From positions 1-31,030 of the IMG/VR virus record IMGVR_UViG_3300042691_019020: a stretch of DNA of 31,030 nt, one strand, 5' to 3'. Below the pieces are notes generated by a model. That model ran no database searches and was not told the DNA's origin. It saw nothing but the letters and a program-made list of their open reading frames with translations. The translations under genes were made by a program, and so were the position numbers. Position 1 is the stretch's first letter. Each line of letters opens with the position of its first letter. Below are positions 1-31,030 of this stretch, piece after piece. The DNA is from a virus.

Positions 1-145
1 GCGTTGGCCCGGCCTTGCGCCCACGGTATGCGCGCCTCACTTCCTCGCGGTGCAGTTCATCCGCGCGCTCGCACGGCGCACACCGCTGGGAAGTCATGCC
101 CACCACCAGCGTGCCGCAGCCCAGGCATATGCGACCGTCAGGCAT
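1..145 (-). CDS. Small zinc-ribbon protein, 5' part (cut by window edge)
   Basis: The ATG at 145 opens a frame that stays open for 48 codons to the window edge. It overlaps the stop of the upstream gene by 8 bases (ATGCCTGA), an overlap style used repeatedly here. Two CxxC pairs (ICLGCG near residues 6-11 and RCAPCE near 21-26) form a zinc ribbon, followed by a charged helix rich in Arg and Glu. This layout resembles the start of some actinophage HNH nucleases, but no HNH core is visible. If the window is circular, the frame continues at 31030-30963 and gives a 70-residue protein ending at the terminase small subunit. Function unknown. Confidence 0.7.
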   Translation of the reverse strand, partial: MPDGRICLGCGTLVVGMTSQRCAPCERADELHREEVRRAYRGRKAGPT

Positions 146-314
146 CGCCACACCGCGTGTCGGCCATGTCCTCCAGGTCCTCCAGGTCGGCGCGCAGTAT
201 CGCCACACGCTCGCGCAGGGCGTCCACCTCATCCAGCAGCCAACGGGTATCGGCACCGAACACCGGGCCGCCGTCGTCCAGCCGTGCGCGTATCGCCGCC
301 ATGCGGTCAGGCAT
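138..314 (-). CDS. Small acidic coiled-coil protein (58 aa)
   Basis: A 58-codon frame with ATG at 314. It overlaps the previous gene's stop by 8 bases (ATGCCTGA), and the next gene overlaps its own stop in the same way. The C-terminal half is a heptad-rich acidic helix with a short LEDLED repeat, consistent with a coiled coil. No enzymatic motif is seen. It sits between two zinc-ribbon genes in the early operon and may be an oligomerising partner, which is inference. Function unknown. Confidence 0.65.
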   Translation of the reverse strand: MPDRMAAIRARLDDGGPVFGADTRWLLDEVDALRERVAILRADLEDLEDMADTRCGDA

Positions 315-723
315 AGGTCACCGTGCGGCACCCGTCGCAGTAGTGCGCGCCTTCGGACGGCAGCCACATCAGCACCGCGCCGCAGTTCGGGCGGCGGCAG
401 GTGCGGCCGCTGTCCTGCGCCGACGTATCGCGCTCGGTGGCGCTGCCGCGCTCACCGGCCAGCCGGTCGCGCCGGGCGGCGAGGATGCACCCCAGCACCT
501 CACCGGGACCGGGCGGCGATGCAGGGCCACCATCATCCTGCTGCGCGCGCGCGGTCCTTATCAGCGTGTCCACGCCCGCGTCCAGGTCGGATACCTCCAG
601 CCGGTCGGCATGCGCCATGATCGCCCGGCCTATCTCGTCCCGCATGGTGTCGCGCTTGCGCAGGGTGGGCCATACGCCCGCCACACGCTGGATGCAGTCA
701 CGCACCTGCACACGCGCCACCAT
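307..723 (-). CDS. Helical protein with C-terminal zinc ribbon (138 aa)
   Basis: The start is the ATG at 723, which overlaps the upstream stop as ATGA. The first 65 or so residues are helical and charged, and a Gly/Pro/Asp-rich linker follows. The C-terminus carries a zinc ribbon: CRRPNC, then about 14 residues, then HYCDGC. Zinc ribbons at the end of small phage proteins usually serve nucleic-acid or protein binding. No catalytic motif is visible. It is translationally coupled to the HTH/zinc-ribbon gene before it, so a shared regulatory role is possible but unproven. Confidence 0.7.
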   Translation of the reverse strand: MVARVQVRDCIQRVAGVWPTLRKRDTMRDEIGRAIMAHADRLEVSDLDAGVDTLIRTARAQQDDGGPASPPGPGEVLGCILAARRDRLAGERGSATERDTSAQDSGRTCRRPNCGAVLMWLPSEGAHYCDGCRTVTYA

Positions 724-1031
724 CACGCCCTGGCCTCGCGGTACGCCTTGCGCCGACGCTTGTACGCGATGCAGGCGCATGTGTTCTTGCCGCAGGTGTA
801 TGCCGTCGGGCGGGCGGGGCTACCGCACACCACGCACCTAACCGTATCCCGCGCGCGCGCGAGTTCATAGACGGCATCGGCGTCATACACCACGCGGTAC
901 ACATCGCGGCCGCCTTCGTACTGGTGCATGCGTCCGTAGCGGTGCTGGCCCACCAGTCGGTATGTGTGCCCGACGCTGGTACCCAACACCCGCGCGCACT
1001 CGGTGATAGTGAGGAACTGACGGCGCACCAT
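723..1031 (-). CDS. HTH DNA-binding protein with zinc ribbon (102 aa)
   Basis: The ATG at 1031 was chosen because a strong purine ribosome site (GGGAGGGGGG) lies just upstream; an upstream in-frame extension lacks one. Residues about 6-30 (FLTITECARVLGTS) look like the helix-turn-helix of MerR or excisionase-type proteins. The C-terminus has a zinc ribbon, CVVCG then TCGKNTC, ending in a basic tail (YKRRRKAYREARA). The ribbon closely resembles that of the gene at 5753-6028. It is probably a DNA-binding regulator. No integrase is present, so an excisionase role is unlikely. Confidence 0.75.
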   Translation of the reverse strand: MVRRQFLTITECARVLGTSVGHTYRLVGQHRYGRMHQYEGGRDVYRVVYDADAVYELARARDTVRCVVCGSPARPTAYTCGKNTCACIAYKRRRKAYREARA

Positions 1032-1242
1032 CGAACCCCCCTCCCACCCTGGGTTATCCCCAGCCGTGCGTCCGTTTACCGTCGCAGCACGTCCCGCGAC
1101 CATTGCGCCGTCGTTGTCCTTCACCCGGCGCGCAGTCACCGGCCGCCGCCAAGTCCATTCGGGCAGCCGTTGGCCACCCCTCTAACGGACCCCACCGGCT
1201 GCGAACCGGCGTGCGGGGCACCGTAGCACATGCCCGCGCGCA
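1032..1242. other. Intergenic region between HNH-like and HTH genes
   Basis: This roughly 210-base gap is one of the longest breaks in the minus-strand early region. Next to the HTH gene it holds a strong ribosome site and a short CTGGG-GATAA-CCCAG dyad near 1040-1056. A 36-codon frame (1246 to 1136, minus) starts with an ATGA overlap, but its composition does not look convincingly coding. A T-arm-like string near 1197-1211 has no matching tRNA body. No clear -35/-10 pair was found, though a promoter for the last early genes could lie here. Confidence 0.5.
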
Positions 1243-1518
1243 TCATTTCGCAACCGCCAGAGCGTCGGCGTATGCCGACACCATGCGTAGCAGGAAACAC
1301 CGCTCGGATGCGTCGGCCTTCTCAATCAGGCCCGCTACAGCGCCCATGCTTTCCATTCCGCTGAGTCCTTCCATCGCATAGCGGTCCACCTTGTCATGGC
1401 ATCCACGGCACAGAGGAATAGTGTCGCTGCCGCCGTGCCGCTTAGGAATCGGAAAGTGATGCAACTCGCCAGCACCTTTGCGTAACTCAACCTCGCAGCA
1501 CACGCACCGCGCCGCCAC
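1243..1518 (-). CDS. HNH-endonuclease-like protein (91 aa)
   Basis: The GTG at 1518 overlaps the SSB stop as TAGTG. The core has CVCC at residues 5-8, a His pair (ELHHF, residues 20-21), GGSD, then LCRGCH with His41. This follows the HNH layout of zinc-binding Cys pairs around a ββα-metal fold. The middle Asn usually found in an NL pair before the second Cys pair is replaced (TIPLC), so catalysis may be weak or changed. The C-terminal 45 residues are helical. HNH proteins often nick DNA in phage packaging or replication. The fold is likely; the activity is uncertain. Confidence 0.75.
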   Translation of the reverse strand: MAARCVCCEVELRKGAGELHHFPIPKRHGGSDTIPLCRGCHDKVDRYAMEGLSGMESMGAVAGLIEKADASERCFLLRMVSAYADALAVAK

Positions 1519-1934
1519 TAGAACGGGATGTCGTCGGTAGCGTCCGGCACCGGCTGGACCGGGGCGGGCGCGATGGGCAGGTCGCTGGCCGGTGCATCAT
1601 CGCGGCCGCGCGGTGCGCCCAGCAGTTGCACGTCGTCGGCCAGCACTTCGATGGCCTGCCGCTTGCCGTCCTTCGATTCCCACTCCCGCCATGACAGGCG
1701 GCCGGTGATGCCGATGCGGTCGCCCTTGTCCAGCAGCCCGGCCAGCGCCTCGGCCCTGCGGCCGAACGTGGTCACGTCCACATAGTTAGGCTGATCCTCC
1801 CAGCGGTCGCCCACCTTGCGCTGCGTGGTGAAGGCCAGGCGGATTTTCAGCACGGATGATGTGCCGCTTGACTTCAGTTCCGGCGTGCGCGCGCAGCGCC
1901 CCACCAGGTTTACGGTGTTCATGTCAGCCGCCAT
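1518..1934 (-). CDS. ssb: Single-stranded DNA-binding protein
   Basis: 138 residues with the bacterial SSB layout. An N-terminal OB-fold (MNTVNLVGR, then FTTQRK, then YVDVTTFGRRAEAL, then GDRIGITGRL) is followed by a Pro/Ala/Asp-rich flexible tail ending in the acidic tip DDIPF. The tip normally recruits replication and repair partners. The ATG at 1934 has a GGGAGGGA ribosome site; a second Met four codons on is possible. It overlaps the upstream gene by 11 bases. With the annealing protein (7084-7833) and the RuvC-like resolvase (2469-3026) it probably forms the phage recombination and replication set. Confidence 0.95.
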   Translation of the reverse strand: MAADMNTVNLVGRCARTPELKSSGTSSVLKIRLAFTTQRKVGDRWEDQPNYVDVTTFGRRAEALAGLLDKGDRIGITGRLSWREWESKDGKRQAIEVLADDVQLLGAPRGRDDAPASDLPIAPAPVQPVPDATDDIPF

Positions 1935-2265
1935 TGTGTCCCTCCCCGGTCACGGCGTCGGTTTCCTCATGCCACAGGGACCAACGCAAGGTCAGTACCC
2001 TCATGGCGGTTTCATCATCGCACGCTAGCGCATCGGCTAGCAGGCGCTCGCGGTCGGCCCGTAGGTCCGTGGTCGGCAGCCCCGCGACAAACTGCCGCCA
2101 CCCGATTATCTCCACGCACAGTTCCGGCATGACCTCCCAGCCGTAGTGCGCGACCATGTGCCCGCTGAACCGCAGGCCGGTCGGCGTGTGCGTCCATACG
2201 TTGCGCGCCCCGTCGTGCGTCCACGACTTGCGACGCTCGCGGCGACGGGGCACGCGCTTACCCAT
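1924..2265 (-). CDS. Conserved-looking hypothetical protein (113 aa)
   Basis: The ATG at 2265 overlaps the previous stop by 8 bases (ATGGGTAA). The N-terminus is very basic (KRVPRRRERRKSW). A central part is rich in aromatic residues (HMVAHYGWEV, IIGWRQFV), and the C-terminus is helical and acidic. The basic start would suit nucleic-acid binding. No known domain is recognised. It sits directly before ssb, so a DNA-metabolism role is possible by context only. Confidence 0.65.
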   Translation of the reverse strand: MGKRVPRRRERRKSWTHDGARNVWTHTPTGLRFSGHMVAHYGWEVMPELCVEIIGWRQFVAGLPTTDLRADRERLLADALACDDETAMRVLTLRWSLWHEETDAVTGEGHNGG

Positions 2266-2467
2266 CACGACGCGGCCCGCAATGCGGGCAGGTGACGGGC
2301 ATGAACGTGCCGAAGGCATCCGACCGCTGCCATAGGACCTGCTGGCCCCAGCACCAATGGCATGTTCGCGGCTCGGTGCGCATCCAGTCCCGCAGGGAAT
2401 CCGCCCCGCGCTGATGCGTGGCCGTGCCTTCGGGGGACCATCCACGGGGGCACATGGTGCCGCCCAT
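2258..2467 (-). CDS. Small zinc-ribbon protein (69 aa)
   Basis: The ATG at 2467 lies one base after the resolvase stop and has AGGA upstream. The protein carries a CxxC pair (CHWC) and a second CPHC about 24 residues later, near the C-terminus, giving a four-cysteine zinc ribbon. Aromatic and basic residues sit between the pairs. Such small ribbons are common in phage early operons as nucleic-acid or host-protein binders. Function not identified. Confidence 0.65.
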   Translation of the reverse strand: MGGTMCPRGWSPEGTATHQRGADSLRDWMRTEPRTCHWCWGQQVLWQRSDAFGTFMPVTCPHCGPRRDG

Positions 2468-2468
2468 G

Positions 2469-3026
2469 CTAGTCCTGCCCCGCGACGGCATGGATTCCCT
2501 GCTGGCGGTCGGCCCATGCGATGCATAGCGCGTCGGCCACGTCCTGCCGCATGTCATCCAGGTTGGTGACGGTGACGTAGGTGCGGCCGCGCCGGATGAT
2601 GTCGCCCGCGCACGCCCTCACCGCGTCTTTACCCGCGATGCCTGACAGGTTGCACGCCCGCTTCCATTCGGCAGGCGTTGGCCGCCATAGCCCGGCCGTG
2701 TCGTAGCGGTAGGCCAGCACACCGGCGACGACGCCCGCAGCGTTGGCCACGGCGAGCATGGACTGGACCCCGCGCCCACCGCCCACGCGCTCCACCGCGA
2801 TTTGCACCGGCCGCACGTCGGCCCTGTCCAACTTGCCCGCCACCGACTGCACCGCCATTACCGCCTCGGCCTCCAACTGCTGACCGCGTGCGAACGGCAC
2901 CCACCCGGCCGATGCCACGGCCCCGGTGTCCACCACGATGGCCGCGTAGCCCATGCCGGTGGTCTGCACGTCGCAGCCCAGGTAGCACGGTCGGCGGCCT
3001 AGTTCGATCATGTCGCGCGTGGTCAT
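2469..3026 (-). CDS. RuvC-like Holliday junction resolvase
   Basis: The ATG at 3026 overlaps the methyltransferase stop as ATGA, giving 185 residues. The RNase H/RuvC fold signature is visible: YLGCDV with Asp19, then strand motif IAVERVGG with Glu79, then a C-terminal QDVADALCIAW with Asp162 and Asp165. The region around GGGRGVQSMLAVANAAG matches the helix that follows the acidic Glu in RuvC proteins. These enzymes cut four-way junctions left by recombination or replication before packaging. Length is close to bacterial RuvC. Family assignment is good; substrate is inferred. Confidence 0.85.
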   Translation of the reverse strand: MTTRDMIELGRRPCYLGCDVQTTGMGYAAIVVDTGAVASAGWVPFARGQQLEAEAVMAVQSVAGKLDRADVRPVQIAVERVGGGRGVQSMLAVANAAGVVAGVLAYRYDTAGLWRPTPAEWKRACNLSGIAGKDAVRACAGDIIRRGRTYVTVTNLDDMRQDVADALCIAWADRQQGIHAVAGQD

Positions 3027-4393
3027 TCCATCCCCTCGGTGAATAGTGACAGTTGCGCCAGGCGGTCGGCGATGATGCGCGCGTAGTCGTCTTGCCGTTC
3101 GATGCCCACGGCCCGCACACCCTCGGCCCGTGCCGCCACTAGGGTGCTGCCGCTCCCGGCGAATGGGTCCAGCACTATGCCACCGGGCGGGGTGACGAGG
3201 CGCACGAGCCACCGCATGAGGTCCGTGGGCTTTACGGTCGGGTGCGTGTTATCGGCCATGCCCCCCGCGTTGCGGTCAGCGCGTGACGCCTTCGCGGTGT
3301 AGAAGAACCGCGACGCGCCGCCCGTGTCGCCGTATCCAACCTGCTGCCCCGTTTCTGCAAGCGTTCCCGCGTAGCCTTTGCCGCCGCCATAGGTGTTTGG
3401 CTCACGGCCCGCGCCACGCACGCCGAACCCGCCTCCCCGCTCCCCACTTTGCGCGTCCAGCATCGCGGCGGCGGCCTCGTCGAAGGCCACGTTCGCGGGC
3501 CAGCGGCCCTGCGTGGTCGGTTCCCACGCTCGCCCGTCGCCCTTCGACGGGAACACGCCGCCGCTGGTGCGGGCACCGCTGCGGCCTTGCATGGCGTCTA
3601 GGTCGTCGGCGCTAGCCGCAATCCGGCACCCGTCAATGTTGAGCGCCCCCGTGCCGTGCTGCTGCACGTTTGCGGCGACGGTGCCCACCAGCGGCTTACG
3701 GGCGACCACGCACGGTTCCCACGCGGGCTTCAGCGCGGTGCCCCAGCCCTGCCACTCGCGGGCGGCGTCGGTCGCGGGGGCCGTTAGCGGGAGGGTGTCG
3801 CGCATTTCCGCGCCGTGGTAACGCTCGGCTCCGGTGCCGTTGACCGCACCGCGAATACCGCCAACAATGCGAGCCGTGCCGGTCAGTTTGCGCTCGCCGA
3901 CGACCTCGCGCTCTGCCCCCGCCGCCTTGTCAATCGCCTTTGATACGTCCAGCGACTTCGGGAACCCGGACCCGTAAAGCCACGAGAGGCAGTCCCTAAT
4001 CTCGAACCCCGCGTCCTCAATGCCGCACGTCAGCCGGTGAAACGTGCGCGTTCCGCCGAACGCGAGCAGGTGGCCGCCGGGCTTTAGGACGCGGTAGGCC
4101 TCGCGTGCCCATTCCTCGGTCCAATGCTGAAAAGGGGTACCGGCCATGTACGCGCTAAACCCGGCGACGGGCGCGCGCGACTTTCCGGCGAACCCACGTT
4201 CAGCGCCCTGCCCCCGGTTATCCCATGACGGGCGCGGCGAGTCCCAATCCTTGCCCATGAACTCCAAACCGTACGGCGGGTCGCACACCACGGCGTCCAC
4301 GCTGTCGGCGTCCATTTCGCGCATGACTTCCACGCAGTCCCCGACGTACAGCCGCACGTCGCCGTCGTTGAGGTACGGCGCTCGCAGCGTCAT
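3023..4393 (-). CDS. DNA methyltransferase, beta class (N4-cytosine/N6-adenine)
   Basis: The ATG at 4393 overlaps the previous stop as ATGA, giving 456 residues. The catalytic motif IV is DPPY (residues 38-41), preceded by LYVGDCVEVM. The AdoMet-binding motif I is near the C-terminus (DPFAGSGST, residues 409-417), preceded by THPTVKP. Motif IV before motif I defines the beta class of amino-methyltransferases. The long middle section (EPCVVARKPL, ALNIDGCRIA) is typical of phage and prophage versions and probably holds the target-recognition domain. No restriction enzyme is adjacent, so it is an orphan that may protect phage DNA from host restriction. Confidence 0.93.
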   Translation of the reverse strand: MTLRAPYLNDGDVRLYVGDCVEVMREMDADSVDAVVCDPPYGLEFMGKDWDSPRPSWDNRGQGAERGFAGKSRAPVAGFSAYMAGTPFQHWTEEWAREAYRVLKPGGHLLAFGGTRTFHRLTCGIEDAGFEIRDCLSWLYGSGFPKSLDVSKAIDKAAGAEREVVGERKLTGTARIVGGIRGAVNGTGAERYHGAEMRDTLPLTAPATDAAREWQGWGTALKPAWEPCVVARKPLVGTVAANVQQHGTGALNIDGCRIAASADDLDAMQGRSGARTSGGVFPSKGDGRAWEPTTQGRWPANVAFDEAAAAMLDAQSGERGGGFGVRGAGREPNTYGGGKGYAGTLAETGQQVGYGDTGGASRFFYTAKASRADRNAGGMADNTHPTVKPTDLMRWLVRLVTPPGGIVLDPFAGSGSTLVAARAEGVRAVGIERQDDYARIIADRLAQLSLFTEGME

Positions 4394-4626
4394 CGGTAGC
4401 CCACCCATGCCCGCAGCCGCGCCACCTCACGTTCCAGCAGCGCCCCGCGTGCCTGTGTTGCCAGGCGTACCGCGTGCGCGTGCCGGTACTGCGCTAGCGC
4501 CGCGTCACGTTCCGCGATCAGCGCCCGCATGTCGGCCACGGCCTCACCGCCGTTTAGGTAGCCGCTGACATGCTCGGGCGTGCCGTCCAGCCGCATGCGG
4601 ATGCGGTCGGCTATGTCCTCGGTCAT
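4390..4626 (-). CDS. Small helical protein (78 aa)
   Basis: The ATG at 4626 overlaps the previous stop as ATGA. The sequence is almost wholly helical and charged, with a likely coiled coil in the second half (ALIAERDAALAQ, LLEREVARLRAW). No catalytic residues or known family are recognised. It is coupled on both sides, to the Cys-rich protein upstream and the methyltransferase downstream. Confidence 0.65.
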   Translation of the reverse strand: MTEDIADRIRMRLDGTPEHVSGYLNGGEAVADMRALIAERDAALAQYRHAHAVRLATQARGALLEREVARLRAWVGYR

Positions 4627-4862
4627 GCTGGCCGCCTTTCCCACTTGCACGATGGGCACGGGCTACCGGCGTGGATCAGGTCGGCGCACGCCGGGCACCG
4701 CATCAGGTCATCACCGGCCGCGACGTGACCGCGCACCGTGGGCAGCGTATTGCAGCCGCAGGTGTCGCACGGTGTCGCCCAGCCGACGCGCTGCCAACAG
4801 GGGAACTCGCACGACCGATGGCAGCGGCAGCCCGTGGGCCGCGTCAGTATGTGGCCGGTCAT
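4623..4862 (-). CDS. Cysteine-rich protein with multiple zinc sites (79 aa)
   Basis: The ATG at 4862 overlaps the previous stop as ATGA. It holds about twelve cysteines in 79 residues: CRCHRSC, EFPC, CDTCGC, then CPAC and CPSC near the end. The last two pairs look like a classical zinc ribbon; the first cluster could bind a second zinc. Disulfides are less likely, since no signal peptide precedes it. Function unknown. Its coupling to the secreted lysozyme-like gene may be positional only. Confidence 0.65.
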   Translation of the reverse strand: MTGHILTRPTGCRCHRSCEFPCWQRVGWATPCDTCGCNTLPTVRGHVAAGDDLMRCPACADLIHAGSPCPSCKWERRPA

Positions 4863-5410
4863 GCGCCACCACATCCCCAGCCGGACCATCCGCGCGTGAT
4901 GGGCCAGGCTGCGACGGCTACCGCTATCTGCTGCTGCGGTGTCGCGGTCGCGGGGTACGGGTAACTCGTGACCCTCGCGCCGTAGGCGTATGTGCTGCGG
5001 AACATGCCCAACATGCCAATCCAACGGCCATGCGGGAAATGGCGCGGGTTTGCCCCTGTCTCGCACTCGGCCACGCGCCACGCCTTCGCATAGGTTCCCG
5101 GTCCCCCGATGCGGTCCACGCGCTCTCGGATTTCCTGCGGCGTCGGATTCTGCGGCCACGGCAGCCGCGCACGGGCGGCCATGCAGTCAGCGCGCGACAC
5201 CTTGCCGGGCGTTGCCTTGACCGGGTGCGCCGCACATGGGCGCGCGTTCTCGGCGGCCGCGACGGGGGCGAACCCTAGCGCCGCCCCCATCGCAATGGCC
5301 ACCGCCAGGCGGTCCCGATGGCCCCGCAGCCTGGTGACGGGTGAAGGGAGCGACCGGGCGAACCCCGCCCCGGTCTTTCCTGCCTCGCGCTCGGTTTCCT
5401 TACGCATCAT
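4859..5410 (-). CDS. Secreted lysozyme/transglycosylase-like protein
   Basis: The ATG at 5410 has GGGAGGGG upstream, giving 183 residues. A basic N-terminus is followed by a hydrophobic stretch (about residues 35-53, LAVAIAMGAALGFAPVAAA) ending in an AAA-EN site that suits signal peptidase cleavage. The C-terminal half (about 105-150) resembles the lysozyme-like fold of Rpf or soluble transglycosylases: WRVAECETGAN with candidate catalytic Glu115 or Glu117, then GMLGMFRSTYAYGA. It could cleave peptidoglycan outside the membrane. It lies far from the CHAP endolysin, among early genes, so a role in entry or envelope remodelling is as likely as lysis. Confidence 0.75.
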   Translation of the reverse strand: MMRKETEREAGKTGAGFARSLPSPVTRLRGHRDRLAVAIAMGAALGFAPVAAAENARPCAAHPVKATPGKVSRADCMAARARLPWPQNPTPQEIRERVDRIGGPGTYAKAWRVAECETGANPRHFPHGRWIGMLGMFRSTYAYGARVTSYPYPATATPQQQIAVAVAAWPITRGWSGWGCGGA

Positions 5411-5412
5411 GC

Positions 5413-5490
5413 CTAGCCCCTCCCGCCTGCCACGGCCAGCCACACCATGACGATGGCCAGCATGAGTATCAACAGCCCCAGCGGTTCCAT
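5413..5490 (-). CDS. Membrane micropeptide (25 aa)
   Basis: The ATG at 5490 overlaps the previous stop as TAATG, and its own stop lies two bases before the lysozyme-like gene. The peptide is one hydrophobic helix (PLGLLILMLAIVMVWLAVA) ending GGRG, so a single membrane span is likely. Tight coupling on both sides supports a real gene despite the length. By position it could assist or regulate the exported muralytic protein, like a tiny holin or export helper. That is inference. Confidence 0.6.
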   Translation of the reverse strand: MEPLGLLILMLAIVMVWLAVAGGRG

Positions 5491-5756
5491 TAGTCCATCC
5501 CCTCCCGTACGTCGTCAGCCAGCATTAGGTACGCACATGCATCTACGAGGTCATCCCGGTTTATCCTGCCGCTGGCGCGTACCAGTTTCATGCCAGCCAG
5601 CATCAGGGCCACGGTGTCGGCCGGGATGGTGTCCATGCCCAGCAGTTCCGCCCACACCGCACCGATGGCGGCCAGGTTGTCGGCGGCGTCGCCGTAGTCG
5701 GCCTGCCGGTCGCGGTATGCCATAAGCGCAGCGTCAGCACCTAGCCGGGCACTCAC
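5490..5756 (-). CDS. DUF6378-like phage protein (88 aa)
   Basis: The GTG at 5756 overlaps the previous stop as GTGA. Sequence features match a common small phage family (DUF6378-like): RDRQADYGDAADN, then a helix with IGAVWAELLGM, then DTVALMLAGMKLVRAS, and a final NRDDLVDACAYLML helix. The length is typical. The all-helical pattern recalls MazG-like nucleotide pyrophosphohydrolases, but the acidic catalytic set is not evident. Family assignment is from pattern memory; the biochemical role is unknown. Confidence 0.7.
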   Translation of the reverse strand: MSARLGADAALMAYRDRQADYGDAADNLAAIGAVWAELLGMDTIPADTVALMLAGMKLVRASGRINRDDLVDACAYLMLADDVREGMD

Positions 5757-6028
5757 GATGCCACCGCCTCGGTGCTGCCCTTCCACAGCGACCGGACCAC
5801 CGCCACAGGCTCGCCCGTCAGCCGTGATACCACCTCCAGCGCCTCGCGCTCGGTCAGCCCAATGTCAATGGCCCGGCGCACGCGCGCGGCGATGGTCGGC
5901 GGCCGGTAGTCGTTCACCGACGTGCCGCGCCGGGCGTACGTCCGACGGCAGCGCGGGTGCCCACAGGTAACGCGGCGCGCGCTGGGGCTGGGGATGGGCT
6001 GACCGCACACCACGCACGGCCCGCCCAT
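5753..6028 (-). CDS. Zinc-ribbon protein with helical C-terminus (91 aa)
   Basis: The ATG at 6028 overlaps the micropeptide stop as TGATG. The N-terminal zinc ribbon reads CVVCG then TCGHPRC followed by RRTYARR, nearly the same plan as the C-terminal ribbon of the gene at 723-1031. The rest is helical with a possible HTH (AIDIGLTEREALEVVSRLTG). A nucleic-acid-binding role is likely from the ribbon, basic patch and HTH-like segment. No exact family is named. Confidence 0.7.
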   Translation of the reverse strand: MGGPCVVCGQPIPSPSARRVTCGHPRCRRTYARRGTSVNDYRPPTIAARVRRAIDIGLTEREALEVVSRLTGEPVAVVRSLWKGSTEAVAS

Positions 6029-6120
6029 CACGACACCGCCCACAGGATGACCACGACCACCAGCGCGGCGATGATGCCCGCGCCCATGACGAACGCGGCG
6101 GCGTCCACAGCCTTACGCAT
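6028..6120 (-). CDS. Membrane micropeptide (30 aa)
   Basis: The ATG at 6120 overlaps the preceding gene's end by 8 bases (ATGCGTAA), and its stop overlaps the next gene as TGATG. The product is one hydrophobic helix (FVMGAGIIAALVVVVILWAV) after a short basic start, so it is probably a single-span membrane peptide. Both overlaps argue for a translated gene. Function unknown. Confidence 0.6.
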   Translation of the reverse strand: MRKAVDAAAFVMGAGIIAALVVVVILWAVS

Positions 6121-6535
6121 CGCCGTCACGCGGAACGATGGTCAGGGACGGCGTGGGCTGCGGCTCGTAAACGATGGCCTCAAAGGGGACGCCGTGCGCG
6201 GCAAGCGCGGCAGCGTTGGCCCGCAGGTCGGATACCTTCGGGCGTGTCCAGGTCGTGACCTGTTCGGTGAGGCCCAGCCCGGCGATGGCCTCGCGGTACT
6301 TCTCCAGCCCGTCCTCGCGCACGCGCATGGAGGGCCGACGCGCGGGCGGGGCCATGACGACCCAGCCCAGCGGCCCGGCGTCCACGGCCTCGCCCATTGT
6401 CATGGTGGCCACCAGGCTGCCGCGCAGTTCATCCGCGCGCCGTGTCAGCCGGGCCAGTTCGTCCTCGGCCTCCAGGCGCGCCAGTTCCACCTGGGCGAAC
6501 TCGCGCGCCATGCGCTCGCGGTCGTCGCTACTCAT
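6113..6535 (-). CDS. Coiled-coil protein, possibly nuclease-inhibitor-like (140 aa)
   Basis: The ATG at 6535 overlaps the previous stop as ATGA. Residues about 5-45 form a charged coiled coil (EFAQVELARLEAEDELARL). A short GPLGWVVMAPPA strand and a helical C-terminal half follow (LEKYREAIAGLGL, VSDLRANAAAL). A coiled coil followed by a small mixed domain recalls Gp157 or host-nuclease-inhibitor-like phage proteins, but the match is only architectural. Function unknown. Confidence 0.65.
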   Translation of the reverse strand: MSSDDRERMAREFAQVELARLEAEDELARLTRRADELRGSLVATMTMGEAVDAGPLGWVVMAPPARRPSMRVREDGLEKYREAIAGLGLTEQVTTWTRPKVSDLRANAAALAAHGVPFEAIVYEPQPTPSLTIVPRDGDA

Positions 6536-6771
6536 GCGTTCCCCCCAGCCTCGTTCATGCGCCGGATGGCGGCCAGCGCCGCGCCCAGCGTGTCGTGGTA
6601 TTCGACGGCATCCCCGCCGCCGCCCGTCAGTACCCAGCCGCCACCGTGCGACTGCACCGTGTAGCCCTCGCGCGCCTGCGGGTTGTGGGTCGCGGCTGCC
6701 GTCCGGTTGTCGGTAATGCGCGGGTACATGGCCTGCGATGCCGCCCGGCGCTGCGCGTAGTAGTCGCTCAC
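6532..6771 (-). CDS. Hypothetical protein (79 aa)
   Basis: The GTG at 6771 overlaps the previous stop as GTGA. A basic helical start (YYAQRRAASQAMYP) precedes a Gly-rich β-like centre (GGGWVLTGGGGDAVEY) and a final helix (TLGAALAAIRRMNEA). It could be a small β-α domain. No known family is recognised. It is coupled to both neighbours, so expression is surely shared. Confidence 0.6.
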   Translation of the reverse strand: MSDYYAQRRAASQAMYPRITDNRTAAATHNPQAREGYTVQSHGGGWVLTGGGGDAVEYHDTLGAALAAIRRMNEAGGNA

Positions 6772-6995
6772 GCCGCCACCCCCGCAACAGCGGCCTTCGC
6801 CTCACCGAACTTTGCGAAGGTGCCCACACGCTCCCACGCGGCAGGCATTTCCAGGCCGGTGCTGTAGTCGTATGCGCTGACACGCTCCACGGCGTACACA
6901 CCGGCCGCGATCTTTAGGATTCGCCAACCCTGCCCGGCGTGGTCGGCGCGGTGTTCCCCGGTGCCCCTGCCGTACCTGTACCAATGAATCCCCAT
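6768..6995 (-). CDS. Hypothetical protein, first gene of the second early operon (75 aa)
   Basis: The ATG at 6995 lies about 7 bases after AAGGGGG. Another in-frame ATG at 7028 sits exactly where transcription should begin from the promoter at 7035-7063 and would add 11 residues on a leaderless message. The protein has a basic, Gly-rich start (HWYRYGRGTGEH), a central β-like part (WRILKIAAGVYAVERV) and a helical end. No family is recognised. As the first gene of a long operon it may be strongly expressed. Confidence 0.65.
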   Translation of the reverse strand: MGIHWYRYGRGTGEHRADHAGQGWRILKIAAGVYAVERVSAYDYSTGLEMPAAWERVGTFAKFGEAKAAVAGVAA

Positions 6996-7027
6996 CACCC
7001 TGCCCCCTTCGTTCGGCGTTATTGCCA

Positions 7028-7063
7028 TGCCGTGAATGTACGCCCGCGCCCTGCTGGTGTCTA
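7028..7063 (-). promoter_or_regulatory. Promoter for second early operon (-35/-10) with ATG at the start point
   Basis: On the minus strand a -35 box TAGACA (7063-7058) and a -10 box TACATT (7040-7035) are separated by exactly 17 bases, close to the sigma-70/SigA consensus. The first ATG begins at 7028, six bases past the -10 box, so a transcript would start at or next to it. The -35 lies in a GGTGTC/GACACC inverted repeat that overlaps the shared GTCTAG-N7-GACA element, so a bound regulator would block polymerase. Confidence 0.65.
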
Positions 7064-7075
7064 GGGCTACGGACA
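7059..7075 (+). promoter_or_regulatory. GTCTAG-N7-GACA regulatory element, copy 1
   Basis: One of five copies seen by eye, all in intergenic control regions. Here it is part of a larger dyad, GGTGTC-N10-GACACC, covering the -35 box of the minus-strand promoter. It is probably the binding site of a phage or host regulator. Because the dyad is nearly symmetric, the strand is assigned only by the GTCTAG end. Confidence 0.55.
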
Positions 7076-7083
7076 CCACGGGC

Positions 7084-7833
7084 CTACGACTTGCCCGCAT
7101 TTTGCGGATTTTCTGTGCCGAACGCTGCCGTAATCGCGGCCTTCGCGCGGTCGAACGTCGCCGCGTCCGTGAGGGCTGCGCGGTCTGCGATGCCTTCGGC
7201 CTTTAGCGCGGCGGCTACGTCGGCCAGCGTCGCATCACCACCGGCCGCCAGGTGCAGCGCCTTCAGTTCGGCGGTGCCCGGCACGATCACCGGGTCAGCG
7301 GCGGGCAGGTCGGTGCTACTGCGCGGCTGCTTTGCGGCTTTGCGGCGCTGCGGCTTCGCGGCCTCGGTGTCGCTGCGGTCGGCCTTTGACCACAGGCCAC
7401 CAGCGACCCCGAACCTCATCGCCCCGTTTCTGAGGGCGTCCCCGATCAACTCTTTTACGGCGTCACGCTTGCCCGGCTCGCACGACCCATAGGCCGGGCG
7501 CTCCACGCCGCACACCTGAATCCAAATCCACATGCCCACCGGCCGCCCGTGTTCGTCGCGGTCCAGCACCGGCAGCCCGTTGTCGTCGGTGGCCATCGGC
7601 GTCCACGTCCAGCACGGGTCGGCCTCAATCAGCGCGCGGGTGGTGTCGGCGTGCCCCAGGTAGGACAGCGCCGGGCCACCGCCCCGGCCCGGCAGCGTGC
7701 CGATCAGTTCGGCGGGCGGCTGCCACCAGTCGCGGGCCAGCGCGGTCAGCGCCGCCACCTGATAATCCCAATCCGGCTGCGCGGGCGGCACGGGCGGCAT
7801 GGATGCCCCCGGCGTTGCGTTCTCGTCCTCCAC
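7084..7833 (-). CDS. Rad52-family-like single-strand annealing protein
   Basis: The GTG at 7833 follows GGAGG and overlaps the previous stop as TAGTG, giving 249 residues. Residues about 58-150 carry the pattern of phage Rad52-like annealing proteins: SYLGHADTTRALIEADP, then WTWTPM, WIWIQVCGVER, and DAVKELIGDALRNGAMRFGV. The C-terminal 90 residues are a Lys/Ala-rich linker and a helical tail. Such proteins pair complementary single strands during recombination-dependent replication and repair. The phage SSB (1518-1934) and resolvase (2469-3026) fit the same pathway. No partner 5'-3' exonuclease was recognised. Confidence 0.75.
   Translation of the reverse strand: MEDENATPGASMPPVPPAQPDWDYQVAALTALARDWWQPPAELIGTLPGRGGGPALSYLGHADTTRALIEADPCWTWTPMATDDNGLPVLDRDEHGRPVGMWIWIQVCGVERPAYGSCEPGKRDAVKELIGDALRNGAMRFGVAGGLWSKADRSDTEAAKPQRRKAAKQPRSSTDLPAADPVIVPGTAELKALHLAAGGDATLADVAAALKAEGIADRAALTDAATFDRAKAAITAAFGTENPQNAGKS
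7096..7106. promoter_or_regulatory. CGC-N5-GCG operator-like dyad, divergent copy
   Basis: CGCATTTTGCG (plus strand), 20 bases beyond the GTCTAG-N7-GACA element and inside the last codons of the annealing-protein gene. On the minus strand it reads CGCAAAATGCG followed by GGC, as at 9415 and 28544 (CGCTATTTGCG then GGC). It is weaker than the other copies and is included because of its position. Confidence 0.35.
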
Positions 7834-8186
7834 TACTTCCTCCCCATGTTGTCCAATGCGTCCAGCCCGGCGCGCGTGATGACGCACACCCGCTGGGCCT
7901 CCCCTGCGCGGCTAGGCCGCGTGTCCTCGGTGGCGCGGATGAACCCACCGGCCAGCAGTTCCCCGCACCGTTTCCAGTAGCAGCAGCCGGGGGCCTCGGC
8001 CAGGCCGGTGACCACCCCCGCGCCGTCGTTCGTCAGCCCGTAGTCCCCGGCGTCGGCATACGCCGCCAGCAGGCGGGCACGCTGCGACCCGGCACGGATG
8101 ACCACCGCGCGAGCGGCCTTGTGCGACGTGGCCGGGTCGGTGGTACGCACCGGCAGCGGCAGGTCGTCGAATGTCATGGCGATCAT
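7833..8186 (-). CDS. Winged-helix DNA-binding protein (117 aa)
   Basis: The ATG at 8186 overlaps the previous stop as ATGA. The start (TTDPATSHKAA) is a signature of a widespread phage winged-helix family. It is followed by RARLLAAYADAG, a recognition-helix region (WKRCGELLAGGFI) and a wing (AQRVCVITRAGLDAL). These proteins bind DNA and usually act as small early regulators. No repressor-type dimer or cleavage domain is visible. It is a candidate reader of the shared operator motifs near 9.4 and 7.1 kb, but that is untested. Confidence 0.75.
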   Translation of the reverse strand: MIAMTFDDLPLPVRTTDPATSHKAARAVVIRAGSQRARLLAAYADAGDYGLTNDGAGVVTGLAEAPGCCYWKRCGELLAGGFIRATEDTRPSRAGEAQRVCVITRAGLDALDNMGRK

Positions 8187-8398
8187 GCCTCACCCCTCTT
8201 GCCGATGATTTGCGCCACCCGCTGATGCGACAGGCCGACGTGGGCGCTAATCGCCCGCAGGGACATGCCCGTGTCACGCGCCGCCGTCATGGTGTCGCGC
8301 AGCAGCCCGGCCGACAGGCGCTCGCGCGCCACCGCGTCCCGGTGCGCCTCGGCTGCGGCGTGCAGCCATTCGGCGCGGTCGTCGTTCACAGTTGTCAC
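8183..8398 (-). CDS. Small helix-turn-helix protein (71 aa)
   Basis: The GTG at 8398 overlaps the previous stop as GTGA. The C-terminal 30 residues are a clear HTH of the sigma-region-4 or resolvase type (GMSLRAISAHVGLSHQRVAQ) followed by IIGKR. The N-terminal half is an acidic and basic helix. It is small enough to act as a simple dimeric regulator. With the winged-helix gene next to it, it is the best local candidate for recognising the CGC-N5-GCG or GTCTAG-N7-GACA sites. Confidence 0.75.
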   Translation of the reverse strand: MTTVNDDRAEWLHAAAEAHRDAVARERLSAGLLRDTMTAARDTGMSLRAISAHVGLSHQRVAQIIGKRGEA

Positions 8399-8598
8399 CC
8401 CTCCACCTCCCGCTGGGCCTTTGCCAGCGCGTCGAACTCCTGCACGGTGATGCCCATGCAGTTGGCCGCGTGCGTCACGGCGCGCATGGCGTCGTGGTAG
8501 TCGTCCACGCCCTGCATGGCCCCGCCGTCGTCCAGCCGGGTAAGGGCCACGCGCGCGTCCACCAGGAACGCGGCCACGGCCTCGCGGCTGCCGGTCAT
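8395..8598 (-). CDS. Small helical protein (67 aa)
   Basis: The ATG at 8598 overlaps the previous stop as ATGA. The sequence is entirely helical and mildly acidic (AVAAFLVDARVALTRL, then DDYHDAMRAVTHAANCM, then FDALAKAQREVEG). No signal, membrane segment or known motif is seen. It is coupled to the HTH gene downstream. Function unknown. Confidence 0.6.
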   Translation of the reverse strand: MTGSREAVAAFLVDARVALTRLDDGGAMQGVDDYHDAMRAVTHAANCMGITVQEFDALAKAQREVEG

Positions 8599-8789
8599 GC
8601 GCGCCCCCGCTTCACCGGCCGCGTGGTCACGGCCTCGCGCACGGGCGGCCACGGCTTCACGTCGGCCACCGGCACGCGGCGGGTGCTGTCACCGTGCCGC
8701 ACGCGCGCCCACTTGTACCCGCGCTCCACCAGGTGCCCGAAGTGTGCGCCGGTCTTGTCGCGGTAATACACCACGTCCCCGGTGTTCAT
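8595..8789 (-). CDS. Small basic β-barrel-like protein (64 aa)
   Basis: The ATG at 8789 overlaps the previous stop as ATGA. The pattern GDVVYYRDKTGAHFGHLVE then YKWARVRHGDSTRRVPVADV suggests a short five-strand SH3- or KOW-like barrel, followed by a basic tail ending KRGRA. Such folds often bind nucleic acid. This is pattern inference; no family is assigned. Confidence 0.6.
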   Translation of the reverse strand: MNTGDVVYYRDKTGAHFGHLVERGYKWARVRHGDSTRRVPVADVKPWPPVREAVTTRPVKRGRA

Positions 8790-9109
8790 GCCTGCGCCCC
8801 CGCGTTCACCAGCGCGCGCATCAGCCCGTGCGTGTCGTCGTCGTTCTTGTCCATGTCGGCGCACACCTCAGCGCTGCCACGCAGCACCTCGGCCAGAAGC
8901 GCCGCCGCTCCAGCCTCGCCGCGCTGTATGTCCCACGTTTCCCCAACTCGTCCTTGCGCGCCACGGTCCAAATCGGCCGCGTAGCGGTCCAAAGCGTGCG
9001 CGACTATCGCCACGGTGTCCTCGTCCAGCACGACCCGCACGCTGCCGGGGAAACGCACCAGGCGCACGCCCTCCATGCCGTCTGCCTTCGTGATGCTGTC
9101 CACGGTCAC
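8786..9109 (-). CDS. Hypothetical acidic protein (107 aa)
   Basis: The GTG at 9109 overlaps the previous stop as GTGA. A β-rich start (VRLVRFPGSVRVVLDEDTVAI) is followed by helical segments (AHALDRYAADL, AAALLAEVLRGSAEVC), an acidic DMDKNDDD stretch and a last helix. No catalytic signature is seen. It is the second gene of the first early operon. Confidence 0.6.
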   Translation of the reverse strand: MTVDSITKADGMEGVRLVRFPGSVRVVLDEDTVAIVAHALDRYAADLDRGAQGRVGETWDIQRGEAGAAALLAEVLRGSAEVCADMDKNDDDTHGLMRALVNAGAQA

Positions 9110-9324
9110 ACCCCCGCCTTCTCGTAGCGGATGGCATCCATGACCAGCAGCGCGTCCATGTGGTCGTCCCACGTCCCGCCGCTGGCCACCAGCACATCGT
9201 CCCCGTGGATGTCCAGCGTCACGTCCACGGTGCCGTCCTCGCGCTCGCGCAGGGTGTAGTCCCCGACGTATGCGAAGCGGCGGCCGGGCTCGTCGTCGTT
9301 GATGCGGATTTCGTCAGCGTTCAT
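9106..9324 (-). CDS. Hypothetical acidic protein, first gene of first early operon (72 aa)
   Basis: The ATG at 9324 was chosen because GGAGGG lies 5-10 bases upstream; the in-frame ATG at 9336 has none. The protein is strongly acidic (ADEIRINDDEPG, TVDVTLDIHGDDV) and ends with a helix (DHMDALLVMDAIRYEK). As the first gene behind the control region at 9356-9372 it may be an early host-directed protein, possibly a DNA mimic given its charge. That is speculation. Confidence 0.65.
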   Translation of the reverse strand: MNADEIRINDDEPGRRFAYVGDYTLREREDGTVDVTLDIHGDDVLVASGGTWDDHMDALLVMDAIRYEKAGV

Positions 9325-9355
9325 GCTGCCCTCCATGTCGTCGGCGGTATTGCCG

Positions 9356-9372
9356 TGTCATGGACCCTAGAC
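9356..9372 (-). promoter_or_regulatory. GTCTAG-N7-GACA element, minus-strand copy (early promoter region)
   Basis: On the minus strand GTCTAG (9372-9367), seven bases, then GACA (9359-9356). It contains a TAGGGT that fits the actinobacterial TAnnnT -10 form and would start a transcript near 9357, about 30 bases before the first early gene. No good -35 box is visible. It is divergent from the plus-strand copy at 9496-9512, with two operator-like dyads between them. Confidence 0.5.
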
Positions 9373-9414
9373 GACGGGCTGGGGACCGCGCTAGGGCTGC
9401 GGCGGCGGCATTGT

Positions 9415-9425
9415 CGCTATTTGCG
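9415..9425. promoter_or_regulatory. CGC-N5-GCG operator-like dyad
   Basis: CGCTATTTGCG, within a 17-base string TGTCGCTATTTGCGGGC that recurs exactly at 28541-28557. It lies in the 208-base divergent control region between the first early operon and the plus-strand island. A T-rich run follows it. Confidence 0.55.
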
Positions 9426-9443
9426 GGCTTTTTTTGTTTTCCC

Positions 9444-9454
9444 CGCTATTTGCG
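9444..9454. promoter_or_regulatory. CGC-N5-GCG operator-like dyad, second copy
   Basis: CGCTATTTGCG again, 29 bases from the first copy and 41 bases before the plus-strand GTCTAG element. Two identical sites nearly three helical turns apart suit cooperative binding of a dimeric regulator. Confidence 0.55.
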
Positions 9455-9495
9455 ACTTTCTGGCTGCGGCAGGGGTAGCGGTGCCGTGTGCGGGC

Positions 9496-9512
9496 GTCTA
9501 GTGTTCTCGACA
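9496..9512 (+). promoter_or_regulatory. GTCTAG-N7-GACA element upstream of plus-strand island 1
   Basis: GTCTAG, seven bases, GACA. The 20 bases GCGTCTAGTGTTCTCGACAT are identical to those at 26811-26830. It contains TAGTGT (9499-9504), a TAnnnT-type -10 box. The first gene follows at 9545 behind a CCGAAGGGAAC ribosome site. Confidence 0.55.
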
Positions 9513-9544
9513 TAAGGCAAGACCAACCGAAGGGAACGCCCCAA

Positions 9545-9802
9545 ATGAACAGCACCACCCGCACCGTGACCGCCGCCAATGAGCAGGCTTTCGTGGACCG
9601 CATGCTGGCCCGGCCTATTGTAGAGGGGACCGGGTACGCCGCGACCTGCACCCGTCGCGGTGACATCACCGCCCGCCACACCGCTAAGGGTCTGACCTAC
9701 GCGGCCAAGTACCGCGTGAGCGCGCCCGGCTACGCGCCCGCCACCTTCAGCGCCCGCACGACTACCACCGGCCGAATCGTGTGCCGCAAGTTGGCCCGTT
9801 AG
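9545..9802 (+). CDS. Plus-strand island 1, small basic protein (85 aa)
   Basis: The ATG at 9545 follows the CCGAAGGGAAC block (9527-9537) by 7 bases. The protein is Thr/Arg/Ala-rich and β-like (GYAATCTRRGDITARH, then YAAKYRVSAPGYAPATF) with a basic end (GRIVCRKLAR). No membrane span, signal or catalytic motif is seen. It is transcribed against the surrounding genes from its own control region. Function unknown; position and signals suggest an accessory gene rather than a structural one. Confidence 0.7.
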   Translation: MNSTTRTVTAANEQAFVDRMLARPIVEGTGYAATCTRRGDITARHTAKGLTYAAKYRVSAPGYAPATFSARTTTTGRIVCRKLAR

Positions 9803-9829
9803 TCCACGACGAACCGAAGGGAACACGAC

Positions 9830-10054
9830 ATGAACCGCGACATTTTCACCGCCCTGTCCCGCGACACCGAAAGGCGCGGCACGCTGCACTACGAGGTAAC
9901 GCTGTGGGACGGTTCGATTGACCACCGCAGCATGGAAGGCTGGTTCATGCTGTCGAACGACTACGAGCGGGTGAGCGGTCGGAAGGTGCGCGGCCGCAAC
10001 CGCTGGAGGATTGCTCGCGCGGCTAACGTGATCGGATTCACGCCGCACGCCTAA
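9830..10054 (+). CDS. Plus-strand island 1, second small protein (74 aa)
   Basis: The ATG at 9830 lies 5 bases after another CCGAAGGGAAC block (9814-9824) and 27 bases after the previous stop. The product is basic and mixed α/β (HYEVTLWDGSIDHRSMEGWF, then YERVSGRKVRGRNRWRIARA). No family is recognised. A GGCCCGCC hairpin follows 27 bases after the stop, ending the island. Confidence 0.7.
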   Translation: MNRDIFTALSRDTERRGTLHYEVTLWDGSIDHRSMEGWFMLSNDYERVSGRKVRGRNRWRIARAANVIGFTPHA

Positions 10055-10081
10055 CCCACCACCGCACCACGCGCACCACGC

Positions 10082-10104
10082 GGCCCGCCCTCACACGGCG
10101 GGCC
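10082..10104. terminator. Convergent hairpin terminator, island 1
   Basis: GGCCCGCC, loop CTCACAC, GGCGGGCC: an eight-pair perfect stem between the convergent ends of the island and the minus-strand late operon (stop at 10113). No long T tract follows, as is common in GC-rich genomes. The stem sequence is the same as at 27536 and 28870. Confidence 0.7.
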
Positions 10105-10112
10105 GTCGTGCG

Positions 10113-11657
10113 TTATGGCCCCAGCACCTCCACGGGGGACTCGGTGCGACCGGCCACCAGCCGGATGCGGTGCAGGGCAGACATCCCGTACTCGGGGTGG
10201 ATAACGAACACGTTTTGCGACGGCAGGGACGCGCCCCCGCGCCCTATGGATAGGTTCGTGGACCCTACCCACGCGCTGTTCCAATGCCGTTCGGAATCCG
10301 CCCCCACGGTGATGCTGGTCGCCCGGTGGTAGTGGCCGCAGATGTGTAGGTCGTGCTGCACGGCCGTGGACATCCGCACGGCGTAGTCGTTCCGCAGGCC
10401 GGTGACCACGGGCACGCCCACCAGTCCCCCGCCCCGGTCCTGATCGCCGTGGGTCATCAGCACCAGCGCCCCGCAGGTCTGGAAATAGACGGCCAGCCGG
10501 GGTTCCTCATGCATGGTCAGGTCTAGCGCGTCGGCGTGGTGCCGCAGCGCCTCGCACGTCAGCGCGTGGGCCAGGTAGTCGTATGACAGGGCCACGGGCG
10601 TAGCCCCGGCACCGCGCCCGCCCTGCACCCCGTGGTTACCGTTCACGGCCAGCAGCACCGTGCGCCCGCCGTGCTGCTGCGCCATGCGCGCCAGTTCCGC
10701 GACGGCGCGCGCCCACAGGCGGCCCCACCTCACCACCTGTTCCCCGGCGTCTATGGCCAGGTGCCACGACTGCCCGCGGAATACGTCGTGGCCCTCCACA
10801 TGGTCACCGCCCGACGCTATCCATAGCGTGCCCAGCGGCCGGGTGCTGCACGTCGCGGCAAGGATGCCGCGCACGGCCTCCAGGTAGCGCGGCAGGCGCT
10901 CGCCGTCCACGATGTCGGGGGAGAACCCGCCGCCCGGCACTTCCTCACCGTCCACCACCATGCCGTATTGCACATCAGACACATGGCACACCACATCCAC
11001 CGGCTGCCCTTCGCCGTAGTCATCGCGCCGGGCCACGGGCGGCAGGGTCGGCACGGCGTCCCGTGCGGCGTCCCGCAACGCGCCCATCATGTCGGCCACG
11101 GCGGTTTCCTGCCGCTCCAGTTCCGCCACGCGGCGGGTCAGCATGGCCACGCGGGGATTACGCGCGGCCTGCGGGTCGGGGCGCACACCACGCCGGGACG
11201 CCTCGCGGCGCACGGTCGCGGTGGCAAGCCCCAGGGCTGCGGCTAGGTCGCCCGGCCCCATTGCCTCCAGCAGCGCCCGCAGGTGTTCGTCGGACATGCG
11301 GGCCATGACGCCGCCGCCGTCGGTGCGCTTAGGCGCGGGCGGGGCTTCAGCGCCCAGCCGTACCATCCAGCGCCGGACGGTCTTTTCGTCGCGGCCCAAC
11401 TGCCCGGCCAGCGCGGTGACGCTACCGGCCGCGTCCACCGCCGCGCGCATTTCGTCGGCGCTGCCATAGGGACAATCCACCGGCCGCCCCATCTTGCCCG
11501 TGCGCGGGGGAACGCCGTGTTCTTTGCACCAGCGGCGCACGGTGTGGGGGCTGGCCCCGACCTCCAGGCCCAGCGATTCCACCGACCCGGCAGCGACCAA
11601 CGCGGCGCGCAGGTCGTCGGGTGTATCGAACGGGCACGGCTTACGCGGTGCGGCCAT
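10113..11657 (-). CDS. Metallophosphoesterase with three N-terminal HTH repeats (514 aa)
   Basis: The ATG at 11657 follows GGGGGAGGG. Residues 1-160 hold three related HTH units, each with a helix, a GS/GD turn and a recognition helix (ASPHTVRRWCKEHGV, RDEKTVRRWMVRLG, ATATVRREASRRGV). A coiled linker (170-200) leads to a calcineurin-like phosphoesterase: SDVQ with Asp228, GDHVEG with Asp285, NGNH (Asn341, His342), THGDQ with His403, CGHYH (His442, His444). The usual DxH first motif is DxQ. The remaining metal ligands are present, so it is probably an active nuclease or phosphatase directed to DNA by the HTH units. It lies at the end of the late operon, after lysis. Confidence 0.85.
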   Translation of the reverse strand: MAAPRKPCPFDTPDDLRAALVAAGSVESLGLEVGASPHTVRRWCKEHGVPPRTGKMGRPVDCPYGSADEMRAAVDAAGSVTALAGQLGRDEKTVRRWMVRLGAEAPPAPKRTDGGGVMARMSDEHLRALLEAMGPGDLAAALGLATATVRREASRRGVRPDPQAARNPRVAMLTRRVAELERQETAVADMMGALRDAARDAVPTLPPVARRDDYGEGQPVDVVCHVSDVQYGMVVDGEEVPGGGFSPDIVDGERLPRYLEAVRGILAATCSTRPLGTLWIASGGDHVEGHDVFRGQSWHLAIDAGEQVVRWGRLWARAVAELARMAQQHGGRTVLLAVNGNHGVQGGRGAGATPVALSYDYLAHALTCEALRHHADALDLTMHEEPRLAVYFQTCGALVLMTHGDQDRGGGLVGVPVVTGLRNDYAVRMSTAVQHDLHICGHYHRATSITVGADSERHWNSAWVGSTNLSIGRGGASLPSQNVFVIHPEYGMSALHRIRLVAGRTESPVEVLGP

Positions 11658-11684
11658 GTGGCCCTCCCCCGCTAGTGGTTAGGG

Positions 11685-11948
11685 CTAGACGCCCTCGGGC
11701 ACATGCGTGGCGGGCACGTCGTCCGGCAGGACTGGCCCTTCGTCCACCACGTCCACGGGCTGCTGGCCCATGTGGACTGCCTGCCATGAGCGCAGCACGC
11801 CCAGGATGGCCACCAGCGCGGCCGACACGACGGCCAGCCATGCGGGGGCGCTGCCGGTTTCGGCCCATGCCACGACGAACGCGGCGGCACCGCCGATGGC
11901 GGCGGTAAGCAGGGCCAGGGTGCTGGGTCCTACGGGTACACGGTCCAC
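11685..11948 (-). CDS. Holin-like membrane protein (87 aa)
   Basis: The GTG at 11948 follows GGGGAGGA. Two hydrophobic segments (LALLTAAIGGAAAFVVAW, about residues 10-28, and APAWLAVVSAALVAILGVL, about 34-52) are joined by a short turn, and an acidic hydrophilic tail follows. Size, two spans and position right after the endolysin fit a class II-like holin that permeabilises the membrane at lysis. Function is by context. Confidence 0.7.
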   Translation of the reverse strand: MDRVPVGPSTLALLTAAIGGAAAFVVAWAETGSAPAWLAVVSAALVAILGVLRSWQAVHMGQQPVDVVDEGPVLPDDVPATHVPEGV

Positions 11949-11962
11949 GGGTTCCTCCCCGG

Positions 11963-12775
11963 TTATGTGGTCTTGCCCAGCGCGTCGGCGCTTAGGCGGC
12001 GGCCCTTCACGGGCGGCAGGGAATAGCGCCGCACGGGGCGGCCTAGACGGTTGGCGATGATCTTAGCGGCACCATCGCGGGCGGCAGGCGTCGCCCAGGG
12101 TCCATAGACCGGGCGCGGGCCGACCTCGTAGGCGTACCGCTTGCCGATGCGCACACGGCGCACGCGCTCGCGGTCGGCCTTCGGCAGCCGGTTGATAGCG
12201 CGTTCGCGCATGGCCTTCGTGCGCCACGGGCCGTACCGCTTCGTAAGGCGGGCGGCGGCGATGTCCTCAACGTAGTAGCGGCGCGACGCGGCAGGCTGGC
12301 CCGCGATGCGGATAGCGGGCGGGGCGGCGATAATGGTGCCGGTGCCGCGTCCGTAGGCGCGCACGCGCTGGCGCACCGCATCACCTGAGTTCCCCTCGTA
12401 GGTGACGACGTGGCGGCCGTCGGGGGAATAGTCGGCGCATACGGCCACATGGGTGCCGGGCCAAATCAGGAACGCACCCGGGACCGGGTGCGCGATCACC
12501 GCGCGCTGCGCCTTCGCACGGTCGGCCATGACCGCCGTGGAGGGGTGGCCGATGAACGGATTACCCAGGCGCGGGTCGTCAATGTTGGCCTCGCGGCCGG
12601 TAATGCCCCATGCCACCATCGCGGCGGCGTAGGCACCGCACCACGGCCAGCCGGTGCCCATCCCCCACGGTTCCTGCCAGCGCGATACCTGCGGGCCACG
12701 GTTACTGCCGGGCGGCTGCTCCGACGTGCCCAGGTAGGTGGCCGCCCGTCGCGCTGTCCGTTCCCCTGCCGTCAT
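11963..12775 (-). CDS. CHAP-domain endolysin (270 aa)
   Basis: The ATG at 12775 overlaps the previous stop as ATGA. The N-terminal domain has a CHAP-type cysteine-peptidase layout: WPWCGAYAAAMVAWG with Cys46, GTHVAVCADY with His109, and TYEGNSG near 125-131. It would cut peptide bonds in peptidoglycan. The C-terminal 90 residues are basic and hold two related units starting KRYGPW and PVYGPW, each followed by a helix (RERAINRL, RDGAAKIIANRLG) and a YAYEV or RRYSL strand. This recalls SPOR-like wall-binding repeats. No signal peptide is present, so exit depends on holin. Confidence 0.85.
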   Translation of the reverse strand: MTAGERTARRAATYLGTSEQPPGSNRGPQVSRWQEPWGMGTGWPWCGAYAAAMVAWGITGREANIDDPRLGNPFIGHPSTAVMADRAKAQRAVIAHPVPGAFLIWPGTHVAVCADYSPDGRHVVTYEGNSGDAVRQRVRAYGRGTGTIIAAPPAIRIAGQPAASRRYYVEDIAAARLTKRYGPWRTKAMRERAINRLPKADRERVRRVRIGKRYAYEVGPRPVYGPWATPAARDGAAKIIANRLGRPVRRYSLPPVKGRRLSADALGKTT

Positions 12776-13014
12776 GTCACTCCCTGGATTACGGCGATGG
12801 TCACGCCGACTATGGACCCCATCGCAGCCGATACAGCGGCCACGCCCATGATGATGCGGCCAATGCTGCCCTTACTGTGGTCCCGCCCGTTGCGGTGCGC
12901 CTCGGCTTCCTCTAGGCGGCGCAGGCGTCCATTAAGTTCGGCGCGGTAGGTGCGCACCTCGGATGCCACCTCAGTAAGCCCGGCATACAAGCGGTCCACA
13001 TCGCTGGTGGTCAT
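12772..13014 (-). CDS. Coiled-coil membrane protein, XhlA/holin-like (80 aa)
   Basis: The ATG at 13014 overlaps the fibre stop as ATGA. A charged coiled coil (about residues 5-50, ending LNGRLRRLEEAEAH) precedes one strong hydrophobic helix (IIMGVAAVSAAMGSIVGVTI) at the C-terminus. This is the plan of XhlA-type lysis proteins, which work with a holin and endolysin. It is coupled to the endolysin downstream. Lysis role likely, not proven. Confidence 0.7.
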   Translation of the reverse strand: MTTSDVDRLYAGLTEVASEVRTYRAELNGRLRRLEEAEAHRNGRDHSKGSIGRIIMGVAAVSAAMGSIVGVTIAVIQGVT

Positions 13015-13652
13015 GCGACGCCCTTCGCAGCCAGCCACCGCTTAGAGTATGTGCCGGTATTTGACTGCACCCGGTATGCCAGCGTGAACGTATTGGTGCC
13101 AGCCGTTAGGCCGGTGATGACGAACACGCGCGATACCACTTGCCAATAGTTCGCGGTGTGATTCATGCCCACGCCGTTTTCATCGGATGCGGCGATCGTC
13201 GTTGCGCCGCTTACGCTGAATGACAGGTGAGTAAAGACCGCGTTCGCGTTGTTGGAGACTTCAGCGCCCAGGCTAATAAGGGCCGTGGTGCCTGTAACCA
13301 GCGTGGCGGCAATGGCCGTGCCGTCCCCGGTTAGCGTCGTGACGTAACTGCCTGACGTGGTGGTTCCGTCCGTGGGCGAGTTCGCGGCCACTTCGGTAGT
13401 GCATACCCACACGCTGCCGTTATAGATAGTGCTGACGCCTGTAGGCACCGCTGTAGTGTTTCCCGTCGCCGCTGGCACCGTCGGCGCGGTGAGGTAGGCC
13501 ATAGTGCCCTCGGTGGGCGCGGTAATCGCGGCGTCCCTCGCGGCCTCGTTGGTGAACACATTGTGCCCCGCGTTAGCGTTGCCGCGCAGGGCTTCCATGC
13601 TCGCGGCGGTAAGCGTCTGGCCTGCGGTGAAGGCATCAGCGATAAAGGCCAC
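13011..13652 (-). CDS. Tail fibre/receptor-binding-like protein (213 aa)
   Basis: The GTG at 13652 overlaps the previous stop as TAGTG. The start (FIADAFTAGQTLTAASMEAL) resembles the start of the fibre-like protein upstream (GDVLTAAKWNQDVVANW), a motif common in phage fibres and tip proteins. The rest is a Thr/Ala/Gly-rich β-strand sequence (VWVCTTEVAA, YVTTLTGDGTAI, FTHLSFSVSGATTIA) with a closing β domain. Probably a trimeric virion protein that contacts the host surface. The exact role is inferred from its place after the tail-tip gene and before lysis. Confidence 0.7.
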   Translation of the reverse strand: MAFIADAFTAGQTLTAASMEALRGNANAGHNVFTNEAARDAAITAPTEGTMAYLTAPTVPAATGNTTAVPTGVSTIYNGSVWVCTTEVAANSPTDGTTTSGSYVTTLTGDGTAIAATLVTGTTALISLGAEVSNNANAVFTHLSFSVSGATTIAASDENGVGMNHTANYWQVVSRVFVITGLTAGTNTFTLAYRVQSNTGTYSKRWLAAKGVA

Positions 13653-14140
13653 TACGACGCCGCCTCGTACATGAACGTAACCCGCATTTCGTCCGAACCG
13701 GCAACCGCAACGGCCGGGGACGCGCCATAGTAGGCGTTTGACGGTGCCGCGAACGCGGTCACCATAGCCAGGGTGGTGGTCGTGTTAGCCCACACGGATG
13801 CGTGGTAGTTCGCGGTTGCGGGGCGCAGGTAAACGCCGGTCCCGATGATGATGCCGCTGGTGGCGGCGGTCGCGGGCAGGGTCAGCGTCACGGCGCTGCC
13901 CGATGTTCCTGCTCCGCTGCTGGTGAGGCTCACCTGCCCCATTACAAGGCGACCAATCTTTAGAAACTTCGCGTAGTTCAGCGTTTTATTTATGTTCGTG
14001 CTAACGCCCTGCGCGAATGTCGGCGTGTAACTCGTCCAGCCCCCGCCGAACTCGTTCCAGTTGGCCACTACGTCCTGGTTCCACTTCGCGGCGGTGAGTA
14101 CGTCGCCCGTGGCCACGGTTGTGGGGTTTATCCATGCCAT
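13652..14140 (-). CDS. Minor tail/fibre-like protein (162 aa)
   Basis: The ATG at 14140 lies after GGGGGA. The N-terminal AWINPTTVATGDVLTAAKWN is a recurrent phage fibre start that probably anchors to the tail tip. The body is β-rich (VTLTLPATAATSGIIIGTGVYL, in shorter runs) and ends with a strand DEMRVTFMYEA. Bases around it are less GC-biased than in its neighbours, with AAC and ATT codons, as often seen in fast-evolving fibres. A receptor-binding or adhesin role is inferred. Confidence 0.7.
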   Translation of the reverse strand: MAWINPTTVATGDVLTAAKWNQDVVANWNEFGGGWTSYTPTFAQGVSTNINKTLNYAKFLKIGRLVMGQVSLTSSGAGTSGSAVTLTLPATAATSGIIIGTGVYLRPATANYHASVWANTTTTLAMVTAFAAPSNAYYGASPAVAVAGSDEMRVTFMYEAAS

Positions 14141-14153
14141 GTATTACGTCCCC

Positions 14154-15506
14154 CTAGTATCCGAACAGGGCCGACGATTGTAGCCCGGCGTCCGATTGTC
14201 CAAACTCCGCGCCGCCCGTACTGGTAGCCGCGTCCGTGTACCCGAACCGCGCGAACTCGTCGCCGCGCCTGCTTAGTGTATAGGTGGTTTCGACGTAGTT
14301 ACCACCCAGGCCCCAGTCCTGTTCGATGCGTTCTATGTGATAGTCCTGCGTTCCGCCCAGCCCCGACGTACCGCCGAACACGCTGGACGGCCACGCGGTC
14401 GGGTTGGCATCGCCGCCGAACACGAACTCGGCATAAGCCACGGGCGCGGTGATGCGGTCCAGCACTCGCCACACCACCTGCCGCGCGAGGTTCGTGTCGG
14501 TGTCATTGTCCACCGTCAGCGTGATGGGCGGCTGCGGGCGAGCGGTGGCGCGCAGGATGAACGTAGCCAGCGCCGCCGCGTCGGTGTCGCTTGCCAGGTA
14601 GTCGGAATCTATGCCCGACCCGTCGGCCAGCCCGTAACGCTGTTGCGACTGGAAATCATTAGCCTGCTGCGGCACGCCTCCGGTGCGGGTCACGGTCTGC
14701 CGGTTTACGATGCGGTCCAGGTCTAGACCTGACCCGACCTCCAGCGCCTCGGACTGCACCGTGGCCAATGAGTTGCGTTCGTACTTGTACGTTCGCGCGC
14801 GGTAGGTGGCCACGCCGCCCTGTACCCAAAACGCGCCCCGGTCGGCATCCAGTATTTCCGCAATCAACTGGAGGGCCGTTTTATCCGGCGTGGACTGATC
14901 GGGCAGGGTCAGCGTGATGCCCTCTTTCCCGGTTTCCCCCAGGTCGCGCAGGGTCGGGTTAGTGAACCCGGCTTCGGTCAGCAGGAACCCGATGGCATCC
15001 GCCGCCGACAGCGCGCCGGGGGATGTGTAGGTCGGGCGCACGCGCGACAGCCAAAGGAAAAGGTCTTCGGCCTGGATGCGGCACCGCTGCGACTCACTAT
15101 CCCACGCCGCGCTGCGAATGTAGCCGTACCACACCACGGTATCCACGGCGTCCACGGTGACGGTTACGCGCACCGGGCGCATAGGCTCAAAACCCGGCAC
15201 CACCCCGGCTAACGGGGACTGCACCCCCACGGCGTTCGGATTGTAGAAATCGGGCGACCCCGGCCGGTGTAGCGTGAAGTCACACGACGACGCCTCAAAG
15301 TTGGCCAGCGCGGTGTCGCGGCCGATCTTGATGCGCGGCCCGTCGCCCACGTCGGTGGATACGTCGTCATACGTCCCCGTGAACTGTTCAGCCCCCAGCC
15401 CGGCCAGCACGTCGGCGCTGTCCAGTTCGGAACCGTCTAGCACGAAAATGCCACCGGGGGAATCCTCCCAGCCGATCTGCACCGTGAGGGCGTCGGGGAT
15501 CGGCAT
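14154..15506 (-). CDS. Tail-tip/minor tail protein (450 aa)
   Basis: The ATG at 15506 overlaps the tape-measure stop as TAATG. The order tape measure then this gene then fibres marks it as a distal tail or hub protein. Sequence features agree with the large minor tail proteins of actinophages: a β-rich start (VQIGWEDSPGGIFVLDG), DFTLHRPGSPDFYNP, MRPVRVTVTVD, WYGYIRSAAWD and a C-terminal YHIERIEQDWGLGG. These resemble combined distal-tail and hub domains. No separate Dit or Tal gene is visible, so it may do both jobs. Confidence 0.8.
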   Translation of the reverse strand: MPIPDALTVQIGWEDSPGGIFVLDGSELDSADVLAGLGAEQFTGTYDDVSTDVGDGPRIKIGRDTALANFEASSCDFTLHRPGSPDFYNPNAVGVQSPLAGVVPGFEPMRPVRVTVTVDAVDTVVWYGYIRSAAWDSESQRCRIQAEDLFLWLSRVRPTYTSPGALSAADAIGFLLTEAGFTNPTLRDLGETGKEGITLTLPDQSTPDKTALQLIAEILDADRGAFWVQGGVATYRARTYKYERNSLATVQSEALEVGSGLDLDRIVNRQTVTRTGGVPQQANDFQSQQRYGLADGSGIDSDYLASDTDAAALATFILRATARPQPPITLTVDNDTDTNLARQVVWRVLDRITAPVAYAEFVFGGDANPTAWPSSVFGGTSGLGGTQDYHIERIEQDWGLGGNYVETTYTLSRRGDEFARFGYTDAATSTGGAEFGQSDAGLQSSALFGY

Positions 15507-17905
15507 TACAGCGACACGATGCGGTCTAGTTCGGGCTGAAGGCGGCGGGCGGCTTCGCGGGCATCCAGGACGCCGTTAAAGGTGACGTTCACTACGCGGG
15601 TGCCGCCGCCCTGCATGGCCCCGGCGTCGCGCATGGCGCGGGCTAGCGCCGTGCGACCGCGTGACCCGTCCAGCGGAATGACCGCTTCAGGTCCAGCCTC
15701 ACCCGCGAGGACGGCGCGGCGCAGGATGCCGCCTTCGGCCAACTTATTAATCCTAATGCCGTACTTGTAACTGCCCTCTTTGCCCGTGCGGGTCTTGCCC
15801 GCGCGTTCTTTCACTTCGGCACTCAGCGCATTAAACGCGCGGTCGCGGTTCTGCTTATCGGCCCACGGTCCCAGGTTTGCACCGTTCGGGTATGCCCTGG
15901 CTGCTGCGGCTGCGGCCGCTTCCTCGTTGGCGGTGGCCTGCGGGTTCACCACACCGGCATCGCCCACGCCGCGCTCCCCGCCAAACCGACCGACGTTCAG
16001 CGCGTCCACCTGCGCGGTCACGTTGGCAATGGCGGCGCTAAATGCCGTGCTGAACGCTGCGCCTAGTTCATCGCCCAGCGGTGCGCCGATCAGTTTTTCC
16101 ATTTCGGTTTTAAACTGGTCTGCGCTGATGGTGCCCCGGTTAAACTGCGCTACCAGGTCATTCATGGACCGCTCGGCATTGGCCCCGGCTTCGTCGGCCG
16201 CGCGCTCCGCGTTGGTAATCCGTTCCTCGGTATAGAAGTCGTCCAACGCCTGCTGCGCTGCGGCCTTTTCCTCGGCCGTGCCTTCGGCGTCCCGCGCTGC
16301 CTTCAGTTCAGCCTCGCGGCGGTCGCGCAGCACCTTGTCCTGTGCCGCGCGCATGGCGGCGGGCGTCTGGCCGGTGATCGGGTCCACATACTGCGATGAA
16401 CGGCGCTGCGCGATCAGGCCGCCCAGGTCACTACCGAACTGCTGCAACCGGGCGCGGGCGTCCCTAATGGACTTGCGCACGCCTTCACTTAGCACGTCAT
16501 TAAAGATTTTTGACACGGCCGCGCGAACCGGGCCGGGTATCAGCCCCAGCAGGGCGTCCTTGATCGCGCCCGGCGCTGCCTTGATCGCTGACACGGCACC
16601 GTTCACGATGGATGACCCGATGGCCTTCGCACGCTCCAGCGCCCACGACGCCGCCGTGGTGATCGCGCTACCAATCGCGCGCACGATGGTGCCGGGGAGA
16701 CTGGCCAGGAACGCGCCCACCTTTAGGATGCCGTTCGCCATTGCGCGGGCAAGGGCCAGGGCCGCGTTACCCACAGCCGCAGCGGTGTTGGTCACCACGT
16801 TTACGATGCCGGTCAGCACGGTGCGAACGATGCCGGTCAGCGCGCGCCATGCGGCTGAGAAATCACCGCGCAGCAGGGCGGCCAGCCCCTCAAAGATTCC
16901 GCGCACGACGGCCAGGCTGGTGCCCACCACGGTCTGGATGTTGCGCATAATGGGCAGGATGATGCCGCTCAGTTGCGGCCACACGCTGCGCACGATGTCC
17001 ACCACCGACCGGATGACGCTGATAGCCGTGGTGAAAATGGGCACCCACACGGTCTGCACATGACTGCGCACGATGTCGAACACGGTGCGAATGGTGCTAC
17101 TGATCTGCGGCCAGTTGGTGCGCACCCACCCGATGACCTTCTCCAGCGCGCCCGCGATGTGTTCCGCGATTACCGGCAGGTACTTAGCGGCGAAGTTGCC
17201 CAGCGCGTTCATGGCCGGGGTCAGGGATACGCCGATGCGCTCAAAGGCGTTTTCGGCGGCGACCTTCGCGCGCTCCATGCCACCGGCCGCAGTCTCACCG
17301 AACGCCTTAGCCTGCCCCGCCACCTTCGTCTGCAACAGGCCCAGGGCTTGCGTGGGCGTCATGCCCTTTTCCACCGCGATGCCGTACCGCTTCAGCCCGG
17401 TGACGTTGCCCGCCAGCACGCGCTCCACCAACTTGCCCGCCGCGCCCACGTCCATCTGCCGGGCGCGGGCCAGGTCCAGCGTGACCGGCAGCGCCTTCAG
17501 CGCGGTATTAGCATCGCCCGACGAACGGGCCAGGCCGCTGAACGTGTCCTGGATGTCCTCATCATCGAAGCCGGACATAAGCGACAGGCTGGTAACGGTC
17601 TGATCTACTCGGCTGCGCACCGCCGCCGTGTTTTGGCCCAGGGCCTTCAGTTGCGCGGTAAGGCGCGCGTTCGACGCCTCGGCATCGGCGGCAGCCTTGC
17701 CAGCCTTCACCAGCCCCACGGCCAGGGTCGTGCCGACGGCGGCCCCCGCGACCAATCCGACCTTGCCCAGCATGGCCAGCGCCGGGGCTGCCGCCCGCAC
17801 CTTCCCGCCGAACCCGGCCGACGACGCCGACGCCGCAGCCATGCCACGGCGAAACCGCGACACGTCGGCGGTGATAATGGCTTTGAGTTCACGGGTAAGC
17901 GCCAC
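15506..17905 (-). CDS. Tail tape measure protein (799 aa)
   Basis: The GTG at 17905 follows AAGGGA. This is the longest gene, lying directly after the tail assembly chaperone. It has a hydrophobic stretch near residues 40-66 (LGKVGLVAGAAVGTTLAVGL), long helices with amphipathic repeats (IVRTVLTGIVNVVTNTAAAVG), and the typical C-terminal LAEGGILRRAVLAGEAGPEA string. It sets tail length and travels into the host membrane during DNA entry. 799 residues predict a tail of moderate length. A central charged coiled coil (about 480-560) is normal for the family. Confidence 0.95.
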   Translation of the reverse strand: MALTRELKAIITADVSRFRRGMAAASASSAGFGGKVRAAAPALAMLGKVGLVAGAAVGTTLAVGLVKAGKAAADAEASNARLTAQLKALGQNTAAVRSRVDQTVTSLSLMSGFDDEDIQDTFSGLARSSGDANTALKALPVTLDLARARQMDVGAAGKLVERVLAGNVTGLKRYGIAVEKGMTPTQALGLLQTKVAGQAKAFGETAAGGMERAKVAAENAFERIGVSLTPAMNALGNFAAKYLPVIAEHIAGALEKVIGWVRTNWPQISSTIRTVFDIVRSHVQTVWVPIFTTAISVIRSVVDIVRSVWPQLSGIILPIMRNIQTVVGTSLAVVRGIFEGLAALLRGDFSAAWRALTGIVRTVLTGIVNVVTNTAAAVGNAALALARAMANGILKVGAFLASLPGTIVRAIGSAITTAASWALERAKAIGSSIVNGAVSAIKAAPGAIKDALLGLIPGPVRAAVSKIFNDVLSEGVRKSIRDARARLQQFGSDLGGLIAQRRSSQYVDPITGQTPAAMRAAQDKVLRDRREAELKAARDAEGTAEEKAAAQQALDDFYTEERITNAERAADEAGANAERSMNDLVAQFNRGTISADQFKTEMEKLIGAPLGDELGAAFSTAFSAAIANVTAQVDALNVGRFGGERGVGDAGVVNPQATANEEAAAAAAARAYPNGANLGPWADKQNRDRAFNALSAEVKERAGKTRTGKEGSYKYGIRINKLAEGGILRRAVLAGEAGPEAVIPLDGSRGRTALARAMRDAGAMQGGGTRVVNVTFNGVLDAREAARRLQPELDRIVSL

Positions 17906-17909
17906 GGTG

Positions 17910-18017
17910 CTATCCCTTCGCCGGTCGGTTCATGGCCTTGATGTCGGCCGCGATGCGCTCCACCTCGGTGGGCGTCAGCCGGTGCATGTCCCACGGGGCT
18001 ATGCCGTAGGTGCGCAT
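17910..18017 (-). CDS. Tail assembly chaperone, T part (35 aa, reached by frameshift)
   Basis: An ATG at 18017 overlaps the chaperone stop as TAATG and would give a 35-residue peptide (PWDMHRLTPTEVERIAADIK). The same frame is open upstream and reads RQWWEPVLMRTYGIAPWD before that ATG, which looks like real protein. This points to a -1 ribosomal frameshift from the chaperone gene rather than separate initiation, as in the G/GT proteins of many siphophages. The fused form would add 43 residues. The T part recruits the tape measure during tail assembly. Confidence 0.7.
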   Translation of the reverse strand: MRTYGIAPWDMHRLTPTEVERIAADIKAMNRPAKG

Positions 18018-18382
18018 TAGGACGGGTTCCCACCATTGTCGGGGGTCGTCGCTGGCGGCAGCGCGCTTGCGTCGGCTGCCTCCACGGTAGGGCGCTCGCC
18101 GGGGTCGTCCTCCACGGTGATGGCCCCAAACGGCAGGGCCTCTAGCGCGTGGGCGTCCACGTCGGTGCCGGTGCGTGCCGCGCTGATGACGGCCAGGGCG
18201 ATGATGAAACCGCCGTCACCGTTCTCCAGCGCCTCATCCAACTGCGCGGGCATCAGGCCGGTAAGCCCCTTGATGACCCGCATTTCCCCGTAGGTCAGTT
18301 CCTCGGGCAGCGGGTAGCGATCAGGCTCGCCCGCCCCATTGTTAATCACGATGCTAGGCAATGCCGCCTCCCCTAAATCCAT
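18017..18382 (-). CDS. Tail assembly chaperone, G part (121 aa)
   Basis: The ATG at 18382 is taken as start; a GTG at 18397 is possible. The protein lies between the tail genes and the tape measure, the fixed place of this chaperone. It is acidic and helical (LPEELTYGEMRVIKGLTGLM, LDEALENGDGGFIIALAVI) with a Pro/Ala-rich, disordered tail where the frameshift should occur. It coats the tape measure before tail-tube polymerisation and is not in the virion in known cases. Confidence 0.8.
   Translation of the reverse strand: MDLGEAALPSIVINNGAGEPDRYPLPEELTYGEMRVIKGLTGLMPAQLDEALENGDGGFIIALAVISAARTGTDVDAHALEALPFGAITVEDDPGERPTVEAADASALPPATTPDNGGNPS
18041..18045 (-). other. Candidate -1 frameshift site (CCCCC) in the tail chaperone gene
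   Basis: Minus strand ACC CCC GAC in frame 0, eight codons before the stop. A proline tRNA on CCC can slip back one base onto another CCC without losing a pair, and reading continues CGA CAA TGG TGG GAA in the -1 frame. Another candidate, GGGAAC nearer the stop, does not fit the zero-frame codon register. Confidence 0.6.
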
Positions 18383-18908
18383 GCTTACGCGCCACACGTT
18401 CTATGCCCTCGGCCAGCGTTTCCATTACCTCATCCCGCTTCTCGTTCAGCGCGGGATACAGGAAAGGCCGCTTCGGGTCGGTGTTGCGCTGACTGGTGCC
18501 GAACTCGTACATCCACGGATAGCGGAACCCGCCGCGCGCCGTAGCGCGCACGGTCACTACTCCGCTGTTCTTGCGAACGTAACCCTTAATGCTGCCGCCC
18601 CGAACGGTGCGGCCGGGCTTGTAATACTTGCGCCGCTTGCCGTACGGGTTACCGTCGCGGTCCAACCGTCGCGGCTGGTTGCCGACCATGCCCGCCTCCG
18701 GTGCGGTAACGCTGCGAGCATGATCGGCCACCATGTCGGCCGCTTTCTGAAGTTCACGCTGTAGGGCTCTCACGCCCGACGTGCCGAACTCGCGGTCCAT
18801 CGCCTTTAGGTCGCGCTGCAACTTGTCCAGGCCCAGGATGTAGATACTGCTGCCCCCGCCAATGGGGGCACCAGTCCCGGCCCTGCCGACGTAGCCGCCG
18901 CGCGCCAT
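18354..18908 (-). CDS. HK97 gp10-like neck/minor tail protein (184 aa)
   Basis: The ATG at 18908 starts four bases past the tail-tube stop. After a Gly-rich start, the helix GLDKLQRDLKAMDREFG and the C-terminal pattern YPWMYEFGTSQRN then RPFLYPALNEKRDEVM are the signature of HK97 gp10-like proteins, which help join head and tail or complete the tail. Middle part is basic (GKRRKYYKPGRTVRGG). In most siphophages this gene comes before the tail tube gene; here it comes after. It overlaps the chaperone gene by 29 bases. Confidence 0.8.
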   Translation of the reverse strand: MARGGYVGRAGTGAPIGGGSSIYILGLDKLQRDLKAMDREFGTSGVRALQRELQKAADMVADHARSVTAPEAGMVGNQPRRLDRDGNPYGKRRKYYKPGRTVRGGSIKGYVRKNSGVVTVRATARGGFRYPWMYEFGTSQRNTDPKRPFLYPALNEKRDEVMETLAEGIERVARKHGFRGGGIA

Positions 18909-18911
18909 TGC

Positions 18912-19937
18912 TTACGACAGGTTCTCGGACGACTGGTACTCCAGCGTAAGGGGCTGGTTCGTACCGTCATCGGTCGCCATGAGTTCCACCGTAAGCGCCA
19001 CGATCTCAGGGCCGTCAATCGTCGGGGTTGCCGACGTGATGACCGCCTGCGGCACCGTGGCCTTCAGGTAGGGGTAGTACGTCGAAGCGATCGCCGTGCC
19101 CCCGGTCCATGTGCCGATGATGTCCGTGACCTTCGTGCCCGCGCGGAACTTCGACACGAAATCGCTGGTGGCCCACGTTGCGCCGCCTGCGGTCCCGTCG
19201 AAATCCATCTCCAGCGTCAGCGTGATTTCGTCCTTAGCGTTGATGATCGGCCGGGACTTCAGGCTGGTGCTGTTGATCTGATAGCGCTCCACGTCGTACC
19301 CGTGGGTGACAGACAGTTCGTAGGACTTCAGCGGCACGGCGGTGCCGCCCACGGTGATCGCGCCCTGGTGGAACACGAGCGGCTCGGTGCCCGTTGCGTA
19401 TGACACGGCGGTGACCGCCGACGCGCTGGGGATGTAGTCGCGGCCGTCCACGGTGAACGACCCGGTAAGGATGCCGTCCACCTCATTCGACAGGCTGAAC
19501 TCAGTCACGAAGCATCCCACCGCGTCCATCCTGCGCACGTTCCCGGCAACGTCGGCCACGCCCGTCTGGATGGTCATGGATGCCAGGTCTGCCGGGTCAC
19601 CCAGGCGGGTGGTGTAGAGGTACACACCGCTGCTGGGGTTGGTCTTGATGCTGCCAATGGCGCGGCTATCGCCCATTGCGTGAATCAGCCAGCGCGCCAT
19701 AGCGTTACTGGTGACATCCATTTCGATGTCGCCGTTCACGCCCTTACGGTTCACCACGGTGCGGTCGCCGCGCTGCACGCGCAGGCCCGCCCGCAGCCCC
19801 TCGGACATGATGGACTCCACCTGGAGTTCCAGCCCGACACTAGTGGCCTCCAGCGCCACCGTCGGGGTGACGGCGGTTCCATAAGTTACCTCGGTCCCAA
19901 ACTGGACCTGCGAACCCAAACCCGACCCAATCGCCAC
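18912..19937 (-). CDS. Major tail (tube) protein (341 aa)
   Basis: The GTG at 19937 follows AAGGGG. The start (GSGLGSQVQFGTEVTYGT) and the strands VGLELQVESIMSE, GDIEMDVTSNAMARWL, and a C-terminal TWATSDFVSKFRAGTKVTDI match phage tail tube proteins with a β-sandwich fold. It is followed by gp10-like, chaperone and tape measure genes and is the only good tube candidate. It polymerises as hexamer rings around the tape measure. The C-terminal 60 residues may form an outer domain. Confidence 0.88.
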   Translation of the reverse strand: MAIGSGLGSQVQFGTEVTYGTAVTPTVALEATSVGLELQVESIMSEGLRAGLRVQRGDRTVVNRKGVNGDIEMDVTSNAMARWLIHAMGDSRAIGSIKTNPSSGVYLYTTRLGDPADLASMTIQTGVADVAGNVRRMDAVGCFVTEFSLSNEVDGILTGSFTVDGRDYIPSASAVTAVSYATGTEPLVFHQGAITVGGTAVPLKSYELSVTHGYDVERYQINSTSLKSRPIINAKDEITLTLEMDFDGTAGGATWATSDFVSKFRAGTKVTDIIGTWTGGTAIASTYYPYLKATVPQAVITSATPTIDGPEIVALTVELMATDDGTNQPLTLEYQSSENLS

Positions 19938-19939
19938 GG

Positions 19940-20173
19940 CTAGGCCCCTTCCTCGGCCTTAACGTCGGCCGGGTCGTCGTGCTTTGCGGTCTTAGCCTTC
20001 GCAGGCTTCGCCGCCTTGTCTGATGCTGGCGACCATGCGGCCGATTCCAGCAGGTTATCCGCGAGGGCGTCCGGCACTTCCACCGGCTCACCCTTCACGG
20101 CCTCAATGGTAGCGACACCATCCACCACCACGAAAACGGCAGCATGGTCGCCGCCATAAATCAGTCGCGCCAT
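19940..20173 (-). CDS. Small head-tail region protein with charged tail (77 aa)
   Basis: The ATG at 20173 has a perfect AGGAGG that overlaps the upstream stop (TAGGAGG). A short β-rich N-terminal domain (RLIYGGDHAAVFVVVDGVATI, in shorter segments; then GEPVEVPDALADNLLES) is followed by a Lys/Ala tail (KAAKPAKAKTAK) and an acidic end. Similar small proteins sit in this place in many siphophages. It is probably virion-associated or an assembly factor. The role is unknown. Confidence 0.7.
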   Translation of the reverse strand: MARLIYGGDHAAVFVVVDGVATIEAVKGEPVEVPDALADNLLESAAWSPASDKAAKPAKAKTAKHDDPADVKAEEGA

Positions 20174-20182
20174 GACAGCCTC

Positions 20183-20608
20183 CTAGATACGGGCACGGGT
20201 CTGGATTTCCACGGTAATGCGTGCCTCCCGCGTCGTATCGGATGCCAGCGGCTCCATCCGGTAGCGCGCGAGTTCGGCGGTCAGCACCGTACCGCTAACG
20301 GTGGGGTTAGCGCGCAGGCAGGCGTCCACCTCGGCCAGCAGCGTCAGCGCGCGTTCGTCGGCCTGTTGCTGCTGCGTACCCTCGCGCGTCACGCTGATGA
20401 ACAGGGCCACGGTGTAGTCCTCAAACTTGCGCACCGTGCCGATGGCCGCGTATTCCTGCGTGGCCTCCACCTGCCCCAAAAGGATGTGTTCCCGCTGTAG
20501 CGCGCCCGACGGCATGCCGTAGCCCAACTGCACGCCGGTAAGCCCGGTGCGGGCCTGTAGCAGCGCGATCAGCGCCGCGCGCATGGCGGTGATGGTCGTG
20601 GTGGCCAC
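20183..20608 (-). CDS. Tail terminator-like protein (141 aa)
   Basis: The GTG at 20608 is taken as start; an ATG eight codons later is possible. The size, helix-first layout (AMRAALIALLQARTGLTGVQ) and strands FEDYTVALFISVTREG and EARITVEIQTRA match tail terminator or tail-completion proteins lying just before the tail tube gene. Such proteins form a hexamer ring that stops tube growth and binds the head. The assignment rests on pattern and position. Confidence 0.65.
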   Translation of the reverse strand: MATTTITAMRAALIALLQARTGLTGVQLGYGMPSGALQREHILLGQVEATQEYAAIGTVRKFEDYTVALFISVTREGTQQQQADERALTLLAEVDACLRANPTVSGTVLTAELARYRMEPLASDTTREARITVEIQTRARI

Positions 20609-20611
20609 GGC

Positions 20612-21280
20612 CTAGAACACGCCCACGGTGCGACGGTAGGGCGCAAGTAGCGCCAGGGATGCGGTCGGCATTGCGAACGACGCGGCGCGTAGCGGCTGGA
20701 TGCCCACATCGGTGTCCACTAGGTCCTGCACGCTGCCGAAGGCGTCCAGCCTGCGGTCCACGTTCGCGGCCACGGCAAGAATGGCGGCGCGCTTCACGTC
20801 CTCGGGCACGGCGCTGAATCCCCAATGCTGGGAATGAACCGTGACCGGCGTGAACCCGTACTTGCGCGCGTCCTCCCCGGCGTGCAGTTCGGATACGTCG
20901 CGGGAAATCTGGACGCTGGTATATGTGCCGCCCGTGTTGCCCGCCGCGCCGTAGGGCAGCGCGTAGTAGTCGCGGCCCTGCTCCAGTTCGGTGCCGCCGC
21001 CCGCGTCCTCCACGTTGATGGTCACGCCCAGGGACGACGTGGTGTGAACGTCGTACGGGTTAAGGTCCAGCACATAGGTGCCGACCGGGATGCGGAACTT
21101 GCGCGTAGCCGTGCTGCTGGCCGCCTCGGTCTTAAACTCGCGCTGGCAGTAGGTGTGAATGGCGCGGCTAATGGCCGTGATGACCACGCCGATGAGCGTG
21201 TCCCGGCTGGTGTCTGAAACGGGAAGTTCCAGTTCCCCGCGCACGTCGGCCAGGGTCACCAGGTCAATGGTGGCGGGCAC
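20612..21280 (-). CDS. Head-tail adaptor/connector, gp6-like (222 aa)
   Basis: The GTG at 21280 is the only start near the upstream stop. The N-terminal LVTLADVRGELELPVSDTSRDTLI followed by ISRAIHTYCQREF is the helical pattern of head-tail connectors that dock beneath the portal (HK97 gp6, SPP1 gp15 type). The central region is β-rich and the end holds AILAVAANVDRRLDAFG. It is longer than typical gp6, with an inserted β domain. Position after the capsid gene supports the call. Confidence 0.8.
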   Translation of the reverse strand: MPATIDLVTLADVRGELELPVSDTSRDTLIGVVITAISRAIHTYCQREFKTEAASSTATRKFRIPVGTYVLDLNPYDVHTTSSLGVTINVEDAGGGTELEQGRDYYALPYGAAGNTGGTYTSVQISRDVSELHAGEDARKYGFTPVTVHSQHWGFSAVPEDVKRAAILAVAANVDRRLDAFGSVQDLVDTDVGIQPLRAASFAMPTASLALLAPYRRTVGVF

Positions 21281-21289
21281 GGTCTAGCC

Positions 21290-21484
21290 CTAACGCTTTT
21301 CGGTCTTGCGGGCGGTCGCGGCCGGGCGCTTCGTCGCGCGCTTCGCGGGCGTTGCGCCCTCATGTCCTACCAGCGCCAGTTCCGCGTTGATGGCCTCCAC
21401 GCGGTCGGGCTTACCGTTCACCTCGGCCGCACGGCGTTCCTCCAGTAGCCCGGTGATGTATGCCTGTCGCTGCTCGTTCGTCAT
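21290..21484 (-). CDS. Small basic protein after major capsid (64 aa)
   Basis: The ATG at 21484 has AGGAAGGG upstream. The N-terminal half is a helix (EQRQAYITGLLEERRAAEV, then DRVEAINAELALVG). The tail is Lys/Ala/Thr-rich and basic (ATPAKRATKRPAATARKTEKR, shortened). This layout is common for small proteins found between capsid and connector genes in actinophages. It may bind DNA or the capsid interior. The function is not known. Confidence 0.7.
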   Translation of the reverse strand: MTNEQRQAYITGLLEERRAAEVNGKPDRVEAINAELALVGHEGATPAKRATKRPAATARKTEKR

Positions 21485-21511
21485 GTGCTGCCCTTCCTGC
21501 TAGGGGCTAGT

Positions 21512-21542
21512 GCCGGGGGCTAGCGTGATGCCAGCCCCCGGC
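21512..21542 (-). terminator. Strong hairpin after the major capsid gene
   Basis: GCCGGGGGCT, an 11-base loop, AGCCCCCGGC: a ten-pair perfect stem 21 bases past the capsid stop. No T tract follows. It may be a partial terminator or a 3' stability hairpin that raises capsid mRNA over the downstream genes. Confidence 0.65.
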
Positions 21543-21563
21543 GTAGCCGTTATGCGGTTACTG

Positions 21564-22886
21564 CTAGGCGAAGGCGGGCGTAGTCAGGCCGGTGCCCGAC
21601 ACCACGCTGATGGCCTTCGGCATACGCTCCGACGCGAACGCGCTGAAGGCGTACGCCTGGATGCGCACCGTGAGGTTGCCCGAAAGCACCTCGGTCAGCA
21701 CGCGGGTGCGCAGCGGCCCCTCCATGAATCGCATCGTGTCGGCGCTGTACGCGATGATGCGGTCCTGGTTGGTGCCCGCGCCCAGGTTCGTCGGGATGCC
21801 CGTGGTGGTCACGACCGGCAGCCCGGCGAACGTCAGCAGCGTGCCGCCGCCCTGCTCGCCAAGCGACTGCGGGTAGGTGCCGACCTGGAACAGGGACGAC
21901 GAGGACGACACGGACCCGGCCAGCCACGCGGCACGGCGCGGGGTCATGGCGATGTGGGTAGCCGTGTAGCGCCCGGCAGTCTCCTGCTCAATCTGCGACA
22001 CGGCATCGAAAACCGGGCCGATAGTCTCGGCGGCCGTCGGGCTGGCATCGGTGTAGGTGACGCCGTTGGTACCCGACACCTGGAGCAGGCCAACGTGCGA
22101 GTTAGCGCCGCTGGTGCCGTTCACCACGGCAGTCTCCAGCGAGGCATCGTACGCCGAAACGAGGTCCGCGAGAATAATCGCGTCCATGTTCGTACGCTCG
22201 AAAAGCGCCACGCTGATGTCCTGCTGTCCTGCGAAAAGGCGCACATTTGCCGTAATCGTGGACGTGGTGGCGTCAGTCTCGGACACCGACCCGTTATCGG
22301 CGGCGGCGGCCACGGTCACGCCCGTGTCCAACTTCGGCATAGTGATGCTCATGCCCGAATCCGGCAGCGGCAGGGTCGGGATGGTGTTCACGACCTTACG
22401 GGCCTGCCGGTTCACCGGGACGTACAGCGCCTCCAGGTAGTTCGGCGGCACGAAGTCAGCGCCGCCCGTGTCGGACGACGAGGACAGGTCGCGGCCCTCA
22501 GTCTCCACGCGGTGCCGGGCCAGCCGGTCCTGCGCGTCCCGCTCACCCTTGTGGGCGTGGTACAGGTCGCGGAAAAACGAGTGCGGGCGGTCGGGGTGGT
22601 ACACCGACTCCTCGCGGGTCACCTTCACGGACACCTCGCGCACCTCCTGCTCCTGCGGCTCGTCGGCGGGGACCATGACGGGCTGCGCTGCGCGCGCCTC
22701 CGCGATGTCCTCCAGCCGCTTGACGATGTTCTGGCGGCGCTCAACTTCGGCCTCCAGGTCACGGGCGCGGGCCTCGGTTGCCTCCAGGTCGTCGGCGTCA
22801 GCCTCGCCCACGGCGGTAACTGCGGCCTCAAACTCGTCCAGCGCAACCTCAACGGCCGCGCGCGCCTCGGAAATCTTGTCACTCAT
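21564..22886 (-). CDS. Major capsid protein, HK97 fold (440 aa)
   Basis: The ATG at 22886 directly abuts the protease stop, with AAGGA inside the end of the protease gene. Residues 1-65 are a heptad-rich coiled coil (the delta/scaffolding domain). An acidic linker leads to FFRDLYHAHKG (about 104-113), then the HK97-fold core from about 140: DFVPPNYLEALYVP, FAGQQDISVALFERTN, and a C-terminal SGNLTVRIQAYAFSAF. The protease upstream probably removes the first 110-135 residues on maturation. Length is usual for the family with a delta domain. Confidence 0.95.
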   Translation of the reverse strand: MSDKISEARAAVEVALDEFEAAVTAVGEADADDLEATEARARDLEAEVERRQNIVKRLEDIAEARAAQPVMVPADEPQEQEVREVSVKVTREESVYHPDRPHSFFRDLYHAHKGERDAQDRLARHRVETEGRDLSSSSDTGGADFVPPNYLEALYVPVNRQARKVVNTIPTLPLPDSGMSITMPKLDTGVTVAAAADNGSVSETDATTSTITANVRLFAGQQDISVALFERTNMDAIILADLVSAYDASLETAVVNGTSGANSHVGLLQVSGTNGVTYTDASPTAAETIGPVFDAVSQIEQETAGRYTATHIAMTPRRAAWLAGSVSSSSSLFQVGTYPQSLGEQGGGTLLTFAGLPVVTTTGIPTNLGAGTNQDRIIAYSADTMRFMEGPLRTRVLTEVLSGNLTVRIQAYAFSAFASERMPKAISVVSGTGLTTPAFA

Positions 22887-24539
22887 CTAGGTCAGTTCCT
22901 TACGGATTCGTGCGAGCCGGGCACGCCAACGGGCGGCCGCCTCGCGCTTTGCCTTGTCATCCGTGCCCAGGCGCGCGGCCTGCGGCGTCCCGTCCACCGG
23001 GTTATCCGGCGCGGCGGCGGTGGCCCCTGCTGATGGCAGGCGACCCGTGCTAATCGCATCCTGCAAGATACCCGCCCGCGCGGATAGCGCGGTGGCGGTG
23101 TAAGCGGGCGAGCCTACCGCGCTGACCTCGTACAAGGCCGCGACGCGCTCCACCGAACGCACCGGCACGCCCCCGCTGTAATCCCACTTTTCGCCCTTGC
23201 CTTCGGGCGGCATGGTAAACGCGAACGACATCTGAGACATGGCCCCGCTGCGCAACTTCGCGTCTAGCCGCTGCGCGTCGGGGTCATCCAGCGCGATACG
23301 CGCCCACACCCGCAGGCCCGTTTCATCCTCCACCAGTTCCAGGGAACCGTTAGACGTGCGGGCCATCACGGTGTCCATGTCGTGCCCCATCAGGAACCGG
23401 ATGTCATCGCCCGATGCCAGCGCGTCGGAAAACGCGCCGCGCTTGATGACCTCGCGGAACCCGCCCAGGTCCTCGGACATGGAATCCCACACGGCCGCGT
23501 AACCCACCACCGTGCGGTAGTCAGGGCCAGCGCCGGACGTGCGCCACTCCAGCCGCCCCGGTGACACGGCGCGCTCCACGCGGTCGGCGGTCGGCTCGCC
23601 GTCCACGGCCACCACGTCATCCACCATAGGCACGTCGTCGGTGTCGTCGTCGTCCATCACCGGCACGTCGTCGGCCGGGGCGTCAGGGTCGTGGACAATC
23701 CAAAACCGGCACAGCCCTTCGGGGTCCACCTGCTGCCCGACAATCTCGCACCCGCCGCCGCCGCGATAGAACGCGCACCGCGCGCAGGCCAGCCCGTCAT
23801 CCGCCCAGGGGTTATCGGCCGGGTCCATGTAGTGCGCGCCGTTCGCGCCGATGCCCGCATCCCACGGCCCAAAGGTTTCCGCGATCTTGTGCAACTTGTC
23901 GGCCAGCGCACGCTGCCGGGCGGTCATCCAGTCTGCGCCCTCGTCGCGGGTCGCCATGTCGTCGGTGTCCTTCCCGGCCGTGTTGTCGGCCTGTTGCCTG
24001 TCATCCTCGGCGCGGTCCAGTTCGCGCACCTTGCGGGCGGCCCACGTTGCGCCGGGGCTGCCGTCCTTACTGTCCACGCCCCACAGCAGCGCGGCGACGT
24101 AGCCCGGCGATTCCTCACCGGCCACGGTGTCCTCGGCCGTCCAGTCATTGCGGTGACGCGCCCACCACGCGGGCATCCGGCGTACCTTGTCATCCGACAG
24201 CGGCTCGCGGTTGGCCATGCGCCGGGCGTCGCGGATGGTCTGCTGCACCAGTCCGTCGCCGCCCTTGCCGTCCTCGTAAAGCCGCAGGCCCTTGCGCGCT
24301 GCGCGGGCGATGTCCTCGGTGGGCGTCAGGTCCACGTCACCGGGTGCCCGCACCTCGTCGGCGTCGGCGCTGGCCGCTTCATCGGCGGGGAGGTCACCGA
24401 TAGCCACGGCCTGCGCCAGCGCCTTAGCGACAGCGGCCGCGCGGCCCGCATCGTCGCCAGGTTGGTAGGTGTAGCACTTGCCCGCCTCGCCCCACTTCAC
24501 GCCCGGCAGCCCCTCGGACTGGCAATCATTCAGCGGCAT
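22887..24539 (-). CDS. Prohead protease fused to an N-terminal multi-part extension (550 aa)
   Basis: The ATG at 24539 overlaps the portal gene by 14 bases. Residues about 320-490 form an HK97-type prohead protease: VVGYAAVWDSMSEDLGG, FREVIKRGAFSDAL, MGHD with His386 and SQMSFAF with Ser438. The first 320 residues are unusual: a CYTY-containing start (LPGVKWGEAGKCYTY, 11-25), a helical domain (REPLSDDKVRRMPAWWARHR, 111-130), a four-Cys site (C252, C255, C264, C277) and an Asp-rich linker. It cleaves the capsid delta domain. The extension may be a separate minor head or metal-binding part. Confidence 0.88.
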   Translation of the reverse strand: MPLNDCQSEGLPGVKWGEAGKCYTYQPGDDAGRAAAVAKALAQAVAIGDLPADEAASADADEVRAPGDVDLTPTEDIARAARKGLRLYEDGKGGDGLVQQTIRDARRMANREPLSDDKVRRMPAWWARHRNDWTAEDTVAGEESPGYVAALLWGVDSKDGSPGATWAARKVRELDRAEDDRQQADNTAGKDTDDMATRDEGADWMTARQRALADKLHKIAETFGPWDAGIGANGAHYMDPADNPWADDGLACARCAFYRGGGGCEIVGQQVDPEGLCRFWIVHDPDAPADDVPVMDDDDTDDVPMVDDVVAVDGEPTADRVERAVSPGRLEWRTSGAGPDYRTVVGYAAVWDSMSEDLGGFREVIKRGAFSDALASGDDIRFLMGHDMDTVMARTSNGSLELVEDETGLRVWARIALDDPDAQRLDAKLRSGAMSQMSFAFTMPPEGKGEKWDYSGGVPVRSVERVAALYEVSAVGSPAYTATALSARAGILQDAISTGRLPSAGATAAAPDNPVDGTPQAARLGTDDKAKREAAARWRARLARIRKELT

Positions 24540-25731
24540 CAGCACCGCCCGGCTGGAGGTTCGGCGCACCGCCCACGGGCGTCACCTGCACGGTGTCGCC
24601 GTCCTCAATCGGCGGCAGGCTGAACACGCGCCGCGCGTCGTTGATGGACAGCCACCCCGCCTGCCGACCGGCCAGCACCGCCTGGGTCTTAGTCGGCGTG
24701 TCGGCGCGCAGCAGGTCGGTGGTATCGAACTCAGGGCGCAGCGGCGTGCCGCCGCCGAACAGTTGCGGCAGCCCGTGGGCAATCGCCATTTCGATGCGGC
24801 GCAGTCGCGGCGTAAGGCTGAACGTGAGGAACCGCAGCGATTCCTGTTCCGCCGTGGTGCCGGTCGGGTCGCCCACGCCCAGCATGTGCGGGGGCAGTCG
24901 CCAGATGCGCGCCACGTCCTCCACGCTCATGCGCGCCTGTTGCACGAAGGCGGCGTCCTCCAGGTTCACCGGCACGCGCTCCAGGTCGGCACCACCGGCC
25001 AACACCGCAGGCTTGTGCGAGTTCATTACGCCGCCGTGCGATGCGTTCCACACCCGCAGGATTTCCTGCGCCTGCTGCTGGGTGACGTTGCCGGGCACCT
25101 TGATGACCATGCCGGGCGCGGCGTCGTTCAGCCAGTACGCCGACTGGAACCGTTGCAGGGCCAGCCCGTTGCCCAGCGCGTTGCGATGCACACCGATGGG
25201 CGACAGGCCCATGACGTGCCCCGGTGGTGTGTAGCCGGGAATGTGCAGGATGTCATCGGTGGTCAGGTCGCGGATGCCGTCAGGCCCGCCCACGTCGAAG
25301 CGCTTGCGCTTGTCCTTCGGGTCGCGCCGCACCATCACCGTGCTGGGGTCCATCGGCACCAGTTCCACGATGCGACCGCCGCGCCGGATGATCTGGCAGT
25401 AGGCGTTGCCCCACATTTCCACGGACCCGGCCACCTGCACCATCCACCCGAACGGGTCCAGGTCGGCCGTGGGCGATTCCATCAGCAGCGCCCACGCGGG
25501 CGTCCCGGTTGCCTTTGTCTCACCGTCACGGACGTACAGCGGCAGGCTGCCGATGGTTTCCGCCACCAGGCGGATGGCCGCCGACACAGCGGGGAGGGCT
25601 TGCGCCGCCTCATGCGTGACGTTCACGCCGGAATAGGTGACGGCCCCCTGTGTCGGCCACGGGATAGCCGACGTTCCGAACTCACCCGCGCGGATTTCCA
25701 CGCCCGCGCCCTTCGCGCCTCGGACGATCAC
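24526..25731 (-). CDS. Portal protein, HK97 family (401 aa)
   Basis: The GTG at 25731 overlaps the previous stop as GTGA. Portal hallmarks are clear: ALPAVSAAIRLVAETIGSLP (46-65), EMWGNAYCQIIRRGGRIVEL (105-124), then DILHIPGY, GLSPIGVHRNALGNGLALQR and a C-terminal LLRADTPTKTQAV and AGWLSINDAR. It forms the dodecameric DNA gate and binds terminase and connector. Length is typical of the family. It ends in a Gly/Pro-rich tail that overlaps the protease start. Confidence 0.95.
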   Translation of the reverse strand: MIVRGAKGAGVEIRAGEFGTSAIPWPTQGAVTYSGVNVTHEAAQALPAVSAAIRLVAETIGSLPLYVRDGETKATGTPAWALLMESPTADLDPFGWMVQVAGSVEMWGNAYCQIIRRGGRIVELVPMDPSTVMVRRDPKDKRKRFDVGGPDGIRDLTTDDILHIPGYTPPGHVMGLSPIGVHRNALGNGLALQRFQSAYWLNDAAPGMVIKVPGNVTQQQAQEILRVWNASHGGVMNSHKPAVLAGGADLERVPVNLEDAAFVQQARMSVEDVARIWRLPPHMLGVGDPTGTTAEQESLRFLTFSLTPRLRRIEMAIAHGLPQLFGGGTPLRPEFDTTDLLRADTPTKTQAVLAGRQAGWLSINDARRVFSLPPIEDGDTVQVTPVGGAPNLQPGGADAAE

Positions 25732-25949
25732 CCGTCCACCACCTGGATGAACGCGACGCCCTCCACGGGAATCAGGGCGTAGCCCTCCAGGTCGTGCGAG
25801 CGCTCGGCCGATTCGATCAGCGACGCCGCCTCCAGCCGGTAGTGCTTGCCGCCCACGCGCCCCATGAATACGCCTTCCAGGGACGGGGCATCGCCGCGCA
25901 TGTGGATGCGGGCAAGGCGTTGCCGTCGCCACGGCCACCAGCGCCACAT
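25728..25949 (-). CDS. Small protein upstream of portal (73 aa)
   Basis: The ATG at 25949 overlaps the previous stop as ATGA. A very basic Trp/Arg-rich start (MWRWWPWRRQRLARIHMRGD) precedes a compact β/α part (MGRVGGKHYRLEAASLIESA, then YALIPVEGVAFIQVVDG). Small proteins of this kind often precede portal genes in actinophages, but no function is known. The basic aromatic start could bind DNA or membranes. Confidence 0.7.
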   Translation of the reverse strand: MWRWWPWRRQRLARIHMRGDAPSLEGVFMGRVGGKHYRLEAASLIESAERSHDLEGYALIPVEGVAFIQVVDG

Positions 25950-26728
25950 CACCGCGCCGCCTTCACGATGCTACGTCCGTCCTCGTCCGTGGTGGTCAGC
26001 CGTTCGATTCCTAGCGCCTCGCGCCGCTTGTAATACTCCCGCGCCGCCTCCCGTCGGTACAGGTCGCGCCACGCTGAACGATGCTCCACCGTGACATCGT
26101 GGAACATTACACCATCCTGCGGCGCTACATGGGGCGGCCCCCATAGGTAGGTATACGTCCCGTCCTCCTGCACCCCGGCATAGACGTAGTGCAGGCCCAC
26201 GACCTGCATGCGGTCCAGGCAGCGGAACAGCATCCGCATGGGCGCGGTGGTGGATGGCGGCAGGTTCATGGCGCGGGCCACGTCCGGCGCGTCGGTGAGG
26301 TAATCCGACCGCGACCACAGCCCGACCTCCACCACGTCGCCCGGCACGTCGGCCAGGCGCTCGCGCAAGTCGGCCGGGTACTCGGCCAGCACGCAATCCG
26401 CATCGAATACCCACAGCCAATCGTGGTGCGCGCGCGCGTGGGCGTTGGCCAGCCGGAACATGAAATCGCGCTTTTCCACCTCGTCGCCCAGGAACGGCGC
26501 GGCCGGGCGGTGCAGGGTCACCGGCAGCCCCAGCGCGTTGGCCGTGGCCATCACGGTTTCCGCCTGCACGCGCTCCGATGATGCGCGGGCGTCGGGGTAG
26601 TGCGCGTACGCACCATCCACCGCGATAAGCCCATCCAGCGCGGGCGCGAATGATGCGACCGCCTCCGCTAGCCATGACGGGCTTTCGTCGTACCACGACA
26701 GCAGCCCCCACACGTTCGGCCTATCCAT
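25949..26728 (-). CDS. Glycosyltransferase-like protein, GT-A fold with DAD motif (259 aa)
   Basis: The ATG at 26728 has GGGGAGGA upstream. The plan is a GT-A glycosyltransferase: a start strand (VWGLLSWYDES), LDGLIAVDGAYAHYPD, a helix region, then WLWVFDADCVLAEYP with a DAD at residues 109-111 for metal/nucleotide-sugar binding. Later parts (MRMLFRCLDRMQVVGLHY, HDVTVEHRSAWRD) fit the acceptor half. Length is close to small GT2-like enzymes. It lies between the portal region and a plus-strand island. It may glycosylate virion proteins, phage DNA or host surface; the substrate is unknown. Confidence 0.75.
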   Translation of the reverse strand: MDRPNVWGLLSWYDESPSWLAEAVASFAPALDGLIAVDGAYAHYPDARASSERVQAETVMATANALGLPVTLHRPAAPFLGDEVEKRDFMFRLANAHARAHHDWLWVFDADCVLAEYPADLRERLADVPGDVVEVGLWSRSDYLTDAPDVARAMNLPPSTTAPMRMLFRCLDRMQVVGLHYVYAGVQEDGTYTYLWGPPHVAPQDGVMFHDVTVEHRSAWRDLYRREAAREYYKRREALGIERLTTTDEDGRSIVKAAR

Positions 26729-26750
26729 GTAGTCCTCCCCTAGTTTTTCC

Positions 26751-26761
26751 CGCTAATAGCG
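26751..26761. promoter_or_regulatory. Operator-like dyad CGCTAATAGCG
   Basis: A perfect palindrome (CGCTA-A-TAGCG), variant of the CGC-N5-GCG sites at 9415, 9444 and 28544. It lies 62 bases before the GTCTAG element of island 2 and just upstream of the divergent glycosyltransferase, over a possible minus-strand TACGCT -10 box. Confidence 0.5.
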
Positions 26762-26793
26762 TAAAACGCTGCCACCGGAAGCAGCCGTTCCCC

Positions 26794-26829
26794 TTCACAT
26801 CGCTGCCGCAGCGTCTAGTGTTCTCGACA
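26794..26829 (+). promoter_or_regulatory. Island 2 promoter with GTCTAG-N7-GACA element
   Basis: TTCACA (26794-26799), 16 bases, TAGTGT (26816-26821). The -10 box is inside the GTCTAG-N7-GACA element (26813-26829). The 20 bases around it match those at 9494-9513 exactly. The ATG at 26829 follows the -10 box by seven bases, so a transcript would begin at it. The pattern parallels 28610-28622 and 7040-7028. Confidence 0.6.
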
Positions 26830-26855
26830 TGAACACCGACCCGAAGGGAACCGAC

Positions 26856-27113
26856 ATGACCCGCGACATTCACGAGACTGCTGGCAACGCTGCTATGGCA
26901 GCCGGTCACTACCGCGAGGCTGCCGCGCAGTACGGCAGGGCTGCCGACGCCTACTGCATGTCCTACGACCGCACCAGCGGCGACAGGGACACGGCGCGCG
27001 CCATCCTGGTGCGTGTAAACGCCTGCTACTCCAAGCGCGCTGCGGCCGTCCGTTGCGCGTCCGACCGCGAGGCCCGCGCATACCGCACGCGCCTGCTGCG
27101 GGGCGACATCTAA
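26856..27113 (+). CDS. Plus-strand island 2, helical TPR-like small protein (85 aa)
   Basis: The ATG at 26856 follows CCGAAGGGAAC (26841-26851) by 4 bases. An in-frame ATG at 26829, at the predicted transcript start, would add nine residues. The protein is helical; AAMAAGHYREAAAQYGRAAD fits one tetratricopeptide-type helix pair, followed by DTARAILVRVNACYSKRAAAV and a basic end. TPR-like pairs usually bind peptides. No other domain is visible. Function unknown. Confidence 0.7.
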   Translation: MTRDIHETAGNAAMAAGHYREAAAQYGRAADAYCMSYDRTSGDRDTARAILVRVNACYSKRAAAVRCASDREARAYRTRLLRGDI

Positions 27114-27128
27114 CCCCCCACCACCTAG

Positions 27129-27151
27129 CCCCCCGGCATCCGGCCGGGGGG
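27129..27151 (+). terminator. Hairpin between the two island 2 genes
   Basis: CCCCCCGGC, loop ATCCG, GCCGGGGGG: nine perfect GC pairs ending seven bases before the CCGAAGGGAAC block of the next gene. No T run follows. It may weaken downstream transcription or act on mRNA stability or ribosome access. Confidence 0.5.
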
Positions 27152-27173
27152 CATGACCCGAAGGGAACGCACG

Positions 27174-27509
27174 ATGAACACCACCACCGCCAACACCGCC
27201 CCGCTGAACATCAGCGACGAGGCCACCGACCTGTACCCGTTCCGCACCGTCATCACGCTGAACAGCACCACCAGCCACATGGACGACGTGCTGGGCGAAG
27301 TCACATGGAACAACACCGCGCGCGTGAACGTCAGCACGCTGGGGAACCTTCAGTTGTCGGTGAACGGCTACGGCTCGGCCAACTACAAGCCCATGCCCGA
27401 CATGAGCGGCGCGAACTCGCACGCGGTCGCTGGTATGACCCCGGCCGAAGCCCGCGCGCTGGCCATCACGCTGCTGAAGGCTGCAGACGCCGCCGACGCT
27501 ATGGACTAG
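27174..27509 (+). CDS. Plus-strand island 2, second protein (111 aa)
   Basis: The ATG at 27174 follows CCGAAGGGAAC (27158-27168). The product is Asn/Thr/Ala-rich, β-like and acidic (YPFRTVITLNSTTSHMDDVL, then VTWNNTARVNVSTLGNLQL), ending with a helix (TPAEARALAITLLKAADAADA). It has no signal or membrane segment. Function unknown. A strong hairpin terminator follows 26 bases after the stop. Confidence 0.7.
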   Translation: MNTTTANTAPLNISDEATDLYPFRTVITLNSTTSHMDDVLGEVTWNNTARVNVSTLGNLQLSVNGYGSANYKPMPDMSGANSHAVAGMTPAEARALAITLLKAADAADAMD

Positions 27510-27528
27510 CATGCGCCACATGCTGCAC

Positions 27529-27577
27529 CGCGAACGGCCCGCCACACGGCGGGCCTTCGTGTTTGTGGGGCTAGTCA
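27529..27577. repeat. Direct repeat copy 1: terminator and flank
   Basis: About 49 bases that recur at 28863-28911 with three differences, all in the hairpin loop. Each copy runs from CGCGAA through the GGCCCGCC hairpin and TTCGTGTTTGTGGGG to the CTA that is the minus-strand stop codon of the next gene. The two copies end the two plus-strand islands and may be sites for recombination between them. Confidence 0.8.
27536..27555. terminator. Convergent hairpin terminator, island 2
   Basis: GGCCCGCC, loop ACAC, GGCGGGCC then TTCGTGTTTGT. Eight perfect pairs; outer CGAA/TTCG bases can extend the stem with a bulge. It lies between the island and the minus-strand glycosyltransferase-like gene and can serve both directions. 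Confidence 0.75.
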
Positions 27578-28239
27578 CGGATGACCTGCGCCGGGCGCTC
27601 GCCCACTAACAGGCGCTTGCGGGGGTCGCGGTCCAGTTCCAGCCAGCGTTCTTTTAGGTGTTCGCATCCGCCGTCGCGCGCGGCGACCATCGGAACGCCC
27701 GCATCCCGTAGCCGGTGCGACAGGTGGAAGTCGGACGCCCACGACGATGACGGCCCGCCGAACGCGCCGAACGGGAACCGCCGCCACAGGTCGCGCGGCA
27801 TGCACGTCAGCGCGAAGCCAACGAACCCGGTTTCGATGACCGGCGACGGGTGCGCCACCACGTCGCTGAACTTGCGAAAGCGATACGCGCCCGGCGTAGG
27901 CTCATCGCCCACCAGCGGACCGTCGGTGATGTTTACCAGCGGGTGCGTGCTGTCCAGGCGGCACCACCCGGTAACGACCGGCCGCCCCTCGCGGGCCAGT
28001 CCCAGCACGGCGTCCAGCGCGGGCTGCCTTACCACCACGTCATCCGCGACCATTATCAGGTGCGTGAACGGCAGGTCAGGGTCATCTACCAGCGACCGCA
28101 CCACGTCCATCAGTTGCCATTCGGTGTACCCCTGCATCCATGCCCGGCGCACATCCAGCGCGCGGAACGCGGCCACGGCGTCGGGGATGTCGCGCGGGTG
28201 CATGATGCACAGCAGCGGGTCAAACTCGCCCGCGCTCAC
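27571..28239 (-). CDS. Glycosyltransferase-like protein, ADD motif (222 aa)
   Basis: The GTG at 28239 overlaps the previous stop as GTGA; an ATG 12 codons on is possible. The layout is a small GT-A fold: FDPLLCIMHPRDIPDAVAAF, THLIMVADDVVVRQPALDAV with ADD at 65-67, ETGFVGFALTCMPRDLWRRF, and WASDFHLSHRLRDAGVPM followed by CEHL. This is typical of predicted sugar transferases in phages and bacteria. It lacks close likeness to the glycosyltransferase at 25949-26728 except the fold. Acceptor unknown; placement between portal and terminase genes suggests virion or DNA modification. Confidence 0.75.
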   Translation of the reverse strand: MSAGEFDPLLCIMHPRDIPDAVAAFRALDVRRAWMQGYTEWQLMDVVRSLVDDPDLPFTHLIMVADDVVVRQPALDAVLGLAREGRPVVTGWCRLDSTHPLVNITDGPLVGDEPTPGAYRFRKFSDVVAHPSPVIETGFVGFALTCMPRDLWRRFPFGAFGGPSSSWASDFHLSHRLRDAGVPMVAARDGGCEHLKERWLELDRDPRKRLLVGERPAQVIRD

Positions 28240-28559
28240 GGTGCCCGCCCCGCCTCGGTGATCGCTGCCCATAGCGCGCCGCGCCTTTCCTCGGTTTCGT
28301 CGAATAGGTACTCCCGCGCCAGGTCCATCACGTTTTCCAGCGCCCGCAGGCGGGCCAGGGTCACGGTGCCGGGCGGTCCCGCCGCGTCGTCCCCGTGCGC
28401 CTCCAGCCGGGCGCGCAGTTCCAGCGTGACGGCCTCGGCCTCGGACCACTTCGCCACCATGTCGCGGTACATGGCCAGCGGCACGGTACTGGCATGAGGC
28501 ACCGTCAGCGGCGGCGTGTACGGCGGCACCCACGCCAAAATGTCGCTATTTGCGGGCAT
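28236..28559 (-). CDS. Helical protein upstream of glycosyltransferase (107 aa)
   Basis: The ATG at 28559 follows GGGAGGA. A Pro-rich start (WVPPYTPPLTVP) precedes two charged helices (MYRDMVAKWSEAEAVTLELR, LARLRALENVMDLAREYLF). It overlaps the next gene as GTGA. The operator-like dyad at 28544-28554 lies inside its first codons, so regulator binding could control it from within. Function unknown. Confidence 0.65.
   Translation of the reverse strand: MPANSDILAWVPPYTPPLTVPHASTVPLAMYRDMVAKWSEAEAVTLELRARLEAHGDDAAGPPGTVTLARLRALENVMDLAREYLFDETEERRGALWAAITEAGRAP
28544..28554. promoter_or_regulatory. CGC-N5-GCG operator-like dyad near island 3
   Basis: CGCTATTTGCG inside the 17-base string TGTCGCTATTTGCGGGC that matches 9412-9428 exactly. 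It lies 22 bases before the GTCTAG element of island 3 and within the start of the divergent minus-strand gene. Confidence 0.55.
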
Positions 28560-28575
28560 TAGTGTCCTCCCGTTC

Positions 28576-28615
28576 GTCTAGATGTATTGACACCATGCGG
28601 GAGGGAACGGATAAT
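28576..28615 (+). promoter_or_regulatory. Island 3 promoter (TTGACA-N17-GATAAT) with GTCTAG element
   Basis: TTGACA at 28587-28592 and GATAAT at 28610-28615, 17 bases apart, form the best promoter in the window. The -35 box is the end of the GTCTAG-N7-GACA element (28576-28592), so a bound regulator would cover it. An ATG starts six bases past the -10 box at 28622. Confidence 0.75.
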
Positions 28616-28669
28616 CCACCCATGAACACGGCACCCGCCACCCACACCCACACTTCCCCGGAGGGAATC

Positions 28670-28843
28670 ATGGACACCATCACCACCGACATCACCACCA
28701 CCGAGTCGCAGGCCCGCGTGCTGGCCGGTCTGAACTGGGCCACGGCTTCGCAGGACACGGCCTCCGGCGTCATCCTGCTCACCACGGCCGACGGCCGCGA
28801 GTACCTGGTGGAGCGCAACGGGGACTGGGACGAGGTTGCCTAG
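28670..28843 (+). CDS. Plus-strand island 3, small acidic protein (57 aa)
   Basis: The ATG at 28670 follows CCGGAGGGAATC. An in-frame ATG at 28622 lies at the predicted transcript start and would add 16 residues (NTAPATHTHTSPEG). The protein is Thr/Asp-rich with two helices and short strands (SQARVLAGLNWATASQ, VILLTTADGREYLVERNGD). No known domain. It is the only gene of the third island and is bounded by its own promoter and terminator, as a moron would be. Confidence 0.7.
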   Translation: MDTITTDITTTESQARVLAGLNWATASQDTASGVILLTTADGREYLVERNGDWDEVA

Positions 28844-28862
28844 CCCCCCGCGCCACGCGCCC

Positions 28863-28911
28863 CGCGAACGGCCCGCCGACCGGCGGGCCTTCGTGTTTGT
28901 GGGGCTAGTCA
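28863..28911. repeat. Direct repeat copy 2: terminator and flank
   Basis: Matches 27529-27577 except for three loop bases. It contains the GGCCCGCC hairpin and ends at the stop codon of the large terminase gene (CTA at 28905-28907). The shared bases extend well past the stem, so this is a true duplicated segment rather than chance likeness of hairpins. Confidence 0.8.
28870..28889. terminator. Convergent hairpin terminator, island 3
   Basis: GGCCCGCC, loop GACC, GGCGGGCC then TTCGTGTTTGT. Same stem as the other two island terminators. It separates island 3 from the large terminase gene and can act on both transcripts. Confidence 0.75.
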
Positions 28912-30401
28912 TCGTCCAGCCCATCCCACGACAGGACGTACTCGGCGGGCTGCTCGTCGCGGTCGGCGCGCCACAGGGCCATACACATCGCCACGCAGGC
29001 GTCAATACGCTGCAACCGCTGGCGGCCGATGCGCCAGCCGCGTTCGGTCATGGTCGCTTGCGTTGCCTCCACATGCGCCGACAGCACAGGGTCCACCGGA
29101 TGCACCACGCGGCCATCCTGCACGGCGGTGTAGAACGTCGCATAAGCCTCGGCCATGCGCCGCGATGCCTGGTCCACGGGCGCGGTGATGAACCCGGCCG
29201 CCGACAGCGCCGACGCCGACCGCTCAAAGAATCGCGGGTCATACACCAACTCGCGCACGCTGTAGCGGTCGGCCAGGGCTTCGATGTAGTCCTCCACCAC
29301 GCCCAGGTCCACGCGGCCGCCCGGCAGGATGATGTGGGCCACGGCGTCATCCCGCGCAGCCCACACGCGGCAGTCCAGCGCGATGCGGCCATCCGGCAGG
29401 CGGCAACCGATGGCCACGGCGGTGCTGTCATGCACCAGGCCAACGTCCACCGCCACGACCACCTCGGACCCGTCGGGGATGGTGTAGCCCTCGGTGCCCA
29501 GCGCCTCCCACGCGCCAGCGGGCAGCCACGCATTACGGGTGCTGGTCCACTGGTTCGCATGCAGGCGGCGGAAGGCGTATTCGTCCACCGTGGGCGATTC
29601 GCGCTGCGCCTCCAGCACGGCCGACGTTATCCACGACGCCGGGTTAGCGGCCAGCACGTTTTCCGGCGTCGGTTCGTCGTCGTCGGCAAGCCCGTACCAC
29701 CACATCAGGAACCCGGCCGCAGGGTCGCGGGCTATGGTCAGCATCCCGTCCCGGCGCACGTCCGGCAGGCGCATGGCATCCGCATACAGGCGGCCCAGGA
29801 TGGTGTGGCGGTTGTACCCCGCCGTGGTAATGGCCAGGTTCAGCGGTTGTTCGCGCGCGCCGCTGGCGGTGTTTAGCGCCGCGTACAGTTCCTCCTGCCG
29901 GGGCGTTTCCAGCGCGTGCAACTCGTCCAGGATGACGGCGCTGGGGCTAGTCCCGTGCTGCATGCGGCCATCAGCGGCCACGCGCTTTATGGTGCTGCCG
30001 GTCGGCCCGTAGATCACGAAGCGCTGGGCGTCGAAGTGTTGGCCCAGGTCCTCGGATGCCTCCACGAACGCGCGTGCCTGGTCGAACACGATGCCCGCCT
30101 GGTCGCGCGAGCCTGCGGCGATGATGACCTCCGCCCCGGCTTCACCGTCAGCCCCGGCCATGTAGAGCGCGAGGGTGGCGGCTAGCGTGGACTTGCCGTT
30201 TTTGCGCGGCAGCCCCAGCAGCACGTTGCGATAGACGCGGCGGCCGTCGTCGTCCAGCCTAAACGCCTCGTCTATAAACGCCTGCTGCCACGGCTCAAAT
30301 GCAACCGGCTGCCCGGCCCAGCGGCCTTTGGTGTGGCGGCAGTATTCGCGGGCGAACGCGGCCAGGTGGCCGCCCTGTGTCGCCGGGCTACTCGTCGGCA
30401 T
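28905..30401 (-). CDS. terL: Terminase large subunit (498 aa)
   Basis: The ATG at 30401 overlaps the zinc-peptide gene by 14 bases. The ATPase domain has a Walker A GLPRKNGKST (63-72), Walker B with acidic pair VILDE (156-160) and a coupling motif TTAG (192-195). The RuvC-like nuclease domain has AVDVG with Asp319, VYDPRFF with Asp388 and QRIDACV with Asp467, the three metal-binding acids. It cuts concatemers and pumps DNA into the prohead with energy from ATP, using the portal and small subunit. Length matches HK97-type terminases. All catalytic residues are intact. Confidence 0.96.
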   Translation of the reverse strand: MPTSSPATQGGHLAAFAREYCRHTKGRWAGQPVAFEPWQQAFIDEAFRLDDDGRRVYRNVLLGLPRKNGKSTLAATLALYMAGADGEAGAEVIIAAGSRDQAGIVFDQARAFVEASEDLGQHFDAQRFVIYGPTGSTIKRVAADGRMQHGTSPSAVILDELHALETPRQEELYAALNTASGAREQPLNLAITTAGYNRHTILGRLYADAMRLPDVRRDGMLTIARDPAAGFLMWWYGLADDDEPTPENVLAANPASWITSAVLEAQRESPTVDEYAFRRLHANQWTSTRNAWLPAGAWEALGTEGYTIPDGSEVVVAVDVGLVHDSTAVAIGCRLPDGRIALDCRVWAARDDAVAHIILPGGRVDLGVVEDYIEALADRYSVRELVYDPRFFERSASALSAAGFITAPVDQASRRMAEAYATFYTAVQDGRVVHPVDPVLSAHVEATQATMTERGWRIGRQRLQRIDACVAMCMALWRADRDEQPAEYVLSWDGLDDD

Positions 30402-30495
30402 CGTCCGGCCAATCCTCGGGCGGGCACGCCGGGCACCAGTCGCGCACGTCCATCGGCGTGTGACAGGTCGGGCAGCATCGGCGGTCGTCAGGCAT
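30388..30495 (-). CDS. Zinc-binding micropeptide between terminase genes (35 aa)
   Basis: The ATG at 30495 overlaps the small terminase stop by 8 bases (ATGCCTGA), and its stop overlaps the large terminase start by 14 bases. It carries CCPTCHTPM and DWCPACPP, two CxxC pairs that can bind one zinc, then an acidic tail (EDWPDDADE). Coupling on both sides makes it very likely translated. It may be a terminase partner, but no relative is recalled. Confidence 0.65.
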   Translation of the reverse strand: MPDDRRCCPTCHTPMDVRDWCPACPPEDWPDDADE

Positions 30496-30970
30496 TGCCG
30501 CCTGCTTTGCGCGGGCTGTCACCGATACGCGCGCCAATGTCCTGCGCCAGCGATTGACCCCGCAGGGACGCTAGCCCCAGGCTTACCCGGTCCACGGGCG
30601 TAAGCCCCAGGCGCGCGCACCATGAGCGGTACTCGGCCTGTGCCTTCGCCGCCACCGCAACGCACGGGTGCGCGTGGACGCCGCCGTGGGCTTCGATGGT
30701 CAGCCCCTCGGTGTCCAGCGTGTCCTCCGCACGCCGCCACCTGTCAATACACCGGGCGGCCGCCTCCAGCGCCGGGGCGTCGGCGCGGTCCAGCAGTCCG
30801 GCCGCAGCCATCGGCGTGGCAATCTCGCGCCACGCCCTACGCACACCAGCGGGCAGGGACTCGGGCGGCACCAGGTCGGTGACCGGCGAAGCGCCGACCG
30901 CATCGGCCCGCACGTTCCCCGCGTTGTCGCGCACCTTCGGCAGCACGCCGCCGCCGTTCGTCCTACCCAT
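30488..30970 (-). CDS. terS: Terminase small subunit, P27-like (160 aa)
   Basis: The ATG at 30970 is preferred over a TTG two codons upstream. The protein has a Gly-rich start (MGRTNGGGVLPK), PPESLPAGVRRAWREI, LDRADAPALEAAARCIDRW, a β turn, then EYRSWCARLGLTPVDRVSLG, the signature of P27-family small terminases. It binds phage DNA at the packaging start and regulates the large subunit. Length and place directly before terL support this. If the ends join, the small zinc-ribbon gene at 1-145 runs into it. Confidence 0.88.
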   Translation of the reverse strand: MGRTNGGGVLPKVRDNAGNVRADAVGASPVTDLVPPESLPAGVRRAWREIATPMAAAGLLDRADAPALEAAARCIDRWRRAEDTLDTEGLTIEAHGGVHAHPCVAVAAKAQAEYRSWCARLGLTPVDRVSLGLASLRGQSLAQDIGARIGDSPRKAGGNA

Positions 30971-31030
30971 TAGCAATCACCATGCGATGCATAACCCCCC
31001 CTTGTGCCATCGCCGTGCGTGAAAGACCGG
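30963..31030 (-). CDS. 3' part of small zinc-ribbon gene (probable continuation of 1-145)
   Basis: An open minus-strand frame of 21 coding codons plus stop enters at the right edge and ends in TAG at 30963-30965, overlapping the small terminase ATG by 8 bases (ATGGGTAG). Its two leftover edge bases plus the one leftover at base 1 make a full Pro codon, so the two halves fit in frame. The joined protein has 70 residues and ends HRMVIANG. A seven-C run (30995-31001, plus strand) is a place where a length error could change the frame. Confidence 0.5.
   Translation of the reverse strand, partial: GLSRTAMAQGGVMHRMVIANG

Follow-up and report, generated by a model that had tools for sequence, protein, structure and literature searches.

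The window analysed, a linear virus record (31,030 bases, 68% G+C), carries terminase, portal, capsid, and tail genes together with an early region encoding a single-strand annealing protein, a RuvC-like resolvase, an SSB, and a methylase. Nearly all of its genes lie on the minus strand, and small plus-strand genes are found at 9545-10054, 26829-27509, and 28622-28843. A phosphoesterase/exonuclease-like protein whose N-terminus has apparent HTH repeats is encoded at 10113-11657, and a glycosyltransferase gene at 25949-26728, between the portal and terminase modules, is kept in relatives down to approximately 48%. A phage nucleotide search returned no close isolate; the nearest terminases in the phage search shared less than 60% identity, phiC31- and TG1-like Streptomyces phages reached approximately 33%, and a genome scan for a host prophage yielded nothing beyond a 29% terminase in Glutamicibacter.

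Five copies of the pattern GTCTAG-N7-GACA had been noted by eye in an earlier note on this DNA, and a scan of both strands of the window returned exactly those five and nothing further, on the plus strand at 7059-7075, 9496-9512, 26813-26829, and 28576-28592, and on the minus strand at 9356-9372 (Table 1). The confinement to intergenic DNA that the note had described also holds: all five copies lie between genes, whereas wholly non-coding 17-mers account for 5.1% of the 17-mers in the window under a gene set drawn by hand, which places the probability by chance at approximately 3e-7, and a scan for copies inside genes, named beforehand as the observation that would tell against the element, found 0 of 5. 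The claimed excess over composition stands against the shuffled window (0.01 expected, and none of 100 shuffles gave five), but it loses weight among all patterns of a 6-mer, a gap, and a 4-mer in the window, in which five copies rank only sixth, below codon-driven repeats. When up to two mismatches were allowed, 22 matches were obtained versus 12.4 expected, and, thus, only exact or near-exact sites are distinguishable. The real support for the element is its position and its conservation in relatives rather than its copy number.

Table 1. Coordinates of the putative operators, promoters, upstream elements, cargo genes, and candidate binders in the window.
Feature	Position	Strand	Remarks
Cargo gene of the 7059 promoter, 86 aa	6768..7028	-	different cargo here in G003, G016, and L073
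Predicted promoter	7035..7063	-	TAGACA-N17-TACATT, N6, ATG at 7028 (predicted leaderless start); consensus scan and geometry
Putative class A operator	7059..7075	-	TGTCCGTAGCCCTAGAC(A) read on the minus strand; inverted relative to other class A sites
Upstream element CGCAAAATGCG	7096..7106	-	CGCAAATAGCG in G016; centre 61 bp before -10
Second candidate binder, 117-aa putative DNA-binding protein (phrog_18663)	7833..8186	-	95% in G003, 84% in L073
Candidate binder, 71-aa HTH protein	8183..8398	-	encoded in the operon that follows the 9356 promoter; a long helix and an HTH are predicted
Cargo gene of the 9356 promoter	9106..9336	-	first gene of the leftward early operon
Putative class B operator GTCTAGGGTCCATGACA	9356..9372	-	over inferred -10 TAGGGT (9369-9364) and predicted +1 (9356)
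Upstream element CGCAAATAGCG	9415..9425	-	centre 51 bp before -10
Upstream element CGCTATTTGCG	9444..9454	+	centre 50 bp before -10
Putative class B operator GTCTAGTGTTCTCGACA	9496..9512	+	over inferred -10 TAGTGT (9499-9504) and predicted +1 (9512)
Cargo gene of the 9496 promoter, 85 aa	9545..9802	+
Second small gene behind the 9496 promoter, 74 aa	9830..10054	+
Upstream element CGCTAATAGCG	26751..26761	+	centre 60 bp before -10
Putative class B operator	26813..26829	+	17-mer identical to 9496, other flanks; final A is the A of the ATG, predicted leaderless start
Cargo gene MNTDPKGTDMTRD... of the 26813 promoter	26829..27113	+	second in-frame start at 26856 behind CCGAAGGGAAC
Second gene of the 26813 cassette	27174..27509	+
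Cassette end, intrinsic terminator in 53-nt repeat	27525..27577	+	stem 27536-27555
Upstream element CGCTATTTGCG	28544..28554	+	centre 61 bp before -10; within the first codons of divergent gene 28236-28559
Putative class A operator GTCTAGATGTATTGACA	28576..28592	+	overlaps -35; both-strand scan
Predicted promoter	28587..28615	+	TTGACA-N17-GATAAT (11/12), N6, ATG at 28622; consensus scan
Cargo gene of the 28576 promoter	28622..28843	+	other cargo at the locus in G002, G003, G005, and G014
Cassette end, second copy of 53-nt terminator repeat	28859..28911	+	stem 28870-28889

Regarding conservation, the relatives compared were IMG/VR contigs gathered by terminase, several of them with 90-100% identical terminases. 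Scans of whole records found the pattern in 12 of 22 and a reversed control pattern in none; four of the 12 (G019-G022) match by the exact 17-mer alone with unrelated flanks and were set aside as chance. In L034, L036, L038, and L039, the exact 17-mer has unrelated flanks, and approximately that number is expected by chance in a collection this large. The relatives carry the element at orthologous promoter loci, where N7 drifts (e.g., ATGTATT, ACCTATT, and ACCGCTG) and GTCTAG is constant. Across 15 distinct sites, the counts of which are not independent of one another because the relatives share ancestry, neither GTCTAG nor the far AC varies, the latter is preceded by G or A, and two dyad pairs are conserved besides GTC/GAC, namely, A5/T12 in 13 and G6/C11 in nine. 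The invariant ends and biased dyad positions point to a shared core, and the element appears to be best read as the imperfect dyad GTC(T)AG-N4-(C)TNGAC. Six plus four fixed bases had been proposed; GTCTAG and GAC belong to the core and the last A falls outside it: it is the closing A of the -35 in one class of sites, coincides with the predicted start base in the other class, and is replaced by G in the inverted site of G004. Some copies have a weak right half-site (GTCATGGA at 9356 and GTTCAG in G006), and binding may thus be asymmetric. An Rfam search gave no match, and we know of no LexA box that fits GTC-N10-GAC.

The earlier note had reported an overlap with promoter boxes in three copies; the overlap is real, and the number was too low because all five overlap a plausible -35 or -10, in two arrangements. 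In class A (7059 and 28576), the core stops one base short of the end of the -35, and the order is TNGACA, N17-18, NATAAT or TACATT, N6, and ATG. An independent consensus promoter scan recovered a single sigma-70-like promoter in 6600-10200, namely, 7063-7035, and ranked 28587-28615 first in 26600-29000. In class B (9356, 9496, and 26813), the site covers a -10-like hexamer TAGNGT (TAGGGT or TAGTGT) and the predicted start base, its final A, which in a class B site of G006, as at 26813, is the A of the ATG. These -10 hexamers are poor and their -35 boxes are poorer; we infer the class B -10, and the fixed spacing to the upstream element described below supports this assignment. With the ATG six bases past the -10, class A starts may also be leaderless. 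A shared leader, ATGAACACCGACCCGAAGGGAACCGAC (MNTDPKGTD), opens many cassettes (26829-26855 in the window and, e.g., L064:12957-12983) and is followed by an in-frame ATG or GTG; the leader and the second start may possibly constitute a double start, leaderless and then with a ribosome site.

In class A, the orientation of the element is not tied to that of the promoter. It is inverted at an unchanged -35 register at 7059 in the window and in G003 and G004 at the 28576 locus, where the core still stops one base short of the end of the -35, and the flip thus occurs even between orthologous loci of two phages. The same register despite inversion suits a dyad operator and not a promoter element that is read one way.

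An upstream element, CGC-W5-GCG, accompanies each site, with five copies in the window, including the variant CGCAAAATGCG at 7096, and five in G003, one per operator. Its distance to the operator takes several values (20-22, 41-42, and 51-52), whereas its centre is 60-63 bp upstream of the inferred -10 in class A and class B alike or, at the divergent pair 9356/9496, one helical turn less (50-51 bp). Under a uniform null, the phasing has p of approximately 0.002, a value obtained from five window distances, two of them from one divergent pair, with -10 boxes chosen with the sites in view; five distances are few for a claim of phasing. Viral contigs were also scanned out of sample for the upstream element followed by GTCTAG at any gap of 20-50. 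These loose scans returned mostly chance matches and only those with the full core were used, all of which had gaps of 20-22, 41-42, or 51-52. The pattern scan also identified L073, a diverged relative with DNA identity of 69-80% over most aligned stretches, and its three sites have spacings of 52, 21, and 41, the same classes as in the window. In the distant relatives G007-G009, which are without the operator, the upstream element lies approximately 59 bp before TATAAC by hand count, with one mismatch in G007. These three relatives carry another repeated promoter element, TGTATA[AG]-YCACTYCA (L062:3538-3553, L063:5370-5385, and L060:3954-3969), one copy of which occupies the cassette position that separates terminase from glycosyltransferase.

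Assays of CRP have covered class I positions such as -61.5 and -72.5 (PMC6301791), and the centres of CGC-W5-GCG, approximately -62 and -72 when placed from the inferred -10 boxes, are similarly helically phased, which suggests that the element binds an activator or recruits polymerase. Because some copies form a hairpin followed by T (7095-7107), a terminator was considered; it was rejected as the main role because the copies at 28545 and 7096 are inside coding sequence and because the distance to the -10 is constant.

Each promoter precedes a different small gene without a reliable family match, and comparisons of the cargo proteins with Pfam, PHROGs, NCBIfam, and PADLOC gave nothing reliable. 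Two cargo families occur behind different promoter types: a 152-aa protein of G003 behind a class A promoter with an inverted site is 77% identical to a 153-aa protein of G006 behind class B, and the product of 9106-9336 is 65% identical to a product of G016 behind a 7059-type promoter. Taken together with the different genes found at one locus in different phages (Table 1), this suggests that the control module stays while the cargo moves. The 53-nt repeats at 27525-27577 and 28859-28911, each closing a plus-strand cassette, are 92% identical and contain a strong intrinsic terminator; cassette terminators in the relatives have the same stem and different loops.

Two proteins are candidates for binding the element. 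The HTH protein encoded at 8183-8398 is 99% identical in G003 and 49% identical in L073, and a comparison with PDB folds gave no match at E<=0.001; the other is the product of 7833-8186. The canonical repressor domain (PF01381) was not found in the window and an integrase was not found in the window or in G003, which leaves lysogeny uncertain. A tyrosine integrase is present in G009, a 33-kb relative with a 64% terminase, at L063:8824-9315 (G009 25824-26315, minus strand), and, thus, relatives appear to be at least partly temperate, while the phage of the window may not be.

We consider it probable that the element serves a phage-wide regulon as its operator and is read by one phage repressor, and the most likely role of the shared site is to allow one phage protein to switch all of the interchangeable small genes together. 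What the DNA shows directly is the sites and how they are registered with the promoter hexamers, their inversion, the constant distance to the second element, and the exchange of cargo; from these we infer promoter activity, repression, a dimer, the role of an activator, and timing. Coverage of the -35 or of the -10 and +1 is the geometry of an operator, which favours repression. In the proposed mechanism, a phage-encoded dimer, probably an HTH protein from a regulated operon, would bind GTC(T)AG-N4-(C)TNGAC and block RNA polymerase, either over the -35 (7059 and 28576) or over the -10 and start point (9356, 9496, and 26813). A second protein, perhaps the host's, may bind CGC-W5-GCG upstream, centred at approximately -62 or -72 on the same helix face, and help to recruit polymerase. 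The operator and CGC-W5-GCG would form a standard promoter module, often with a leaderless start, behind which phages exchange small accessory genes, also on the strand opposite the late operon. Its likely use would be a short burst of accessory and early gene expression, after which the repressor would shut these genes off or keep them silent.

An overlap with the -35 or with the -10 and start point at every site, and the near-identity of the class B copies, would also be expected if the element belonged to the promoter itself and were recognised by an alternative sigma factor or by one that the phage modifies. We regard this as unlikely because the element has two placements relative to the -10 (approximately 34 bp upstream in class A and over it in class B), occurs in both orientations at one locus, and accompanies ordinary sigma-70 boxes in class A. 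A phage activator serving an early-to-late or delayed-early switch, instead of a repressor, would suit a regulon spanning several modules and class B promoters that are weak by themselves; however, known activators do not fit the coverage of the -10 and +1 in class B, class A promoters are near consensus and should need none, and CGC-W5-GCG is better placed for activation, which makes this explanation distinctly improbable.

The earlier note had likened the sites to the dispersed repressor sites of actinophages, both operators and stoperators. The promoter overlap, dyad, and conservation uphold the former part of this comparison, and the latter is not supported. Asymmetric sites at which a monomeric repressor stops elongation, as in L5-like phages, would accord with dispersed sites in an actinophage-like genome and with one strong and one weak half-site, but there are just five sites, all at promoters, the orientation flips at one promoter position, and the AC of the far half is invariant in 15 sites; the likelihood that they are stoperators, already mostly refuted, is very slight. 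Equally slight is the chance that the sites have no regulatory role and act as tags of homology at which recombination imports cassettes: cargo is exchanged behind the sites and cassettes are closed by the 53-nt terminator repeats, but a 17-bp site with seven variable bases makes a poor tag, and the exact register with the -35 and -10 would be left without explanation.

As a tentative extension of repressor control, the module may provide fixed slots for exchangeable early genes, many for counter-defence or host takeover, under one repressor, with the operator defining a specificity group and the upstream element a shared constant. That the operator sets this group is suggested by related lineages that keep the slots and the upstream element and swap the operator (TGTATA[AG]-YCACTYCA in G007-G009). 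If the interpretation is correct, a 17-bp and an 11-bp site at fixed spacing would make it possible to search a group of uncultured phages, with proteins of no recognisable family, for small accessory genes, and the same route led to anti-defence genes in archaeal viruses (PMC11065993). The same promoter with a flipped operator would be a natural experiment separating the function of the operator from that of the promoter, and the loci would offer a case of cargo changing while the control module stays.

Among known systems, stoperators of cluster A phages (L5 and TipsytheTRex) are similarly dispersed, phage-specific repressor sites; they are asymmetric 13-mers numbering more than 20 per genome, many off promoters, with an orientation tied to transcription (PMC9283540). 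The likeness to them drawn in the earlier note thus fails on number (five), place (all at promoters), and orientation (which flips), and scans of the main ORFs with PHROGs profiles found no L5-type repressor. The closest systems are the operators of BPs and the ESAS promoters of cluster K. The gp33 repressor of BPs, a cluster G mycobacteriophage, is phage-encoded and, according to the portion of the report available, has a few dispersed operators, at five loci, on several phage promoters (PMC4557955). These operators resemble the present sites in serving several promoters and in having one well-conserved and one variable half-site; however, the BPs half-site CGACATATGTCG is a palindrome by itself with a variable spacer, whereas the core in the window is GTCTAG-N7-GAC, and the same portion describes no CGC-W5-GCG partner, which is present at all five window sites, and links the repressor to integration, whereas no integrase was found in the window (PMC4557955). 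No gp33-like protein was recognised in the window by searches that did not include a gp33-specific model. The ESAS elements of cluster K are, in the available parts of the reports, conserved intergenic promoter modules with SigA-like -35 and -10 boxes, a spacer of 17-18, and an imperfect inverted repeat (PMC3203893, PMC11373665). Class A sites alone share the intergenic boxes, spacer, and imperfect repeat, and both elements occur at several genes across relatives; in contrast, ESAS arms are 15-17 bp, are coupled to the start-associated sequence GGGATAGGAGCCC, and are unrelated in sequence to the window element, and those parts describe no exchange of cargo (PMC3203893, PMC11373665). GGGATAGGAGCCC and 17-bp inverted-repeat arms are absent from all five contexts, where the start region carries CCGAAGGGAAC.

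Under Aca8-type control in archaeal viruses, one regulatory sequence precedes many small unrelated genes of unknown function, and a small HTH-type protein is thought to shut these early genes down (PMC11065993). The arrangement of one regulatory sequence ahead of many small unrelated genes is shared, and a small HTH gene (8183-8398), here a candidate binder only, lies inside the putative regulon of the window; the archaeal promoters are of the TATA/BRE type and some of their cargo is proven anti-defence (PMC11065993), whereas no cargo in the window is so proven. In comparison with these systems, the sequence of the element, the phased second element, the orientation flip, and the exchange of cargo together are what is new.
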